Shown: positions 1-64,000 of the stretch, in pieces
Numbering within the stretch: the first letter of the stretch is position 1
Layout: every line of letters begins with the position of its first letter
Assembly (NCBI RefSeq): GCF_000379125.1
Contig: NZ_KB900626.1
Location: forward strand, 2,614,667-2,678,666
Reading direction: 5' to 3'
From: Methylosinus sp. LW4
Lineage (GTDB): Bacteria > Pseudomonadota > Alphaproteobacteria > Rhizobiales > Beijerinckiaceae
Length of the DNA: 64,000 bases
Notes under the pieces: model-generated
Seen by the model: the letters and a program-made list of their open reading frames with translations, nothing else
The model's database searches: none
What the model was told of the DNA's origin: nothing
Translations under genes and position numbers: made by a program

Positions 1-3000
1 CCCTGGAGCTTCAAGGGTATAGATCACGAAACCCGCGATGTCGCGCGCGCCGCCGCACGTCGCTCGGGCAAGAGCCTTTCTGCTTGGCTCGATGACGTGA
101 TCCAAGAAAAAGCCAATTTCGACGAGCGATCTTACGCCGTCGACGACGAGGAGCCGAACGCTCCGGCGCGCCGACGCGCGCTGCGCTCGCGTCTCTACGG
201 ACGCAATGATCGCGGCCGCATGCGCCGCGACGCCGCGCCGAGACGCGACCTGCGCGACGAGGAGCCGGAAGAGGATTTCCGCTCGCTCGCGCCGCGCGGC
301 CGCGGCGATGTCGACGCCAAGGCCATCGTCGACGACGCCGTCGCCCTTTTCGAGCGGCGCTCCGCCGATAGCGAGCGCAAGACGGCCAACGCCCTCTCCG
401 GCCTCGCCAAGCTGATCGACCGCAATCACACGAGCCGCGCCCGCCTCGGCGACGATATCGGCGCGGTGATGGACCGGCTCGGCCGCATAGAGGAGCGCAT
501 CGCCACCCGCCCGGACGACGGCGGCGTGCGGCCGATCCGCAATGCGCTGGCCCGGCTCGAGGCGCGCCTCGACAGCCTCTCCAACGACGATCGCGCCTAT
601 GAGTTCGAGAATGCGCTCGGCGCGCTCGATCAGCGGCTCGCCGACATAGCGACGCGGCTGGACGAGGAAGCCGAGGAGCGCCGGCGCAAAGAGCGCGAGA
701 AGCAAGAACGCGAGAAGCAAGAACGCGAGAAGCAGGAGCGCGACAGCCGGCAGGAGCGCGATCGTCGCGCCGCCGCGCGGCGTCCGCTGGCCGAGGCCGT
801 CGCCGAGATCACCGAGCGTCAGCGCGCGCTCGGGGAGCAGGCGGGCGGCGATTTCGTCGCCAGAGCGGCCATCGAGGCGCGGCCGGCGATCTTCGACGGT
901 CTCGCCGAATCGATCGAATCGCTATCGCGCCAGCTGATGTCGACGCGCGCCGAGCAGAGCGTGCAGGGCGAGCAGCAGGCGGCCGTCCTGGCCCAGATCG
1001 ACCTTTTGCGCTGCGATCTCGAAGGCCTCTCCCGCGCCCTCGTCGATCTCGCGCCGCGCGCCTCCGTCGCCGCCGTCGAATCGGCGCTGCGCGAGCTGGC
1101 CGAGCGCGTCGAGGCCCAGCGCCTCTATGGCGTCGAGGAGATGGTGCTGGCGCCCGTCGAGCGTCTCACCGCCGATCTCGCGTCCATATTGCGCGATCTC
1201 GATCCGAGCCGCATCGTCGCCGTCCTCTATGAGGAAGTGCGCGCGCTGAACGACAAGCTCGCCGAGCATCACGCCGCCGGCGGCGCCGATCGCGCCGCCA
1301 TAGACGCGATCACGCGCGAGACGCGCGAGATTCACGAGCTGCTGAAGGCGGTTTCGCGCCGTCCTCTGCCGATCGAGAAGCTCGAGGCCGGCATCGCCGC
1401 GCTGACCACGCAGGTCGACGAGCTGAGCGCCGCCGGCGCCAATGTCGCGACGGTCAAGGATGTGAGCGAGCTCGTGCAGGGCATTCGCTCCATCGTCTCC
1501 ACCGAGATCGGCGGCTCCTTCGCCGCCTTCGAGCGCCGGCTGGAGGAATTCGCCGCCAAGCTCGATTCCGTCTCGACCAAATCCGGCGGAGCCAAGCGCT
1601 TCGACGAGATTCACGAGCGCATCGACCAGGTCCACAAATCGCTCGCCGCGCGCATAGAGCGCAGCGGCTCGGGCGTCGACGCGAGCAAGGTCGAGCAGCT
1701 CTTCGCCTCCTTCGCCAAGAAGATCGACGCGGCCGCGCAATCCAAGATCGTCGATCCGGTGGGCGAGCTCGGCCGCAAGATCGAGAAGCTCGAGGAACGG
1801 CTCCAGCCCGGCATTGCGCAAAAATCCGCCGAAGCCGAGCAGCTGCGCCAGATCGCCCGCAACATGGACGAGTTGCGCGCCGAGCTCGATCGCAAGGAGC
1901 GCGCGGGCGCGAGCGTCGATCCGCGCCAGTTCGAACGCCTCTTCGCCTCGCTGGCCGAGAAGATCGACGCCGCGACGGAAGCCAAGATCGCCAATCCGGT
2001 GGGCGAGCTCGGTCGCAAGATCGAGAAGCTCGAGCAGCGGCTACAGCCCGCCGCGACGACGCAGAAATCCGCCGATTCCGAGCAGCTGCGCGAGATCGCC
2101 GCGGCGATGCACGCGCTGCGCTCCGAGGTCGAGCGCAAGGGCAACGGCGCCGGCGTCGATCCCAATCAGTTCGAGCGGCTGTTCAGCTCGCTCGCCAAGA
2201 AGATCGACGCGGCGAGCGAGGCGCGCATCGTTCATCCGGGCTTCGACGAGCTCGGCCGCAAGATCGAGAAGCTGGAGCAGCGGCTGCAGCCCGTCGCCGC
2301 CAGCGCGCAGAAATCCGCCGGCTCCGAGCAATTGCGCGAGCTGGCCGAGCGCATCGACCATGTCCACGCCGAGCTGGCCGCGCGCATCGATTCGACCGCG
2401 CGCCGGCGCGGCGACGACGCCAATGTGCAATTGGCGGAGCTGGTCGGGCAGCTGGCGCAGAAAATGGACGCGGCGCTCGACCCGGAGGCCGATCGCTCGA
2501 CCTTCGGCGCGCTCGAGCAGCAGATCGGCCGGCTCGCGGAACGGCTCGACCGCTCCGACATGAACGCCGACTCCTTCGCCGCCATAGAGCGCGCGCTGGG
2601 CGCGCTCTCCACCAAGGTCGAGGAGACGCGCAGCTCCACCATGCGCGTCGCCGAGATCGCCGCGCGCGAGGCGGCGCAGGACGCGCTGCGCGACGCGACG
2701 CTTCACGGCGGCCTGCAGGACGCGCTGGAGAAGGAGCTGGTGGAGCTGCGTCATTTCCAGGACGAGGCCGGCCATCGCACCAATCAGACGCTCGCCGCCG
2801 TCCATGAGACGCTGCAGCGCGTCGTCGAGCGGCTCTCCGTGTTCGAGGACGAGCTGACCGATCTGCGCAAGGCCAAGCCGGGCGCAGCCGCGGAGCCGCA
2901 GCGCGCCAAGGACGGAGCCGAGCCGCGCCGCGCCGCGCGCGTGAAATCCGCGGCGCCGGTCGGCGATGTGGAGGACATTCTGCTGGAGCCGGGCGATCGC

Positions 3001-4389
3001 CGCCCGCGCCGCGAGCCGATGGTCTCCCGCGACGACGATCGCTCCGGCTCTGTGCAGCAGGATTTCATCGCGGCCGCGCGCCGCGCCGCCCAGCAGGCCG
3101 CGGTCGACGCCCAGGCGGCGGCGGCGCAGGGCAAGGCCGCGCAGGGCAAGGCGGCCAAGAAGATCGTCGCCGAGCAGAAGCCGGAACCCGAGCGCGCCGC
3201 CGCTGCGGGCGGCGGCGTCGGCGCGGCGCTGCAATCCCGCCGCCGGCCGCTGCTGCTCGGCGCCGGCATGCTGGTGCTGCTCTACGGCGCCTATCAGATC
3301 GCGCGCGTCACGCTCGACAATCCGGCTCCGCAGGCTTCCGCCATTCAGGCGGAGCCGAACGAAGCGACCGCCTCCGTCGAGCCCGCCGACAAGGATGCGG
3401 CCGGCGAGCCCAAGGACGCCGCCGCCAAGGATGCGGCTCCCAAGGACGCCGCCTCGCATGAGCCGAGCGCTCCCGCCCCCGCCACTGTTTCGGCAGCCGA
3501 GCCTCCCAAGGCGCCGGCCGCCGCGCCGAGGCCGATCGGCCTTCCGGCGCTCGCGCCCGGCGGCTCCGGCGTCGGCTCCTTCGCTCCCAATCCGCAGGCT
3601 CCGGCGCCCGGACGCTTCGGCGCCCAGATCGTCGATCCCATGCCGGTCGGCGCGATCGGAACGCCATCCGCCAATGCGCCCGCCGCGCCGCGGCAGGATG
3701 TCTTCGGCGTCATCAAGGAGATCGCCGCCGCCGGCGACGCCAGCGCGCAATATGAGCTCGGCCTGCGTTATTCAGAAGGGCGCGGCGGCGCCCCGCGCGA
3801 TCCCAAGATCGCCTTCCAATGGTTCGAGAAGGCGGCCGAAAAGGGTCTCGCCCCGGCGCAATATCGGCTCGGCTCCATCTATGAGAAGGGCATGGGCGTC
3901 GAGCGCGACTACGCCAAGGCGCTCTCCTGGTACAAGCGCGCCGCCGACGCCGGCAACGCCCGCGCCATGCATAATCTCGCCGTGCTGCACGCCGGCGGCG
4001 GCGACGGCAAGCCGGATTACGACCAGGCGGCGCTATGGTTCCGCAAGGCGGCCGAATATGGCGTGCGCGACAGCCAGTTCAATCTGGCCATTCTCTACGC
4101 CCGCGGGCTCGGCGTTCCGCAGAGTCTGACGCAGTCCTATCTGTGGTTCTCGGCCGCCGCCGCGCAGGGCGACGAGGACGCCGGCAAGAAGCGCGACGAG
4201 GTCCGCGCCCGTCTCGACTCCAAGGACATGGCGGCCGCAAAGGCGCTCGTCGACGGCTTCCGTCCCAAGCAGCCGGACAACGCCGCCAATGACGTGCCGC
4301 CGCCGCCCGGCGGCTGGGAGAACGCCAAGGCGCCCGCCAAGCCGGAGGGCAAGCCCGCCGCCGGCAAGCCGAAAGTCTCCGCGCTTTAA
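1..4389 (+). CDS. PodJ-like polar localisation protein with coiled coils and Sel1 repeats (5' end outside window)
   Basis: The reading frame is open from base 1. The first codons read PWSFKGIDHETRDVARAAAR, the conserved N-terminus of Rhizobiales PodJ-like proteins, so the true start lies upstream; the first in-window start codon (GTG at 97) is internal. Counting codons from base 1: a long charged coiled-coil region with a Lys/Glu/Gln/Arg tract near codons 227-255, three 80-residue tandem repeats at about 559-798, a transmembrane segment near 1082-1103, a Pro/Ala-rich linker, and about four Sel1 (TPR-like) repeats at 1238-1400. Caulobacter PodJ has the same order: cytoplasmic coiled coil, one membrane span, periplasmic Sel1 repeats. 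It organises polar proteins. The polar role here is inferred from architecture; the family call is firm. A strong terminator follows. Confidence 0.85.
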   Translation, partial: PWSFKGIDHETRDVARAAARRSGKSLSAWLDDVIQEKANFDERSYAVDDEEPNAPARRRALRSRLYGRNDRGRMRRDAAPRRDLRDEEPEEDFRSLAPRGRGDVDAKAIVDDAVALFERRSADSERKTANALSGLAKLIDRNHTSRARLGDDIGAVMDRLGRIEERIATRPDDGGVRPIRNALARLEARLDSLSNDDRAYEFENALGALDQRLADIATRLDEEAEERRRKEREKQEREKQEREKQERDSRQERDRRAAARRPLAEAVAEITERQRALGEQAGGDFVARAAIEARPAIFDGLAESIESLSRQLMSTRAEQSVQGEQQAAVLAQIDLLRCDLEGLSRALVDLAPRASVAAVESALRELAERVEAQRLYGVEEMVLAPVERLTADLASILRDLDPSRIVAVLYEEVRALNDKLAEHHAAGGADRAAIDAITRETREIHELLKAVSRRPLPIEKLEAGIAALTTQVDELSAAGANVATVKDVSELVQGIRSIVSTEIGGSFAAFERRLEEFAAKLDSVSTKSGGAKRFDEIHERIDQVHKSLAARIERSGSGVDASKVEQLFASFAKKIDAAAQSKIVDPVGELGRKIEKLEERLQPGIAQKSAEAEQLRQIARNMDELRAELDRKERAGASVDPRQFERLFASLAEKIDAATEAKIANPVGELGRKIEKLEQRLQPAATTQKSADSEQLREIAAAMHALRSEVERKGNGAGVDPNQFERLFSSLAKKIDAASEARIVHPGFDELGRKIEKLEQRLQPVAASAQKSAGSEQLRELAERIDHVHAELAARIDSTARRRGDDANVQLAELVGQLAQKMDAALDPEADRSTFGALEQQIGRLAERLDRSDMNADSFAAIERALGALSTKVEETRSSTMRVAEIAAREAAQDALRDATLHGGLQDALEKELVELRHFQDEAGHRTNQTLAAVHETLQRVVERLSVFEDELTDLRKAKPGAAAEPQRAKDGAEPRRAARVKSAAPVGDVEDILLEPGDRRPRREPMVSRDDDRSGSVQQDFIAAARRAAQQAAVDAQAAAAQGKAAQGKAAKKIVAEQKPEPERAAAAGGGVGAALQSRRRPLLLGAGMLVLLYGAYQIARVTLDNPAPQASAIQAEPNEATASVEPADKDAAGEPKDAAAKDAAPKDAASHEPSAPAPATVSAAEPPKAPAAAPRPIGLPALAPGGSGVGSFAPNPQAPAPGRFGAQIVDPMPVGAIGTPSANAPAAPRQDVFGVIKEIAAAGDASAQYELGLRYSEGRGGAPRDPKIAFQWFEKAAEKGLAPAQYRLGSIYEKGMGVERDYAKALSWYKRAADAGNARAMHNLAVLHAGGGDGKPDYDQAALWFRKAAEYGVRDSQFNLAILYARGLGVPQSLTQSYLWFSAAAAQGDEDAGKKRDEVRARLDSKDMAAAKALVDGFRPKQPDNAANDVPPPPGGWENAKAPAKPEGKPAAGKPKVSAL

Positions 4390-4419
4390 AACGCCGCGGC
4401 GACGGCGAAACGAAATCGA

Positions 4420-4450
4420 AACGCCCCGCGGCCAGCCGCGGGGCGTTTTC
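4420..4450 (+). terminator. Rho-independent terminator of the podJ-like gene
   Basis: A GC-rich stem (ACGCCCCGCGG paired with CCGCGGGGCGT, loop CCAG or shorter) is followed at once by TTTT. It starts about 30 nt after the stop codon at 4389 and separates this gene from the DUF815 gene. Confidence 0.85.
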
Positions 4451-4467
4451 GCTTTCGACGCGCCAAT

Positions 4468-4480
4468 TCTGCTATAAGCG
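4468..4480 (+). promoter_or_regulatory. Candidate -10 element for the DUF815 gene
   Basis: The string TTCTGCTATAAGC lies 35-47 nt upstream of the ATG at 4515, just after the terminator. Nearly the same string, also with CTATAAG, precedes rpsO (54774-54786), which supports a housekeeping -10. I could not place a convincing -35. Confidence 0.4.
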
Positions 4481-4514
4481 CCCGACCCCGTTTGCCGCGC
4501 GGCCGAGGAGCCTC

Positions 4515-5378
4515 ATGTCGGAAGAAGCCAAGCTCGCATTGCTCGAGCGCATCGCCGCCGCGCTGGAGCGGCTCGCCCCGCCGCCGCCGCGCGCGGTGGA
4601 TTTTTCCAGCGCCGAGGCCTTCGTCTGGCGGGCGCGCGGAGAATTCTCCGCCGTCGCGGAGATCAATCGCGTCGATCTCTCGCTGCTCGAGGGCGTCGAG
4701 CGGCAGCGCGATCAGCTCATCGACAACACGCGCCGCTTCGCGCGCGGGCTGCCGGCCAACAATGCGCTGCTATGGGGCGCGCGCGGCATGGGCAAATCCT
4801 CGCTCGTCAAAGCCGTGCATGCGACGATCGCGCGCGAGAAGGAATGCGCGCGGCCGCTGAAGCTCATCGAGATTCATCGCGAGGACATAGAGAGCCTGCC
4901 CATTCTGCTCTCCTCCCTGCGTGAAAAGCCGTTCGGCTTTCTGCTCTTTTGCGACGATCTCTCCTTCGACGCCGCGGAGACGAGCTATAAATCGTTGAAG
5001 TCCGCGCTCGAGGGCGGCGTCGAGGGGCGGCCGCGCAATGCGCTTTTCTACGCCACCTCCAACCGTCGCCATCTGCTGCCGCGCGACATGATGGAGAATG
5101 AGCGCTCCTCCGCCATCAATCCCGGCGAGGCGGTGGAGGAGAAGGTCTCGCTCTCCGATCGCTTCGGCCTCTGGCTCGGCTTCCACAATTGCAGCCAGGC
5201 CGAATATCTCGCCATGATTTTCGGCTACGCCCGCCATCACGGGCTCGACGCGCCACAGGAGACGATCGAGCGCGAGGCGCTGGAATGGTCCATCACGCGC
5301 GGCGCGCGCTCCGGCCGCGTGGCGTGGCAATATGTGCAGGACCTCGCCGGCAGGCTCGGCAAGCGGCTCGACGGCTGA
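4515..5378 (+). CDS. DUF815 family P-loop ATPase
   Basis: 287-residue cytoplasmic AAA-like ATPase of the DUF815 family, widespread in Alphaproteobacteria with no established role. The N-terminus carries a short helix of the type seen in these proteins. The Walker A motif GARGMGKS is at residues 88-95 and the Walker B motif FLLFCDDL at 142-149. After Walker B comes a sensor-like stretch ending in YATSNRRHLLPR. The start is the ATG at 4515, preceded by a GAGG-type ribosome site. It stands alone between the podJ terminator and a convergent kinase-like gene, so context gives no pathway. Family assignment is firm; molecular function is unknown. Confidence 0.85.
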   Translation: MSEEAKLALLERIAAALERLAPPPPRAVDFSSAEAFVWRARGEFSAVAEINRVDLSLLEGVERQRDQLIDNTRRFARGLPANNALLWGARGMGKSSLVKAVHATIAREKECARPLKLIEIHREDIESLPILLSSLREKPFGFLLFCDDLSFDAAETSYKSLKSALEGGVEGRPRNALFYATSNRRHLLPRDMMENERSSAINPGEAVEEKVSLSDRFGLWLGFHNCSQAEYLAMIFGYARHHGLDAPQETIEREALEWSITRGARSGRVAWQYVQDLAGRLGKRLDG

Positions 5379-5440
5379 TACGGTTTTGCGTGTCCGTCTC
5401 GTGCGATTTCCGATCGATCCATTCGGATGAAACATCCATC

Positions 5441-5553
5441 CCTCGCCCCGAGGAGCCCGCGAAGCGGGCGTCTCGAAGGGGTCGAAGCCGCCGCGCGCTG
5501 GATCGTCCTTCGAGGCTTTTTGCGTGCCGCAAAAAGCGCCTCAGGACGAGGGG
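5441..5553. repeat. Dispersed palindromic intergenic repeat, family B (copy 1)
   Basis: About 113 bp bounded by CCTCGCCCCGAGGAGCCCGC on the left and GCGCCTCAGGACGAGGG on the right, with internal hairpins (CCCGCGAAGCGGG; CTTTTTGCGTGCCGCAAAAAG). A second copy in inverted orientation lies at 33021-33137. It resembles the RIME/REP-type mosaic repeats common between Rhizobiales genes. Apparent ORFs across it are not genes. Confidence 0.8.
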
Positions 5554-5603
5554 GATTGTATTTGCCGGGCCGAGGCGATCGGCCGGAGCCGTATGAGAAA
5601 CCG

Positions 5604-6671
5604 CTACGCGCTCGCTTCGCGCAACGGCAGCACGATGAAGAAGGTCGCGCCGACGCCGGGCTCCGCCTCGACGCTGAGGCGCCAGCCATGGCGATCGGCG
5701 ATCGCCTTGCAAATGGCGAGGCCGACGCCCGAGCCCGGATAATCGACCTTGCTGTGCAATTGCTTCAGCGGCTCGAAGATCTTCTGCGCATATTGCGCCT
5801 CGAAGCCGATGCCGTCGTCCGCGATGGCGAGGCAGAGCGAGCTCTCGTCGCAAAAGCCCCTTATGTCGATCGCCGCCGGCTGGCCGGGCTTTCTGTATTT
5901 GATGGCGTTGGCCAGAATATTCTGCACCAGCCGCTGAAATTGCGTGGCGTCGGCTGTGATGGAGACCTCGGGCAGATCGATCTCCACCCGCGCGCCGGTC
6001 TCTGCGATCGTCGACGACACCGCGGCCAGCGAAAGCGCGATGGCCTCGCGCAGATCGAGCGCGGCGAGCTCCAGCTCGTCGTTCACGATGCGCGAGAAGG
6101 ACAGAAGATCCTGCACCAGCGCGCGCGCCCGCAGCGCGGAAAAGCGCATGACGCTATTGGCGCGGACGATCTCCTCATGCGCGCCGCGGGAGATCGCCTG
6201 CTCCATCAGATCGCCGAAATCGGCGATCTTGCGCAGCGGCTCCTGAAGATCCTGCGAGGCAACGAAGGCGAAACGCGCGAGGCGCTCATTGAGCCGCTCC
6301 AGCTCCTCCGCATGGGCGATGAGCGCGGCCCCCTCTGCGCTCGTCTCGCAGAGATCGACGATCGTCGCCAGAATGAGCGACTCGCCGTCGCGCGCAATGG
6401 CGGAGAAGCGCGCATCGACCGGAAAATGCGCGCCGTCGCGGCGGACGCCCTCCAGGCCGAGGCCGGAGCCGCCGCTCCATGGCGACGCCTGCGGCAGAAG
6501 GCGGGCGAATGGCAGGCCGATGACCTCCGCCTCTGAGCCATAGCCGAACATGCGCCGCGCGCAGGGATTGGCGCCGATGATGACGCCGCGCTGGTCGACG
6601 AGCACGAGGCCCGCGACCGTCTCGTCGAATGCGAGTCGACGCCAATCGTCGGCCGTCGCGGCCTCCGACAT
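5604..6671 (-). CDS. PAS-domain histidine-kinase-like protein with Gln in place of the phospho-acceptor His
   Basis: 355 residues, no membrane segment, so a soluble sensor. A PAS domain covers about residues 8-110 (FDETVAGLVLVDQRGVIIGAN). The dimerisation helix has ASQDLQEPLRK at 138-148, where this family normally has ASHDLQEPLR; the codon at the His position is CAG, giving Gln140. The catalytic domain looks intact: N box around Asn251/Asn255, G1 box DDGIGF at 285-290, G2 box GSGVGLAI at 313-320. It can probably bind ATP but not autophosphorylate at the usual site. It may be a degenerate regulator or work with a partner. No response regulator gene lies nearby. The gene is convergent with the DUF815 gene. 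Confidence 0.85.
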   Translation of the reverse strand: MSEAATADDWRRLAFDETVAGLVLVDQRGVIIGANPCARRMFGYGSEAEVIGLPFARLLPQASPWSGGSGLGLEGVRRDGAHFPVDARFSAIARDGESLILATIVDLCETSAEGAALIAHAEELERLNERLARFAFVASQDLQEPLRKIADFGDLMEQAISRGAHEEIVRANSVMRFSALRARALVQDLLSFSRIVNDELELAALDLREAIALSLAAVSSTIAETGARVEIDLPEVSITADATQFQRLVQNILANAIKYRKPGQPAAIDIRGFCDESSLCLAIADDGIGFEAQYAQKIFEPLKQLHSKVDYPGSGVGLAICKAIADRHGWRLSVEAEPGVGATFFIVLPLREASA

Positions 6672-6891
6672 TCTCCCTCCTCTGGTCGCCTCCGGCCGCG
6701 CTGCGGTTTCTCCGCGCGCATTGTCGAGCTCTCGTCTCGCCGGACGCAGTCTCCCGCGCGGGATATTGACCCGAGGCGCCGTGAAGGTAAAGAAGAAATC
6801 GACAGAGATGCGCTCGATTTGTCTCTAAGACTTCGATTACGCAGCGAGAATTGTCTTCAATTCTTCTCGAATTCTCTTCAATTCTGATAGA

Positions 6892-7290
6892 TCACGACCA
6901 ATGTCTCAGCGCATGCGCGACGAAGGCGTAGGCGATCCACAGAAAGCCGACGGACGTCACGACGAAAGTCGCGGCCGTGTAGATTTTCCAGATCGCCTTT
7001 TCCCAGAAATTCGGATCGAAAGCGGCGATGACGAAGACAGTGGGATTGGTGAAGCCGCCGATCGCCACGCACCAGCAAGCGGCGGCCGGAAGCTCGACGC
7101 CGGAGCCATAGAAGGCGACGCCGAAGCCCGCCATCATCGCATAATCGATATGGGCGCGGATCAGCGTCTTATAGTCGATCGCCAGCCTGTCGACGCCGCC
7201 GAGGGGAAACCATCTCGCGAAGGTCATCAGCCAAGCGCTGGAGATCAGGGCCGTCATGCAGGCCGCGGCGCCGATGAGCAGAACTTCCAT
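6892..7290 (-). CDS. Small multi-spanning membrane protein, function unknown
   Basis: 132 residues from the ATG whose complement ends at 7290. That start is preceded by AAGGAG at a good distance; a longer frame upstream has no such site. About four hydrophobic segments are visible (one starting MEVLLIGAAACMTALISS, another near FVVTSVGFLWIAYAFVAHAL). A central HIDYAMM stretch sits between spans. I do not recognise the family. It lies downstream of rpsF-rpsR on the same strand but behind a terminator, so it is probably transcribed on its own. Confidence 0.7.
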   Translation of the reverse strand: MEVLLIGAAACMTALISSAWLMTFARWFPLGGVDRLAIDYKTLIRAHIDYAMMAGFGVAFYGSGVELPAAACWCVAIGGFTNPTVFVIAAFDPNFWEKAIWKIYTAATFVVTSVGFLWIAYAFVAHALRHWS

Positions 7291-7398
7291 ATCGAGGACT
7301 CCTTTTGAACGAGAGCGCTTCCTCGCCCGAAACACCCGCTTTTGCTCGGGCATTTCGCCCAAAGCGCATCGGGATGATTGCCTAAGATCGAAACGGAC

Positions 7399-7428
7399 AA
7401 AAAAACGGCCGCGTCGAACGCGGCCGTC
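7399..7428 (-). terminator. Rho-independent terminator after rpsR
   Basis: On the minus strand the stem ACGGCCGCGTTCGACGCGGC continues to CGT and is followed by a run of seven T. It lies about 30 nt past the rpsR stop codon and closes the rpsF-rpsR operon. Confidence 0.85.
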
Positions 7429-7455
7429 GGTCGTTTCACGATCCGAGAGGAAAGC

Positions 7456-7692
7456 TCAGCGGATCACATAAGGCAGAAGGCCGAGGAAGCGGGCGCGCTT
7501 GATGGCCTGGGCCAGCTCGCGCTGCTTCTTGGCCGAGACGGCCGTGATGCGCGAGGGCACGATCTTGCCGCGCTCGGAGATGTAGCGCGAGAGCAGGCGC
7601 GTGTCCTTATAGTCGATCTTCGGGGCGTTGGCGCCGGAGAAGGGGCAGGACTTGCGGCGGCGGAAGAAGGGGCGGCGTGCTGCGGCGCTCAT
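7456..7692 (-). CDS. rpsR: 30S ribosomal protein S18
   Basis: 78 residues, normal length for bacterial S18. Typical segments are [15 protein letters not shown] near residues 16-30 and [20 protein letters not shown] in the RNA-binding half. S18 pairs with S6 on the small-subunit platform. The ATG overlaps the rpsF stop codon in the string TGATG, so translation is probably coupled. A strong terminator follows the stop. Confidence 0.98.
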
Positions 7693-8138
7693 CAGAAAGT
7701 CTCTCCTTCGGCGCGGGGTTCGTCACGGCGCGGGCGACGGTCGCCACGGTCGCCTCTATCGCCACGGTCGGGGCGCGGGCCGCCGGGGCCGCGGCGGTCG
7801 CCACGGTCGTCGTCGTCACGCTTGCGCAGCTGTGCGGAGGGGCCCTCCTCCAGCGCGTCGACGCGCAGAGTGAGGAAGCGCAGCACGTCCTCGCTCAGGC
7901 CCTGCTGACGCTCGACCTCGGCGAGAGCCGCCGGCGGGGCGTCGATGTTGAGAAGGGTGAAATGCGCCTTGCGGTTCTTCTTGATCCGATACGCGAGGGA
8001 CTTCACGCCCCAATATTCGGTCTTGGTCACCTTGCCGCCGAGCGACGTGATGATGCCCTTGAACTGCGTCGTCAGCGCTTCCACCTGCTGGGGCGAAACG
8101 TCCTGGCGCGCAAGATAGATATGCTCGTAGAGAGCCAT
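7692..8138 (-). CDS. rpsF: 30S ribosomal protein S6
   Basis: 148 residues from the ATG that begins [15 protein letters not shown]; the upstream in-frame ATG would add six basic residues not seen in the family. The S6 ferredoxin-like fold is recognisable by [20 protein letters not shown] in the middle. After about residue 105 the protein ends in a long Asp/Arg/Gly-rich tail ([11 protein letters not shown] type), usual in alphaproteobacterial S6. It is the first gene of the rpsF-rpsR pair. The common third member rplI is not in this window. Confidence 0.97.
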
Positions 8139-8380
8139 TCTCTTGCCTTTCCTCATCGTCGCGAGCCCGCTCTCGGCGCAGAGCCCTTCGAGCCTTCAAA
8201 GGAAAGGCTCGATCGGGAAGTTCGAAGGCGGAGACACTGGAAGACGGGCGAACCCTGCCTCGGGCGGAGCCAAAGGCCTTCCGTTCAGCCCCCGGCCGGA
8301 AGCGTCGCGAAGCGCGCTTTATAGCGGCGTGGGCGCAGGATGCAAGGGCCGCGCTCAACGGCGAACGCCCAAATGGGCGC
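8139..8380. other. rpsF upstream region, no gene seen
   Basis: This stretch should hold the rpsF promoter and leader. I see no convincing -35/-10 pair, riboswitch or conserved small ORF. Frames across it look like shadows. Confidence 0.4.
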
Positions 8381-8516
8381 GCTCACCCTCCCCTTTTAGG
8401 GGGAGGGTCGGACCGCGAAGCGGTCCGGGGTGGGGTTCGCGGCGAAGACTCGGGGCGTTCACCCCCTCCCGATCGCCTTCGGCGCTCGACCTCCCCCCTC
8501 GAGGGGGAGGTGGAAA
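8381..8516. repeat. Dispersed palindromic repeats, family C (CCCTCCCC hairpins)
   Basis: Two hairpins of the CACCCTCCCC...GGGGAGGG type, separated by GGACCGCGAAGCGGTCC, fill this gap. Related elements recur at 27719, 31110, 39978, 42625, 44907, 47940, 57707 and 60675. They could act as bidirectional terminators or mRNA stabilisers. Confidence 0.7.
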
Positions 8517-8559
8517 CGCCTTTCCCGGCTCCTCTTCTCGTTCACCCGATTGCACTGGC

Positions 8560-9774
8560 TCAACGGCCGTCGAACCAGGCCTTCCATTGCGGGACCGCGG
8601 TCACGAAAGTGCCGCGATGCGTCGTCGGTCCGGTGGAAACGGCCTCGACGACCTTATTGCCGGAGCCGAAAGCCTGCGCATAGGTCATCGCCATGCGGCC
8701 GACGCCCTGCGTGATCGCCTCGTCCGCCTCCCCGTAATAGTTGCGAACCGGCGATTTTATCACCCAGCGATAGGCCTGCGTCGCCGCGATCAGCCGGCCG
8801 AAGGCCGAATTGGCGAAATAATGCGGATCGAAATAATCCGGCTTGATGAGCTTGCGCAGATCGGTCGGCACGGCCGCGGGATCGATCGGCTCGCGGTCAT
8901 AGGCCTTTTTGGCGATGTCGTAATGCTCCTCGGCGAAGAGCGAGCGGGCGAGGCCCGGAACGCCATAGTAATTCTCATAGGAAAAGGCCGAGAGGATGAA
9001 GATGCTGTTCAGCCAGACGGCGTCGTTGGGCCGCGGAAAGTCGAGAAAGCCCTCCATGGCGGCGAAGAGATCCAGCGGCGCGCTGGCGGTGGCCGCGCCG
9101 CGCACGGCGACGCCCGCGCTCTCGAGCTTCTCCAAAAAGGCCATGGTGACGAAGCCGCCCTGCGACCAGCCCGAGAGAAAGAGCTTGTCGCTCTTCAGCT
9201 TCAAATGGTCGAGCACGCTATGACTGGCGACCAGCAGATCGTAGCAGGCCTGCTGATGGCTGGCCTTGACCATATAGCCCTCCGGCTCCTGCGAGACGCC
9301 GAGGCCGAAATAATCGGCGCCGATCACAGCGTAGCCCTGCCCGGCGAATTGCGCGATCATCAGCTGCGTCTCGGGAGAGTCCTCGGCGAAGGACGGAACC
9401 TCGTGGCGCCCGTAGACGGTGCCATGCTGGTAGGAGACCATCGGAAACGAGGTCTCCTTCGTGTCCGGCACGGCGAGCAGGCCGGAGGCGACGGTCGGGG
9501 CGTTGCCCTTCTCCGGCATGACGGAGGAATAGGTGATTCTGTACAGCTTCACGCCATTGCGCGCCGGCGTGTAGTCCACTTTGACGCCCGCGAATTTCGG
9601 CGTGTCGGTCTGCAAAATCTGATTCAGCCGATGGACGTCCCAGCGCGCCACCAGCTCGTATTTCACGCCGGAAGAGACTTCGACCGGCGCATTTCGCGCG
9701 GCGGGCGCCGCCTGCGCGGCCGCGCCGAAGAACAGCGCCGAGACGAAGATCAGCGCGCGAAGAGTGATCGGCAT
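8560..9774 (-). CDS. Secreted lipase/esterase-like alpha/beta hydrolase
   Basis: 404 residues from the ATG reading MPITLRALIF. The first 23 residues form a signal peptide (hydrophobic core, then AAAQAAPA), so the enzyme is exported. The nucleophile elbow GWSQG is at residues 202-206, with Ser204 as likely nucleophile, and YQHGT near 116-120 suits the oxyanion region. The layout matches fungal/bacterial secretory-lipase-type hydrolases. A longer frame runs upstream, but the signal peptide and a GAAAGG site support this start; an alternative ATG 13 codons earlier is less likely. The substrate cannot be read from sequence. It is divergent from the L,D-transpeptidase gene. Confidence 0.78.
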   Translation of the reverse strand: MPITLRALIFVSALFFGAAAQAAPAARNAPVEVSSGVKYELVARWDVHRLNQILQTDTPKFAGVKVDYTPARNGVKLYRITYSSVMPEKGNAPTVASGLLAVPDTKETSFPMVSYQHGTVYGRHEVPSFAEDSPETQLMIAQFAGQGYAVIGADYFGLGVSQEPEGYMVKASHQQACYDLLVASHSVLDHLKLKSDKLFLSGWSQGGFVTMAFLEKLESAGVAVRGAATASAPLDLFAAMEGFLDFPRPNDAVWLNSIFILSAFSYENYYGVPGLARSLFAEEHYDIAKKAYDREPIDPAAVPTDLRKLIKPDYFDPHYFANSAFGRLIAATQAYRWVIKSPVRNYYGEADEAITQGVGRMAMTYAQAFGSGNKVVEAVSTGPTTHRGTFVTAVPQWKAWFDGR

Positions 9775-9960
9775 GAGGGAGCCTTTCGGGTTTCGGGGGA
9801 GAGTCGAGGTCATCGGCGCGCCGAGCGGCGCAAACGACGTATAGACCGCAATATTTTCCAAATCGCATCCGTCGCCGAAAATACGCCGCCGGCCTCGCCA
9901 TCCCATTTCGGCCGCATTTGCTCCCGAGAAACGACGCGGACGTAAACGGAACGGAGAGCA

Positions 9961-10539
9961 ATGGGCATGATCTCGACCTGGGCGCGCTGCGCGGGAGCTA
10001 TCGCATTCGGCCTCGTCCTTTCGGGGAGCGCGCAGGCGGCCAATCCTTTCGATCGCGGCCCGGTCGCGGATTTCGTCAACAACTTCCGCCTGCAGTCGAT
10101 CCCGAGCCAGGAGGTCGTCTGGAGCCATCCGCAATATAAGAAGGGCACGATCGTCGTCTCCACCAAGGAGCGGCGGCTCTATTATGTGCTCGGCCCGACG
10201 CGAGCGATCGAATATGGCGTCGGCGTCGGCCGCGAGGGCTTCACCTGGTCCGGCGTGAAGACGATCACCGCCAAGAAGGAATGGCCCGACTGGCGCCCGC
10301 CGGCCGCCATGCTGAAGCGCCGGCCGGATCTGCCCCGCTATATGGCGGGCGGCCAGGACAATCCGCTCGGCGCGCGCGCGCTCTATCTCGGCTCCAGCGA
10401 ATATCGCATCCACGGCTCCAATGAGGGCGACACGATTGGCGAGGCGGTCTCCTCCGGCTGCATCCGCATGACCAATCACGACGTCGCCGATCTCTATGAT
10501 CGGGTGAAGGTCGGAACCCGCGTGGTCGTGCTGAAATGA
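9961..10539 (+). CDS. L,D-transpeptidase (YkuD family)
   Basis: 192 residues with a signal peptide ending near ala-rich SGSAQAANP. The YkuD catalytic signature is complete: His151 in HGSN (151-154) and Cys167 in SSGCIRM (164-170). Such enzymes make 3-3 cross-links in peptidoglycan or anchor proteins to it in the periplasm. No peptidoglycan-binding domain is present, unlike the second L,D-transpeptidase at 38311. A GGAGAGC site lies just before the start. The gene faces away from the lipase-like gene, with a 186-bp shared promoter region. Confidence 0.93.
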   Translation: MGMISTWARCAGAIAFGLVLSGSAQAANPFDRGPVADFVNNFRLQSIPSQEVVWSHPQYKKGTIVVSTKERRLYYVLGPTRAIEYGVGVGREGFTWSGVKTITAKKEWPDWRPPAAMLKRRPDLPRYMAGGQDNPLGARALYLGSSEYRIHGSNEGDTIGEAVSSGCIRMTNHDVADLYDRVKVGTRVVVLK

Positions 10540-10619
10540 CAGCGGCGCCCTTCTCGAGCTATTAACCCGCGCGACGCTATCGTGGCGGCGACGGCGGCGG
10601 AGTCTCGAGGAAGAAGATC

Positions 10620-10745
10620 ATGCGCAAGCTCTGCATTCTGGCGGGTCTCGTCGCCGCCTATGCGCTGCTCGCGGGTTGCGACAAATGCACCCACGAGCTG
10701 CAGGACATACGCCTGCCTCTGCCGCCGCAGGCCTGCGCGCGCTGA
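10620..10745 (+). CDS. Very small lipoprotein
   Basis: 41 codons, ATG at 10620, stop at 10743-10745. The protein is a lipoprotein signal (MRKLCILAGLVAAYALLAGC) followed by only about 21 residues with three further Cys or Pro-rich positions. The lipobox LLAGC places the lipidated Cys at residue 20. A GAGGAAGAAG ribosome site lies directly upstream. It sits between the L,D-transpeptidase and panB on the same strand. No family is recognised, but the lipobox plus ribosome site make a real gene likely. Confidence 0.6.
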   Translation: MRKLCILAGLVAAYALLAGCDKCTHELQDIRLPLPPQACAR

Positions 10746-10811
10746 GCGGCTTTTTCCGCGGCCGCCTTTGCTCTATACAGCGCCCTGACGCGCATCAGGG
10801 AAGGTGAGCAG

Positions 10812-11621
10812 ATGGCGGCCGGCCGTTTCGTCGAGATGAAGAAGCGCGGCGAGAAATTCGTCGTGCTGACCGCCTATGACGCGCCGACCGCGCGGCTCGA
10901 GGCGGAGGCGGGCGTCGATATCCTCATGATCGGCGACAGCGTCGGCACCAATGTGCTGGGCTACGCCAGCGAGCGCGAGGTGACGCTGGACGATATGGCG
11001 CATCACATCGCCGCCGTGCGCCGCGGCGCGCCGGGCGTCTATTTGATCGGCGACCTTCCTTTCGCGACTTATGAGAGCGAGGCGCAAGCGCTCGCCAGCG
11101 CCGCGCGTCTCGCGCAGGCAGGCGCCGATTGCGTGAAATTCGAAGGCGCACGGCCGGAAATCGTGCGCGCGCTGAAGCGCGAGGGCTATGAGGTCTGCTG
11201 CCACATCGGGCTCGAGTCGCAGCATCAGGAGGGCAAGCGCCGCCAGGGCAAGACGGCGGAAGCCGCGGCCAAGCTCCTCGCCGACGCGCTGGCGCTGGAT
11301 GCGGCGGGCGCCGATTTCCTCGTTCTCGAGCTGATCCCGCGCGAGCTCGCGGCGAAGATCACAGAGCGCCTGCGCGCGCCGACGATCGGCATTGGCGCCG
11401 GCGCCGATTGCGACGCGCAAGTGCTGGTCGTGCATGATCTCGCGGCGCTGGGAACGCGCGACTTCAAGCATAATCGCCGCTATGTGGAGCTGGGCGCGGC
11501 GCTGCGCGCGGCTATCGCCGCTTACGCGCAGGACGTTCGCGAGGGGCGCTTTCCGGCCGAGGAGAATGGCTTCTCCATGGAGGCGGCGGAGCTGACGGCA
11601 TTGGAAAAGATCATCGCATGA
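10812..11621 (+). CDS. panB: 3-methyl-2-oxobutanoate hydroxymethyltransferase
   Basis: 269 residues. PanB transfers a hydroxymethyl group from 5,10-methylene-tetrahydrofolate to alpha-ketoisovalerate, giving ketopantoate, the first step of pantothenate synthesis. Family motifs are present: MIGDSVGTNVLGY (metal-binding Asp in the first), GDLPF (second Asp), VKFEGA (Lys and Glu), LELIP (catalytic Glu) and IGIGAG. The stop overlaps the hemH start by 4 nt (ATGA), so the two are co-translated. A GAAGGTGAG site precedes the ATG. panC and panD are not in the window. Confidence 0.96.
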   Translation: MAAGRFVEMKKRGEKFVVLTAYDAPTARLEAEAGVDILMIGDSVGTNVLGYASEREVTLDDMAHHIAAVRRGAPGVYLIGDLPFATYESEAQALASAARLAQAGADCVKFEGARPEIVRALKREGYEVCCHIGLESQHQEGKRRQGKTAEAAAKLLADALALDAAGADFLVLELIPRELAAKITERLRAPTIGIGAGADCDAQVLVVHDLAALGTRDFKHNRRYVELGAALRAAIAAYAQDVREGRFPAEENGFSMEAAELTALEKIIA

Positions 11622-12613
11622 GCGCGTCTCGCATCGGGCTTCTGCTCGTCAATCTCGGCACGCCGCAGGGCGCCGATTATTGGTCGGTGCGGCGCTATTT
11701 GCGCGAGTTTCTGTCGGATCGCCGCGTCGTCGATCTGCCGCCGCTGCTGTGGCGCCCCATTCTCGAGAGCTTCGTGCTCACCTTTCGGCCGCGCCGCTCC
11801 GCGCGCGCCTATCGCTCCGTCTGGAACGAGGAGCGCGACGAAGGCCCGCTGAAGACGATCACCCGCGCGCAGGCGGAAAAGCTCGGCGCGCGCTTCACGG
11901 AACAGAATGTCATCGTCGATTTCGCCATGCGCTACGCCGGGCCGTCCATCGGCGAGAAGATCGACGCGCTGCGCGCCGAGGGCTGCGAGCGTATCTTGCT
12001 GTTTCCGCTCTATCCGCAATATGCCGCCTCGACGACGGCCTCCGTCTTCGACGAAACGGCCCGCGCGCTGGCGCTGCTGCGCGAGCAGCCGACATTGCGC
12101 ATCGTCCCGCCCTTCTATGACGATTCCGCCTATATAGAAGCGCTCGCCGCCTCGACGCGCGCGCAGCTCGCTGCGCTCGATTTTACGCCGGATGTTCTGA
12201 TCGCCTCTTTCCACGGCCTGCCGCAAGCGCAGATCGATCGCGGCGATCCCTATCGCCGCCATTGCGAGACGACATACGATCGTCTGCGCGCCGCGCTCGG
12301 CATGTCGACGCAGCATTTGCGTCTCGCCTTTCAATCGCGCTTCGGCCGCGCGCAATGGATCGGCCCCTATACGGCCAATGTGCTGCAAGAGCTGGCGCAG
12401 AGCGGCGTGAAACGCGTCGCCGTGCTGACGCCAGGCTTCGTCTCCGATTGTCTGGAAACGCTCGAGGAGATCGGCGTCGAGCTACGCCATTCTTATTTGA
12501 CAGCCGGCGGCGAAAAATTCGCGCGGCTCGACTGCCTCAACGACAGCGACGATGGATTGCGCGCGCTGGAGACGATCGCGCGGCGAGAGCTCGCCGGCTG
12601 GCTGGACTCGTGA
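11618..12613 (+). CDS. hemH: Ferrochelatase
   Basis: 331 residues. HemH inserts ferrous iron into protoporphyrin IX, the last step of heme synthesis. The N-terminus reads GLLLVNLGTPQ, the classic start of the family; SFHGLPQ carries the catalytic His199, and the C-terminal third holds FVSDCLETLEEI with the conserved Glu. Length is normal for proteobacterial enzymes. It overlaps panB by ATGA and ends 6 nt from the stop of the convergent ABC transporter gene, with no room for a separate terminator. Confidence 0.97.
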   Translation: MSASRIGLLLVNLGTPQGADYWSVRRYLREFLSDRRVVDLPPLLWRPILESFVLTFRPRRSARAYRSVWNEERDEGPLKTITRAQAEKLGARFTEQNVIVDFAMRYAGPSIGEKIDALRAEGCERILLFPLYPQYAASTTASVFDETARALALLREQPTLRIVPPFYDDSAYIEALAASTRAQLAALDFTPDVLIASFHGLPQAQIDRGDPYRRHCETTYDRLRAALGMSTQHLRLAFQSRFGRAQWIGPYTANVLQELAQSGVKRVAVLTPGFVSDCLETLEEIGVELRHSYLTAGGEKFARLDCLNDSDDGLRALETIARRELAGWLDS

Positions 12614-12619
12614 GCGGCG

Positions 12620-14242
12620 TCAGGCTTCTGCGGAAATCTTTCCGCCGCTGATCGTGACGATGCGGTCGGCGGCGTCGAAATAGCGGTCGTCATGCGAGAT
12701 GACGACGAGCGTCTTGCCGCGCCGCTTCAGATCGGGAAGAATCTCGCGATAGAAAGCGCGACGAAACGCAGGGTCCTGCTCCGCCGCCCATTCGTCGAAG
12801 ACCATCACCGGCCGCCCCTCGGCGAAGGCGGACACGAGCGCGAGACGCTTGCGCTGGCCGGCGGAGAGCGCCGTTGTCGTATAGACGCCATTCTCGATCG
12901 CGGTCTTTTCCGAAATCTCCATGAGCGCGAGATAATCCTGCGCCGCGGCGGCCGACTCCTGCGAGACGCTCACATCGTCGAAAAGGAAATAGTCGAAGAA
13001 AACGGCGGAGAAGAGCTGGCGATAATCGTCGCGCTCGGCGTCGGAGACCGGCCGGCCGTCAACGAGAATTTCGCCGCTCGTCGGCGGATAGACGCCGAGA
13101 ATGAGCTTGAGCAGCGTGGTCTTGCCGCCGCCATTCTCGCCGACGATGAACACGATCTCGCCGGGGCGAATGTGAAAATCCGCCGGGCCGAGCGTGAAGC
13201 CGGCGACATTCTCCTCCTGCGAATATTGAAAGGTCACGCCGCGCAATTCCACCGAGCCGAAGAACGGCGAAGGCGGCTGCGCTGCGCTTTCGACGAGCCG
13301 CGGCTCCGCCGTCGTGAAGCTCTCGGAGAGATCGACGACGCGGCGAAACGACGTCGCCGCACGGCCGAACAATGGGACATAGGCGATCATGTTATTGACG
13401 GGCGCGCGCAAATAGAGGAGCGCGACGATGAACGTCCCTGTCGTCGCGGGCGCTTCCCCCAGCGCCGATTGCGCCGCGGTCAGCGCGCCGATGACGATGA
13501 AGATGGAGGTCGTGTCGATCGCCTCGACAGTGGAGAAGATCACGAAATTGCGGGTGGTCAAATCGCGTATGCGCTCGATCCGCGCAAACAGCCGATCATT
13601 GCGGAAAACAGCGCGCCGCACGCGATTGAGGCGCAACTCCTTCGCGCCCTCGATCAGCGCGTCATAATCCTTCTGCAGCTCGTCGCGCGCGCGTCGTTCC
13701 GCGTCGAATATCTCGAAGCCGCTCGAAAGGGCGCGCCGCATGAGATAGATCGGCAGGCCGGCGAAGGCGAGGGCGACCAGCGCGAGGCGCCAGGACAAAA
13801 AGACGAGATAGGCCGCGCAGCCGAGCGCGGTGAGCACGGACACGAATAGAAAGGGAAGTCCGCGCACGAACTGGCAGATTTCGTCGACGTCGTGATTGAG
13901 CGCGGTGACGATGCGATGCCGCTGCAAGCGCTCGAGCGCCGCGACCGGCGCGCAGAGAATCTTGTCGACCAGCTCCTTGCGAAGATCGGCGACGGCGCCC
14001 TGGACGACCTCGCTGTTCGCGCGGTTCGCGACGATTTCGCCTGCGAGAATCGCCGCGCAGAGCCCAGCGAAAATCGCGATCTCGGCGGCGGCGAGGCCAT
14101 TGCCGAGGGCGCGTTCGATCATGGCGAGAACGCCGACCGTCGCGAGGCTCGACGCGCCGCCCGTAAGCGCCGCGGCGAGAGCCTGCCTTTTATAGGGTGC
14201 GAGCAGACGAGCGGACGCACGCAGAAGAAACCTGTTCCGCAT
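12620..14242 (-). CDS. Cyclic-peptide/siderophore-type ABC exporter (SyrD/PvdE family), fused TMD-NBD
   Basis: 540 residues: six-helix transmembrane domain in about the first 300, then an ATP-binding domain. Walker A GENGGGKTT is near residue 365, signature LSAGQRKRLAL and Walker B VMVFDEWAAEQDP further on. The DEWAAEQDP form is typical of the SyrD/PvdE group, which exports cyclic lipopeptides or pyoverdine precursors. No peptide synthetase lies in the window, so the cargo is unknown. It starts 30 nt downstream of the YfhO-like gene on the same strand, so they probably form an operon. The start has a GAGG site. Confidence 0.88.
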   Translation of the reverse strand: MRNRFLLRASARLLAPYKRQALAAALTGGASSLATVGVLAMIERALGNGLAAAEIAIFAGLCAAILAGEIVANRANSEVVQGAVADLRKELVDKILCAPVAALERLQRHRIVTALNHDVDEICQFVRGLPFLFVSVLTALGCAAYLVFLSWRLALVALAFAGLPIYLMRRALSSGFEIFDAERRARDELQKDYDALIEGAKELRLNRVRRAVFRNDRLFARIERIRDLTTRNFVIFSTVEAIDTTSIFIVIGALTAAQSALGEAPATTGTFIVALLYLRAPVNNMIAYVPLFGRAATSFRRVVDLSESFTTAEPRLVESAAQPPSPFFGSVELRGVTFQYSQEENVAGFTLGPADFHIRPGEIVFIVGENGGGKTTLLKLILGVYPPTSGEILVDGRPVSDAERDDYRQLFSAVFFDYFLFDDVSVSQESAAAAQDYLALMEISEKTAIENGVYTTTALSAGQRKRLALVSAFAEGRPVMVFDEWAAEQDPAFRRAFYREILPDLKRRGKTLVVISHDDRYFDAADRIVTISGGKISAEA

Positions 14243-14272
14243 CTATGGCCTCGGTGAAATGAATGAATAAAA

Positions 14273-16570
14273 TCACTGCGTCCGCCCCGTCAGCCGCCGC
14301 CACAGCTCGTCGAAGGGCCGATAGACGAAACGCACCTCATGCTTGCCCTGCGACACGGCGACGGCGCGGAACATCACATTGGCGCGGAGAATCTCCGCCG
14401 GCTCGCCGTCGATTTCCGCCGTCCAGGACGGATGGAAAATATCGTTCAGCACGACATAGCCGCCGCCGCGCGGAACGTCGGCGTCGATGACCACCTCCGT
14501 ATTGCCATAGGAGCGGATGCGCGCGCCGCTCGCCTCGCCCTCCTCCGGCCGCGAATGACGGCAGACGGGCGGCTCCTCCAACAGCACGCTGGCGCGATAG
14601 TCGAGATCTGGCCAAACGCCATCCTCGATCATCTGCGCGAAATCGACGCGCGAGGCGCAGGTCGCGAGCAGCACGCGCGGCAGAGCGCGCTTATTCTCAT
14701 AGACGTAAGCGTCCTTGGTGCGCGCGATGAATTCGAGACCGCCGGGCTTCAAATTCTTGTCGATCTGCTCGATCGGCACGCCGGTCGCGATGAAGCGCAG
14801 GCCGATGAGATCGGCGAGCGTCGAGCGATAGGAGGGATAGAGCTTGGAGAAGACGCGCTGATCGGGCAGCGCGAGATGGTCGCCGACGCCGGTCGCATCC
14901 TCGAGCAGGCGCAGGCGCACAGGGTTGTAGCCGAACTCCTGATCGAAGCCATGCACCAGCGAGGCGTTGGGCCAGTGGAAATCAATGCCGGCGAGCTCGA
15001 CGCGGTCGCGCCGATCCGGCGCCGCCGTCGCCGCGAGGCGCGCGCGCAAGAGAGCGATCGTGTCGTTTTGCGTGTCCGCGCGCAGCACGTCGAAATTCTG
15101 CGGCGGCAGCGCGGTCGATTCATTGGGGCCATTGTTGAAGGCGAGATCGAGCGTCATCGTCGCGCCGACGGCGGCGAGCAGCGCATAACGCCGCGTCGCG
15201 AGCTGCGGCGCGAAGGCGATGACGAGAAAGGCCAGGCTCACGAAGCCGGCGCTTTCCGCGAGCGGCAGGAGCGCCGCGGAAAGATGATCCTTGCTCCAGG
15301 CGAGCGCAATGGCGAGCGCGAATAGAACGCCCAGCGCCGCCGCGAGATAGCGCAAGGGCGGCTTGCTCGGCGCATTGGCGACGACATTGAGGCCGAAGCC
15401 GGCGAGAATGGCGAGCACGGCGCAGAGCGGGAAGGTCGCGTCCGCCGGGCGGCGGAAGAGATCGACGCCCGGTATGTGAAACATCAGCGCGAAGGCCGGC
15501 GTGAAGCGGCCGAGCGCATAGAGCAGCAGCGCCAGCGCCGCGGCGGAAAAGAAGCTGATCTCGCGATTGGACGGCAGGCCGTGGCGCGTCAGCGCGATGA
15601 GCGAGAGCAGCGGCAGCGCGCCAATGTAGACGTCGCACATATTGCGCGCGAGAAAGAGATCCGGCGAGCCGAAAACCGCCGCCGGCGGTCCCCAGAAATT
15701 CGCGAGCGGACCATCCGTGCCGAAGAGATTGGCCGAGACGAAAGTGAGCAGCGCCGCCGGATGCAGCGAGCCGCGCAAGGCGCCTTCGAGATCGATGGCC
15801 GGCCGATTGGATTGCGACGCCAGCTCCATCGTCAGCAGCAGCGGAACGATGATGATGGCGATTCCGCAGGCCGCGCCGGCCGCGAGCGGCGCGATGGCGG
15901 TGGAAATCTTCGCATCATCGGAAAAGACGCGGAAGACGGCGTAGGCCGAGAGGACGAGCACTTCGAGAAAAGCGACCTGATCGCGTCCGAGCACGAGAAA
16001 GGCCGCCGCAACGCCGGCATAGGCGCCCCATTGCGCCGAGCGGCGATCGAGCGCGCGCGCGAGCAGGAAGAGCGTCACCGGAAACCAGGCGAGGCTCATC
16101 ACCTGTCCCGTATGCTGAATGCGCCAGGCGGCCGAGCCGCCGAAGGCGAAGGCCAGCGCGCAGAGCAGCGCGCCTTCCGCCGAGAATTTGCGGTCGCGGA
16201 AATAGGCGATGAAGGCGAGCCCGCCCATCGCCAGCATCGCGAAGACAATGCCGTCCTCGAGCGCGAAGGAGGGCTCGGGAACGAGCCAGGCGGCGATGAG
16301 GAAGAAGGGCGAGAAGATCAGCGATTGCGGATCGGCGAGCTGCGGCGAGCCGGCGAAGACATTGGGCGTCCAGAAGGGCGATTGGCCCGAATGCAGCGCA
16401 TGGGCGAGAAAGGCGAATTGCGGCTGGAAATGCGCCTTGGCGTCCCAAGGGACGGTGACGCGGCCGGACGCCCAAGGAAAGGCGAGAACCACCGCAGCGG
16501 CCAGAAAGACGAGCGCAGCGGCGCCATGGGAAACATTGGTCTGCGGACGCTCGGTCACTTCTCGGCTCAC
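14273..16570 (-). CDS. YfhO-like multi-spanning membrane protein (putative GT-C type glycosyltransferase)
   Basis: 765 residues. Roughly a dozen hydrophobic segments fill the first two thirds, with a first extracytoplasmic loop WDAKAHFQPQFAFLAHAL and HSGQSPFWTPNVFAG, a layout typical of YfhO/GT-C proteins. The C-terminus is a soluble domain ending in FHPSWTAEIDGEPAEILRAN-type sequence, the standard YfhO tail. In Gram-positives YfhO glycosylates teichoic acids; in Proteobacteria the role is not settled. It is probably the first gene of an operon with the exporter downstream, which might hint at modification and export of a cell-surface product; that link is inference. Confidence 0.75.
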   Translation of the reverse strand: MSREVTERPQTNVSHGAAALVFLAAAVVLAFPWASGRVTVPWDAKAHFQPQFAFLAHALHSGQSPFWTPNVFAGSPQLADPQSLIFSPFFLIAAWLVPEPSFALEDGIVFAMLAMGGLAFIAYFRDRKFSAEGALLCALAFAFGGSAAWRIQHTGQVMSLAWFPVTLFLLARALDRRSAQWGAYAGVAAAFLVLGRDQVAFLEVLVLSAYAVFRVFSDDAKISTAIAPLAAGAACGIAIIIVPLLLTMELASQSNRPAIDLEGALRGSLHPAALLTFVSANLFGTDGPLANFWGPPAAVFGSPDLFLARNMCDVYIGALPLLSLIALTRHGLPSNREISFFSAAALALLLYALGRFTPAFALMFHIPGVDLFRRPADATFPLCAVLAILAGFGLNVVANAPSKPPLRYLAAALGVLFALAIALAWSKDHLSAALLPLAESAGFVSLAFLVIAFAPQLATRRYALLAAVGATMTLDLAFNNGPNESTALPPQNFDVLRADTQNDTIALLRARLAATAAPDRRDRVELAGIDFHWPNASLVHGFDQEFGYNPVRLRLLEDATGVGDHLALPDQRVFSKLYPSYRSTLADLIGLRFIATGVPIEQIDKNLKPGGLEFIARTKDAYVYENKRALPRVLLATCASRVDFAQMIEDGVWPDLDYRASVLLEEPPVCRHSRPEEGEASGARIRSYGNTEVVIDADVPRGGGYVVLNDIFHPSWTAEIDGEPAEILRANVMFRAVAVSQGKHEVRFVYRPFDELWRRLTGRTQ

Positions 16571-16649
16571 TCCGACGAATCTCGATCACGCGGCATTGCG
16601 CATGAATTTTGCGAAAGCGCAAAGGACGAAGACGGCGCCCCCACCCTCC

Positions 16650-16893
16650 CCTCGAGGGGCTATCGAATGCACATATCCTCCGCGCCCCACGGCGTCCTGG
16701 CCGGGCTTGTCCCGGCCACCCACGCCAGCGCACGCCGAGACGCGGTAGAAGTTTGGCGTAACGCCGAAGCTCCGGCGGCGTCCGACATGGGAGAGAATCC
16801 GTCGATGGCGGGCACTTTCCTATGGTTTCTCAGCTGCGTGGCGTGGATGGCCGGGACAAGCCCGGCCAGGACGGCTGCAGCATTTCGCAATGC
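16650..16893. repeat. Composite palindromic repeat, family A (copy 1)
   Basis: About 240 bp filling the gap between the YfhO-like gene and the HxlR gene. It starts with GGCTATCGAATGCACATATC, has GTCCTGGCCGGGCTTGTCCC on the left and its inverted form GGGACAAGCCCGGCCAGGAC on the right, with a conserved middle. Frames through it give the familiar false peptide LAGLVPAIHA. The string GGCGTGGATGGCC at 16840-16852 equals the reconstructed IS110 target site. Confidence 0.85.
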
Positions 16894-16924
16894 GTGAGGA
16901 GATGGAAGTGCTGACCACTCTCCT

Positions 16925-17332
16925 TCACGCGCCGATAGCGCGCTGCGGCCGCGCCGCGGCCTGCTTTTCCGCCTCGGCGTCGAAGCGGCGCCGCGCCTCC
17001 TCGATCGTCTCGACATGCTCGAGCGCCCAATCGCCCAGCCGATGCAGCGGCTCGCGCAGAGAGCGGCCGAGCGGCGTCAGCTCGTAATCGACGCGGGGCG
17101 GTATAGTGGGATAGACAGTGCGCGTGACGAAGCCGTCACGCTCGGCCGCGCGCAGCGTCAACGTCAGCATGCGCTGCGAAATGCCGCCGATGCGCCGCCG
17201 CAGCTCGTTGAACCGCAAAGGCCCGGCGCCGAGCGATTCGACGACCAGCACGGTCCATTTGTCGCCGATCCGCGATAGAATGGCCGCAATGCGCCCGCAT
17301 TGGGCGGGAACATGAATGTGACCCCGTTCCAA
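16925..17332 (-). CDS. HxlR-family transcriptional regulator
   Basis: 135 residues. The HxlR winged-helix domain spans about 10-105: CGRIAAILSRIGDKWTVLVV, then LRFNELRRRIGGISQRMLT, the recognition region of the family. One Cys lies at the start of the domain in AQCGRI; single-Cys HxlR proteins (HypR, YodB type) sense quinones or disulfide stress through that residue. The gene is divergent from azoR with only 77 bp between them, the usual arrangement in which such a regulator represses its neighbour azoreductase. That regulation is inferred from context. Confidence 0.9.
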   Translation of the reverse strand: MERGHIHVPAQCGRIAAILSRIGDKWTVLVVESLGAGPLRFNELRRRIGGISQRMLTLTLRAAERDGFVTRTVYPTIPPRVDYELTPLGRSLREPLHRLGDWALEHVETIEEARRRFDAEAEKQAAARPQRAIGA

Positions 17333-17378
17333 AAATGTGCCTCCTTGCGCGCCGCGCCGATAGGAAGCAAGCTAGCCT

Positions 17379-17390
17379 AAGTTACCACTT
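17379..17390. promoter_or_regulatory. Candidate HxlR operator between hxlR-like gene and azoR
   Basis: AAGTTACCACTT is a short inverted repeat (AAGT/ACTT, 4-bp spacer) 20 nt upstream of azoR, inside the 77-bp divergent promoter region. Position fits an operator; the arms are short, so this is tentative. Confidence 0.3.
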
Positions 17391-17409
17391 TATACCAGGA
17401 GCGAGCCGC

Positions 17410-18027
17410 ATGACGCGCCTTTTGCACATAGACTCGAGCATTATGGGAGAGAAATCGCTGAGCCGCCGCCTCACCGCCGAGCTGGTGGAGAAGCTGCGCG
17501 GCGATATCCCCGGGCTCGAGGTCGCCTATCGCGACGTCGCCGCCGTGGCGCCGCCCATTCTCTCCAGCGCTCTCTTCTTCGCCCGCGGAGCCGGCGCGGA
17601 GCCGGAGGATGCGGCGCTGCGGGCCGAGCTCGCTACCGCCCGCACGATCCTGGAGGAGTTTCTCGCCGCCGATATCGTCGTGATCGGCGCGCCCATGTAT
17701 AATTTCTCCATCCCCACGCAATTGCGCGGCTGGATCGACCATCTCGTCGTGCCGGGCAAGACCTTCGCCTATACGGCCGACGGGCTCAAGGGCCTCGTGA
17801 CCGGCAAGCGGCTCATCGTCGTCTCGACGCGCGGCAGCCTCTATGCCGGGAATGAGACGCTTTCCGCGCAGGATCATCAGGAAGCCTATCTGCGCACGAC
17901 CTTCGGCAATCTCGGCGTCGCCGATTTCGCCTTCGTGCGCGCCGAGGGCGTCGGCCTCGGCCCGGCGCAGAAGGAGGAGGCGCTGGCCTCCGCCCGCCGC
18001 GACATCGCCGCGCTGCAGGCCGCCTGA
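17410..18027 (+). CDS. azoR: FMN-dependent NADH-azoreductase
   Basis: 205 residues from the ATG at 17410, preceded by CCAGGAGC. A longer frame upstream lacks a ribosome site and breaks the family start. The flavodoxin-like fold is shown by LLHIDSSIMGEKSLSRRLTA at the N-terminus, GAPMYNFSIPTQLRGWIDHL in the middle (FMN-binding loop) and VSTRGSLY later. AzoR reduces quinones and azo compounds with NADH through FMN and protects against electrophile stress. It is divergent from a single-Cys HxlR regulator, which fits induction by quinones. Confidence 0.94.
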   Translation: MTRLLHIDSSIMGEKSLSRRLTAELVEKLRGDIPGLEVAYRDVAAVAPPILSSALFFARGAGAEPEDAALRAELATARTILEEFLAADIVVIGAPMYNFSIPTQLRGWIDHLVVPGKTFAYTADGLKGLVTGKRLIVVSTRGSLYAGNETLSAQDHQEAYLRTTFGNLGVADFAFVRAEGVGLGPAQKEEALASARRDIAALQAA

Positions 18028-18029
18028 GC

Positions 18030-18063
18030 AAAAAAAACGGCCCCACGGGCGAACGTGGGGCCG
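18030..18063 (-). terminator. Rho-independent terminator of the small membrane protein gene
   Basis: The stem CGGCCCCACG / CGTGGGGCCG (18038-18063) has a run of eight A on its left, so on the minus strand it is a stem followed by T8. It lies past the stop of the minus-strand gene at 18152. It may also help stop azoR transcripts from the other side. Confidence 0.8.
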
Positions 18064-18151
18064 AGACCTGAAGGGGAAATGACTACGTCCTAGAATTCCG
18101 CACGACCGCCGGAACGGCGGCGACTCGCGACGCCACACGCAACCGACGCGA

Positions 18152-18346
18152 TCAATCGAACACGGAGCCCAGCGCCGCTCCGATGAGACCGAAAACCACT
18201 GCGCTGGCGATGATGGCCGGGCCGCCCAACAGGCCATAGCCCACCACCCCGCCGATGACCGCGGCGAGACCGCCGGCGATCAGCTTGCCCGTATTATTGT
18301 CCTTCTTGCCGGCCTCGCCGGACTTTTCCGCGATATTGTCGGCCAT
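18152..18346 (-). CDS. Small glycine-rich membrane protein
   Basis: 64 residues from the ATG whose complement ends at 18346, with GAGGAGAAG just before it; an upstream in-frame ATG has no such site. The first 20 residues are polar and charged (MADNIAEKSGEAGKKDNNTG). The rest is one or two hydrophobic spans with a glycine-zipper pattern (GGLAAVIGGVVGYGLLGG). Such proteins are common and uncharacterised. A terminator follows. No function can be assigned. Confidence 0.7.
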   Translation of the reverse strand: MADNIAEKSGEAGKKDNNTGKLIAGGLAAVIGGVVGYGLLGGPAIIASAVVFGLIGAALGSVFD

Positions 18347-18556
18347 TTGCGCTTCTCCTCGAGAAGAGTAAGCCCTCGGACGCCGCATCACGGCCCTCTT
18401 CTAGCAGGCGCGTGTAATGCTCTCGTGTGAGTCTCTTGACGGGGGAATGACAGGCCTTTCGCCCGGCGCGGCTTTCGCCCGGGACGAAAGCTTAGTAAAG
18501 TCGCGCCGCAATTTCGGCCGGCGCGGGGAGCCGGTCCCCAATCGAGGACAAAAGAC

Positions 18557-19534
18557 GTGACAGGGACATTGGATACGAGCGGGCGCGCCACGGCGAGCGT
18601 CAATGCGCTGGCGGGCGAGATCGTCGACAGGCTCGTCGCGGGCGCGGAGCGCTATCGCCTCGCCGTTTCGCGCGGAAGCCTCGGAGAGCTCTTGATCGAC
18701 GCCGGCGCCAAGGTCGCGGGCGGCATCGACGCGGGCCTGCTGCTCACGGAAATCTGCCTCGGCGGCCTCGGCAAGGTCACGCTCTCGCCGGCTCCGGGCC
18801 AGAAGAACTGGCCCTTCTGGCTCACCGTCTCCAGCAATGACCCGGTCGTCGCCTGCCTCGCCAGCCAATATGCCGGCTGGAGCCTCTCCCATGAGAAATT
18901 CTTCGCGCTCGGCTCCGGCCCCGGTCGTTCGCTGGCGCGCAAGGAGGCGCTGTTCCAGGAGCTTCCTTACAAGGACTCCGCCGATCGCTCGACCATCGTG
19001 CTCGAGGCCGGCGCGCCGCCGCCGGAGGCCGTCGTCGCCAAGGTCGCCAATGATTGCGGCGTCTCTCCCGACAAGCTCGCCTTCGTCTATGCGCCGACTC
19101 AGAGCCTCGCCGGCAGCGTGCAGGTCGTCGGCCGCGTGCTCGAGGTGGCGCTGCACAAGGCGCATGAGCTGAAATTCCCGCTCGAGCATATTGTGGACGG
19201 CATAGCCACCGCGCCGCTGTCGCCGCCTCACCCGGATTTCGTCACGGCCATGGGCCGCACCAATGACGCGATCATCTACTCCGGCCGCGCCCATCTCTTC
19301 GTGCGCGGATCGGCGGCGACGGCCAAGGAGCTGGCCGAGAAGCTGCCGAGCTCGACCTCGCGCGACTATGGACGGCCTTTCGCGGAAATTTTCAAAGCGT
19401 ATAAGGGCGACTTCTACAAGATCGACCCCAGCCTGTTCTCGCCCGCCGAGGCGATCGTGACGGCAGTGGAGACAGGCGAGACTTTCCGTGGCGGAGCCAT
19501 CGACGAAAAACTGCTCGAAGCCTCTTTCGGCTGA
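18557..19534 (+). CDS. mch: Methenyltetrahydromethanopterin cyclohydrolase
   Basis: 325 residues, GTG start with GAGGACA upstream. Mch hydrolyses N5,N10-methenyl-H4MPT to N5-formyl-H4MPT in the cytoplasm, the third step of H4MPT-linked formaldehyde oxidation. Family segments are clear: [20 protein letters not shown] near the N-terminus, [20 protein letters not shown], then [18 protein letters not shown]. Length equals characterised bacterial and archaeal enzymes. It overlaps the next gene by 47 nt. The order mch, ATP-grasp gene, CitG-like gene, fae is the known order in Methylobacterium-type methylotrophs. Confidence 0.97.
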
Positions 19535-20459
19535 GCCCGCGCGCCCCCGCGAGGGGGCGCCGCGCATCGCGATCTTCACCGACGAGCTCGACTGGCATGT
19601 CGAGCGTCTCATCAAGGGCTTCGCGCGCCATGGCGCGCGGGCCGTTCCCGTGCGCCTTTCCGCCTGCAAGATCGACACGGCCCGGCCGCAGCTCATCGCC
19701 ATTCCGGGCTTTCACGGCGCGCTGCCGGACGCCGCCGTCGTGCGCGCCATCGGCGACGGCTCGCTGGAGACGGTCACGTTGCGGCTCGGCGTGCTGCACG
19801 CGCTCGGCGCGCTCGGCGTTCCCCTGGTCAATAGCGCCCGCGCGATCGAGCGCTGCACCGACAAATCCGCCGCGAGCTTTCTGCTCGCCGCCGCGCGCAT
19901 TCCGACTCCCGCGACCTTCGTGACCGGCTCGCGCGCCGAGGCGCAACGCATCATCCGCAACGAATGCGGGCTCGCGCCGCTGGTGCTGAAGCCTTTGTTC
20001 GGCGCGCAGGGCTGGGGCCTGAAGCTCATCCGCCGCGAGGAGGATCTGCCGACGACGGAGGAGGCGCGCGGCGTCTTCTATCTGCAGCGCTTCGTCCCGC
20101 CGCGGGACGTGTGGTACGAGGATATGCGCATTCTCGTCTCCCATGGCGAGATCATCGGCGCGATGCGGCGGCGCTCGCGACGCTGGATCACCAATATCCG
20201 CCAGGGCGCGAAGCCCGCTCCCTGCGAGCCGAGCGCGCGCGAGCGCGAATTGGCGCTGCGCGCCGCCGCCGCGCTGGGCGCGGATTTCGCCGGCGTCGAC
20301 ATCATCAGCGGCGCCGACGGCCTGCCCATGGTGCTGGAGGTCAACAGCATGCCGGGCTGGAGCGGGCTGCAGAGCGTGACCCCCTATCAGATCGCCGAGC
20401 GCATCGCCGGCGACATAATGACGGCGATCGCCGCCGCCGCGCGCCGCGCCAATGGCTGA
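19488..20459 (+). CDS. ATP-grasp ligase of the methylotrophy cluster (orf5 type)
   Basis: 323 residues. The GTG at 19488 is the only start before the conserved region, so it overlaps mch by 47 nt. A preATP-grasp half starts [19 protein letters not shown]. The ATP-grasp core has [15 protein letters not shown] (Lys and glycine loop), [28 protein letters not shown] and the metal-binding [13 protein letters not shown] at the end, as in RimK-like ligases. The archaeal relative MptN adds glutamate to H4MPT side chains, so a role in cofactor tailoring is likely but unproven. The next gene overlaps by 8 nt, so the three genes are co-translated. Confidence 0.85.
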
Positions 20460-21321
20460 GCCGCTTTCGGAACAGATCGCGCGCGCTTTCATCGCCGCCT
20501 GCGAGGACGAGCTCGCCGCGCCCAAGCCCGGCAATGTCCATATATATGCGCCCGGCCATGGCATGGAGGCGCAGGACTTCATCGCCAGCGCCGCCGCCGC
20601 GGCTCCCCATCTCGCCGCAGCGGACGCCAGCGTCGGCGCGCGCATCCTCGGAGCGGTGGAGGCGACCTGGGGGCGCGTCGGCTGCAACACCAATCTCGGC
20701 ATTATTCTCCTCTGCGCGCCACTCGCTCACGCCGCATTGCGAGAGGGCGAGGGCGGGCTCGCGGAGAAGCTCGCCGCGACTTTGGACTCGCTCGATTCGT
20801 CCGACGCCGATCTCGCTTTCCGCGCCATCTTGCGCGCCTCGCCCGCCGGATTGGGCTCCGCGCCGCAGCACGACGTCGCCGCGCCGGCGCAAATCTCGCT
20901 GCGCGAAGCCATGGCGCTCGCCGCCGAGCGCGACCTCGTCGCGCGGCAATACGCCAATGGATTCGCTGATATTTTCGGTCTGGGCCAGGAGGCGCTCCGC
21001 GGCGCGCGCGCGCGTGGGCGCGACCGCGAGACGGCGACGCTGCTTGTCTTCATGACTTACGCACGACATTTTGCCGACACGCATATCCAGCGGAAATTCG
21101 GCGAAAAAGTCGCTCTCGAGACCTTGACGCGCTTTCAAGAAGCGGCTTCTCTTCTAGACGCCGCGCACGACAGAGATTCCATGTTCCGCATCGCGTTGGA
21201 GCTGGATCATTCTCTCAAAAAAAGCGGCTATAATCCGGGCGCCTGCGCGGACCTGACGGTCGCCGCGCTTTTTGTCGATTATCTCCTCGCCATCTTGCCG
21301 AACGTCCACAAAAATGGTTGA
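20452..21321 (+). CDS. CitG/MdcB-like triphosphoribosyl-dephospho-CoA synthase homologue (orf7 type)
   Basis: 289 residues, ATG overlapping the previous stop by 8 nt. Typical CitG motifs are seen: FIAACEDELAAPKPGNVHI at the N-terminus, VGCNTNLGIILLCAPLAHA in the middle, and DTHIQRKFG with NPGACADLTVAALFV near the end. CitG attaches a phosphoribosyl-dephospho-CoA group for citrate lyase, but no citrate or malonate lyase subunit is here. In methylotrophs this member always sits with the H4MPT genes and is thought to act in cofactor synthesis. The family call is firm; the reaction is inferred from context. Confidence 0.85.
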   Translation: MAEPLSEQIARAFIAACEDELAAPKPGNVHIYAPGHGMEAQDFIASAAAAAPHLAAADASVGARILGAVEATWGRVGCNTNLGIILLCAPLAHAALREGEGGLAEKLAATLDSLDSSDADLAFRAILRASPAGLGSAPQHDVAAPAQISLREAMALAAERDLVARQYANGFADIFGLGQEALRGARARGRDRETATLLVFMTYARHFADTHIQRKFGEKVALETLTRFQEAASLLDAAHDRDSMFRIALELDHSLKKSGYNPGACADLTVAALFVDYLLAILPNVHKNG

Positions 21322-21458
21322 GTTCGCGCCGCGCGAGATGGTCTCGCGACCGGCTCGTCCGGCTCGGCCGCATTTCGGCCTGACGCCGGCGAGGAGAGGG
21401 AGGCGCCCGCGCCGGCAGCCGCGTGGGCGATAAGTCGAGTTTATCGAAAGGAAGAAAC

Positions 21459-21968
21459 ATGGCCCTGATCAACAAGCTCCTGGTTGGCGAGTCGCTCGTC
21501 GGCGAAGGCAATGAAGTCGCCCACATCGACCTGCTGATCGGACCGCGCGGCAGCGCGGCCGAGACCGCCTTCGCCAACGCGCTCGTCAACAACAAGGACG
21601 GCTTCACCACGCTGCTCGCCGTCGTTGCGCCGAATCTGCTGGCCAAGCCGAACACGATCCTCTTCAACAAGGTCACCATCAAGAACGCCAAGCAGGCCGT
21701 TCAGATGTTCGGACCGGCTCAGGCCGGCGTCGCCAAGGCCGTCGCCGATTCGGTCGCCGAAGGCGTGATCCCGCTCGCCGAGGCCGATGACCTGTTCATC
21801 TCCGTCGGCGTGTTCATCCATTGGGAAGCCAACGACGACAAGAAGATCCAGGAGTACAACTATCAGGCCACGAAGGAAGCCATCGCGCGCGCCGTCAAGG
21901 GCGAGCCGAAGGCCGCCGAGGTCGTCGCCAAGCGCAACGACGTCAAGCATCCTTTCGGCGCGAACTGA
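21459..21968 (+). CDS. fae: Formaldehyde-activating enzyme
   Basis: 169 residues from the ATG at 21459 (AAAGGAAG upstream); a frame 12 codons longer lacks a ribosome site. Fae condenses formaldehyde with H4MPT to methylene-H4MPT in the cytoplasm, the entry step of formaldehyde oxidation. The catalytic His is His22 in [17 protein letters not shown], the same number as in the Methylobacterium extorquens enzyme. AVQMFGPAQ and [12 protein letters not shown] are also diagnostic. It follows the mch block by 137 bp and is followed by a very similar second copy. Confidence 0.98.
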
Positions 21969-22055
21969 GCTCACGCTCGTTCGGCCGGCGAGCGTCGGCG
22001 CGCCTCGCGCGCGTCGTCGCCTCGCTGCGATGCGGCGCCCCGTCGCCGGATATTC

Positions 22056-22080
22056 GAGGAGCCGTCCGCGGCTCCTCTTC
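22056..22080 (+). terminator. Hairpin after the first fae
   Basis: GAGGAGCC and GGCTCCTC form a stem (22056-22076), followed by only a short T/C tract. A near-identical stem, there followed by more T, lies after the second fae. It may be a weak terminator or a 3'-end stabiliser. Confidence 0.5.
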
Positions 22081-22226
22081 GTCGACTCGAATTGAAGCGA
22101 ATCGATCCGCGGTCGGCGCGTCACCAGTCGGCTTCCTGACGGAAGTTGCAGCGAGATTGGGGGGCCTCGCGCAGGCCGAGAACAACGCCGCCAAGGCGTG
22201 ACGAACAGACCGAAAGGAAATCGAAT

Positions 22227-22793
22227 ATGGCTTCGATACTGGATAAGATTCTGGGCGCCCTCTTTCCGAAGGCCGGCTCCAGCTCCTCGACCCCCAAGCT
22301 GCTGGTCGGCGAATCGCTCGTCGGCGAAGGCAATGAGGTCGCGCACATCGACCTGCTGATCGGACCGCGCGGCAGCTCGGCCGAGACGGCTTTCGCCAAT
22401 GCGCTCGTCAACAATAAGGACGGCTTCACCACCCTGCTCGCGGTGGTCGCGCCCAACCTTCTGGTCAAGCCCTACACCATCCTCTTCAACAAGGTGACGA
22501 TCAAGAACGCCAAGCAGGCGGTTCAGATGTTCGGCCCGGCGCAATATGGCGTCGCCAAGGCCGTCGCCGACAGCGTCGCCGAGGGGATCATCCCGATCGA
22601 GCAGGCCGACGACCTCTTTATTTCGGTCGGCGTGTTCATTCATTGGGAAGCCAATGACGATCAGAAGATCCAGGACTTCAACTATCGCGCCACCAAGGAA
22701 GCCATCGCCCGCGCGCTGAAGGGCGATCCGAGCGCCTCGCGCGTCCTCTCCGAGCGCGTGACCGCCAAGCACCCCTTCGCCGCCGCCGACTGA
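22227..22793 (+). CDS. Second formaldehyde-activating enzyme with N-terminal extension
   Basis: 188 residues, ATG at 22227 after GAAAGGAAA. From residue 24 on it is about 85% identical by eye to the first Fae, and the catalytic His is His40 in the same [10 protein letters not shown] context, so it should be active. The first 23 residues ([20 protein letters not shown] and STP) replace the normal short N-terminus. They look like an amphipathic helix plus a Ser-rich linker, which could anchor or target the enzyme. The copy lies 258 bp after the first fae and probably arose by tandem duplication. A terminator follows. Confidence 0.93.
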
Positions 22794-22818
22794 GGCGCGA
22801 ACGATATTGCGATAAATC

Positions 22819-22855
22819 AAAGAGGAGCCGCCGCCCGCGGCTCCTCTTTCTGTTT
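22819..22855 (+). terminator. Rho-independent terminator after the second fae
   Basis: AGAGGAGCCG and CGGCTCCTCT pair around CCGCC, followed by TTCTGTTT. It begins 28 nt past the stop and closes the fae pair. Confidence 0.75.
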
Positions 22856-22929
22856 CAGCGGCGCGCTCATTGATCGACTCGGCGCAGCTCCCCCCTCTCG
22901 CCGCGCGCGGCTATCGGATTCCCGTCTCG

Positions 22930-23070
22930 CGAAACTCTGCAGCCGTCCTGGCCGGGCTTGTCCCGCCCATCCACGCCAAGCAGCTGAGAAGCCGACGGAA
23001 AGCGCTCGCTATCAAAGGATGACGCCACGGCCCGCGTCGTCGGAGGGTCAGCGTTCCCCTGAGCTTTTTA
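22930..23070. repeat. Composite palindromic repeat, family A (copy 2, partial)
   Basis: CTGCAGCCGTCCTGGCCGGG and the following 60 bp match the reverse complement of the right half of the copy at 16650-16893, including CACGCC and AGCAGCTGAGAA. With the next entry it fills the gap between fae and the HisA-like gene; no gene is seen there. Confidence 0.75.
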
Positions 23071-23074
23071 GATG

Positions 23075-23298
23075 CCTCGGCCTCCTGGCGTGGGTGGCCG
23101 GGACAAGCCACGCCAAGCGGCCGAGAAACCGAAGGAAAGCGCCAGCCGTCGGCGGTATTTCATCCCCAGCGCGCGCCGCCGGAGTTTCGGCGACACGCCA
23201 AATTCTCGAGCCGCCTCGGCCCGCGCTGGCGTGGATGGCCGGGACAAGCCCGGCCAAGACGCCGTGGGGCGCGGAGGATGTGTGCATTCGATAGCCTC
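23075..23298. repeat. Composite palindromic repeat, family A (copy 3, inverted)
   Basis: Runs from GCCTCCTGGCGTGGGTGGCC to GTGTGCATTCGATAGCCTCG and equals the reverse complement of the 16650 copy over most of its length. It contains GGCGTGGATGGCC at 23228-23240, an uninterrupted version of the IS110 target. Confidence 0.85.
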
Positions 23299-23338
23299 GA
23301 GCGGGGAGAAGGCCGCGCCGAGCGATCAGACAAGCGCA

Positions 23339-24034
23339 TCACATGGCGCGACGCAGCTCTTGCGCCGACAGCCGCCCGTCATGCAGCGCCGAGGCGACGA
23401 GAACGCCGGCGACGCCGAGGCGCGTCAACGTCTCGAGATCGCGCGCGTCGCGCAGGCCGCCCGCGGCGTAGATTTCCCGACCCGGCGCGCGGCGCGCCAG
23501 CGAGGACAAAAGCGCGACATCCGGCCCGGCGAAAGCGCCGACGCGCGCCAGAGTCATGGCGATGACTCGCGGCGGCCAGAGCCGTGGATCGTCGAGCAGC
23601 GCAGGCGGCCCGAGAAATTCATCGCCACGAAAATCCAGCGAGAGAATAGAGCGCGCCTCGCGCGAGAGATCGGGCGCGACATTCCGCGCGAGGCTCTCGC
23701 TGCCGATGACAGGAAAGAGGTTGGCGAGCCTGAAGGCTCGCGGTCCAGGCGCCGCAATGGACCGGGCGCCGTCATCGACCCAGAAGCCGACTTGCGGAAA
23801 GCTCCGCGCCAGCGCCTCGATCGCCGCGCCATGATCGCCACATCGTTCGATCGCGTCGAGATCGGCGATATAGATCGTGTCGAAAGCAAAGAGCCGCAGA
23901 AATCCCGCGACGATCGCCTCCGGCGCGCTGCCGACGGCGAGCGGCGTGACGATCGGCGCATAGGAAGCGCGCTCGCCCCGAAAAGCGCGCACGACATGGC
24001 CGCCTTTGAGATCGATGACGGGGATGATCCGCAT
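23339..24034 (-). CDS. HisA-like TIM-barrel protein (COG1411 type) of the methylotrophy cluster
   Basis: 231 residues, normal length for HisA/HisF folds. The N-terminus IPVIDLKGGHVVRAFRGERA keeps the HisA Asp and phosphate-loop glycine, but SYAPI after it is the form seen in the HisA-related proteins of methanogens and methylotrophs, not in true HisA. The C-terminal AAGGLRDARDLETL and GVAGVLVASAL match the two phosphate-binding loops of the barrel. True HisA acts in histidine synthesis; this group follows the distribution of H4MPT or methanofuran cofactors. It is convergent with the fae operon across a repeat-filled gap. A cofactor role is inference. Confidence 0.8.
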   Translation of the reverse strand: MRIIPVIDLKGGHVVRAFRGERASYAPIVTPLAVGSAPEAIVAGFLRLFAFDTIYIADLDAIERCGDHGAAIEALARSFPQVGFWVDDGARSIAAPGPRAFRLANLFPVIGSESLARNVAPDLSREARSILSLDFRGDEFLGPPALLDDPRLWPPRVIAMTLARVGAFAGPDVALLSSLARRAPGREIYAAGGLRDARDLETLTRLGVAGVLVASALHDGRLSAQELRRAM

Positions 24035-24138
24035 GGGCGCGAATTATAGGGGATAAGCCGCCCCCGCGCGACGGAGACGGCGCGATTTGAAATTCCGAGG
24101 GGCGGCAGGAGCGGGCATTCGTCCGATAGTTCCATATG

Positions 24139-24275
24139 GGTCGCCCCGCGCAAGCTCACCCGCCATCAGCGCGAGGAGGGCTCTTGCAGCCCTTGCCAAA
24201 GGGACGACGACGCAGGCAGACTTGGCCGGCCGTTTCAACATCAACCGCAACACAATTTCGAGGCTTGAACCTTGA
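24139..24275 (+). pseudogene. Serine recombinase (resolvase/invertase) C-terminal remnant with two frameshifts
   Basis: If one G is removed at 24148 and one at 24079+100 (24179), the sequence reads GRPRKLTRHQREEALAALAK followed by GTTTQADLAGRFNINRNTIS and RL. That is the classic helix-turn-helix tail of Tn3-type resolvases and Hin-type invertases. Without those changes only a 62-residue mixed frame is left. The catalytic domain is absent. The stop codon overlaps the TTG start of the next gene. It marks an old mobile element at the edge of a low-GC patch. Confidence 0.75.
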
Positions 24276-25036
24276 TAGACAGCGAAGAGCTCGACTCAGC
24301 CGTTGAGGCTCATCAACGCAAGCTTATAGAGGCCGCCGGAACGCTCGTGGCCGTGCAGCAGGTGTGTGGCGATAAGGTGCGGGAGCAAACAAAAAGTGCC
24401 TACAGGCGGTTGACTGACGCTCACCTGCTAGTGACGGGAGTACTTGGAGCTGCGTTGCTACGGATCAATGGAATTGTAAAGCCTAGCACCAATAATAGCC
24501 AGGAGCGCAATGCTTTGTTTGCGGCATTTGTTATTGGGACTCCTACTTGCGAGAATACAATTAAGGAGGGGAGGTATTTGCAAGCTAGTTGTCTGTTGCG
24601 GCAAGAGATGGAACTGTTCGCACAGATCAAGGCAGTGAGAGCTGGACAGCGCGAAGAGAAACGACGGTCTCCCAATATCTCGGCGCTCAAAGACAGCGGC
24701 TTTGGGGAATCGCTAGCGCGACTGTATGACGAGCTGTCCGCTGCCGCGCATGCTTCGAAGCACCATATCGTCAGGTCCGTGACCGCGTATGAAGTTTCTG
24801 GCGATGATCTCCCCGGCCCAACCAGCGGGACACGTTACTTCCCTGAGTTTGACGAAGGTTGCGCCCGTCGATCCTTCAGTTTGCATCTGTTACTGACTGT
24901 TGGGATCATTGAAGAGTTCGGTATTGCCCTTCGTGAAAATGGTGACGGCGAGGGGTTGAGCGAAGGTGAGATCGAGGCCGTCAATTTGGCTTTGGATTTA
25001 ATGAAGGCAGAGGGGATGATTGAGATTAGTGTCTAG
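24272..25036 (+). CDS. Protein of unknown function in low-GC accessory patch
   Basis: 254 residues, about 50% G+C in lines counted by hand against 65-70% around it, with codons unlike the neighbours. The start is TTG at 24272, overlapping the recombinase stop as TTGA, with GAGG eight bases upstream, so it was coupled to the recombinase. The protein is mostly helical and soluble with a conserved-looking core, ARLYDELSAAAHASKHHIVR, a pattern seen in several uncharacterised helical families where His residues are conserved. No family is recognised. It is probably cargo of the decayed mobile element. Confidence 0.65.
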   Translation: MIDSEELDSAVEAHQRKLIEAAGTLVAVQQVCGDKVREQTKSAYRRLTDAHLLVTGVLGAALLRINGIVKPSTNNSQERNALFAAFVIGTPTCENTIKEGRYLQASCLLRQEMELFAQIKAVRAGQREEKRRSPNISALKDSGFGESLARLYDELSAAAHASKHHIVRSVTAYEVSGDDLPGPTSGTRYFPEFDEGCARRSFSLHLLLTVGIIEEFGIALRENGDGEGLSEGEIEAVNLALDLMKAEGMIEISV

Positions 25037-25068
25037 AGCGTTTCCGTGAAAGCTTGGAGCTTGAGTTA

Positions 25069-25347
25069 ATGCATACAAGTAACGCACTCTTCTGCTTATT
25101 TTTAGCCGCTCTCGTCGTAACCGCTTCAGCGCAGGTTATGAACTATCTCTGCATCGACCCCTGCCAACGAACGACCAAACGGAAATTTGCACTCTGCTTG
25201 GGGCTTATCGCCATCGTTCTGTCTGGAGTGTCCGGTTATAAGCTGGCCGTCGATTGGAGTGAGTTGCCAAATTCCCCCGAAGGTTTGCGATCTGGCGAGC
25301 TTTGGAACGACGGCGGCATTCCAGCCATCGTGCCGAAAGTTCCATAA
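25069..25347 (+). CDS. Small two-span membrane protein of unknown function
   Basis: 92 residues from the ATG at 25069; a TTG five codons earlier is possible. A signal-like hydrophobic segment (NALFCLFLAALVVTASAQVM) is followed by a Cys-containing loop (CIDPCQRTTKRK) and a second span (FALCLGLIAIVLSGVSGY), then a polar tail. It shares the lower G+C of the upstream gene and follows it by 32 bp, so the two were probably acquired together. No family is recognised. Confidence 0.55.
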   Translation: MHTSNALFCLFLAALVVTASAQVMNYLCIDPCQRTTKRKFALCLGLIAIVLSGVSGYKLAVDWSELPNSPEGLRSGELWNDGGIPAIVPKVP

Positions 25348-25459
25348 TGCGCGTTACGGGTCCTGCAACAGGTAAAGCCTTTGCAAGAGTGAAATTTTGT
25401 CTCGGATCTGAATGACCACTTCAGGTCACAGTTCTCACTTCCCCGTCGATCCCCCGTCC

Positions 25460-25504
25460 AACCCTGCGCCCCCCGGCGTCCTGGCCGGGCTTGTCCCGGC
25501 CATC
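25460..25504. repeat. Composite palindromic repeat, family A (copy 4, left half, split by IS110)
   Basis: GTCCTGGCCGGGCTTGTCCC followed by GGCCATC matches the left arm of the other family A copies and then stops at 25504, where IS110 sequence begins. The rest of this copy resumes at 26651. Confidence 0.85.
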
Positions 25505-25518
25505 TCCTGTGTCTTCTG

Positions 25519-26463
25519 TCAAGCGGGGGCGTGCTTCCATGGCTTGTTTTCTTTCGCAATGGCGTTGAGGACGACGAGCATTTTGTGCATGACGGCGGTC
25601 AAGGCGACTTTTCCCGGCCGTTGATTTTGAGTGACGAGGCGTTCGTAGAAGGCCTTCATGACCGGATTCCAGCGGATTGCGGCGCGGGCGGCGTTGAAGA
25701 GAACGCGGCGCACGCCGGGTCGTCCATGGCCGGTCGTCGCCCGAAAGCTGCGTTTTCCACTTTGCCTGGTCACCGGTGCGAGGCCAACGAGCGCGGAGAT
25801 CTCTTTTCCGGTCAGTCGGCCGAGTTCAGGAAGCTCGCCGAGCAATGTATGCACGGTCACCGGCCCGACCCCTTTGAGGCTTCGCAACAGCCTGGCGACA
25901 TTCGCGAGCTCAGCGGATTTTGCGATATGGGCATCGATTTCCGTTTCGATGTCGTCGCAAGCTTTTTCGAGCATCGCGATGAGCGTGGCCAGCGATTGGC
26001 GCACGACATCATTTTCGGCGATGGCGGCGCGGCAACGCTCGGCCTGCAAGAGATCGACGAGCTGGCGCCGACGCGCCGTCATTTCCCGCAGCGCGCCGTC
26101 GCCTTCGACGAGAGGCCCGAGGCCGCGCGCCGAGAGCTCGCTCGCGCCGAAAGCCGCCAGCTGCCGGGCGTCGATTTGGTCGGTCTTGGCCTTGGCGCCG
26201 CGGCGGGCTTTGAACGCCGCGATCTCGTTGGGGTGAGCCCTGGCGAAAGCGACGCCGGCGGCGAGCAGGCCCGCGCGCAAGGGGCGTTCGTAGCCGCCCG
26301 TCGATTCGAAGACGACGAGCGTCGGCTCTCGCCCGAGCCGCGCCAGAAAATCGGACACGGCGGCTGTCGTATTTTCGATACGCTCGACGTCGGCGCGATC
26401 GTGCCGAGCGATGTCGAGCCAGTCTTTCGAGACGTCGACGCCAATGTAACACTTGTCAGTCAT
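25519..26463 (-). CDS. IS110-family transposase (DEDD recombinase)
   Basis: 314 residues from the ATG whose complement ends at 26463; the longer frame upstream runs through the noncoding end of the element. The N-terminal RuvC-like domain has all four acidic residues: Asp10 (YIGVDVSKDWLD), Glu53 (VFESTGGYE), and Asp95 and Asp98 (KTDQIDARQLA). The C-terminal Tnp domain has LKGVGPVTVHTLLGELPE and the serine motif TRQSGKRSF with Ser235, the likely nucleophile, then GRPGVRRVLFNAARAA. Full length with every catalytic residue, so probably active. Family members use an RNA guide encoded in the noncoding end. Confidence 0.93.
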   Translation of the reverse strand: MTDKCYIGVDVSKDWLDIARHDRADVERIENTTAAVSDFLARLGREPTLVVFESTGGYERPLRAGLLAAGVAFARAHPNEIAAFKARRGAKAKTDQIDARQLAAFGASELSARGLGPLVEGDGALREMTARRRQLVDLLQAERCRAAIAENDVVRQSLATLIAMLEKACDDIETEIDAHIAKSAELANVARLLRSLKGVGPVTVHTLLGELPELGRLTGKEISALVGLAPVTRQSGKRSFRATTGHGRPGVRRVLFNAARAAIRWNPVMKAFYERLVTQNQRPGKVALTAVMHKMLVVLNAIAKENKPWKHAPA

Positions 26464-26489
26464 GCCAGCCCCCGGCAAAATGACAGATG

Positions 26490-26640
26490 GGTCCACACGC
26501 CGGATTGCATTCGGGCGAAAGCCCCTAACTCCTGTTCGCGTGAGCGACCGAGACGCTGGCGGTTTCAAGATGGCCACGGTCGCAAAGACCAATCCACGCC
26601 CCGAGGGACCGCCAGCGTCCAAGTCTCGCAAGAGACGATG
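26490..26640 (-). ncRNA. Putative IS110 bridge RNA
   Basis: Read on the minus strand, upstream of the transposase. (1) 5' hairpin GTCTC/GAGAC at 26636-26623. (2) Target loop closed by a perfect 12-bp stem (26608-26619 with 26552-26563); its 5' arm at 26600-26592 matches the target half at 26659-26651, its 3' arm at 26575-26569 is complementary in sense to GATGGCC of the other half (25504-25498), and an inner hairpin sits at 26590-26578. (3) Donor loop closed by CACGC/GCGTG (26542-26538 with 26500-26496); its arms at 26535-26529 and 26510-26503 match the two element ends at 25510-25504 and 26653-26646, with an inner hairpin at 26524-26513. This is the layout known for IS621-type bridge RNAs. 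Transcription is not shown. Confidence 0.75.
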
Positions 26641-26650
26641 CGATCATGCA

Positions 26651-26805
26651 ATCCACGCCAGCGCGCGCCGCGCCGTGGCAGGGTCTGGCGTGACGGCGAA
26701 GCTCTGGCGCGCCTGCTGTCGGTCGTGGGCGCTTTCCTTGGTCTCTCGGCTCCTTGGCGTGGATGGCCGGGACAAGCCCGGCCAGGACGCGGCGCCCTTG
26801 CGGGA
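26651..26805. repeat. Composite palindromic repeat, family A (copy 4, right part)
   Basis: Continues copy 4 after the IS110 insertion, from ATCCACGCCAGCGCGCGCCG through the conserved middle to GGGACAAGCCCGGCCAGGAC. It retains one more GGCGTGGATGGCC site at 26756-26768. Confidence 0.85.
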
Positions 26806-27074
26806 CAAAGCGCTCCGGCCACAGGGCGTCCGTGAAGGCGCCCGTCGTGCGAGCGTGTGAGGAGGCGCGCATTCGAGGCGGACGCCATGGAGCGTTTCGG
26901 GACGCTCCGAAACCACGATGCTTCTTCGCGCTGCGGCCGAAAGGGGTCGGAGCGTCCCGAGCCGCCCCTCCTCCCCCGCCGCCGCGAGGCGCCGGGCGCA
27001 TCGGCGCGCCTTTGCGGCGCGCGGCGAAAAGGCGTAAACGAGGCCCGTCGCTCACAGCCGCAGATCGTTCCCCC
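26806..27074. other. Gap without a recognisable gene
   Basis: A GC-rich stretch after the repeat. It has local inverted repeats (GGAGCGTTTCGGGACGCTCC at 26886-26905) but no supported ORF; the frames are shadows. The promoter of the exported protein gene at 27075 must lie here. Confidence 0.4.
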
Positions 27075-27695
27075 ATGAAGACTTACCTTTCCGCCGCCCT
27101 CGCTCTCGCTCTCGCTCTTTCTTGCGCTGGCGCGGCGCATGCGCAGCCGCAGGCGGCTGGGCAGAGCGATTGGCCGTGCCGTCAGGTGAAGGTGCAGAGC
27201 GTCGCCGTCGCCGGCGTCTGGACCGGCCCCTCGATCGACGGCGCGAAGGCCTGGCGCGAGGAAGCCGCGCTCGCCGAGCTCGTCGCCCGCGTCAGCGCAC
27301 GGCGCACGCCGCTGGAGACCGCGCAAAAGCTCGTCTCCGACTTCGCCGCAGCGGCCGGCGCCGTGCGCAAGGAGCGGCTGACCGCCCTTTTCGCCGGCGT
27401 CTATGACACGCTCGAGGCCGAGCGCCGCGAGGTGCTCTCCGGGCTCGACCGCTATGGCGCCAAGCAGAAGCTGCTCGCCGAGCGGCTGCGCGAGGAGACG
27501 CAGGCGATGCGCGCCGAGCAGGACAAGCCGACGCAGGACGCGCAAAAGATCAAGGACGCCAGCGAGGCGCTGCAATGGGATCTACGCATCTTCGACGAGC
27601 GGCGCCATGCGCTCTCCTATGTCTGTGAGACGCCCGCGCTGATCGAGCAGCGGCTCGGCGCGCTGGCGCGCGTCATTGAGGCAGCGATCGATTAA
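27075..27695 (+). CDS. Exported helical protein of unknown function
   Basis: 206 residues from the ATG at 27075. A longer frame upstream crosses repeat sequence and is false; the signal peptide (MKTYLSAALALALALSCAGA, then AHAQ) fixes this start. The mature part begins with a Cys (DWPCRQVKV), contains AGVWTGPSIDG, then long Glu/Arg/Lys-rich helices, and a second Cys in LSYVCETPAL. So it is probably a periplasmic helical protein with one disulfide. I do not recognise the family. It lies alone between the IS110 copy and the DUF2252 gene. Confidence 0.65.
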   Translation: MKTYLSAALALALALSCAGAAHAQPQAAGQSDWPCRQVKVQSVAVAGVWTGPSIDGAKAWREEAALAELVARVSARRTPLETAQKLVSDFAAAAGAVRKERLTALFAGVYDTLEAERREVLSGLDRYGAKQKLLAERLREETQAMRAEQDKPTQDAQKIKDASEALQWDLRIFDERRHALSYVCETPALIEQRLGALARVIEAAID

Positions 27696-27718
27696 CGCTC
27701 GGCTTCGATGAGGGGAAA

Positions 27719-27800
27719 CGGCTCCCGCCCCCTCCCCAGCCCTCCCCCGCTGCGCAGGAGAGGGAGCAGATTTGGCGCTTCATCGAGGCGCCGCGTAGCG
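27719..27800. repeat. Dispersed palindromic repeat, family C
   Basis: CCCCCTCCCCAGCCCTCCCC, a CGCTGCGCAGG turn and GGAGAGGGAGCAGA, then GGCGCTTCATCGAGGCGCC. The same arrangement recurs at 60675-60800 and, inverted, at 31110-31230. Confidence 0.65.
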
Positions 27801-27846
27801 CTTTTCGCTCGAGGTTTCGCGCCGCTCGGCGCCATGGAGAATTGCG

Positions 27847-29238
27847 ATGCAGGATCACAGAGCCGCGGCTTCGCATCATCTCGTTTTCGCCGAGCGCTAC
27901 GCCGCCGGCAAGGAGCGGCGGCGCTTCGTCGCGCGCGAGAGCCTCGCGGATTTCTCGCCCGTCGAGCGCGACCCCACCGCGATTCTCGCCGCCACAGACG
28001 AAGGCCGCGTCGCCTCGCTGCTGCCCATTCGCTATGAGCGCATGGCGCATTCGCCGTTCAGCTTTCTGCGCGGCGCCGCCTCCATCATGGCGGAGGATCT
28101 CGCCGCTCTGCCGACGCCGGGCCTCGCCGCGCAATCTTGCGGCGACTGCCATTTGATGAATTTCGGCGCGCTCTTGTCGTCGGAAGGCAATGTGCTCTTC
28201 GACATAAACGATTTCGACGAGACATTGCCCAATGTCGATTTCACCGTCGATCTGCGGCGCCTCTGCGCGAGCTTCGCCGTCGCGGCGCTAGACGCCGGCC
28301 GCTCGGAAAAGCGCGCGCGCCAGGCAGCGGAAATCGCCGCGCGGGGCTATCGCCGGCATATGCGCGGCCTCTCGCATCTGTCGCCGCTGAAGGCGTGGCG
28401 CGACCGCATCGATCTCGTCCATGTCGCGGATGGGCTGGACGAGCGGCTCGCGCGCAAATTGCGCGGCCTCGTCGCGGCGACGCGGCCCGATCGCGAGGAC
28501 GATAATTTCCCGCATCTCGACTCGACGCCGCTGGGCCTGCGCATAGAGGAGCGCCCGCCGCTCATCTATCACATCGGCAATGGCGGCTGCGACGCCACGC
28601 GTTTCGACATACCCGCGACCTTCGCGAGCTGCGGCGCGACGCTCAATCCAGAAGTGGTCGCGCTGCTGCGCCGCTATGCGCTGACCGATACGGCTTTCAA
28701 GGTCGTCGGCATCGGCAGCGTCGGCACATTCTGCGCCATCGGCCTCTTCGCCACCGCCGACAACGAGCCCTTGTTCCTGCAATTGAAGGAAGCGCGCCCC
28801 TCCGTGCTGGCGCGGCTCGCGCCCGAGGCCGCCGCGCAATGGAAGGACGCCGAGGGCAAGCGCGTCGTGCATGGCCAGCGCGTGATGCAGGCCTCCACCG
28901 ATCTCTTTCTCGGCTGGGCCAAGGACGAATCGACGGGCCGGCATTTCTATGTGCGCCATTTGAAGAATCGCCGCCTCGGCTCGGTGGCGGAGCTGTTCGA
29001 GGAGCATGCGCTCGACGATTACGCCGCGCTCTGCGGCAGCGTGCTGGCGCGCGCCCATGCGCGCTCCGCCGATCCTGCGATCATCTGCGGCTATATGGGC
29101 AAGAGCAGCGCCTTCGACGACGCCATGGCCTCTTTCGCCATGCTCTACGCGGCGCGCAACACTTGCGATCACGCGGAGTTTCTGGCCTGGCGCGCCAAGG
29201 CGAAAAACGAAACGCAAGGGAGCGCCGATGAGGCGTGA
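27847..29238 (+). CDS. DUF2252 family protein
   Basis: 463 residues, ATG at 27847 with GGAG nine bases upstream. The family hallmark GDCHLMNFG (usual form GD-H-NFG) and FDINDFDETLPNVDFTVDL are present, followed by a long helical region and YMGKSSAFDDAMASFAMLYA near the end. DUF2252 proteins have a kinase-like layout in which those Asp/His/Asn residues resemble a phosphotransferase active site, but no substrate is known. It is soluble. It is followed by an 84-bp gap and the enoyl-CoA hydratase family gene on the same strand. Confidence 0.88.
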   Translation: MQDHRAAASHHLVFAERYAAGKERRRFVARESLADFSPVERDPTAILAATDEGRVASLLPIRYERMAHSPFSFLRGAASIMAEDLAALPTPGLAAQSCGDCHLMNFGALLSSEGNVLFDINDFDETLPNVDFTVDLRRLCASFAVAALDAGRSEKRARQAAEIAARGYRRHMRGLSHLSPLKAWRDRIDLVHVADGLDERLARKLRGLVAATRPDREDDNFPHLDSTPLGLRIEERPPLIYHIGNGGCDATRFDIPATFASCGATLNPEVVALLRRYALTDTAFKVVGIGSVGTFCAIGLFATADNEPLFLQLKEARPSVLARLAPEAAAQWKDAEGKRVVHGQRVMQASTDLFLGWAKDESTGRHFYVRHLKNRRLGSVAELFEEHALDDYAALCGSVLARAHARSADPAIICGYMGKSSAFDDAMASFAMLYAARNTCDHAEFLAWRAKAKNETQGSADEA

Positions 29239-29322
29239 TTGCTCGCGGTCCTATGCGCGCCCTGGACCGCGAGCCTTCAGGCTCGCTCTCGATACAAAGC
29301 GAAATGGCGGAGCAAGTTTCTC

Positions 29323-30117
29323 ATGACGGACTCGACACCGAAGCTGCGCGTCATCGTCGAGGATGGCGTCGCGCGCATCCTCATCGACAACGCCGAGCGC
29401 CGCAACGCTTTCGACTTCTCCATGTGGCGCGCGTTGCCGGCGCTGCTCGCGTCTCTCGACGCAGACGAGACCGTGCGCGTCATCGTGCTGACCGGCGCGC
29501 CGTCGCTGCCCTTCTGCTCGGGCGCCGATATTTCGGAATTCTCCACCGTGCGCGCGACGGCCGAGGGCGGCCGCGCCTATGAGCAGGCAAATGTCGAGGC
29601 CTTCGACGCGCTGTCGCGATCGAGCAAGCCGGTCATTGCGGCGATCGCCGGCTTTTGCATGGGCGGCGGCATGGGGCTCGCGGCCGCTTGCGATCTGCGC
29701 ATCGCGGCGGAGGCTTGCGTCTTCGGCATTCCGGCGGGACGGCTCGGCGTCGGCTATCCGCCGGAGGCGATGAGCTATGTCGTCGCCGCCGTCGGCCCGC
29801 AGAACGCCATGGATCTCTTCTTCACCGCACGGCGGATAAACGCCGAAGAAGCGCGCGCCGCGGGCTTCGTCTCGCGCGTGCTGCCGAAGGATGGATTCGA
29901 TACGGCGATCATGACGATCGCGCGCGGGATCGCGGCCAATGCGCCGCTCACTCTGCGCGCCGCCAAGGCCGCGATAAGACGCGCGGCGGGATTGCCGCAT
30001 GCGCTCTCGGCGGAAGATTGCGAGAGGCTCGCCGCGGCCTGTTTCGACAGCGCCGATTACGCGGAAGGCCGCACGGCCTTTCTCGAGAAGCGCGAGCCGA
30101 AATTCAAAGGGAGTTGA
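29323..30117 (+). CDS. Enoyl-CoA hydratase/isomerase family protein
   Basis: 264 residues from the ATG at 29323, with GGAG 10-14 nt upstream; the longer frame has no ribosome site. The crotonase fold is shown by PFCSGADISEF (CoA oxyanion hole), FCMGGGMGLAAACDLRIA and FGIPAGRLGVGYPPEA. The first catalytic Glu of true hydratases (GGG-CE-A) is Gly here, while a Glu is kept in PPEAMSY, so it may be an isomerase or act on an unusual acyl-CoA. The threonine dehydratase gene starts one base after its stop, so the two form an operon. Confidence 0.85.
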   Translation: MTDSTPKLRVIVEDGVARILIDNAERRNAFDFSMWRALPALLASLDADETVRVIVLTGAPSLPFCSGADISEFSTVRATAEGGRAYEQANVEAFDALSRSSKPVIAAIAGFCMGGGMGLAAACDLRIAAEACVFGIPAGRLGVGYPPEAMSYVVAAVGPQNAMDLFFTARRINAEEARAAGFVSRVLPKDGFDTAIMTIARGIAANAPLTLRAAKAAIRRAAGLPHALSAEDCERLAAACFDSADYAEGRTAFLEKREPKFKGS

Positions 30118-30118
30118 C

Positions 30119-31102
30119 ATGAGCGCGCCGCTCACGCTCACCGATGTGGAAGCCGCAGCGACGCGCATCGCCCCGCATGTGGAAGCGACGCCATTGCTCA
30201 CGGCGCCGCTGCTCGATGAGGAGATCGGCTTTCGCCTTTTGGTGAAGGCGGAAAATCTTCAGCCGATCGGCGCCTTCAAGCTGCGCGGCGCCTTCAATCA
30301 GCTCATGCAGCTGACAGAAGAGGAGCGCCGCCGCGGCGTCATCGCGGTTTCTTCCGGCAATCATGCGCAGGCCGTCGCCTTCGCCGCGCGCGCCCTCGGC
30401 GTTTCCGCGACGATCGTGATGCCGCGCGACGCGCCGCGCGTGAAGCTCGAGCGCACAAAGGCGCTGGGCGCGCGCGTCGAATTCTATGATCGGCTGAGCA
30501 ATGATCGCGATGCGATGACGCGCCGCCTCGCCGAGCAGGAGGGCTTGCGCTTCATTCACCCTTACGACGATCCGCGCACCATCGCCGCACAGGGAACCAT
30601 CGGCCTCGAAATATTCGCGCAGACGCGCGCGAAAGACATTGCGCCGGATGCGATCATCGCCTCCTGCAGCGGCGGCGGGCTCGCCTCCGGCATTGCGCTG
30701 ACCTTGCCGCTCTTCGAGCGCGCGCCGCAAATGTTCACGGCGGAGCCGGCGGGCTTCGACGATATGCGCCGCTCGCTCGAGAGCGGCGAGCCGCAGGCCA
30801 ACGCCGCGCTCACCGGCTCTATCTGCGACGCGCTGCTGGCGCCGACTCCCGGTCGCCACACGCTGCCCATTCTGCTCGCCTGCGGCGCTCGAGGGCTCGC
30901 GGCGAGCGATGCGCAAGTCGAAGCCGCGATGCGCATCGCCGCCGAGCATTTCCGCATCGTGCTGGAGCCCGGCGGCGCGGCGGCGCTCGCCTGCGCGCTG
31001 ATCGAGCGCGAGCGCTTTGTCGGCAAGACCGTGGTCGTCGTCGCGTCCGGCGGCAATGTCGATCGCAAGGATTTCGCGGCGATTCTCGAGCGTTCGAGCT
31101 GA
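30119..31102 (+). CDS. Threonine/serine dehydratase (PLP-dependent, no ACT domain)
   Basis: 327 residues, ATG at 30119 with AAAGGGAG upstream. The PLP lysine is in FKLRGAFNQ and the phosphate/substrate loop in VSSGNHAQAVAFA; SCSGGGLASGIAL binds the PLP phosphate, and the C-terminus has ASGGNVD. It lacks the ACT regulatory domain of biosynthetic IlvA, so it is of the catabolic TdcB or serine-racemase-like type, making 2-oxobutanoate or pyruvate. In a serine-cycle organism a serine-active form would be plausible, but sequence alone does not decide. It is translated with the crotonase-family gene just upstream. Confidence 0.88.
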   Translation: MSAPLTLTDVEAAATRIAPHVEATPLLTAPLLDEEIGFRLLVKAENLQPIGAFKLRGAFNQLMQLTEEERRRGVIAVSSGNHAQAVAFAARALGVSATIVMPRDAPRVKLERTKALGARVEFYDRLSNDRDAMTRRLAEQEGLRFIHPYDDPRTIAAQGTIGLEIFAQTRAKDIAPDAIIASCSGGGLASGIALTLPLFERAPQMFTAEPAGFDDMRRSLESGEPQANAALTGSICDALLAPTPGRHTLPILLACGARGLAASDAQVEAAMRIAAEHFRIVLEPGGAAALACALIERERFVGKTVVVVASGGNVDRKDFAAILERSS

Positions 31103-31109
31103 GCGAAGC

Positions 31110-31230
31110 GCCCCCTCCCTCACCCTCCCCCGCTATCGCGGGAGAGGGAAGCGGCAATCGCTACGCGAAATCTCCATGAAGCGCGCAATCAGCCCCCTCT
31201 CCCGCGCAGCGGGGGAGGGTTGGGGAGGGG
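31110..31230. repeat. Dispersed palindromic repeat, family C (inverted arrangement)
   Basis: CCCTCACCCTCCCCCGCTAT with GCGGGAGAGGG, then ATCTCCATGAAGCGCGC, then CCCTCTCCCGCGCAGCGGGG. It lies between two convergent genes and may terminate both. Confidence 0.65.
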
Positions 31231-31244
31231 GCCGTCGCCGCGCA

Positions 31245-32228
31245 TCACTTGCGACGTGGGCCAGCCACGCTCTTCCTCACGCCGCGCGCCGGCCCTGCAG
31301 GGACTTTCGCTTTCTCCGCCGGCGCGGCCTCCGCCAAAAATCCCTCGAGCGCGCGGGCGAGTCGGCGGAACGTCTCCTTGCGCGCGGAGGAGACGCGAAA
31401 GACGAGGCCGATGCGGCGGAAGGGCGCCTCGCCCGAGAGCGGCCGCACCACGAGATCGAGCCCGCGCAATATTCCGGCGTCCAGCGCCATTTGCGGCAGC
31501 AGCGTCACGCCGAGCCCATTGGCGACCATTTGCGCCAGCGTATGCAGGCTGGTGCCCTGGAAGGCCACATTGCGCCGCGCGCCCTCGAGCGCGCAGGCGG
31601 CGAGCGCATGATCGCGCAGGCAATGGCCCTCCTCGAGAAGCAGAAGATCCTCGGCCGCCATGTCGTCATGGCCGACAGAGGCGAGACGGCTGAGCCTGTG
31701 GCCCGGCAGGCAGACGACGACGAAAGCGTCCTCGCCGAGATCGATCGTCTCCATGCCGCGCGCGGGATAGGGCAGCGCCAGCACGGCGGCGTCCAATTCG
31801 CCGGCGTCGAGACGCGCCAGCAGAGGCTCGCTCTGCTCCTCGCGCAGATAGAGCTTCAGCTCTGGAAAAGCGGAGCGCAGCCGCGGCAGCACGCGCGGAA
31901 ACAGAAACGGCCCTATGGTCGGAATGACGCCGAGCCGCAGCGGCCCGGACATTGGCGCCTGGGCGGCGCGCGCCAGTTCGACGATATCCTGCGCCTCGCG
32001 GAGAAGCGTGCGCGCGCGCTCGGCCAATTCGCGACCGACCGGCGTCGGCGCGACCTTGCGCTTGGTGCGCTCGAAGAGACGCACGCCGAGCAATTGCTCG
32101 AGCTCCAATATTCCGGCGCTGAGCGTCGATTGGCCGACGAGGCAGACCTCGGCCGCGCGGCCGAAATGCCGCTCGTCCACGACGGCGACCAGAAAACGCA
32201 GCTGCCTGAGGGTGGGCAAGACCGCCAT
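31245..32228 (-). CDS. oxyR: Hydrogen-peroxide sensor OxyR (LysR family)
   Basis: 327 residues. An N-terminal LysR winged helix (LRQLRFLVAVVDERHFGRAA, then QSTLSAGILELEQLLG) is followed by the effector domain. The two redox cysteines are Cys203 and Cys212 in EEGHCLRDHALAAC, spaced like Cys199 and Cys208 of E. coli OxyR, so it should form the activating disulfide with peroxide. It is divergent from ahpC with 152 bp between them, and a perfect inverted repeat lies next to its start. It probably controls ahpC-ahpF and itself. Confidence 0.95.
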   Translation of the reverse strand: MAVLPTLRQLRFLVAVVDERHFGRAAEVCLVGQSTLSAGILELEQLLGVRLFERTKRKVAPTPVGRELAERARTLLREAQDIVELARAAQAPMSGPLRLGVIPTIGPFLFPRVLPRLRSAFPELKLYLREEQSEPLLARLDAGELDAAVLALPYPARGMETIDLGEDAFVVVCLPGHRLSRLASVGHDDMAAEDLLLLEEGHCLRDHALAACALEGARRNVAFQGTSLHTLAQMVANGLGVTLLPQMALDAGILRGLDLVVRPLSGEAPFRRIGLVFRVSSARKETFRRLARALEGFLAEAAPAEKAKVPAGPARGVRKSVAGPRRK

Positions 32229-32237
32229 CCGCGCAGC

Positions 32238-32290
32238 ATAATCGTTAAATTCGATTATTGAAGCCTGTTTTTTTCGCTTTTATCGATAGT
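32238..32290. promoter_or_regulatory. OxyR operator candidate in the oxyR/ahpC divergent region
   Basis: ATAATCG and CGATTAT form a perfect inverted repeat with a 7-bp centre (32238-32258), 10 bp from the oxyR start. A second palindrome TATCGATA lies at 32281-32288. The T-rich, LysR-like form and the location between oxyR and ahpC support an OxyR site pair; binding is inferred. Confidence 0.6.
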
Positions 32291-32380
32291 GAAACCCCTC
32301 TAGTTTCCCGGCGTCTTCCCCGAAGGCCGGCGGGACCCACCCGCCTCCCGCGCGCCTTCACTACTCGAGGAGAAAATCGC

Positions 32381-32944
32381 ATGTCTCTCATCGGCTCCGA
32401 GATCAAGCCGTTCAAGGCCACCGCCTTCCACGCCGGCAAGTTCGTCGACGTCACCGAAGCCACGCTCAAGGGCAAGTGGTCGGTGTTCTTCTTCTATCCA
32501 GCCGACTTCACCTTCGTCTGCCCGACCGAGCTCGAGGACCTCGCGACCAACTACGCCGCCTTCAAGGCGATCGGCGTCGAGATCTACGGCGTCTCCACCG
32601 ACACGCATTTCGCGCATAAGGCCTGGCACGACACCTCGCCGGCGATCGGCAAGATCGAGTATCCGCTGGTCGGCGACCCGACGCTGACGCTGAGCCGCAA
32701 TTTCGACGTACTGATCGAAGAGGCCGGCCTCGCCGACCGCGGCACTTTCGTCATCGATCCCGACGGCAAGATTCAGATCGTCGAGATCAACGCCGGCGGC
32801 GTCGGCCGCAACGCGCTCGAGCTGCTGCGCAAGGTCAAGGCGGCGCAGTATGTCGCGGCGCATCCGGGCGAGGTCTGCCCGGCCAAGTGGGAAGAGGGCC
32901 AGAAGACCCTCGCTCCCTCGCTCGATCTCGTCGGCAAGATCTGA
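32381..32944 (+). CDS. ahpC: Alkyl hydroperoxide reductase subunit C (typical 2-Cys peroxiredoxin)
   Basis: 187 residues, ATG at 32381 after CGAGGAGAA. Peroxidatic Cys47 is in [12 protein letters not shown] and resolving Cys166 in EVCPAKW, one residue off Salmonella AhpC (46 and 165). It reduces hydrogen peroxide and organic peroxides in the cytoplasm and is recycled by AhpF, whose gene follows. A 12-bp perfect hairpin and a repeat lie between the two, so ahpC may be expressed at a higher level than ahpF. OxyR lies upstream and divergent. Confidence 0.98.
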
Positions 32945-32970
32945 TTCGGCGAAATCTGATTTCGCTTCAC

Positions 32971-32998
32971 GCCCCCGGCCGGTCCGCCGGCCGGGGGC
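32971..32998 (+). terminator. Strong hairpin between ahpC and ahpF
   Basis: GCCCCCGGCCGG and CCGGCCGGGGGC pair perfectly over 12 bp around TCCG. No T run follows, so it may reduce read-through or protect the ahpC mRNA 3' end. Confidence 0.55.
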
Positions 32999-33020
32999 TC
33001 CTCCAGGCCATCGAAAATTC

Positions 33021-33137
33021 CCCCGCCTCATCCTGAGGCGCTTTTTGCGGAACGCAAAAAGCCTCGAAGGATGCTCCAGCGCGCGCAACGAAGCGTCCTT
33101 CGAGACGCCCGCTTCGCGGGCTCCTCAGGACGAGGGG
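33021..33137. repeat. Dispersed palindromic intergenic repeat, family B (copy 2, inverted)
   Basis: Starts CCCCGCCTCATCCTGAGGCG and ends GGGCTCCTCAGGACGAGGGG, with the inner hairpin CTTTTTGCGGAACGCAAAAAG. It is the reverse complement arrangement of the copy at 5441-5553. Confidence 0.8.
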
Positions 33138-33166
33138 ATTGTTCTCGAAAACGGGAGTCGACGAAG

Positions 33167-34720
33167 ATGCTGGACGCCGCTCTGAAAACACAGCTGCAGG
33201 CCTATTTCGCGCGCATCGTCACGCCCATCACGCTCCGCGCCTCGCTCGACGACAGCGAGAAATCCACAGAGCTCGCCGAGCTGCTGCAGGAGGTCGCGAG
33301 CATCTCGGACAATATCTCCTATGTGCGCAGCGACGATGATGCGCGCCGTCCCTCTTTCGCGATCGAGCGTCAGGGCGCCGACGTCGGCCTGCGCTTCGCC
33401 GCCATTCCGGGCGGTCACGAGTTCAACTCCTTCGTGCTGGCGCTGCTGCATGTCGGCGGCCATCCGCCCAAGGAGGACGAGGAGACTCTCGCGCGCATAA
33501 AGGCGCTCGACGGCGAATATCGCTTCGAGACCTATTTCTCGCTCACCTGCCAGAACTGCCCCGAGGTGGTGCAGGCGCTCGACACGATGGCCGCGCTCAA
33601 TCCGCGCGTGCGCCATGTCGCGATCGACGGCGGCCTCTTCCCCAAGGAGGTGGAGGAGCGCGGCATAATGGCCGTGCCCGCCGTCTATCTGAATGGCGAG
33701 CCCTTCCAGCACGGCCGCGCGACGCTGGAGCAGATTCTCGACAAGCTCGACGCCGGCGCCGGCGAGAAGAAGGCCGCGTCCATTTCCGCCAAGGAGCCCT
33801 TCGACGTGCTGGTGGTGGGCGGCGGCCCGGCGGGCGCGGCGGCGGCGATCTACGCCGCGCGCAAGGGCGTGCGCACCGGCATTGTCGCCGAGCGTTTCGG
33901 CGGCCAGGTGCAGGACACGGCGGGCATAGAGAACTTCATCTCCGTTCCGCATACGGAAGGCCCGCATATGGCCGCGGCGCTAGAGCGTCACGTCGCGGAA
34001 TATTCCGTCGATGTGATGAATGGCCAGATCGCCTCGGCGCTGGTTCCGGCGGCGCAGGCCGGCGGCCTCGCGGAGCTGAAGCTCGCCAATGGCGCGACGC
34101 TGAAGTCGAAGACGATCATTCTGGCGCCGGGCGCGCGCTGGCGGCGCATCAATGTGCCGGGCGAGACGGAATATATGACCAAGGGCGTCGCCTATTGCCC
34201 GCATTGCGACGGGCCTCTGTTCAAAGGCAAGCGCGTGGCGGTGATCGGCGGCGGCAATTCCGGCGTGGAAGCCGCGATCGATCTCGCCGGCCTCGCCTCG
34301 CATGTCACTTTGCTCGAATTCGACGCGAAGCTGCGCGCCGATGGAATCTTGCAGGAGAAGCTGCGCTCGCTGCCCAATGTGACGATTCTCGTTTCGGCGC
34401 AGACGACGGAGATTCTCGGCGACGGCGCCAAGGTGACAGGCCTCGTCTATCGCGACCGCGAGAGCGAGCAGGCGCGCGCTGTGGAATTGGAAGGCGTGTT
34501 CGTGCAGATCGGCCTGCTGCCCAATACGGAATGGCTGAATGGCGCGGTGACGCTCTCGCCCTATAAGGAAATCGAGATCGACCGCCGCTGCCACACCTCG
34601 GCGCCGGGCGTGTTCGCGGCCGGCGACGCGACGACGGTTCCCTATAAGCAGATCGTCATCGCCATGGGCGAAGGCGCGACGGCGGCGCTGTCGGCCTTCG
34701 ATCATCTGGTGAGAATGTGA
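33167..34720 (+). CDS. ahpF: Alkyl hydroperoxide reductase subunit F
   Basis: 517 residues from the ATG at 33167; the longer frame upstream runs through the repeat. Order: two thioredoxin-like folds at about 1-200 with the first redox pair Cys128/Cys131 (TCQNCPE), FAD-binding [15 protein letters not shown] at 218-232, the second pair Cys344/Cys347 (AYCPHCDG), NADH-binding [15 protein letters not shown], and [13 protein letters not shown] at the end. It passes electrons from NADH through FAD to AhpC. Cysteine positions match E. coli AhpF within one or two residues. It follows ahpC by 222 bp. Confidence 0.97.
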
Positions 34721-34825
34721 CGCGAGTTCGCTTCTCTGTTCGAGAGGCGTGAGCTGCGAAGCGATCCAGGGCGGCCCCTCGTCTCTGGATTGCTTCGCTT
34801 CGCTCGCAAAAGCGGCGCGCAGCCG

Positions 34826-35278
34826 TCAGATCTGCCCTTTGATTTCCAAGAGCTCGACATCGAAGATGAGCGTGGCGTTGGGCGGAATAACGCCGCCGGC
34901 GCCGCGCGCGCCATAGCCCAGCTCGGGCGGAATGACCAGCGTGCGCTTGCCGCCGACCTTCATGCCGAGAATGCCCTGATCCCAGCCGGCGATCACCTGT
35001 CCGGCCGAGAGGCGGAACTCGAAGGGCTGGCCATGGTCCAGCGAGCTGTCGAATTTCTTGCCCTTGGCGCCATTCTGCGAAACCCAGCCGGTGTAATGCA
35101 TCTTCAGCATCTGCCCCGGCTCGGCGCCGGAGCCCGTGCCGACCTTAGTGTCGGTGATCTTGATGCCTGTGGCGGTGGTGGTCGTCGCAGGGCTCTGCGC
35201 GAGCGCCGGGAGCGGCGCGGCGACGAACGCCAATGCGGCGAGGACGGGCAGAGCGTGGAAACGGAAAACGGCGCGCAT
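34826..35278 (-). CDS. Periplasmic FKBP-type peptidyl-prolyl cis-trans isomerase
   Basis: 150 residues. A signal peptide covers residues 1-27 ([20 protein letters not shown]), then a single FKBP domain of normal length: [48 protein letters not shown] and [16 protein letters not shown]. It catalyses prolyl isomerisation during folding in the periplasm. There is no dimerisation domain, so it is the minimal type. It lies between ahpF and the tRNA pair; no operon partner is visible. Confidence 0.95.
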
Positions 35279-35489
35279 GTCGGATCCTTTAGGAATTGGG
35301 CGCGGCGAGCAGCCCTGCGCGCAGCGGCGAGGGCGGTCGAGCGGCCCCGCCGATCATCGGCCGCAGGTCGGCCTTCGTGACCTTTGCGGGCGCCGCCGCG
35401 AGCCTGTCTGCCTTCGGCGCAGACGGGTGTCAACCAGCGGCGAATGACGCGAGTCGAGGCTCGAGGGCGGGAAGATCGCGCGGGTGGGA

Positions 35490-35564
<75 letters not shown>

Positions 35565-35670
35565 GTCGGGCGGCCTTGTGCCACAGTGATCGCGACTGCG
35601 CAAGACGTTCGCCGCTGCTATCCGCCGAGCGGAAGGAGGAAAATCGTCCAAAGGGGAGAAGTGGAGCGAA

Positions 35671-35745
35671 TGGTGGGCGGCACAGGGATTGAACCTGTGA
35701 CCCCTCCCGTGTGAAGGGAGTGCTCTCCCGCTGAGCTAGCCGCCC
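35671..35745 (-). tRNA. tRNA-Val (anticodon CAC)
   Basis: Full cloverleaf on the minus strand: acceptor GGGCGGC/GCCGCCC, D arm AGCTC/GAGC, anticodon stem CTCCC/GGGAG with loop TTCACAC, T arm ACAGG/CCTGT with TTCAATC. CCA is encoded. Anticodon CAC reads GTG. It lies about 107 bp from tRNA-Thr. Confidence 0.95.
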
Positions 35746-35796
35746 GAGGGCCTCACCGAGGCCGAACAGTTCTGTAAGAGACGACGGCGTCTCCCG

Positions 35797-36489
35797 TCAA
35801 GTGCATGCGGAGGCTTCCAGCGCGCCGAGCGAGGCCACGGCCTCCCATAATTCGTCGAAATGCGAGATCACACGGTCGGGGCCGAAGGACGAGACCGGGG
35901 TTTCCGTATAGCCGAAATCCACCGCGACCACGGGCACGCCGGCGTTTTTGGCCGTCGCTATGTCGGTCTGCGAATCGCCCACCATCACCGCCCGCGCCGC
36001 ATGGCCGCCGGCTCTCTCGATCGTCAGCGTCAGCGCGCGCGGGTCGGGCTTGTGCGCAGGAAAAGTGTCGCGGCCGCAAATGGCGGCGAATCGCCCGGCG
36101 ACGCCCAGGCGCTGCAGCAGCAGAACGGCCAGCTCCTCGGATTTGTTGGTGCAGACGGCGAGCGCGAAGCCGGCCTCGGCGAATCGCTCCAGCGCAGCCT
36201 CCGCGCCGGGGAAGAGCCGCGTCTCGACGGCGATTCGCTCGCGATAATGGGCGATGAAATCGGGAAACAGCGCCTCGACCCGCTCCGGCGGGAGCGGCGC
36301 GCCGGTGGCCGCGAAGCCGCGCTCGATCATCGCCCGCGCGCCGGCCCCGGCCAGCGTGCGCACGGCGGAGAGGGGCACGGGCGCGCGGCCGTCGCGCTCC
36401 AGCAGCACGCCCAAGGTGGCGATGAGATCGCCGGCGGTGTCGGCCAGCGTGCCGTCGAGATCGAAGACCAGAGTCGGCGCGCCGACCAT
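35797..36489 (-). CDS. gph: Phosphoglycolate phosphatase (HAD superfamily)
   Basis: 230 residues. HAD motif I is VFDLDGTLADT with nucleophile Asp10 and Asp12; motif II Thr in AVCTNKSEELA; motif III Lys in HKPDPRALTLTI; motif IV VMVGDSQTDIATA. The cap domain sits between motifs I and II. This is the usual Gph layout; the enzyme removes 2-phosphoglycolate from oxygenase activity of RuBisCO or from DNA repair. HAD substrate calls by sequence are only moderately safe. It is convergent with nothing and follows the tRNA pair on the same strand. Confidence 0.85.
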   Translation of the reverse strand: MVGAPTLVFDLDGTLADTAGDLIATLGVLLERDGRAPVPLSAVRTLAGAGARAMIERGFAATGAPLPPERVEALFPDFIAHYRERIAVETRLFPGAEAALERFAEAGFALAVCTNKSEELAVLLLQRLGVAGRFAAICGRDTFPAHKPDPRALTLTIERAGGHAARAVMVGDSQTDIATAKNAGVPVVAVDFGYTETPVSSFGPDRVISHFDELWEAVASLGALEASACT

Positions 36490-36577
36490 TCGCTGCCCCT
36501 ACCCTATTCGGCGCCGTCTCGCGATTGCCGCATCGGCGTGTAGACTGCGCCCTGTGATTCGTCGAAGGAGTGTAACC

Positions 36578-36943
36578 TTGCGCGCAGCCATTCGTCTCCT
36601 CTCTCTCGGGGCCGCCCTGGCGGCGCCGGCGGCGCTCGCCGGCAATTACGAGTTTCTCGCCGCCCCGCAGACCGATCTCAACCGCGTCTTTCGCCTGGAC
36701 CGCGCCAGCGGCGAGGTGGGGGCCTGCCAATATGGGCTGAAGGAGGGCGCGGCCGTCGGCGTGACGCTGTGCTATCCGCCGGGCGAGGGCGCCAAGGCCG
36801 GGCAGTTCAGCGAATATGCGCTGATCGCCTCCCGCCATACGGGCGAGGGCGGCGTGTTCCGCGTCGATCTGCGCTCGGGACAGATGTCGATCTGCTTCGT
36901 CTTGAACGAGAGCTCGGTGGTCTGCACGCCGCCGGCGAAATAG
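36578..36943 (+). CDS. Small exported protein of unknown function (TTG start)
   Basis: 121 residues. The start is TTG at 36578, placed by GAAGGAG seven bases upstream and by the signal peptide that follows directly (LRAAIRLLSLGAALAAPAAL-type, cleaved before GNYEFLAAP). The GTG overlapping the ribosome site is followed by a stop. The mature part has a repeated theme, FRLDRASGEVGACQYG and FRVDLRSGQMSICFVL, each ending in a Cys-containing strand, which suggests a small beta-sheet domain with two internal repeats. No family is recognised. It is divergent from gph. Confidence 0.65.
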   Translation: MRAAIRLLSLGAALAAPAALAGNYEFLAAPQTDLNRVFRLDRASGEVGACQYGLKEGAAVGVTLCYPPGEGAKAGQFSEYALIASRHTGEGGVFRVDLRSGQMSICFVLNESSVVCTPPAK

Positions 36944-36992
36944 CGAGACCCCGCATTGGAGACAGCGAGCCCGAGGGCTCGCTCTCGTCCGA

Positions 36993-38090
36993 TCAATTGT
37001 TGAAGCGGAAATGCAGCACGTCGCCGTCGGCGACGACATAGTCCTTGCCCTCGAGCCGGAACTTGCCCGCCTCGCGCGCGCCCGCCTCGCCGCGCAGCGC
37101 GACATAATCCTCATAGGCGATCGTCTCGGCGCGGATGAAGCCCTTCTCGAAATCCGTATGGATCACCGCCGCCGCCTGCGGCGCGCGCGTGCCCTGCTCG
37201 ATCGTCCAGGCGCGCGCCTCCTTGGGGCCCACGGTGAAATAGGTCACGAGGCGCAGCAGCGTATAGCCGGCGCGGATGACGCGGTTGAGGCCCGGCTCCT
37301 CGAGCCCGACCGCCTCGAGATACTCCTTCTGCTCCTCGGCCGGCAGCACGGCGATCTCGCTCTCGATCTTGGCGGAGACGACGACGCTCGCCGCGCCTTC
37401 CTCGCGCGCCCGCGCGGCGACCTTCTGCGAGAAGGAATTGCCCTCCGCGGCGGCGCCTTCCTCGACATTGCAGACATAGAGAACGGGCTTGGACGACAAG
37501 AGGCCGAGACCTGCGAGCGCGCCGCGCTCCTCCGGCGCGATCTCGACGAGACGGGCGGGACGGCCGTCGCGCACCAGATCGAGGCAGCGGCGCATCAGAT
37601 CGAGCAGCTCCTTGGCGTCCTTGTCGCCGCCCTTGGCCTTCTTCTCGAGCGGGAGGACGCGCTTTTCCAGGCTCTCGAGATCGGCGAGCATCAGCTCGGT
37701 CTCGATCGTCTCTATGTCGCGGATCGGATCGACGTCGCCCTCGACATGGGTGATGTCGCCGTCCTCGAAGCAGCGCACCACATGGGCGATGGCGTCGCAT
37801 TCGCGAATATTGGCCAAGAACTGATTGCCGAGCCCCTCGCCCTTGGAGGCGCCGCGCACGAGGCCGGCTATGTCCACGAAGGTGAGGCGCGTCGGAATGA
37901 TCTGCTTGGAGCCGGCGATCTCGCAGAGCTTTTCGAGCCGCGGATCGGGCACGGCGACGTCGCCGACATTGGGCTCGATCGTGCAGAAGGGGTAATTGGC
38001 CGCCTGCGCCGCCGCCGTCTGCGTCAGCGCGTTGAAGAGGGTCGACTTGCCGACATTCGGCAGGCCGACGATTCCACATTTGAAGCCCAT
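36993..38090 (-). CDS. ychF: Ribosome-associated GTPase/ATPase YchF
   Basis: 365 residues from the ATG whose complement ends at 38090; a longer frame upstream would add a Gly/Ala-rich false extension. G1 GLPNVGKST is at residues 9-17, G3 is DIAGLV, and the NVEE motif in VCNVEEGA replaces the canonical NKxD, which is why this family prefers ATP. The TGS-type C-terminus is [18 protein letters not shown] and ends HFRFNN. YchF (Obg family) associates with ribosomes and affects stress responses. It is divergent from the L,D-transpeptidase gene. Confidence 0.97.
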
Positions 38091-38310
38091 GGCGTCCCGT
38101 TTCCTCGCGCAATCTCGCTGCGGCGCGGTATGGGCGGGACCGGCGCAAAAGGCAAGGGGCGCGGCCGCGGCGCAGCGTCTCCATAATTCCGCCCCGCAGA
38201 AAGGCGCATCCTCGCAGCGCGGGTTGACCGCGCGCCTCGCAAGGCGGAAAAGCTTCGACAAAAGCAGAGCGTCGGCGAATCTCGAGGGCGCGATTCTGGC
38301 GCGGAACCAT

Positions 38311-39726
38311 ATGCGAAACAGATTACGAATCGGACGAGCTGGTCGCGCGATCGCGACATTCGCGGCGGCGGGATTGCTCGCAGCGCCGCTCATTCCCGCG
38401 TTGGCGCAGACCGCCGCCGAGCCTTCGGCGGCTCCGGCCGCTCCTGTCGCGCCGGCTCCCGCGCCGACCGCGGCTCCGGCGGCCCCAGCGCCTGCGCCCG
38501 TTCCTGCGCCTGCCCCTTCCCCCGCCTCCGCGCCCGCAGCCCCGGCGGAGCCCGGCGCCGCGCCGACGGCGGCCCCGCAGGCCGCGGTCGCGCCCAAGCC
38601 GAAACCGAAGCCGAAGCCCAAGCCCGCGCCGCCGCGCGAGATGGCGCTCTCCGACGATCCGACCCCTGCGCTGCAGCCGGAGACCTTCTTCGCCACCTCG
38701 CTCGCCTCCGAGCGCTATGCGGCCATCGCCGACGCCGGCGGCTGGCCGAAGGTGGGGACGCCATTGCAGCCCGGCGCGCGCGGCAAGGCGGTGGCGGCGC
38801 TGCGCAAGCGCCTCGCGGCTGAGGGCGATCTGCCGGCGGAGGCAGCCGGCGGCGAGGCCTGGGACGCGGGCCTCACCCAGGCGGTCAAGCATTTTCAATT
38901 CCGCATGGGGCTGAGGCAGACCGGCGCAGTCGCCGGCGCGACGCTGCGCGAGCTGGACATCCCCGCCTCGGTGCGCTTCCGCCAGCTGGCCTCCTCGGCG
39001 CAGCGGCTCGCCGGCAATGATTTCCCCTTCGGCCCGCGCTATATCGTCGTCAACATCCCCTCCGCCGCGGTCGATGCGGTGGAGAACGGCCATGTCGTGC
39101 GGCGCTATACGGCGATCGTCGGCGATGTCGAGCATCCTTCGCCCGAGGTCGAGGCGAAGATCGGCGCGGTCAATCTCAATCCCACATGGACGGTCCCGGT
39201 CTCGATCATCAAGAACGAGATCATGCCCAAAATGCAGAAGGACCCGTCCTATCTCACCAAGGCGCGCATTCGCGTCTTCGACAATCACGGGACCGAGGTG
39301 GAGCCGAAATCGATCAATTGGGCCAGCGAGCGGGCCGTCAATTACACGCTGCGCCAGGACAGCGGCGCGCAGAACTCGCTCGGCTCGATCCGCATCGCTA
39401 TGCCCAACAAGCACGCCGTCTATATGCACGACACGCCGAGCAAGCGGCTCTTCGCGAGCGACTACCGCTTTCTCTCGCATGGCTGCGTGCGCGTCGAGGG
39501 CGTCTATGACCTCGCGGCTTGGCTGCTGGAGGGCGCGCCGGGACAATGGGACAAGGCCGCGATCATGTCGAAGATCGGCGGCGAGCGCCAGGACGTGACT
39601 CTGCCAAAGCCCGTGCCGGTCGTATGGGTGTACATGACCGGATGGGCTTCCGCGAATGGCACGGTCCATTTCCGCAACGATATATATGGGGTCGACGCAG
39701 TGGGCGAAGCGCGCGGAGATCGCTGA
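38311..39726 (+). CDS. Large L,D-transpeptidase with peptidoglycan-binding domain (YcbB-like)
   Basis: 471 residues from the ATG at 38311; the frame extends upstream but this ATG gives a signal peptide (IATFAAAGLLAAPLIPALAQ). A Pro/Ala/Lys-rich linker covers about 30-110 (KPKPKPKPKP near its end). Then come a PG-binding-1 helical domain (GARGKAVAALRKRL; AVKHFQFRMGLRQTG) and the YkuD catalytic domain with the signature HDTPSKRLF and SHGCVRVEG, whose Cys is the nucleophile. It should make 3-3 cross-links in the periplasm. A 72-residue exported protein follows 28 bp downstream. Confidence 0.92.
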   Translation: MRNRLRIGRAGRAIATFAAAGLLAAPLIPALAQTAAEPSAAPAAPVAPAPAPTAAPAAPAPAPVPAPAPSPASAPAAPAEPGAAPTAAPQAAVAPKPKPKPKPKPAPPREMALSDDPTPALQPETFFATSLASERYAAIADAGGWPKVGTPLQPGARGKAVAALRKRLAAEGDLPAEAAGGEAWDAGLTQAVKHFQFRMGLRQTGAVAGATLRELDIPASVRFRQLASSAQRLAGNDFPFGPRYIVVNIPSAAVDAVENGHVVRRYTAIVGDVEHPSPEVEAKIGAVNLNPTWTVPVSIIKNEIMPKMQKDPSYLTKARIRVFDNHGTEVEPKSINWASERAVNYTLRQDSGAQNSLGSIRIAMPNKHAVYMHDTPSKRLFASDYRFLSHGCVRVEGVYDLAAWLLEGAPGQWDKAAIMSKIGGERQDVTLPKPVPVVWVYMTGWASANGTVHFRNDIYGVDAVGEARGDR

Positions 39727-39754
39727 TTCGCTCCAGATTTCGGAGGAATCCACG

Positions 39755-39973
39755 ATGCGCGCTTCGATTGCTTTCGTCGCGGCTCTGCTCGGCGCGCTCA
39801 GTGCGGCGCAGGCCGGCGAGCGCCCTTCCCGCCAGCCGCAGCCGGCGCAGACCTATGTCGTCGTCCCCGTGCAATTCTGCGAGAAAATGTGTCCCGAGGA
39901 CTTCGCGCCCTGCGATCCGATCTATTTCAAGACCGCCGATGCGCGCTGCGCGCAAGTGGGCGTCGGAAGGTGA
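39755..39973 (+). CDS. Small Cys-containing exported protein
   Basis: 72 residues, ATG at 39755, strong GGAGG upstream. Signal peptide of about 20 residues (MRASIAFVAALLGALSAAQA), then a mature part with four Cys in FCEKMCPEDFAPCD and ARCAQVG, enough for two disulfides or a metal site. It sits 28 bp after the L,D-transpeptidase gene and is probably co-transcribed with it. No family is recognised. Confidence 0.6.
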   Translation: MRASIAFVAALLGALSAAQAGERPSRQPQPAQTYVVVPVQFCEKMCPEDFAPCDPIYFKTADARCAQVGVGR

Positions 39974-39977
39974 GGCG

Positions 39978-40010
39978 CGACTCCTTCTCCCGCGAGCGGG
40001 AGAAGGATGC
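39978..40010. repeat. Short family C hairpin
   Basis: CTCCTTCTCCCGCGAGCGGGAGAAGGA is a 12-bp stem between convergent genes and may terminate either. The same stem occurs near 57771-57797. Confidence 0.6.
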
Positions 40011-40011
40011 T

Positions 40012-40800
40012 CTAATCGTCCAATCCCCGCGCGCTCTCGTGCCAGCGTGAGAGGGCGAGACGCGACAGCGCCGTCAGCCCCGCATAAATGACGATTCCCG
40101 CCAGCGAGACCAGCGCCAACGCCGCGAACATGCGCGGAATGTCGAGCCTGTAGCCCGCCTCCGAAATGCGGAAGGCGAGGCCCGCCCCCTGCCCCGCCGC
40201 GCCGGCCGCGAGCTCCGCCGCAATGGCTCCGATGAGCGCGAGCCCGCCGCCGATGCGCAGCCCGGCGAAAAACTGCGGCAGCGCCGCCGGCGCGCGCAGA
40301 TAGACGAGCTTGCGCCAGGGCGAGGCGCGATAGAGATCGAAAAGCTCGACCAGTGAGCGATCGACCGAGGCGAGGCCGAGCGAGGTATTGGCGAGAATGG
40401 GGAAGAAGGCGACGAGAAAGGCGCAGACCAGCACCGCCTCGGCGGGGGCGAGATAGACCAGCAGCAGCGGCGCTATGGCGATGATGGGCGTCACTTGCAG
40501 CACGATGGCGAAGGGCATCAACGCGCGCTCCATCCAGCGCGAGCGCGAGATGAGCAGAGCCAGAGCCACGCCGCCGATCGTCGCCAGCGCCAGCGCCTCC
40601 AGCGCCGTCGTCAGCGTGACGAGGAGGGCGGCGAAGAGAAGATCCCTGTCCTTCACCAAAGTCTCGGCGATGACGCTCGGCGCGGGCAGCACATAAGGCG
40701 GAATGGCCCAGAGGCGCACCGCAGCCTCCCAAGCGGCGAGCGCGGCGGCCAGCACAGCCAGCGGCAACAGCGCCTCGCGAAGCGGGCTCGGCTGCGTCAT
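40012..40800 (-). CDS. ABC transporter permease (NMT1/ThiX/SsuC-like)
   Basis: 262 residues from the ATG whose complement ends at 40800; the frame is open further but that part overlaps the ATPase gene in another frame. Six transmembrane segments of BPD_transp_1 type. The EAA loop that contacts the ATPase reads ELFDLYRASPWRKLVYLRAP, near residues 150-170. It overlaps the ATPase gene by ATGA and completes a three-gene importer with the ATPase and the binding protein. Substrate class is discussed at the binding protein. Confidence 0.88.
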   Translation of the reverse strand: MTQPSPLREALLPLAVLAAALAAWEAAVRLWAIPPYVLPAPSVIAETLVKDRDLLFAALLVTLTTALEALALATIGGVALALLISRSRWMERALMPFAIVLQVTPIIAIAPLLLVYLAPAEAVLVCAFLVAFFPILANTSLGLASVDRSLVELFDLYRASPWRKLVYLRAPAALPQFFAGLRIGGGLALIGAIAAELAAGAAGQGAGLAFRISEAGYRLDIPRMFAALALVSLAGIVIYAGLTALSRLALSRWHESARGLDD

Positions 40801-41564
40801 CGCAGCTCCTCCCCATAGGCGCTGCGCAGAGCGGCGGAAGCGCGCCGGCAATATTGCGCGAATGCGGGGCTGGCGCGGAATTCGTCGTCGCGCGCGATAT
40901 TCGCATCTATGTCGATCGTATCGACGATCGCGCCGCCGCGCGCGGAAAGCGCGAGAATGCGCGTCGAGAGATAGACGCTCTCGTAAATGGAATGGGTGAC
41001 GAAGACGATCGTGGTGTCGAGCCTTCGCTTCATCGCCAGGAGATCGTCGCCGAGACGAAAGCGCGTCACCTCGTCGAGCGCGGCGAAGGGCTCGTCCATC
41101 AGCAGCAATTTCGGCCGCGTCACCAGGCCGCGCGCTATGGCGACGCGCATTTTCATGCCGCCGGAGAGCTGGCGCGGCAACGCCGTCTCGAAATCGGCGA
41201 GGCCGACGAGAGCGAGCGTCTCGCGCACCAGCGGCGCGGCGGCCTCGCGCGTCTTGCCGGCGAGTCGCAGCGGCAGATAGACATTGGCGAAGACATCGGC
41301 CCAAGGCAGCAGCGTCGCCTCCTGAAACACGAAGCCGATGTTATGCGCCGCCGCTGCGTCATGCCAATCGACGGCGCCGGCGCTCGGTGTCGCGAGGCCG
41401 GCGATGAGCCGCAGCGCCGTGGATTTGCCGCAGCCCGATGGGCCGAGCAAAGTCAGAAACTCGCCGTCGCGAAGATCGAGATCGAAATTCTCCAGCGCCG
41501 CGACGCCATTGGCGAAGCTCTTGCCGATCCCGCGCAGCGAGACCAGAGGCTCCGCGGCGCCCAT
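40797..41564 (-). CDS. ABC transporter ATP-binding protein (ThiZ/SsuB/TauB-like)
   Basis: 255 residues from the ATG whose complement ends at 41564; a GTG two codons earlier (41570) would overlap the upstream stop and is also possible. Walker A GPSGCGKST, Q loop VFQEATLLPW, signature LSGGMKMRVAIARGL, Walker B LLLMDEPFAALDE and the switch His in FVTHSIYES are all intact. This is the cytoplasmic motor of the importer. Sequence alone cannot separate taurine, sulfonate and thiamine-precursor importers. Confidence 0.9.
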   Translation of the reverse strand: MGAAEPLVSLRGIGKSFANGVAALENFDLDLRDGEFLTLLGPSGCGKSTALRLIAGLATPSAGAVDWHDAAAAHNIGFVFQEATLLPWADVFANVYLPLRLAGKTREAAAPLVRETLALVGLADFETALPRQLSGGMKMRVAIARGLVTRPKLLLMDEPFAALDEVTRFRLGDDLLAMKRRLDTTIVFVTHSIYESVYLSTRILALSARGGAIVDTIDIDANIARDDEFRASPAFAQYCRRASAALRSAYGEELR

Positions 41565-41566
41565 CG

Positions 41567-42586
41567 TCACTGCGCCCCCGCGGCATGCGAAGGCCGCAGC
41601 TCCAGCCCGACCTTCTTGTTCACGAAGCGCGTGGTGTAGCCCTGGGCGATAGGAAGATCGGCGGGGAAGACGCCGGCCTTGGCCATTTTGTCGAAGAAGC
41701 TGCGCACGCGCGCGTCGGTCATCGCGCCAATGCCGAGGCCGAGCGAATCGCCGGAATCGACAATGCCCCGCTCCTTCAGCTTCTCGACGGAATAAGCGAG
41801 CTGGCCCTCGGACATTTCGGGATTGTCCTTGCGGATGGCGGCGTTGGCGGCGCTATTGTCGCCGTAGATGTAATGATACCAGCCGATGATCGACGCGTCG
41901 ACGAAACGCTGCACGAGATCGGCCTTGGCCTCGATCGTCTCCTTGCGCGTCTCGATCGTCGTCGAATAGCTGTCATAGCCATAATCGGCGAGCAGAAACA
42001 CATTGGGCGTGAAGCCGCCCTGACGCGCGATCTCGAAAGGCTCCGAGGTCAGATAGCCCTGCTGAATCGATTTCCTGTCGGCGAGGAAGGGCGCCGAGTT
42101 GAAGGTGTAGGGCTTTATCTTCTCTTCCTTGAAGCCATAGGCCTGTTTCAGCCATTGATAGACCGAGACGAGATTGTCATTGCCGACGAAAGCGGTCGCC
42201 TTGGGCAGATCCTCGAAGCGATCGAAGCCCTCGCCCGGATGCGACATGAAGATGATCGGGTCCTTCTGGAACATGCTGGCGACGGCGACGATGGGCGCCT
42301 TCTGCTGCACGGCGGAGAAGGTCTGGATGAGATTGGCGCCCATGCAGAAATCGACGCGGCCGGCGGCGAGCAGCAGCCGCGCGTTGGACTGCGGACCGCC
42401 CTGCAATATTGTGACGTCCAGGCCGTATTTGGCGTAAGTGCCGTCGACGAGGGCCTGATAAAAGCCGCCATGCTCGGCCTGCGCCCGCCAATTGGTGGCG
42501 AAGGAGACCTTGTCCAGCGCGAGCGCCGGGAGGGCGGAGAGGAAGAAAGCCAAAGCCGCGATCTGTGCTGCGAAGCGTTTCGTCAT
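41567..42586 (-). CDS. ABC transporter substrate-binding protein (NMT1/ThiY-like)
   Basis: 339 residues from the ATG of MTKRFAAQ (complement ends 42586, GAGGTGAGG upstream). Signal peptide of about 22 residues (IAALAFFLSALPALAL). The mature start, SFATNWRAQAEHGGFYQALV, is typical of the NMT1/ThiY group, which binds the hydroxymethylpyrimidine part of thiamine and related pyrimidines. GGPQSNARLLLAAGRVDFCM follows. It is the first gene of the importer, followed by ATPase and permease. No TPP riboswitch motif is seen upstream, so a substrate other than a thiamine precursor is possible. A creatininase-family enzyme is divergent. Confidence 0.85.
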   Translation of the reverse strand: MTKRFAAQIAALAFFLSALPALALDKVSFATNWRAQAEHGGFYQALVDGTYAKYGLDVTILQGGPQSNARLLLAAGRVDFCMGANLIQTFSAVQQKAPIVAVASMFQKDPIIFMSHPGEGFDRFEDLPKATAFVGNDNLVSVYQWLKQAYGFKEEKIKPYTFNSAPFLADRKSIQQGYLTSEPFEIARQGGFTPNVFLLADYGYDSYSTTIETRKETIEAKADLVQRFVDASIIGWYHYIYGDNSAANAAIRKDNPEMSEGQLAYSVEKLKERGIVDSGDSLGLGIGAMTDARVRSFFDKMAKAGVFPADLPIAQGYTTRFVNKKVGLELRPSHAAGAQ

Positions 42587-42624
42587 CGATTGCCTCACCT
42601 CGATATTTTCAACGATCTTCGGGT

Positions 42625-42657
42625 TCTCCCTTCTCCCACTCTGTGGGAGAAGGATGC
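42625..42657. repeat. Short family C hairpin
   Basis: CTTCTCCCACTCTGTGGGAGAAG lies in the 113-bp region between the divergent importer and creatininase genes. It could affect either transcript's leader. Confidence 0.55.
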
Positions 42658-42699
42658 GCCCTATGGCGATCCCCGTCCGAAAGGTCTACCCTCTCCGCC

Positions 42700-44903
<2,204 letters not shown>

Positions 44904-44906
44904 TTT

Positions 44907-45062
44907 CCCTCTCCCCGCGCGCGGGGAGAGGGTCAGGGTGAGGGGCTCGGGGTCTCGAGCGGCAATGCCGCTCCCGCTCCGGGCCCTCGCTCTTTCGACC
45001 ATTCCGCCTCTCGCCCCGGCCCCTCACCCCAACCCTCTCCCCGTGAACGGGGAGAGGGGGTA
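44907..45062. repeat. Dispersed palindromic repeats, family C (two hairpins)
   Basis: CCCTCTCCCCGCGCGCGGGG with GAGAGGG and, in the second half, CCCTCTCCCCGTGAACGGGG with AGAGGG, around GCGGCAATGCCGC. It fills the eno-valS gap. Confidence 0.65.
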
Positions 45063-45078
45063 GTTCCGAGCTTCCCCC

Positions 45079-47922
45079 ATGCCCATGGAAAAGACCTTCG
45101 ACCCCTCGACCATCGAAGCGCGGATGCGCGAGCTCTGGGAGGAGGCGGGCGCCTTTCGCGCCGGCCGGCCGGAGCGCGCCGGCGCGAAGCCCTTTTCCAT
45201 CGTCATTCCGCCGCCGAACGTCACCGGCTCGCTGCATATGGGCCATGCGCTCAATAATACGCTGCAGGATATTCTGGCGCGCTATCATCGCATGCGCGGC
45301 GACGATGTGCTGTGGCAGCCGGGCACGGATCACGCCGGCATAGCGACGCAAATGGTGGTCGAGCGCAGGCTGATGGAGCGCCAGCAGCATCGCCGCGAAT
45401 TGGGCCGCGCGAAATTCCTGGAAGAGGTGTGGGCCTGGAAGGCGGAATCGGGCGGCGTCATCGTCGAGCAGCTGAAGCGGCTCGGCGCCTCCTGCGACTG
45501 GTCGCGCGAGCGCTTCACGCTGGACGAAGGGCTTTCCCGCGCCGTGGTGAAAGTCTTCGTGCAGCTCTATCGCGACGGGCTCATCTATAAGGACAAGCGC
45601 CTCGTCAATTGGGACCCGAAGCTGCTGACCGCCATCTCCGATCTCGAGGTGCAGCAGATCGAGGTGAAGGGCCATTTGTGGCACTTCAAATATCCTGTGG
45701 TCTATCACGACGGCCAGCCGACCGGCGAGTTCATCACCGTGGCGACGACGCGCCCCGAGACCATGCTCGGCGACACGGCTGTCGCCGTGCATCCAGAGGA
45801 CGAGCGCTATAAGAAGCTCGTCGGCAAGAATGTGCGCCTGCCTCTGGTCGGCCGCCTCATCCCCATAGTGGCGGACGAATATTCCGATCCCGAGAAGGGC
45901 ACGGGCGCGGTGAAGATCACCCCCGCGCATGACTTCAACGATTTCGAGGTCGGCCGCCGCCACGGTCTGCGGCTCATCAATGTGCTCGACGCCGAAGGCG
46001 CGGTGACGCTGAAGGGAAATCGCGACTTCATAGATAGCACCCCATTTTCGCACGAACTCGATGTAACGATCGAGGCGCTTGAAGGGCTCGACCGCAACGC
46101 CGCCCGGGCGCGCGTCGTGGCGATGATGGAAGAGCGTGAGCTGCTCGCGGAAGTATCTGACCATAAGCATATGGTTCCGCACGGCGATCGCTCGGGCGCT
46201 GTACTGGAGCCGCGCCTCACCGACCAATGGTATGTCGACGCCAAAACGCTGGCTCAACCAGCGCTTGATGCTGTGCGCTCCGGCCACACCAATTTTGTGC
46301 CGAAGAATTGGGAGAAGACCTATTTCGATTGGCTCGAAAACATCCAGCCCTGGTGTGTGTCGCGCCAGCTCTGGTGGGGCCATCGCATTCCGTCATGGTA
46401 TGGGCGGAAAGAAGTGGGCGATAGCCAATGGGCCTCCATTGAAGACCCCGAAATCTTCGTCGCACACACCGAAGCAGAAGCAATCGCCTTAGCGGAAGCC
46501 CGATATGGTCGCCCCGTGCGCGTGATCGATACGCCGCGTGGCGACCTCGACCCAGTTTTTCAACAAATCATCGACGATGAGGTTTCTGGCAAGCCTCGCT
46601 GGGAACCAATCTGGCGCGACGAAGACGTGCTCGACACTTGGTTCTCTTCGGCGCTCTGGCCCTTCTCGACGCTGGGCTGGCCCGACGAGACGAAGGAACT
46701 CGATCGCTATTACCCCACCAATGTTCTGGTGACGGGCTTCGACATCATCTTCTTCTGGGTCGCCCGCATGATGATGATGGGCCTCTATTTCAAAAAGGAG
46801 GTCCCCTTTCACGACGTTTATATTCACGCCCTCGTCCGCGACGAGAAGGGCGCGAAAATGTCGAAGTCGAAGGGCAATGTCATCGACCCGCTCCACCTCA
46901 TCAACGAATATGGCGCGGACGCTCTGCGCTTCACCCTCGCGGCCATGGCGGCGCAGGGGCGCGACATAAAGCTCTCGACGCAGCGCGTCGTCGGCTACCG
47001 CAATTTCGCGACCAAGCTGTGGAACGCCTCGCGCTTCGCCGAGATCAACGGCTGCGCGCGCGTCGCCGGATTCGATCCGAAGAATAATCAGATCACGCTC
47101 AATCGCTGGATCGTCAGCGAGGCGGCGCGCGCCTCCGCCGAGATCGCCGCGGCGATCGAGGCCTATCGCTTCAACGACGCCGCCAATGCGGCCTATCGCT
47201 TCGTCTGGAACCAGTTCTGCGATTGGTATCTGGAGCTGGCGAAGCCCCTGCTGCAAGGCGAGGACGGCGCCGCCAAGGACGAGACGCGCGCCACCACGGC
47301 TTTCCTGCTCGATCAGACCTACGCGCTGCTGCATCCCTTCATGCCCTTCATCACCGAGGAGCTGTGGGGCGTGAAAGGTTTCGAAGGTCCCGCGCGGGAA
47401 ACGCCGCTGGCGCTGGCGCAATGGCCCGATCTCGCAGGGCTCGAGGACGCCGCCGCGGAAGCCGAAATCGGCTGGATCGTCGATCTCGTCTCCGAAGTGC
47501 GCTCCGTGCGCTCGGAGATGAATCTGCCCGCCGGCGCGGAAGTGCCGCTCGTCCTCGTCGGCGCCGACGCCGATGTGCAGTCGCGCGTGACGCGCTGGGA
47601 CGAGACGCTGCGCAAGCTCGCGCGCCTCTCGCAGATCGGCTTCGTCGACGCCGCGCCCAAGAGCAGCGCGCAATTGATCGTGCGCGGCGTGCTCGCCGCC
47701 ATACCGCTGGAAGGCGTCATCGATTTCGCGGCCGAGAAGGTGCGTCTCGCCAAGGAGACCGCCAAGCTGGAAGGCGAGGCGAAGAAGATCGAGGCCAAGC
47801 TCGGCAACGCCGATTTCGTCGCCCGCGCGCCGGAAGAGGTGGTCGACGAAAACCGCGAGCGTCTCGAGGAGACGCGCGAGCGCATCGAGAAGCTGACAGC
47901 GGCCGCCAAGCGCCTGGGCTGA
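45079..47922 (+). CDS. valS: Valyl-tRNA synthetase
   Basis: 947 residues, normal length for class Ia ValRS. The HIGH motif is PNVTGSLHMGHALN (HMGH at 53-56), the editing domain starts near KRLVNWDPKLLTAI and the KMSKS motif is AKMSKSKGN near 592-599; a coiled-coil arm (KLEGEAKKIEAKLGNADFVA) ends the protein, as usual. Bases 46020-46620 have lower G+C (55-63% in lines counted, against 67-72% in the flanks) and different codons, though the frame is intact, which suggests a recombined segment in the editing/catalytic region. It starts 15 nt after a repeat. Confidence 0.97.
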   Translation: MPMEKTFDPSTIEARMRELWEEAGAFRAGRPERAGAKPFSIVIPPPNVTGSLHMGHALNNTLQDILARYHRMRGDDVLWQPGTDHAGIATQMVVERRLMERQQHRRELGRAKFLEEVWAWKAESGGVIVEQLKRLGASCDWSRERFTLDEGLSRAVVKVFVQLYRDGLIYKDKRLVNWDPKLLTAISDLEVQQIEVKGHLWHFKYPVVYHDGQPTGEFITVATTRPETMLGDTAVAVHPEDERYKKLVGKNVRLPLVGRLIPIVADEYSDPEKGTGAVKITPAHDFNDFEVGRRHGLRLINVLDAEGAVTLKGNRDFIDSTPFSHELDVTIEALEGLDRNAARARVVAMMEERELLAEVSDHKHMVPHGDRSGAVLEPRLTDQWYVDAKTLAQPALDAVRSGHTNFVPKNWEKTYFDWLENIQPWCVSRQLWWGHRIPSWYGRKEVGDSQWASIEDPEIFVAHTEAEAIALAEARYGRPVRVIDTPRGDLDPVFQQIIDDEVSGKPRWEPIWRDEDVLDTWFSSALWPFSTLGWPDETKELDRYYPTNVLVTGFDIIFFWVARMMMMGLYFKKEVPFHDVYIHALVRDEKGAKMSKSKGNVIDPLHLINEYGADALRFTLAAMAAQGRDIKLSTQRVVGYRNFATKLWNASRFAEINGCARVAGFDPKNNQITLNRWIVSEAARASAEIAAAIEAYRFNDAANAAYRFVWNQFCDWYLELAKPLLQGEDGAAKDETRATTAFLLDQTYALLHPFMPFITEELWGVKGFEGPARETPLALAQWPDLAGLEDAAAEAEIGWIVDLVSEVRSVRSEMNLPAGAEVPLVLVGADADVQSRVTRWDETLRKLARLSQIGFVDAAPKSSAQLIVRGVLAAIPLEGVIDFAAEKVRLAKETAKLEGEAKKIEAKLGNADFVARAPEEVVDENRERLEETRERIEKLTAAAKRLG

Positions 47923-47939
47923 CGGAGTTCGCCGCCGAG

Positions 47940-48010
47940 TGGGCGGCGCCCCGCGAACCCCACCCCGTCCGGCTATCGCCGGCCGACCCTCCCCTTAAAG
48001 GGGAGGGTAA
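47940..48010. repeat. Dispersed palindromic repeat, family C
   Basis: GCGAACCCCACCCCGTCCGG, CTATCGCCGGCCGACC and CTCCCCTTAAAGGGGAG. It is close to the reverse complement of the element at 8381-8440. Confidence 0.65.
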
Positions 48011-48100
48011 TCGCGCGACTTTCGGCATTCATCTGATTGTCCTGCGCGGCGCCCTCTCCCCGCTTGACTCGCGCCCCCGCAATGCCGCACGCCACGCGGC

Positions 48101-49114
48101 ATGAGCACGCCCTTCGACGACATCCGCAATCTTCTCGCCGACCTTCCCGCCCCCTGCCGCGACAGCCTGGACGCCGTGCGGCGGCGCGACGCCGAGCTCA
48201 CCAAGCCGCCGGGCTCGCTCGGGCGGCTCGAGGAGATCGCCGAATGGCTGGCCGCATGGCAGGGCCGCGCGGAGCCCAAGATCGAGCGGCCGCTCGTCGC
48301 CGTTTTCGCAGGCAATCACGGCGTCACGGCCAAGGGCGTCTCCGCCTTTCCCGCCGCCGTCACGCGGCAGATGCTCGATAATTTCACGGCCGGCGGCGCG
48401 GCGATCAATCAGATCTGCAAGGCCCATGGAATCGGCCTCAAGGTCTTCGAGCTGGCGCTCGAGCATCCGACGCGGGACTTCACGGAAGCCCCCGCCATGG
48501 AGGAGCGCGAGGCCGCCGGCACTCTGGTCTATGGCATGGAGGCGGTGGACGGCGGGATCGATCTGCTGGCGCCGGGCGAGATGGGCATTGGCAACACCAG
48601 CGCGGCGGCGGCGATCTACGCCGCGCTCTATGGCGGTCCGGCGGCGCGCTGGACCGGGCGCGGAACCGGCCTCGACGATGAAGGGCTCGCGCGCAAGAAC
48701 GCCGTCATCGACGCGGCGCTCGCCTTTCACGCCGGCCATTTGTCCGACCCTCTGGAGATTTTGCGCCGGCTCGGCGGGCGCGAGATCGCCGGCATGATGG
48801 GCGCGATGCTCGCCGCGCGGCGCAATCGCGTTCCCGTGCTGCTCGACGGCTATGTCGCCTGCGCAGCGGCGGCGCTGCTGCATGCGCTGAACCCGGACGC
48901 CATCGCCCATTGCCTCGCCGGCCATGTCTCGGCGGAAGGCGCGCATAGGGATGTGCTGGAGCGGCTCGGCAAGAAGCCGCTGCTCGATCTCGGCATGCGG
49001 CTCGGCGAGGGCTCCGGCGCCGCTCTGGCGATCGGCCTCGTCAAGGCGGCGCTGGCCTGCCACAGCGGCATGGCGACTTTCGCCAGCGCCGGCGTCAGCG
49101 GCAAGGACGGCTGA
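48101..49114 (+). CDS. cobT: Nicotinate-nucleotide:dimethylbenzimidazole phosphoribosyltransferase
   Basis: 337 residues, ATG at 48101. CobT makes alpha-ribazole phosphate for the lower ligand of cobalamin. Typical motifs are LTKPPGSLGRLEEIAEWLA at the N-terminus, VFAGNHGVTAKGVSAFPAAV, GEMGIGNTSAAAA and the catalytic Glu region LGEGSGAALAIGLVKAA near the C-terminus. Length is normal. I see no cobalamin riboswitch in the 178 bp upstream, and no other cob gene lies in the window. The next gene is convergent with a 3-nt gap. Confidence 0.96.
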   Translation: MSTPFDDIRNLLADLPAPCRDSLDAVRRRDAELTKPPGSLGRLEEIAEWLAAWQGRAEPKIERPLVAVFAGNHGVTAKGVSAFPAAVTRQMLDNFTAGGAAINQICKAHGIGLKVFELALEHPTRDFTEAPAMEEREAAGTLVYGMEAVDGGIDLLAPGEMGIGNTSAAAAIYAALYGGPAARWTGRGTGLDDEGLARKNAVIDAALAFHAGHLSDPLEILRRLGGREIAGMMGAMLAARRNRVPVLLDGYVACAAAALLHALNPDAIAHCLAGHVSAEGAHRDVLERLGKKPLLDLGMRLGEGSGAALAIGLVKAALACHSGMATFASAGVSGKDG

Positions 49115-49117
49115 TCG

Positions 49118-49915
49118 TCAGGAGGCGGCGGCCGCGGCCTTGCGGCGCTTCGCCTCGGCGCGCATCAGATCGAGGCATTCCTTGGTGGAGGCCATGTCCA
49201 GCGCGGTGAGGCCGAGGTCGGTCTCGAAAGACGGGTCGGCGCCGGCCGCCATCAATTGCGCCACCGCGCGGGCGCGGCCGGAAGAGGCGGCGAACATCAG
49301 CGGCGTCGAGGCGTTCACATTTATGTGCTGAATGTCGATTCCGGCGCGGATCAGCAGCGCGATATTCTCCTCTATCTCGCCGACGCAGGCGAGCCACAGC
49401 GCCTGATTGCCGTCCACATTGGTCGCATGAATATCTGCGCCGGCCTGCAGCAGCTCGGCGACCAGCGCCGGCGGGGCGAGGCGCGCGGCGACCATCAGCG
49501 GCGTCACATTGTCCTTGTTGCGGCCATTGGCGTCGCCGGGCGCAAAGCCGTGCTCGGCCAGAAAAGCCTCCAGCGCCGGGCTCAGCGCCGCCGCGGCGGC
49601 GGGCGCGGAACGCTCGGCGATCGCCCAGGCCTCATAGCCGCCGTCGAGGCTGTAGACGTCGGAAAATCCCTGCTCGACGAAATATTTGGCGTAGGCCTGG
49701 CTGGAATTGCCATGATAGCAGCAGAAAATCACCGGCCGGTCTTTCGGCGTCAATGTGACGAAGGAGGAGATGTTCTCCCGGCTCGCCGGCTCGGCCCCGT
49801 CTATATGGCCGCGCGCGAAAGAATCCGGGTCGCGCACATCGATCACCAACGCGCGCCCGCGCCCGATGATCTGACGCGCCGCGGTGACGTCGATCCTGCG
49901 AAAATTCGCCTGCAT
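49118..49915 (-). CDS. Rhodanese-ankyrin fusion protein
   Basis: 265 residues from the ATG of MQANFRRIDVT. Residues 1-100 are a rhodanese domain with the GlpE-type active loop CCYHGNSS (Cys66 as sulfur acceptor). The rest contains three to four ankyrin repeats: NVTPLMVAARLAPPALVAEL, NQALWLACVGEIEENIALLI, STPLMFAASSGRARAVAQLM and LTALDMAS. The rhodanese part may carry sulfane sulfur and the ankyrin part binds a partner. Such fusions are known near nif genes in some diazotrophs, but none is here. It is convergent with cobT. Confidence 0.85.
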   Translation of the reverse strand: MQANFRRIDVTAARQIIGRGRALVIDVRDPDSFARGHIDGAEPASRENISSFVTLTPKDRPVIFCCYHGNSSQAYAKYFVEQGFSDVYSLDGGYEAWAIAERSAPAAAAALSPALEAFLAEHGFAPGDANGRNKDNVTPLMVAARLAPPALVAELLQAGADIHATNVDGNQALWLACVGEIEENIALLIRAGIDIQHINVNASTPLMFAASSGRARAVAQLMAAGADPSFETDLGLTALDMASTKECLDLMRAEAKRRKAAAAAS

Positions 49916-50035
49916 GCCGCATTTCTCCCTACGATCGCCCCGCGACATGCGAAGTCAGGGCCAACCGCGCCTCGGGGACGGCGCGCGCTGGTTTTCGGCG
50001 CCCTCGTCGGCTAGGCTCGCGGGAGGAGGCGCGAC

Positions 50036-51805
50036 ATGCGGGACACGGCGGAGAATTTCGAGGATCGGGCGCGGCTCGACGGACGCATCGCGCTGGCGAT
50101 CGTCACTTTCGCCACCGCCTATGGGCTCGTCGCTCTGCTCGATCGCGTCGGCGCGCCGGAGCGGCTGGTGGTGCTGGTGTCGCCCTATTTCACGGTCGTC
50201 GCCCTCGCCGCGCTCGGCTTTCTGCTGCATTCGATGCGCGTGTCCTTCTATTACGCGGCGGGACGCGCGGCGCCGGCCGCCTATGTCGGATTTGCGCAGG
50301 CGGCGCTCGTCACCGGACTCGCGGCGCCTTTCGCGGCGCGGCTCACCGGCGCCGGCTCGCCGCTCGGCGTGACGCTCGGCCTGCTGCTCGGCGTCGCGCT
50401 CATCGGCGCCGCCACCGGGCCGATGCTGCGCAAGACCGGCGCCTTCTCTCTGTCCGATCTGCTCGCGGCGCGCTTCTCGCGCATGGAGCCGCGGCTCGGC
50501 ATGATCGCCGTCGCCGCGCTCACCTCGGCGATCGTGGCGCTCGCCGGCTATCAGACGGCGGTGGACGCGCTGGTCGGCTTCACCGGCGCGGGCCGGCCTT
50601 TCGCGGCCTTTTTCATCGGCGCGGCGATTCTGCTCATCGCGGGGCCGGGCGGCGTCGGCGGCGTGCTGTGGAGCGCCTGCGCCGCCGCAGGCGTGCTGGT
50701 CGCCGGCTTCGCCCTGCCGCAGATCGCCCTGATGACGGAAGGCTTTCCGACGCCCTTGCCGCTCATCGGCGATCAGACCGCCTGGAACGAGGCGACCCGC
50801 ATCATCCAGAATTGGCGGCTGGCGCGGCCGGCGCCGGCGGCGCTCGAGATCGCCACCGCGCTCGGCCTGGCGCTCGGACTTGCGACCCTCGCGCCCGCCC
50901 TCGCCCCATCGGTGGCGACGCGGGACGCCGCGGCGGCGCGGCGAGCCGGGATCGCGGCCCTGTTCTGGACGCTGACGGCGGCGGCGCTGGTGGCGGCGAC
51001 GGTCGCCTCCTCCGCGCTGATCGTCTCCAATGTCGCCGTCGGCCAGACGCCGGAACGGCTGCCCGAATCGATCTATTCGGCGAGCGCGCGCGGCCTGCTG
51101 CAGATCTGCGGCGCCAAGGCGGACGGGCCGGCGCAGGCGCGCGCCGCCTGCCTGGCCCGCAAGCTGGCGCCCGCCGCGCCGCTGCGAGCGGAGGATATTT
51201 CCGTGCGCGCGGAATATCTCATCGGCGCGCTGCCGCAATTGGCCAAGCTCGGCGCCGCGCTCAGCGGCCTCGTCGCCTCCGGCGTCATCGCCGTCGGCCT
51301 GGCGCTGGCGGCGGCCAGCCTGCACGCCTGCGCCGCCGCGGTCGGCCATGACGCGCTCTATCGTCTGCGCGCCGAATCGGCGCTGACCAGCCGCCGCCTC
51401 GCCATCACGCGGCTGGCCCTCGTCGGCGTCACCGCGCTCGGCTCGGCGACGAGCGCGGCCAACGCCATAGACGCGCGCACGCTGGTCGGCATGGCGCTCG
51501 CGCTGTCGGCGGCGGGCTTCGTTCCGCTGATCGGCCTCGCGCTGTTTCCACGCGCGCAGGACCGCGATGCGATGATCGGCCAATTGGCTGGCGTCGCGAC
51601 AATGGCGGTGACGCTGATCGTCGATTCGTCGCCGCCGGACATAGAGCAGCTCGCATGGGCCGGACTCTGCGGCGCCATCGCCGGGCTGCTCGCCGGCGGC
51701 GTTTCGGCGCAGGCCTTCTCGAGAGAGACGCGGAAATCACGTAATTTCGTAGAGGAGATTTTACGCGGCGACGGCAATGTGCTACATCTCGACAAAGGAG
51801 CCTGA
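50036..51805 (+). CDS. Sodium:solute symporter-like membrane protein
   Basis: 589 residues with about 13 hydrophobic segments, ATG at 50036 with GGGAGGAGG upstream. The order and the segment VSFYYAAGRAAPAAYVGFAQ resemble the acetate/solute symporters of the SSS family, where YY-AGR precedes the first core helix; further support comes from FSLSDLLAARFSRMEPRLG after it. Several polar positions of well-studied transporters cannot be matched by eye, so ion and substrate are unknown. It is divergent from the rhodanese-ankyrin gene and 35 bp ahead of the coiled-coil gene. Confidence 0.7.
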   Translation: MRDTAENFEDRARLDGRIALAIVTFATAYGLVALLDRVGAPERLVVLVSPYFTVVALAALGFLLHSMRVSFYYAAGRAAPAAYVGFAQAALVTGLAAPFAARLTGAGSPLGVTLGLLLGVALIGAATGPMLRKTGAFSLSDLLAARFSRMEPRLGMIAVAALTSAIVALAGYQTAVDALVGFTGAGRPFAAFFIGAAILLIAGPGGVGGVLWSACAAAGVLVAGFALPQIALMTEGFPTPLPLIGDQTAWNEATRIIQNWRLARPAPAALEIATALGLALGLATLAPALAPSVATRDAAAARRAGIAALFWTLTAAALVAATVASSALIVSNVAVGQTPERLPESIYSASARGLLQICGAKADGPAQARAACLARKLAPAAPLRAEDISVRAEYLIGALPQLAKLGAALSGLVASGVIAVGLALAAASLHACAAAVGHDALYRLRAESALTSRRLAITRLALVGVTALGSATSAANAIDARTLVGMALALSAAGFVPLIGLALFPRAQDRDAMIGQLAGVATMAVTLIVDSSPPDIEQLAWAGLCGAIAGLLAGGVSAQAFSRETRKSRNFVEEILRGDGNVLHLDKGA

Positions 51806-51840
51806 CATGAAACTTTGTGTAACATCGTTATAAGAAGAAG

Positions 51841-53589
51841 ATGGCGATGGCGAAAAAGCACAATTCGGGTAAAAATGTCAGCGTTGTTGCAAGAGAAAGT
51901 TCTGAGCTTCCTGCCGAGGCGGCTCATGTCGACGATCGCCGCCAGAGCTTTATAACATTGGGCGGCTGCTCGACTTACGAGAGCGGCCAGAGGCTGAATG
52001 AAGGTCTTTTCCGATCGCGCGGACATTTGTGGCGCCGCCCGACGATTTCGCTGGTCGCCGATCCGATCGAGAAAATCGATTCGCGCTTCTCCTGCCTGCC
52101 GCCGCAATTCCTGACCTATCTCGTCAATGACGCGAAGAAGCTGCATCTGCCGAATCTTCTGGAGATAGACGCAGAGCTGCTGATCTTCGACATAACGCGC
52201 GATCTGCGCACAGGCGTCATCGCGCTCAGCGAGACGCAATTCGTCATCGATCCGCTCGAGGGCGTCAATATTATCGAGGGCCTGACGCCCGAGACGATGA
52301 ATGAGGAGGTCTTCGACAAGATCTTCAAAGGCGGCGAGCGCATTTCCTTCCACGCCAATTGGGCGCGGTTCTTTCCGCTGTGGAAGCGCGCCTTCGCGCG
52401 ATCGATCGAGATATTGTCGAGGAAGTTTTCGCGCCTCGTGCTGCTCGAGCATTATTTCACCTGCAAGGTGAATGGCGTCCCCTACACCTATGACTTCGCG
52501 CCCGGAGCCGCGGAGACAGCGAATATCGCGCTCGAGAAAATGTATGATTTCGCGCGCAGCTTCGACTGCGTCTCCTTCGTCTCGCTGCCGCGCAAGCTGT
52601 TCATCACCGGCCGCGAGGTCCCCTGGGGCGGCCCGAGCGACACGCATTACCTGCCGGAAGTCTATCTTCTCTACGCCGAGAAGACCGCGCAGCTGCTCTT
52701 CCGCGATCGCGAGGACGGCAGCCGCGCCATCATCGATCAGCTCTTCCTACGGGCGGCGGAGCGCGACGATCTGATCCGGCAGATTCAGGCTCTCACCGCG
52801 GAGCGCGACCAGCTGGCGACCGCCAACGCCGCTTTCGCCGGCGCGCGCGATGCGGCGCTCGAGGAACGGGACGAGATGCGAGCGGGGCTCGAAGGCGCGG
52901 CCGACGATAGGCTCACGCCCAGCGACGATCATACGCCCGCCACGACGGAGAATGACGCCGCTTTCGTCGAGCGCGAGAGCGCGGCGATCGAGGCGAGAGT
53001 GATCCGAGCCGAGCGCGACGCCGCCGTCGCGGAAAAGGCCGCGGCCGTCGCCGAGCGCGCTCTCGCGCTCTATGAGAAAGAGGCGATGCGAAGGGAGCGC
53101 GACGCCGCCCTCGCGGACTATGAGCGCATCATGGGCGAAAACGTCGCCATGGCCGCCGAATGGAACAAGGAAACTCACGAGAAGGAGGCGATGCGGGCCG
53201 AGCGCGACGCGGCCATTGCGAACGCCGAGGCCATTGCGGCGGACCGTGATCGCATTATGAGCGAAAACGCCGCCATGGCCGCCGAATGGAGCAAGGAGGC
53301 GCATGAGAAGGAGGCGATGCGCGTGGAGCGCGACACCGCTCGCGCTGACGCCTACGCCTTTGCGGCCGATCGTGATCGCGTCCTGGCCGAAAGCGCCGCC
53401 TTGCTCGTCGAGCGCGATCGGGCGTCCAGCGAGATCGACGAGATCATCGCCCGGCTCGAAGCCGCTCTCGCGCATAGCGAGGCGCTCGCCGCCGAGCGCG
53501 ACCGCCTCGCCGCCGAAAAGGCCGCGCTCATCTCCGAGCGCGACTATGCCCGCGACGCGCTGCTCGAGCGCCCGGTCGGCGCCGCATAA
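51841..53589 (+). CDS. Unusual protein: DUF6270-like N-terminal domain fused to repeat-rich coiled coil
   Basis: 582 residues, ATG at 51841 (a second ATG two codons later). Residues 40-300 form a globular domain that starts FITLGGCSTYESGQRLN and contains LEIDAELLIFDITRDLRTG; the Gly-Cys-Ser start and later Asp/Arg resemble DUF6270 proteins, but this is a weak match by eye. Residues 300-575 are almost all helical with ERD-spaced heptads and a repeated block (MAAEWNKETHEKEAMRAERD then MAAEWSKEAHEKEAMRVERD). No signal or membrane segment. Upstream DNA is AT-richer than the surroundings. Function unknown. Confidence 0.7.
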   Translation: MAMAKKHNSGKNVSVVARESSELPAEAAHVDDRRQSFITLGGCSTYESGQRLNEGLFRSRGHLWRRPTISLVADPIEKIDSRFSCLPPQFLTYLVNDAKKLHLPNLLEIDAELLIFDITRDLRTGVIALSETQFVIDPLEGVNIIEGLTPETMNEEVFDKIFKGGERISFHANWARFFPLWKRAFARSIEILSRKFSRLVLLEHYFTCKVNGVPYTYDFAPGAAETANIALEKMYDFARSFDCVSFVSLPRKLFITGREVPWGGPSDTHYLPEVYLLYAEKTAQLLFRDREDGSRAIIDQLFLRAAERDDLIRQIQALTAERDQLATANAAFAGARDAALEERDEMRAGLEGAADDRLTPSDDHTPATTENDAAFVERESAAIEARVIRAERDAAVAEKAAAVAERALALYEKEAMRRERDAALADYERIMGENVAMAAEWNKETHEKEAMRAERDAAIANAEAIAADRDRIMSENAAMAAEWSKEAHEKEAMRVERDTARADAYAFAADRDRVLAESAALLVERDRASSEIDEIIARLEAALAHSEALAAERDRLAAEKAALISERDYARDALLERPVGAA

Positions 53590-53616
53590 GGCGAGCCGTG
53601 ACGCTGGAAGAGACGA

Positions 53617-54534
53617 TCAGCCGCCGGAGAGCGCCAGCGCCATCGGCATTGTGACTCCGGCGACGAGGGTCTGCACGCTGATGATGCCCGCCGCGACGCG
53701 GTGATCGCCGCCGAGCAGCCGCGCCATGATATAGGCGGAGGGCGTGCAGGGCAGCGCGCTGAACAGCACCATTCCGCTCAGCGTCACGCGATCGAGGCCG
53801 AGACCCGAGCCGATCCAATAGGCGAAGAAGGGCAGAGCGACGAGCTTGACGGCCGCCGATTGCAGCACCGGCCCCAGCGACACGCGCGCCGCTGCGAGAT
53901 CGAGCCCCGCGCCCACCGAAAGCAGGCCGAGCGGCAGAGAAGCGGAGCCGAGCACATGCAGAGTCTCGAGCGCCACGGCCGGCAGCGGCAGGCCAGACAG
54001 ATTCGCCAGCGCCCCCGCGAGCACGGAGACCACGACCGGATTGCCGGCGATGGCGCGCGCGAGGCGGCGCGGATCGGCGCTTTTCTGCTCGCCATAGAAG
54101 GCGAGGATGAGAATGGAGAGAATGTTGAACAGCGGAATGGCGATGGCGATCGCGATGGAGGTCGCCATCAGCCCCGGCCGGCCGAAGACGGCGGTGGCGG
54201 CGGCGACGCCGACATAAGTGTTGGGCCTCACCGCCCCCTGCAGCACGGAGGAGAAGGTCGGCCCCGCCTGCGGCCGCAGCAGCCGGCCGGCGAAAATCAG
54301 CGCCCCGCCGGCGGCGGCCGCCCCCAGCACGGTGGCCGCTATGGCGCGCAAGGGAAGGTCGGCGAGATCGGCGGTCGCGATCTGCGCGAACATCAGCGAC
54401 GGAAACAGGCAGAAATAATTCAGCCGCTCGCAAGGAAGCCAGAACTCCTCCGGCAGGAGGCGGCGATGGCGGAGCCCATAGCCCAGAAATATGAGGATGA
54501 AAATCGGCGCGAGCGCCGTCAGCACGGCCGACAT
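53617..54534 (-). CDS. AEC-family (auxin efflux carrier-like) transporter
   Basis: 305 residues, about ten transmembrane segments. The N-terminus LTALAPIFILIFLGYGLRHR and the C-terminal SALPCTPSAYIMARLLGGDH are typical of bacterial AEC proteins, which carry organic acids such as malate or malonate. The paired polar stretch GAVRPNTYVGVAAATAVFG at the first half is the usual broken-helix region. Length is normal. It is convergent with the coiled-coil gene (27 nt between stops) and divergent from rpsO. Substrate is unknown. Confidence 0.9.
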   Translation of the reverse strand: MSAVLTALAPIFILIFLGYGLRHRRLLPEEFWLPCERLNYFCLFPSLMFAQIATADLADLPLRAIAATVLGAAAAGGALIFAGRLLRPQAGPTFSSVLQGAVRPNTYVGVAAATAVFGRPGLMATSIAIAIAIPLFNILSILILAFYGEQKSADPRRLARAIAGNPVVVSVLAGALANLSGLPLPAVALETLHVLGSASLPLGLLSVGAGLDLAAARVSLGPVLQSAAVKLVALPFFAYWIGSGLGLDRVTLSGMVLFSALPCTPSAYIMARLLGGDHRVAAGIISVQTLVAGVTMPMALALSGG

Positions 54535-54779
54535 GCGAGAAACCTCTTCTGACCCCGGCGGAACGGCGCGACAAAAGTTCCGAAGCCATAGTCATAGCAA
54601 TGATTTACAGCGCCGATCAAATGGATATAAAGTCTGTCGCGCGCCGCCGCAGCGGGAGGCCGCGCTCCAGCCGGCGGAAATGAGAGGAGATTTTTCTCCA
54701 CCTTTCCGGTCGGCCGCGGCGCATCGCCGCCGCCGGAGCCCGGCGGAGAGGGCTCTCTATCCTTCCCGCCCGTTTCTGC
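54535..54779. other. Gap between AEC gene and rpsO promoter
   Basis: No supported ORF. It has an inverted sequence AGGAGATTTTTCTCC at 54688-54702 and otherwise GC-rich single-copy DNA. The promoter of the AEC gene should lie at its left end. Confidence 0.4.
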
Positions 54780-54899
54780 TATAAGCCCGTCGCGCGCCCG
54801 GTTTTCCGGGCGGCTCCGCTCGCGGCGACCCTCGCTGGACGACATCCCGGCCCCGGCCGCGGCCCGCGGACCCACACCAGACGAGAAAAGGACCGACCG
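54774..54899 (+). promoter_or_regulatory. rpsO promoter (-10) and structured leader
   Basis: TTTCTGCTATAAGCCCG gives a -10 (TATAAG, 54780-54785) like the one before the DUF815 gene. The leader of about 110 nt holds a hairpin, CGCCCGG/CCGGGCG (54797-54814), and GC-rich pairs up to the GAAAAGGA ribosome site. S15 often binds its own leader, so this may be an autoregulatory element. Confidence 0.5.
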
Positions 54900-55169
54900 A
54901 TGTCGATCACTGCCGAGCGCAAGCAGGCGCTCATCAAGGAATATGCGACCAAGCCGGACGACACCGGCTCGCCCGAGGTCCAGGTTGCGATCCTCACCGA
55001 GCGCATCACCAATCTGACCGGGCATTTCAAGACCCATGTGAAGGACAATCATTCGCGTCGCGGTCTCTTGAAGCTCGTGTCGCAGCGTCGCCAGCTGCTC
55101 GATTATGTGAAGTCGAGAGACGAGCCGCGCTATCGCTCCATCATCGAGCGTCTCGGCATTCGTCGCTGA
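54900..55169 (+). CDS. rpsO: 30S ribosomal protein S15
   Basis: 89 residues, the standard length. It carries [17 protein letters not shown] and [20 protein letters not shown], the rRNA-binding core, and ends RLGIRR. S15 binds helix 22 of 16S rRNA early in assembly. The order rpsO-pnp is conserved in bacteria. A perfect hairpin six nt past the stop and two more before pnp probably help terminate or process the transcript. Confidence 0.98.
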
Positions 55170-55175
55170 GCTTCC

Positions 55176-55279
55176 GGCCGTCCCGCGGGACGGCCCTCGA
55201 AAGAGCGTCAGAGAAAGCGAGATCGCGGTCCGCCGCGATTTCGCGTATGAAAAAACGGTTCGGCCGAACGATTCGGCCG
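55176..55279 (+). terminator. Three hairpins between rpsO and pnp
   Basis: GGCCGTCCCGCGGGACGGCC is a perfect palindrome at 55176-55195. ATCGCGG/CCGCGAT at 55222-55239 is followed by TT, and CGGCCGAA/TTCGGCCG lies at 55261-55279 with an A run before it. In E. coli this gap contains the rpsO terminator and RNase III sites that control pnp; a similar role is likely. The remainder of the gap to 55528 shows no gene. Confidence 0.55.
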
Positions 55280-55528
55280 CTTCATTGCCGGAAGGGATGC
55301 GCGAAAGGGCGGCCCTTCCAATGTTCGGCGGGCGGCATGGGGCCGCGCCGCCGGCCCTCGGCAGATCGTCATGGCAGGATCGCCGGACGCTGAGGCGAGG
55401 ATCTTTCGAAGCGTTCGCGGCTTCGCGTCTTTGAAAATCCCCGCCCCACAGCCTCTCGCCGTCTTGCCCATGACGCCGCGCCAAGCCGACGCGCATCATG
55501 GCGCGTCATGAGAGAAAGACGAAAAGAC

Positions 55529-57676
55529 ATGTTCCAAATCCATCGCGAAGAGCTCGACTGGGCGGGCCGCAAGCTGATCCTCGAGACCGGCAAGATCGCC
55601 CGCCAGGCGGACGGCGCCGTTTTCGCCAGCTGGGGCGAGACCACCGTGCTCGCGACCGTCGTCTCCGCCAAGGCACCCAAGCCCGGCCAGGACTTCTTCC
55701 CGCTGACCGTCAACTACCAGGAGAAGGCCTTCGCCGCCGGCCGCATTCCGGGCGGCTATTTCAAGCGCGAAGGCCGCCCCAGCGAGCGCGAGACGCTGGT
55801 CTCCCGCCTCATCGACCGGCCGATCCGCCCGCTCTTCCCCGACGGCTATCGCAATGACACGCAGGTCATCGTGACCGTGCTGAGCCATGACCTCGAGAAT
55901 GACCCGGATGTTCTCGCCATGGTCGCCGCCTCGGCGGCGCTGACGCTCTCCGGCATTCCCTTCATGGGGCCGATCGGCGGCGCCCGCGTCGGCTATATCA
56001 ACGGCCAGCTCAAGCTCAATCCGACGATCGAGGAGATGAAGCTCTCGGCGCTCGATCTCGTCGTCGCCGGCACGTCGGACGCCGTGCTGATGGTGGAATC
56101 GGAGGCGCAGGAGCTCTCCGAGGATTTGATGCTCGAGGCGGTGATGACCGGCCATCGCGGCTTCCAGCCCGTCATCGACGCCATCATCCGTCTCGCCGAG
56201 CGCGCCGCAAAGGACCCGCGCGACCTCAATGTCGCCGATAAGTCCGAGGTCAACGCCGCCGTCGCGGCAATCGCCGAGACCGAGCTGCGCGCCGCTTATA
56301 AGATCACTGTGAAGCAGGACCGCTACGCCGCCGTGGACGCGGTGAAGGCCAAGGTCTTCGCCGGCCTGCTGCCGGAAGGCGGCGAGGCGAAATTCTCCAA
56401 GGAGCATGTCGCCGAGGCCTTCCACGATCTGCAGGCCAAGGTCGTGCGCTGGAACATTCTCGACGACGGCATTCGCATCGACGGCCGCGACGTGAAGACC
56501 GTGCGCCCGATCGTCGCCGAAGTGGGCGTGCTGCCGCGCGCGCATGGCTCCGCTCTGTTCACCCGCGGCGAGACGCAGGCGCTGGTCGTCGCGACGCTCG
56601 GCACGGGCGAGGATGAGCAATTCGTCGACTCGCTCGAGGGGACCTATAAGGAGCGCTTCCTGCTCCACTACAACTTCCCTCCCTACTCCGTCGGCGAGAC
56701 GGGCCGCATGGGCTCGCCCGGCCGCCGCGAGATCGGCCATGGCAAGCTCGCCTGGCGCGCCATTCGCCCGATGCTGCCGGCCGCCGCCGAATTCCCCTAC
56801 ACGCTGCGCGTCGTCTCGGAGATCACCGAGTCCAACGGCTCCTCCTCCATGGCCACGGTCTGCGGCTCCTCGCTGGCGCTGATGGACGCGGGCGTGCCGC
56901 TGAAGAAGCCGACCGCCGGCATCGCCATGGGCCTCATCCTCGAGGGCGCGCGCTTCGCCGTTCTCTCCGACATTCTCGGCGACGAGGATCATCTCGGCGA
57001 CATGGACTTCAAGGTGGCGGGCACGTCGGACGGCGTCACCTCGCTGCAGATGGACATCAAGATCGCCGGCATCACGGAAGAGATCATGCGCGTGGCGCTG
57101 GGCCAGGCGCGTGAGGGCCGTCTGCATATTCTCGGCGAGATGGCCAAGGCGCTCACCACCTCGCGAGCCGAGCTCGGCGAGTTCGCGCCGCGCATCGAGA
57201 CGCTGAAGATCGCCACCGACAAGATCCGCGAAGTGATCGGCACCGGCGGCAAGGTCATTCGCGAGATCGTCGAGAAGACCGGCGCCAAGATCAATATCGA
57301 GGACGACGGCACGGTGAAGGTCGCCTCCTCCGACGGCAACTCGATCAAGGCGGCGATCAATTGGATCAAGTCGATCGCCTCGGACCCCGAGGTCGGCCAA
57401 ATCTATGAGGGAACCGTGGTGAAGACCGCCGACTTCGGCGCCTTCGTCAATTTCTTCGGCGCCAAGGACGGCCTCGTTCACATCTCGCAGCTCTCCAAGC
57501 AGCGCGTGAACAAGACGACCGACGTGGTGAAGGAAGGCGACAAGGTGAAGGTGAAGCTGCTCGGCTTCGACGATCGCGGCAAGGTGCGCCTCTCCATGCG
57601 CGTCGTCGATCAGCAGACCGGCGAGGACCTCGAGGCCAAGGAAAAGGCCGAAGCCGCCGCCAACGCCGGCGAGTGA
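55529..57676 (+). CDS. pnp: Polyribonucleotide nucleotidyltransferase (PNPase)
   Basis: 715 residues from the ATG of [15 protein letters not shown]; an upstream ATG at 55508 would add seven residues. Order: first RNase PH domain ([20 protein letters not shown]), an alpha-helical linker, second RNase PH domain ([34 protein letters not shown]; active-site Asp in [17 protein letters not shown]), KH domain ([20 protein letters not shown]) and S1 domain ([20 protein letters not shown]). It degrades RNA from the 3' end with phosphate and is a degradosome component. It lies downstream of rpsO in the conserved order. Confidence 0.98.
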
Positions 57677-57706
57677 CGCATCGGGAGGGGCTCGCCCGGC
57701 GCGGGC

Positions 57707-57830
57707 CCTCATCCGACCCTCGCGTCGAGAGTGTCGTCTCTTATTCCGACATAGTAGAAGAACAGGGCGCTCCCTTCTCCCGCTCGCGGGAGAAGGTGGC
57801 CCCGCGAAGCGGGGTCGGATGAGGGTGCGC
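57707..57830. repeat. Dispersed palindromic repeats, family C
   Basis: CCCTCATCCGACCC at the left and GGGTCGGATGAGGG at the right form a long inverted repeat around CCTTCTCCCGCTCGCGGGAG and GGCCCCGCGAAGCGGGGTC. It is the likely 3' end of the pnp transcript. Confidence 0.65.
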
Positions 57831-57862
57831 CCCCGCGACTTATTTCGTAAGGGTTTTTTCCA

Positions 57863-58432
57863 ATGCGATTTCGTCCACCCTTTCTCGTCGCTTTCTTGCT
57901 CGCCGCCTCCCCCGTCGTCGCCGAGACCGCGCCGCTGGAGCGCATTCTCTCCGCCACGCCGATCTATCTCTCCGATGGCGGCGGCCGAGATCTCGCCGTG
58001 CTCGTCGACAATCTCGACAATGGCGCCGATCTCTATGTCTATCTCGGGCTCGATCAGGACGCTCTGCGCGCCGGGGCCAAGCCGGCCTTCGTGAAGAAGA
58101 ACGCCGCCTGGAACGGCGGCATGGCCGGCCAGCGGCCTTCGCTTGCGGTGAGCGACAAGGGCTCGCTGCTGATCAAATCCGAGAATGATTCGATCGGCCG
58201 CGACCGCTGGAGCGAGACTTTGACGGTCATCCGCCGCAATGGCGCGCTCATCGTCGCCGGCTTCACCTATGCGAGCCGCGACACCATCGACCCCAACGCC
58301 GGCAAGAGCTGCGATCTCAATTTCCTCTCCGGCAAGGGAACGCGCAACGGCAAGAAAATCGAGATCAAGGCGCAGACGATTTCGCTCGCCGATTGGTCCG
58401 GCGACAATCCTCCCAAAGAGTGCGAGCGCTGA
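57863..58432 (+). CDS. Exported protein of unknown function
   Basis: 189 residues, ATG at 57863. Signal peptide of about 20 residues (PPFLVAFLLAASPVVAETAP). The mature part is mostly beta-type with DNLDNGADLYVYLGLD, LTVIRRNGALIVAGFTYASR and a Cys pair in SCDLNFLSG and PKECER that may form a disulfide. It lies between pnp and hisZ on the same strand. I do not recognise the family; no motif suggests an enzyme. Confidence 0.65.
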   Translation: MRFRPPFLVAFLLAASPVVAETAPLERILSATPIYLSDGGGRDLAVLVDNLDNGADLYVYLGLDQDALRAGAKPAFVKKNAAWNGGMAGQRPSLAVSDKGSLLIKSENDSIGRDRWSETLTVIRRNGALIVAGFTYASRDTIDPNAGKSCDLNFLSGKGTRNGKKIEIKAQTISLADWSGDNPPKECER

Positions 58433-58526
58433 CCGAACCCTCGTCCTGTTCACCCTCCCTCCCGAAAGCGGATGCGAATGTCATCCGCGCTTGCTAAGGA
58501 AGGGCCGCAAGAGAGGGACTAGAGGC

Positions 58527-59666
58527 GTGAACGAGGCGGCGAAAACCGATTTATCGAGCGGCGACGCTCTCGGCGCGATATTGGCGTCGTTCCAGCGCGC
58601 GGGCTTTGCCCGCTGCGAGCCGAAGATATTGCAGCCGGCCGGCGTCTTCCTCGACCGCTCGGGCGAGGATTTCCGCGGCCGCCTGTACCTCACCAGCGAC
58701 GCCGCCGGCGACGACGTCTGCCTGCGGCCGGAATATACGATCCCCGTCTGCCTCGCCTATCTCGCCTCGGCGACCGCGGGGGCGCCCGCCTCCTTCGCCT
58801 ATGGCGGCACTGTGTTCCGCTTCCCCGCCGAGGGCGAGACGGGCAGCGGCGAGCTGTTGCAGGCCGGGCTCGAGAGCTTCGGCCGCGACGATCGCGAGGC
58901 CGCCGACGCCGAGATTCTCGCCGCCGCTCTCGAGGCCGCCTCCGCGGCCGATGGCGGGGCTCTGCATGTGGAGACCGGCGACGCCGGCCTCGTCTCCACC
59001 TTTCTAGATCGGCTCGACCTGCCGCCCGCCTGGCGCCGGCGTCTCGAGACGGGACACGCCCGCGGCGAGTCGCTGTCGCAGATTTTCGCTCCGCCCGCCA
59101 ATGGCAAGGAGCACGCCGGCGTGCTCGCGGCGCTCGAGAAGGTGGACGCCAAGGAGGCGCGCGCGCTCGTCGAGGATCTTCTGTCCATCGCCGGCATTTC
59201 GCCGGTCGGCGGCCGCAGCGCCGGGGAGATCGCCGAGCGCTTTCTGGATCAGGCCGCCCTCGCCGGCGGCGCCGGCGTGAGCGCCGAGAAGCATGCGCTG
59301 GTCGACGCTTTCTTCGCCATTCAGGGCCAGATCGACGAGGCCGCGGCCGCGCTGCGCGCGCTGGCGAAGGACGCCGCGCTCGACCTGACCGCGGCGCTCG
59401 ACTCGCTCGACACGCGCTCGGGCTTTCTCGCGGCGCGCGGCGTCGATCTCGATCGCGTGCGCTTCTCCGCGAGCTTCGCGCGGAGGCTCGACTATTACTC
59501 GGGCTTCGTCTTCGAGGCGCGGCGCGAGCCCGCCGGCCCGGCGCTCATCGGCGGCGGGCGCTATGACCGCCTGCTGAAGACGCTGGGCGCGAAACAGGAC
59601 ATTCCCGCTGTCGGCGCGGCCATATGGGTCGACCGGCTGACGGCGCGCAAAGGAATCGCGGCATGA
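58527..59666 (+). CDS. hisZ: ATP phosphoribosyltransferase regulatory subunit
   Basis: 379 residues from a GTG at 58527, with GAGAGG upstream; the frame is open further but lacks a site. HisZ is a paralogue of histidyl-tRNA synthetase that lacks charging activity and activates HisG. Class II synthetase motifs are seen: [45 protein letters not shown], and the C-terminal [14 protein letters not shown] and [13 protein letters not shown]. It overlaps hisG by ATGA, so the two subunits are made together. Confidence 0.93.
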
Positions 59667-60637
59667 CCGCAACGACGCCCGACAGACTCATCGTCGCCGT
59701 TCCCTCCAAGGGCCGGCTGCAGGAGAACGCCAACGCCTTTTTCGCCCGCGCGGGCATAGAGGTGACGCAGGGGCGCGGGGCGCGCGACTATCGCGGCCAG
59801 CTCGCCGGCGTGGAGGATGCGGAGGCCGCCTTTCTCTCCGCCTCCGAGATCACCTCGCGGCTGGCCAGCGGCGACGTCCATCTCGGCGTGACGGGCGAAG
59901 ACCTCGTGCGCGAGACGATTGCCGACGCGGCGAGCAAGGTGGAGATTCTGGCGCCGCTCGGCTTCGGCAAGGCCAATGTGGTGGTCGCCGTTCCGCAGGC
60001 CTGGATCGACGTGCGGACCATGGCCGATCTCGCCGATGTCTCGGCCGGCTTTCGCGCCCGCCATGGCCGCGGGCTGCGCGTCGCCACCAAATATATCCAC
60101 ACGACGCGGCGCTTCTTCGCCAAGCACGCCATCGGCGATTATCGCATCGTCGAGAGCTCCGGCGCCACGGAAGGCGCGCCGGCGGCGGGCTCCGCCGATC
60201 TCATCGTGGACATCACCACCACCGGCGCGACGCTCGTCGCCAATGCGCTGAAGACTTTGGACGATGGCGTGATCCTGCGCTCGCAGGCCAATCTCGTCGC
60301 CTCGCTGACCGCGCCCTGGACGCCGCGGGCGCGGGAGGCGGCGCGCATCATCCTCTCGCGCATAGCGGCCGAGGAGCAGGCCCGCACGACGCGCGAGATT
60401 CGCGCCCGCGTGACGCTGGACGAGACGCTGCTCGCCGAGGCGGCGGAGAAATTTTCCGTTGAGCTGCGCGAGCGTGGCGACGGCGGCTTTTTCGCCTTCT
60501 CCGCCTCGGCGGATGGCGCGCCGCAATTCGCCGACTGGCTGATCGCCAAAGGCGCGCGCACGGTGACGAGCGCCCGGTTGGACTATGTGTTCAGCGCGGA
60601 AAATGCGCTGTGGAGCCGGCTGCAAGGGCGGATTTGA
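59663..60637 (+). CDS. hisG: ATP phosphoribosyltransferase catalytic subunit
   Basis: 324 residues from the ATG at 59663, overlapping the hisZ stop. HisG makes phosphoribosyl-ATP, the first step of histidine synthesis. Motifs: [37 protein letters not shown] and [19 protein letters not shown] (PRPP loop). It has about 90 residues beyond the PRPP loop region, more than the shortest HisZ-dependent forms, ending [19 protein letters not shown]. The adjacent hisZ shows it works as the hetero-octamer type. A repeat-filled gap follows. Confidence 0.94.
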
Positions 60638-60985
60638 TCGGGTTGCGCCGCGAAAAGCGCCGATAGCCGGACGAGCCCCCTCCCCAGCCCTCCCCCGCTG
60701 CGCGGGAGAGGGAGCAGATGCGGCGCTTCATCGAAATTTCGTCCAACGCTGGCCGCCCCTCTCCCGCGCAGCGGGGGAGGGTGAGGGAGGGGGCCTTCGC
60801 GCCCGCCTTCGACTTGAATGGCGCAGGCGGCCGAACTTTTCCCATTTTGGGAATTCGCCGATGATCGGCGTCGTCCCCGGCGCTGGCGGAGTGGCGCGGC
60901 GCGCCGGGGACCCAAAGCCGAACTCGTTACACTGCGGCTTCGGACGCCCGCCGGCTTCGACGCGCCGGCGGATGTGCGAGGACGG
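60638..60985. repeat. Repeat-filled gap with family C elements
   Basis: 60675-60800 holds two family C hairpins (CCCTCCCCCGCTGCGCGGGA and CCTCTCCCGCGCAGCGGGGG) around a CTTCATCGAAATTTCG segment, as at 27719 and 31110. 60855-60920 has GGCGTCGTCCCCGGCGCTGG and a CGCCGGGGACCC form that looks like another dispersed repeat. The short ORFs here are not supported. Confidence 0.6.
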
Positions 60986-61765
60986 TCAATGCGTGTGGCG
61001 CAATAGCAGCAGCAACGCGATCGGATTGGTCGTCACGTAACGCAAGAACAGCCGGCGCGGCTCGAGACGAAGGCGGAAGGCCCATTCGAGGCCCGCCTTC
61101 TGCATCCACATAGGCGCGCGCTTCTTGGCGCCGGCCACAAAATCGAACAGGCCTCCAGATGTCTTGATCACTTTGACGTTTCGAAGGCGATCGCTCCATT
61201 TTCGCACGAATTCCTGCTCGCGCGGCACGCCCAGCGCGAGCCAGACGATATCGGGCGCCAGCTCGTCGATCTCGTCGATCTTGCGCTCCAGCGCCTCGCC
61301 GGCGAGATAGCCATGCGAGCGGCCGACGATGCGCAGGCCGGGGAAGCGGCGCTTTGTGACCTCATAGGTCGCGCGATTGACCTCCTCCGTCCCGCCATAG
61401 AGATAGAAGGTGACGCCTTCGCGCGCGGCCATTTCGGCGACCAGCGGATAGAGATCCGTGGTGGCGACGCGCTCCGGCAGCGCCCGCGCGCCCAGCAGAC
61501 GCGAGGCGAAGACGAGCGGCTGGCCGTCGGCGCTGATGAGATCGGCCTCGTCGACGAGCTCGGCGAATTCGCGGCTGGCGCGGCGACGCGCCAGCACCTC
61601 GCCATTGACGGAGGTGAGATAGAGCGGCCCATTCTCCCGCGCGGGGCGGAGCGCCGCCTCGATCATCAGCCGCGCGGTCGCCGCAAGATCGAGCCGAGCG
61701 ACGCGCGCGCCGCCAACGGTGATCTCCTCGATGTCCCGGAACGCCGGTTTACGCTGGAACGCCAT
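60986..61765 (-). CDS. WecG/TagA/CpsF-family glycosyltransferase
   Basis: 259 residues from the ATG of MAFQRKPAF. Family motifs are present: LTSVNGEVLARRR near residue 50, ADLISADGQPLVFASRLLGA, FYLYGGTEEVNRA and VWLALGVPREQEFVRKW. This GT26 family transfers N-acetylmannosamine or similar sugars to lipid-linked intermediates in capsule, exopolysaccharide or teichoic-acid-type pathways at the inner face of the membrane. A C-terminal basic, hydrophobic tail (LRYVTTNPIALLLLL) suits membrane association. No other polysaccharide gene is next to it. Confidence 0.88.
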   Translation of the reverse strand: MAFQRKPAFRDIEEITVGGARVARLDLAATARLMIEAALRPARENGPLYLTSVNGEVLARRRASREFAELVDEADLISADGQPLVFASRLLGARALPERVATTDLYPLVAEMAAREGVTFYLYGGTEEVNRATYEVTKRRFPGLRIVGRSHGYLAGEALERKIDEIDELAPDIVWLALGVPREQEFVRKWSDRLRNVKVIKTSGGLFDFVAGAKKRAPMWMQKAGLEWAFRLRLEPRRLFLRYVTTNPIALLLLLRHTH

Positions 61766-61790
61766 GAATACGCTACCCTTTTTCACCTGC

Positions 61791-61889
61791 CGTCCCGTTT
61801 CGAAACGTGGTCGGCAATGTCGAAGGGTAGGTTGAGAGATGCGTGCCAGAGAGAATCGGGGCTGTTCTGTGCGGATTCGAAACGGGACG
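61791..61889. promoter_or_regulatory. 14-bp inverted repeat between GNAT and glycosyltransferase genes
   Basis: CGTCCCGTTTCGAA (61791-61804) and TTCGAAACGGGACG (61876-61889) are exact inverted copies 71 bp apart. The left arm extends into the palindrome CGTTTCGAAACG (61796-61807). It is in the gap ahead of the minus-strand glycosyltransferase gene and could be a double operator or a long hairpin. Confidence 0.5.
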
Positions 61890-61916
61890 ACGGGCGAACC
61901 CGCCATCCCCGTCCGC

Positions 61917-62516
61917 TCACAGCGTTCGGCGCGCCGGCGAAGGGTCGCTATCGAGCCGCGCGAAGAGGAGATGGTCGCGCCATTGGCCGTTGATGTTGAG
62001 GTAGGCCCGCGCGAAGCCCTCCTGATGGAAGCCATTGCGTTCCAGCAGCCGGATGGAGGCGGCGTTGGAGGGCAGGCAGGCGGCCTCGACGCGATGCAGG
62101 CGCTGGCGGCTGAAGGCGTAATCCAGCGCGGCGCGCACCGCGCGGGACATATAGCCCTTGCCGGCATAGGGCTCGCCCATCCAATAGCCGAGCGTCGCCG
62201 CCTGGGACACGCCGCGACGCACATGGCCGAGCGTCAAGCCGCCGACGAGCACGTCGTCCGCCTCGCGGAAAACGAAGAAGGAATAGGCTTCGTCGCGCGC
62301 CATCTCCTCGGCGTGGCGGCGCACGCGATAGCGAAAGCTCCCACGCGTGAGATCATCCGACGGCCATGTCGGCTCCCAGGGCGTCAGAAAGGCGCGGCTG
62401 CGCTCCCGGAGCGACGCCCAGGCGACGAAATCCCGCATCTCCGAGCCACGCAGATAGACGCCCTCCCCGCGCAGCGGCAGATCGCGATAGGCGGGAACGA
62501 GGCCGAAGAGCGCCAT
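61917..62516 (-). CDS. GNAT acetyltransferase, RimJ/RimL type
   Basis: 199 residues. The GNAT fold is shown by FFVFREADDVLVGGLTLGHV, the CoA loop YWMGEPYAGKGYMSRAVRAA (Gly-Lys-Gly form) and the C-terminal RVEAACLPSNAASIRLLERN and GFHQEGFARAYLNINGQWRD, all standard in RimJ-like enzymes that acetylate protein N-termini or small molecules. The ATG is 10 nt from the thrC stop, so it is co-transcribed with thrC. In related Rhizobiales an M16 protease gene often lies between the two; it is absent here. Confidence 0.9.
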   Translation of the reverse strand: MALFGLVPAYRDLPLRGEGVYLRGSEMRDFVAWASLRERSRAFLTPWEPTWPSDDLTRGSFRYRVRRHAEEMARDEAYSFFVFREADDVLVGGLTLGHVRRGVSQAATLGYWMGEPYAGKGYMSRAVRAALDYAFSRQRLHRVEAACLPSNAASIRLLERNGFHQEGFARAYLNINGQWRDHLLFARLDSDPSPARRTL

Positions 62517-62526
62517 GGAAGCCCTC

Positions 62527-63939
62527 TCAGACCGTGGCGCGCGCTGCGCGGGCGCGCTCGGAAATAAAGGCCGCGACCTTGCCCGAATCATTGTCGAGCA
62601 CGGTGAAGCGCTCGCGCGCGTCCAGAATATGCGCGAGATGCTCGGGCAGCGGCGGGCGCTTGCCGATGGCGCGCTCCACAGCGTCGGGGAATTTCGCCGG
62701 ATGCGCGGTGGCGAGCGAGACGATCGGCGTCGCAGGATCGATCGCGAGGCGTTTTCTCGCCGCATGAACGCCGGTGGCGGCGTGCGGATCGAGAATATAG
62801 CCGGTCTCGCGATAGGTGCGGGCGATCTCTTCCGTCGTGTCGGCCTCATAGGCCGCGCTCGCCTCGAATTCCGCGCGGATCGCCTCGAGCGGCGCGGGGG
62901 CGACGGTAAAGCCCTTGGATTGATCCAGCGCGCCCATCAGCCCGCGAATCTGCGCGGCGTCGCGATCGTAGACGTCGAACAGCAGACGCTCGAAATTGGA
63001 CGAGATCTGAATATCCATCGACGGCGATTGCGTCGGCGTCACGCCGCGCAGCTCATAGCGCCCGCTCGCCAGCGTGCGCGCGAGAATGTCGTTCGAATTC
63101 GTGCCGATGACGAGCTTGCCGATCGGCAGGCCCATGCGCCCGGCCACATAGCCCGCCAGCACATCGCCGAAATTGCCGGTGGGCACCGCGAAGCTCACCT
63201 CGCGATGCGGCGCGCCGAGCGCGACGGCGCTCGTGAAATAATAGGCCGTCTGCGCGACGACGCGCGCCCAATTGATGGAATTGACGCCGGCGAGGCCGAC
63301 GCTCTCGCGGAAACGCGCGTCGCGGAACAGCGATTTCAGAATCGATTGCGCATCGTCGAAGGAGCCGCGCAGCGCAATGGTGTGGATGTTGGCGGCCTCG
63401 ACCGTCGTCATCTGCCGGCGCTGCACGTTCGAGACGCGCTCATGCGGATAGAGGATGAAGACATCGACCCGATCGAGCCCGGCGAAGGCCTCGATCGCCG
63501 CCGCGCCCGTGTCGCCCGAGGTCGCGCCGACAATGGTCGCGCGCAAGCCACGACGGGCGAGGACGGCGTCCATCATGCGCCCGAGCAATTGCATGGCGAC
63601 GTCCTTGAACGCCAGCGTCGGGCCATGGAACAGCTCGAGGACGAAGAGATTGTCGGCGATCTGCGTCAGCGGCGCGATAGCGCTGTGACGGAAGCTCGAA
63701 TAGGCGCCCTGCGTCAGCGCGCGCAGCTCGGCGCCGTCGAAGGCCTCGCCGAGGAAAGGCGCGATGATGCGCGCGCTGGCCTCGGCGTAGGGGAGGCCGG
63801 CGAGAGAAGCGATATCGCCGCGCGCGAGTCCCGGATAGGACACGGGCGCATAGAGCCCGCCGTCGGAGGCGAGGCCGGCGAGGAGAACGTCTTCGAAGGC
63901 GAGCTCTGGAGCTTCGCCGCGTGTGGAAATGTAGCGCAC
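62527..63939 (-). CDS. thrC: Threonine synthase
   Basis: 470 residues, the longer form typical of Proteobacteria and yeast. It starts MRYISTRGEAPELAFEDVLL; the PLP lysine is Lys112 in LAFKDVAMQLLG, GATSGDTGAAAIEAF follows, and PTGNFGDVLAGYVAGRMG is the phosphate loop. ThrC converts O-phosphohomoserine to threonine with PLP. The gene is complete within the window and is followed by the GNAT gene 10 nt on. The last 60 bp of the window show no gene. Confidence 0.97.
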   Translation of the reverse strand: MRYISTRGEAPELAFEDVLLAGLASDGGLYAPVSYPGLARGDIASLAGLPYAEASARIIAPFLGEAFDGAELRALTQGAYSSFRHSAIAPLTQIADNLFVLELFHGPTLAFKDVAMQLLGRMMDAVLARRGLRATIVGATSGDTGAAAIEAFAGLDRVDVFILYPHERVSNVQRRQMTTVEAANIHTIALRGSFDDAQSILKSLFRDARFRESVGLAGVNSINWARVVAQTAYYFTSAVALGAPHREVSFAVPTGNFGDVLAGYVAGRMGLPIGKLVIGTNSNDILARTLASGRYELRGVTPTQSPSMDIQISSNFERLLFDVYDRDAAQIRGLMGALDQSKGFTVAPAPLEAIRAEFEASAAYEADTTEEIARTYRETGYILDPHAATGVHAARKRLAIDPATPIVSLATAHPAKFPDAVERAIGKRPPLPEHLAHILDARERFTVLDNDSGKVAAFISERARAARATV

Positions 63940-64000
63940 GGCGTCTCTTCTACCCGCGAAGCCGGCGCCGGCAAAGTCCGAAGGCGCCGAAATCGTCGCG

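Follow-up and report, generated by a model that had tools for sequence, protein, structure and literature searches.

Does the non-coding leader of an IS110-type recombinase gene in Methylosinus sp. LW4 encode an RNA that guides the element to its insertion site? The window, which is the whole analysed stretch of 64,000 nucleotides, contains such a leader, and an earlier note made from the letters alone had proposed that it holds a bridge-RNA-like guide with both loops matching the observed target and donor ends.

The element, its recombinase and its target

The minus strand carries a 1149-bp insertion sequence of the IS110 group at 25502-26650 (counting one copy of the AT core), with its right end (RE) at the low and its left end (LE) at the high coordinates and with junctions placed from an interrupted palindrome and from relatives. 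The left side is long, with 187 bp separating the start codon from the core, and only 15 bp lie between the stop codon and the core on the right side. The joined flanks restore a 13-nt site that occurs 15 times in the genome, and the insertion at the core is thus clean, as in the IS110 group. The short right end is not that of the IS1111 group, in which the bridge RNA is placed in the right end. The core is AT, with GGCGTGG-AT-GGCC as the target and ACAGGAG-AT-TGCAT as the donor. The window also contains two tRNA genes on the minus strand (35493-35564 and 35674-35745).

The recombinase gene (25519-26463, minus strand) is intact and encodes 314 amino acids. The protein contains the DEDD RuvC-like domain and the Transposase_20 domain that characterize the IS110 family and group, with 53 bits for PF01548 (cut-off 29) and 72.1 bits for PF02371 (cut-off 21.3), and it matches NF033542 ("IS110 family RNA-guided transposase") with 179.3 bits, where the NCBI cut-off is 140. 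Solved sequences matched by the protein are the IS621 recombinase (8wt6, 82.3 bits) and ISCro4 (9t56, 78.3 bits). Residues D10, E53, D95, D98 and S235 align with the catalytic residues D11, E60, D102, D105 and S241 of IS621, as numbered in the available text of PMC11208158 (the chain 8wt6 in the alignment is numbered two higher). In an alignment of 23 recombinases, the D and E residues are invariant and S235 is nearly invariant.

The element interrupts a REP-like palindrome. This palindrome adjoins the right junction (25483-25501, plus strand) and is parted by the element from its left target half, and the partner palindrome of the same inverted pair is located at 26765-26783 on the plus strand, with an intact target site at 26756-26768. 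The palindrome, GGCCGGGNCAAGCCCGGCC, has 16 exact copies in the genome, compared with none for a reversed-pattern control, and the uninterrupted 13-nt target, GGCGTGGATGGCC, has 15 copies, again with none for its control. Twelve of the 16 exact palindromes form six inverted pairs (e.g. C1:1942897 and 1943045; C1:3690615 and 3690763), five of which have starts 147-150 bp apart, and the starts of the pair in the window are 133 bp apart with the element left out; the pairs represent a compact repeat unit.

A relic of the left end is present elsewhere in the genome (G000:C1:2033157-2033270, about 1507-1620 of L002). It is 114 bp long with 99% identity, and consists of GAT of the junction and the first 111 bp of the left end. 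It also follows GGCGTGGAT, the same 9-nt target half, and the base preceding GGCGTGGAT differs. The simplest reading of the relic is that the same half-site was used for a further insertion, although the shared bases would also result if only the repeat had been conserved. It keeps the 5' hairpin and the complete target loop with its guides, without the donor loop and without an adjoining recombinase gene. A stand-alone target-guide RNA, acting in trans and used by the recombinase of the intact element, is conceivable since a 58-nt RNA shortened from the 74-nt seekRNA of ISEc21 and carrying target matches supported transposition, according to the available text of PMC11187229. We consider such a role for the relic very doubtful; the reading is weakened by one base change in the closing stem, with a target-loop fold of -39.8 versus -44.5 kcal/mol in the window copy. 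Between the REP arm and the half-site of the relic there is a small GIY-YIG-like gene (L002:1196-1486, labelled by eye), whose single further homologue in the genome is 56% identical. With only two such genes in the genome, a connection of GIY-YIG genes to REP sequences was considered and set aside, and our literature search found no paper joining GIY-YIG with "repetitive extragenic palindromic".

Guides and stems of the predicted RNA

The predicted bridge RNA is located at 26480-26636 on the minus strand. Its structure is conserved in eight elements, and both ends are predicted, the 5' end from a -10-like box. The earlier note had described four guide arms, and a letter check found all of them to match exactly. 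In the first loop, the left target guide (LTG; GGCGUGGAU, 26592-26600, minus strand) equals the left target flank at 26651-26659 (ATCCACGCC), which is the left target half and core, GGCGTGG-AT on the element (minus) strand. The match spans 11 nt on the plus strand (26590-26600 equals 26649-26659), two bases of which are inside the element. The right target guide (RTG; GGCCAU including the core, 26570-26575, minus strand) is the complement of ATGGCC on the element strand at 25498-25503, and the reverse complement of 26569-26575 equals 25498-25504 (GGCCATC). The core and right target half read AT-GGCCGGG on the element (minus) strand at 25495-25503, and both target halves were assigned by letter check and by the count of targets in the genome. 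In the second loop, the left donor guide (LDG; ACAGGAG, 26529-26535, minus strand) equals the right end of the element at 25504-25510 (CTCCTGT as read along the window); it stops short of the core, and its next bases are UU. The right donor guide (RDG; AUGCAAU including the core, 26504-26510, minus strand) is the reverse complement of the core and left end at 26646-26652, and the full arm at 26503-26510 is the reverse complement of 26646-26653 (ATGCAATC). The scored guides of the window copy match its own ends and target at 23/23 positions.

The suggestion that four such matches are unlikely by chance was borne out by scoring the best ordered chain of four matches, with the junctions set from the interrupted palindrome and not from the RNA. 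The score of 31 was reached by none of 5000 dinucleotide shuffles of the leader (mean 19.0, sd 2.1, maximum 28).

The closing stems and inner hairpins are present as proposed. The target loop is closed by 12 bp, with the 5' arm at 26608-26619 and the 3' arm at 26552-26563 (minus strand), and the covariation analysis showed that 97.9% of the cells are paired and that 3/12 pairs have changed on both sides. According to the consensus structure and covariation, the donor loop (26490-26549, minus strand) is closed by 5 bp (26538-26542 with 26496-26500) and has an additional outer stem of 4 bp (26546-26549 with 26490-26493). Each loop contains an inner hairpin; in the target loop (26578-26590, minus strand) it forms a GGTC/GACC-type stem with 96.9% of the cells paired in the eight elements. 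The claim of a 5' hairpin stood in part: GTCTC-ttgc-GAGAC (26623-26636, minus strand) can be drawn by eye but is absent from the consensus structure of the eight elements, and this region varies in length among the relatives. The region thus contains the two internal loops with conserved stems of a bridge RNA, and the 5' hairpin by eye only. A single-sequence fold of 26464-26653 had z = -1.77, with 10/200 shuffles folding equally well, and folded the right donor guide onto the left end itself; taken alone, such a fold would be weak evidence for a bridge RNA. Rfam at gathering cut-offs gave no bridge-RNA match in this region.

We compared eight distinct elements (the window element, L027, G194, L056, L057, L058, L059 and L083; L178 is the same element as L057), where the recombinases of the seven relatives are 52-75% identical to that of the window. 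They were selected by a pattern of the left end and right donor guide among loci including the 80 kept of 413 matches. None of the left-target, right-target and left-donor guides was part of the pattern, and these three hence represent free tests, while the conservation of the right donor guide and its two following bases is partly selected. The loop arms track the flanks of their own elements, where the opposite had been named in the earlier note as evidence against a guide. The right-target guide matches its own flank at 55/56 positions, the left-donor guide its own right end at 55/56, and the left-target guide its own flank at 54/72, or 60/72 after a one-base shift in L057, in which this guide is out of register by one base and the right-target guide has one mismatch. 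Since the elements are kin, re-pairing counts are not strict probabilities, but the three guides together match at 164/184 positions, equalled by 5 of 40320 re-pairings, and at 170/184 with the left-target guide of L057 moved one base, equalled by 1 of 40320. G194 was represented by one copy, L147 (GATTCCC); with its commonest flank GATCCCC used instead and L057 shifted, the match was 169/184, still equalled by 1 of 40320. The left-target guide alone, as aligned, was equalled by 1632 of 40320 re-pairings and is indecisive. The target loop is complementary to and covaries with both target halves, and the donor loop covaries on its left side, with a right side that matches but hardly varies.

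The stems are also conserved, as predicted. The consensus structure of the eight elements, from a small and partly gapped alignment, contains 40 pairs in which 93.7% of the cells pair, compared with 33-45% when the partners are slid by 1-3 columns. Seven of the 40 pairs have changed on both sides, a number found in 0/500 shuffles, and further pair types showed no excess over shuffles (374/500 as high).

G194 has nine copies, and seven of them entered the comparison. In each of these, CGTACTGG precedes the left end, and the right end and AT are shared as well; CGTACTGG is one base longer than the G194 guide GTACTGG, and 7/8 of its bases match the guide. Beyond the junctions the copies differ, with much of a flanking repeat common to six of them. 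L145 is by eye without that repeat, yet its left flank reads CGTACTGGAT and its right flank GATTTCC. The right-target guide asks for GATTCCC, to which L147 fits at 7/7 positions, L143, L144, L145, L146 and L148 at six, and L142 at five. More distant multi-copy families match similarly, e.g. a G117 copy has the guides CTCATCC and ACCTCAG versus the flanks CCTCATC-CT and CT-GAGGT. Nine of the 14 scored rows were compared with 200 shuffles each; six scores were never reached, and those of G202, G235b and L058 were reached by 1, 3 and 4 shuffles, respectively. G216, with an unresolved right end, was left out of scoring, and G207 was used for the handshakes only. In L176 (G121), the left end is partly duplicated, and the break falls at the point where the target half recurs in the left target guide (GTGCACCC; by eye), as if the guide copy might have served as a half-target or recombination point.

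Handshake bases, circle junction and distribution

Two features were absent from the earlier note: crosswise handshake guides and a promoter-like site at the circle junction. In IS621, the bases following each right guide form pairs with the other DNA once the strands have been exchanged, and pairing with their own DNA blocks recombination, as stated in the available part of PMC11208158. In the window element, the target-loop handshake guide CU (26568-26569, minus strand) fits donor bases 6-7 (AG) at 2/2 and its own target at 1/2 positions, and the donor-loop handshake guide CC (26502-26503, minus strand) fits target bases 6-7 (GG) at 2/2 and its own donor at 1/2. The handshake guides are thus complementary to the non-cognate DNA on both sides. 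The crosswise fit is 4/4 in the eight close elements, which are all the same in this respect and hence not independent, and CC is partly inside the pattern by which they were selected. Among the diverged families, the handshakes of G117, CG and GA, fit crosswise at 4/4 and their own DNA at 0/4 positions, and those of G207 fit crosswise at 3/4; G202, G235b and G121 were left out of this count because their core could not be fixed to the base.

At the right end, a -35-like box, TTGACA (25517-25522, minus strand), overlaps the stop codon, and it is placed 17 bp from a -10-like box at the left end, CATGAT (26643-26648, minus strand, a sequence match), once the ends are joined. By sequence match, TTGACA-17-CATGAT (10/12) is the best promoter-like site in the 75-nt junction. 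TTGAC(A/C/G)-17-CATG(A/G/T)T occurs at the junction of the window element and of all six close relatives scanned, including G194 and L058, whose right ends run well past the stop codon. L056 has TTGACA, but CGTGTT replaces CATGNT. Of four diverged families examined, G117 has TTGACC-17-TAACTT at its junction, and G202, G235b and G121 have no such boxes at this position. Scanning the integrated copy for promoters gave none on the minus strand. The IS621 circle junction also carries a promoter, according to the available text of PMC11208160.

The relatives were found in records of Rhodovastum, Rhodopila, Devosia, Methylopila and Rhizobiales, all of which we take to be alphaproteobacteria. A single-sequence scan of the genome contigs confirmed no relative, while an alignment query did confirm relatives (the 80 kept of 413). 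Close relatives were rare in the genomes searched: none but the window's own appeared among 385 in the class with E up to 1e-80, 1 of 18 within the G235 family has a close relative at this threshold, and in the family of G194 2 of 198 have one at 1e-75. The plasmid collection contained no match at 1e-60, and the viral contigs contained four distant relatives with 33-50% identity. A covariance model applied to 100 sources gave 38 matches (E up to 1) and reached few distant relatives; beyond the window and the relic, the two matches with E < 1e-4, L030 and L084, both lie immediately upstream of a recombinase. Weak hits were discarded, as unrelated places in the window also matched (60140-60280, E 0.004). 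The genome of the window further contains a broken piece of an IS110 gene (G000:C1:652680-653237; 41% identical, one internal stop codon) and, at four places (L023-L026), a second, distant IS110-like recombinase with a 430-codon frame and 32% identity over the C-terminal part.

Interpretation and comparison with known systems

The order of 5' hairpin, target loop and donor loop, the strand senses, the place in the long left end, the tracking of flanks and the covariation of stems all support the IS621-type bridge RNA that the earlier note had read here. We consider it almost certain that 26480-26636 (minus strand) encodes an IS110-group bridge RNA, with anatomy and covariation that are observed directly and with transcription, binding and catalysis suggested by analogy with IS621. 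Excision to a circle would join the element ends, and the joined ends would form a promoter transcribing the left end. The RNA would bind the recombinase. Its first loop would pair with both strands of GGCGTGG-AT-GGCC in the REP-like repeat, and the circle junction, ACAGGAG-AT-TGCAT, would pair with the second. The recombinase would then exchange strands at the AT core, helped by the crosswise handshake bases.

That the matches arose by chance because GC-rich, REP-like sequence recurs in the genome has a negligible probability. The palindromes do repeat here and the target guides resemble a portion of such a palindrome, but shuffles never reached the observed score, the donor guide follows the right end of its own element, the guide-matched bases persist in L145 where the wider repeat is absent, and no homologue with unmatched loops is found among the eight compared. 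The leader, which is structured, might instead be a 5' region that chiefly regulates the transposase gene, as a structured leader or through antisense control, with the flank matches as by-products. Such regulation has a precedent in ISPpu9, inserted in REP sequences, for which two small RNAs and a 5' structure are reported as regulators in the available text of PMC8450116 and which Tobes and Pareja class as IS110 (PMC1525189, available part). However, regulation needs neither loops that track the flanks and right end of each element nor crosswise handshake bases, and we regard it as highly improbable as the main role, although it could coexist with guiding.

A less remote alternative, although still unlikely, is that the bridge RNA is genuine but belongs to a dead element, whose inherited anatomy has gone out of use in this genome. 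The genome holds one intact copy and one truncated left-end relic, together with 15 uninterrupted target sites. A search of 198 other genomes in the family, eight of them of the same genus, did not recover the left end, and any current activity would thus be presumptive. Against a dead element, the reading frame and the catalytic residues are intact, the guides match throughout and the handshake bases fit.

A literature search by title and start of abstract found no report of this lineage, which is not proof of absence. The element represents a further, well-resolved bridge-RNA lineage that targets REP sequences and has an AT core, in which the right-target and left-donor guides have changed among relatives together with the flanks and right end. 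From such natural guide sets one can read which guide positions are retuned in evolution, and a recombinase with an AT core would be worth comparing with IS621.

As far as IS621 is described in the available texts of PMC11208160 and PMC11208158, it shares the left-end RNA with a 5' hairpin and a target loop followed by a donor loop, and in each loop the 5' arm equals the left half and the 3' arm is the complement of the right half. It also shares a core ending in T, the crosswise handshakes, the circle-junction promoter, a REP target, and the DEDD and serine residues. In contrast, its recombinase is distant, its guide, target and donor sequences differ, its core is CT rather than AT, and its right target guide has four bases rather than six including the core. 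AT, GT and TT cores also worked in IS621, in general less efficiently, and bridge RNAs were predicted in 85.7% of IS110s (PMC11208160, available text). Similarly, the seekRNA of ISEc21, as presented in the accessible part of PMC11187229, belongs to an IS110-type element and comes from the upstream non-coding region, with the bottom-strand match 5' of the top-strand match; however, its target is a conserved stretch of IS3-family transposase genes, and the RNA is described mainly as a 74-nt form with target matches. ISPa11, ISPpu9, ISPpu10 and ISRm19 share the IS110 family and REP-specific insertion; they are likened here by description and not by sequence, and the available portion of PMC1525189 does not mention a guide RNA. 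According to the same source, it was known from experiments by 2006 that IS621, an element of the IS110 family, targets REP sequences. The window element is a clear further example of this known RNA-guided recombination, not a new kind, and it leaves the picture of how the IS110 family works unchanged.
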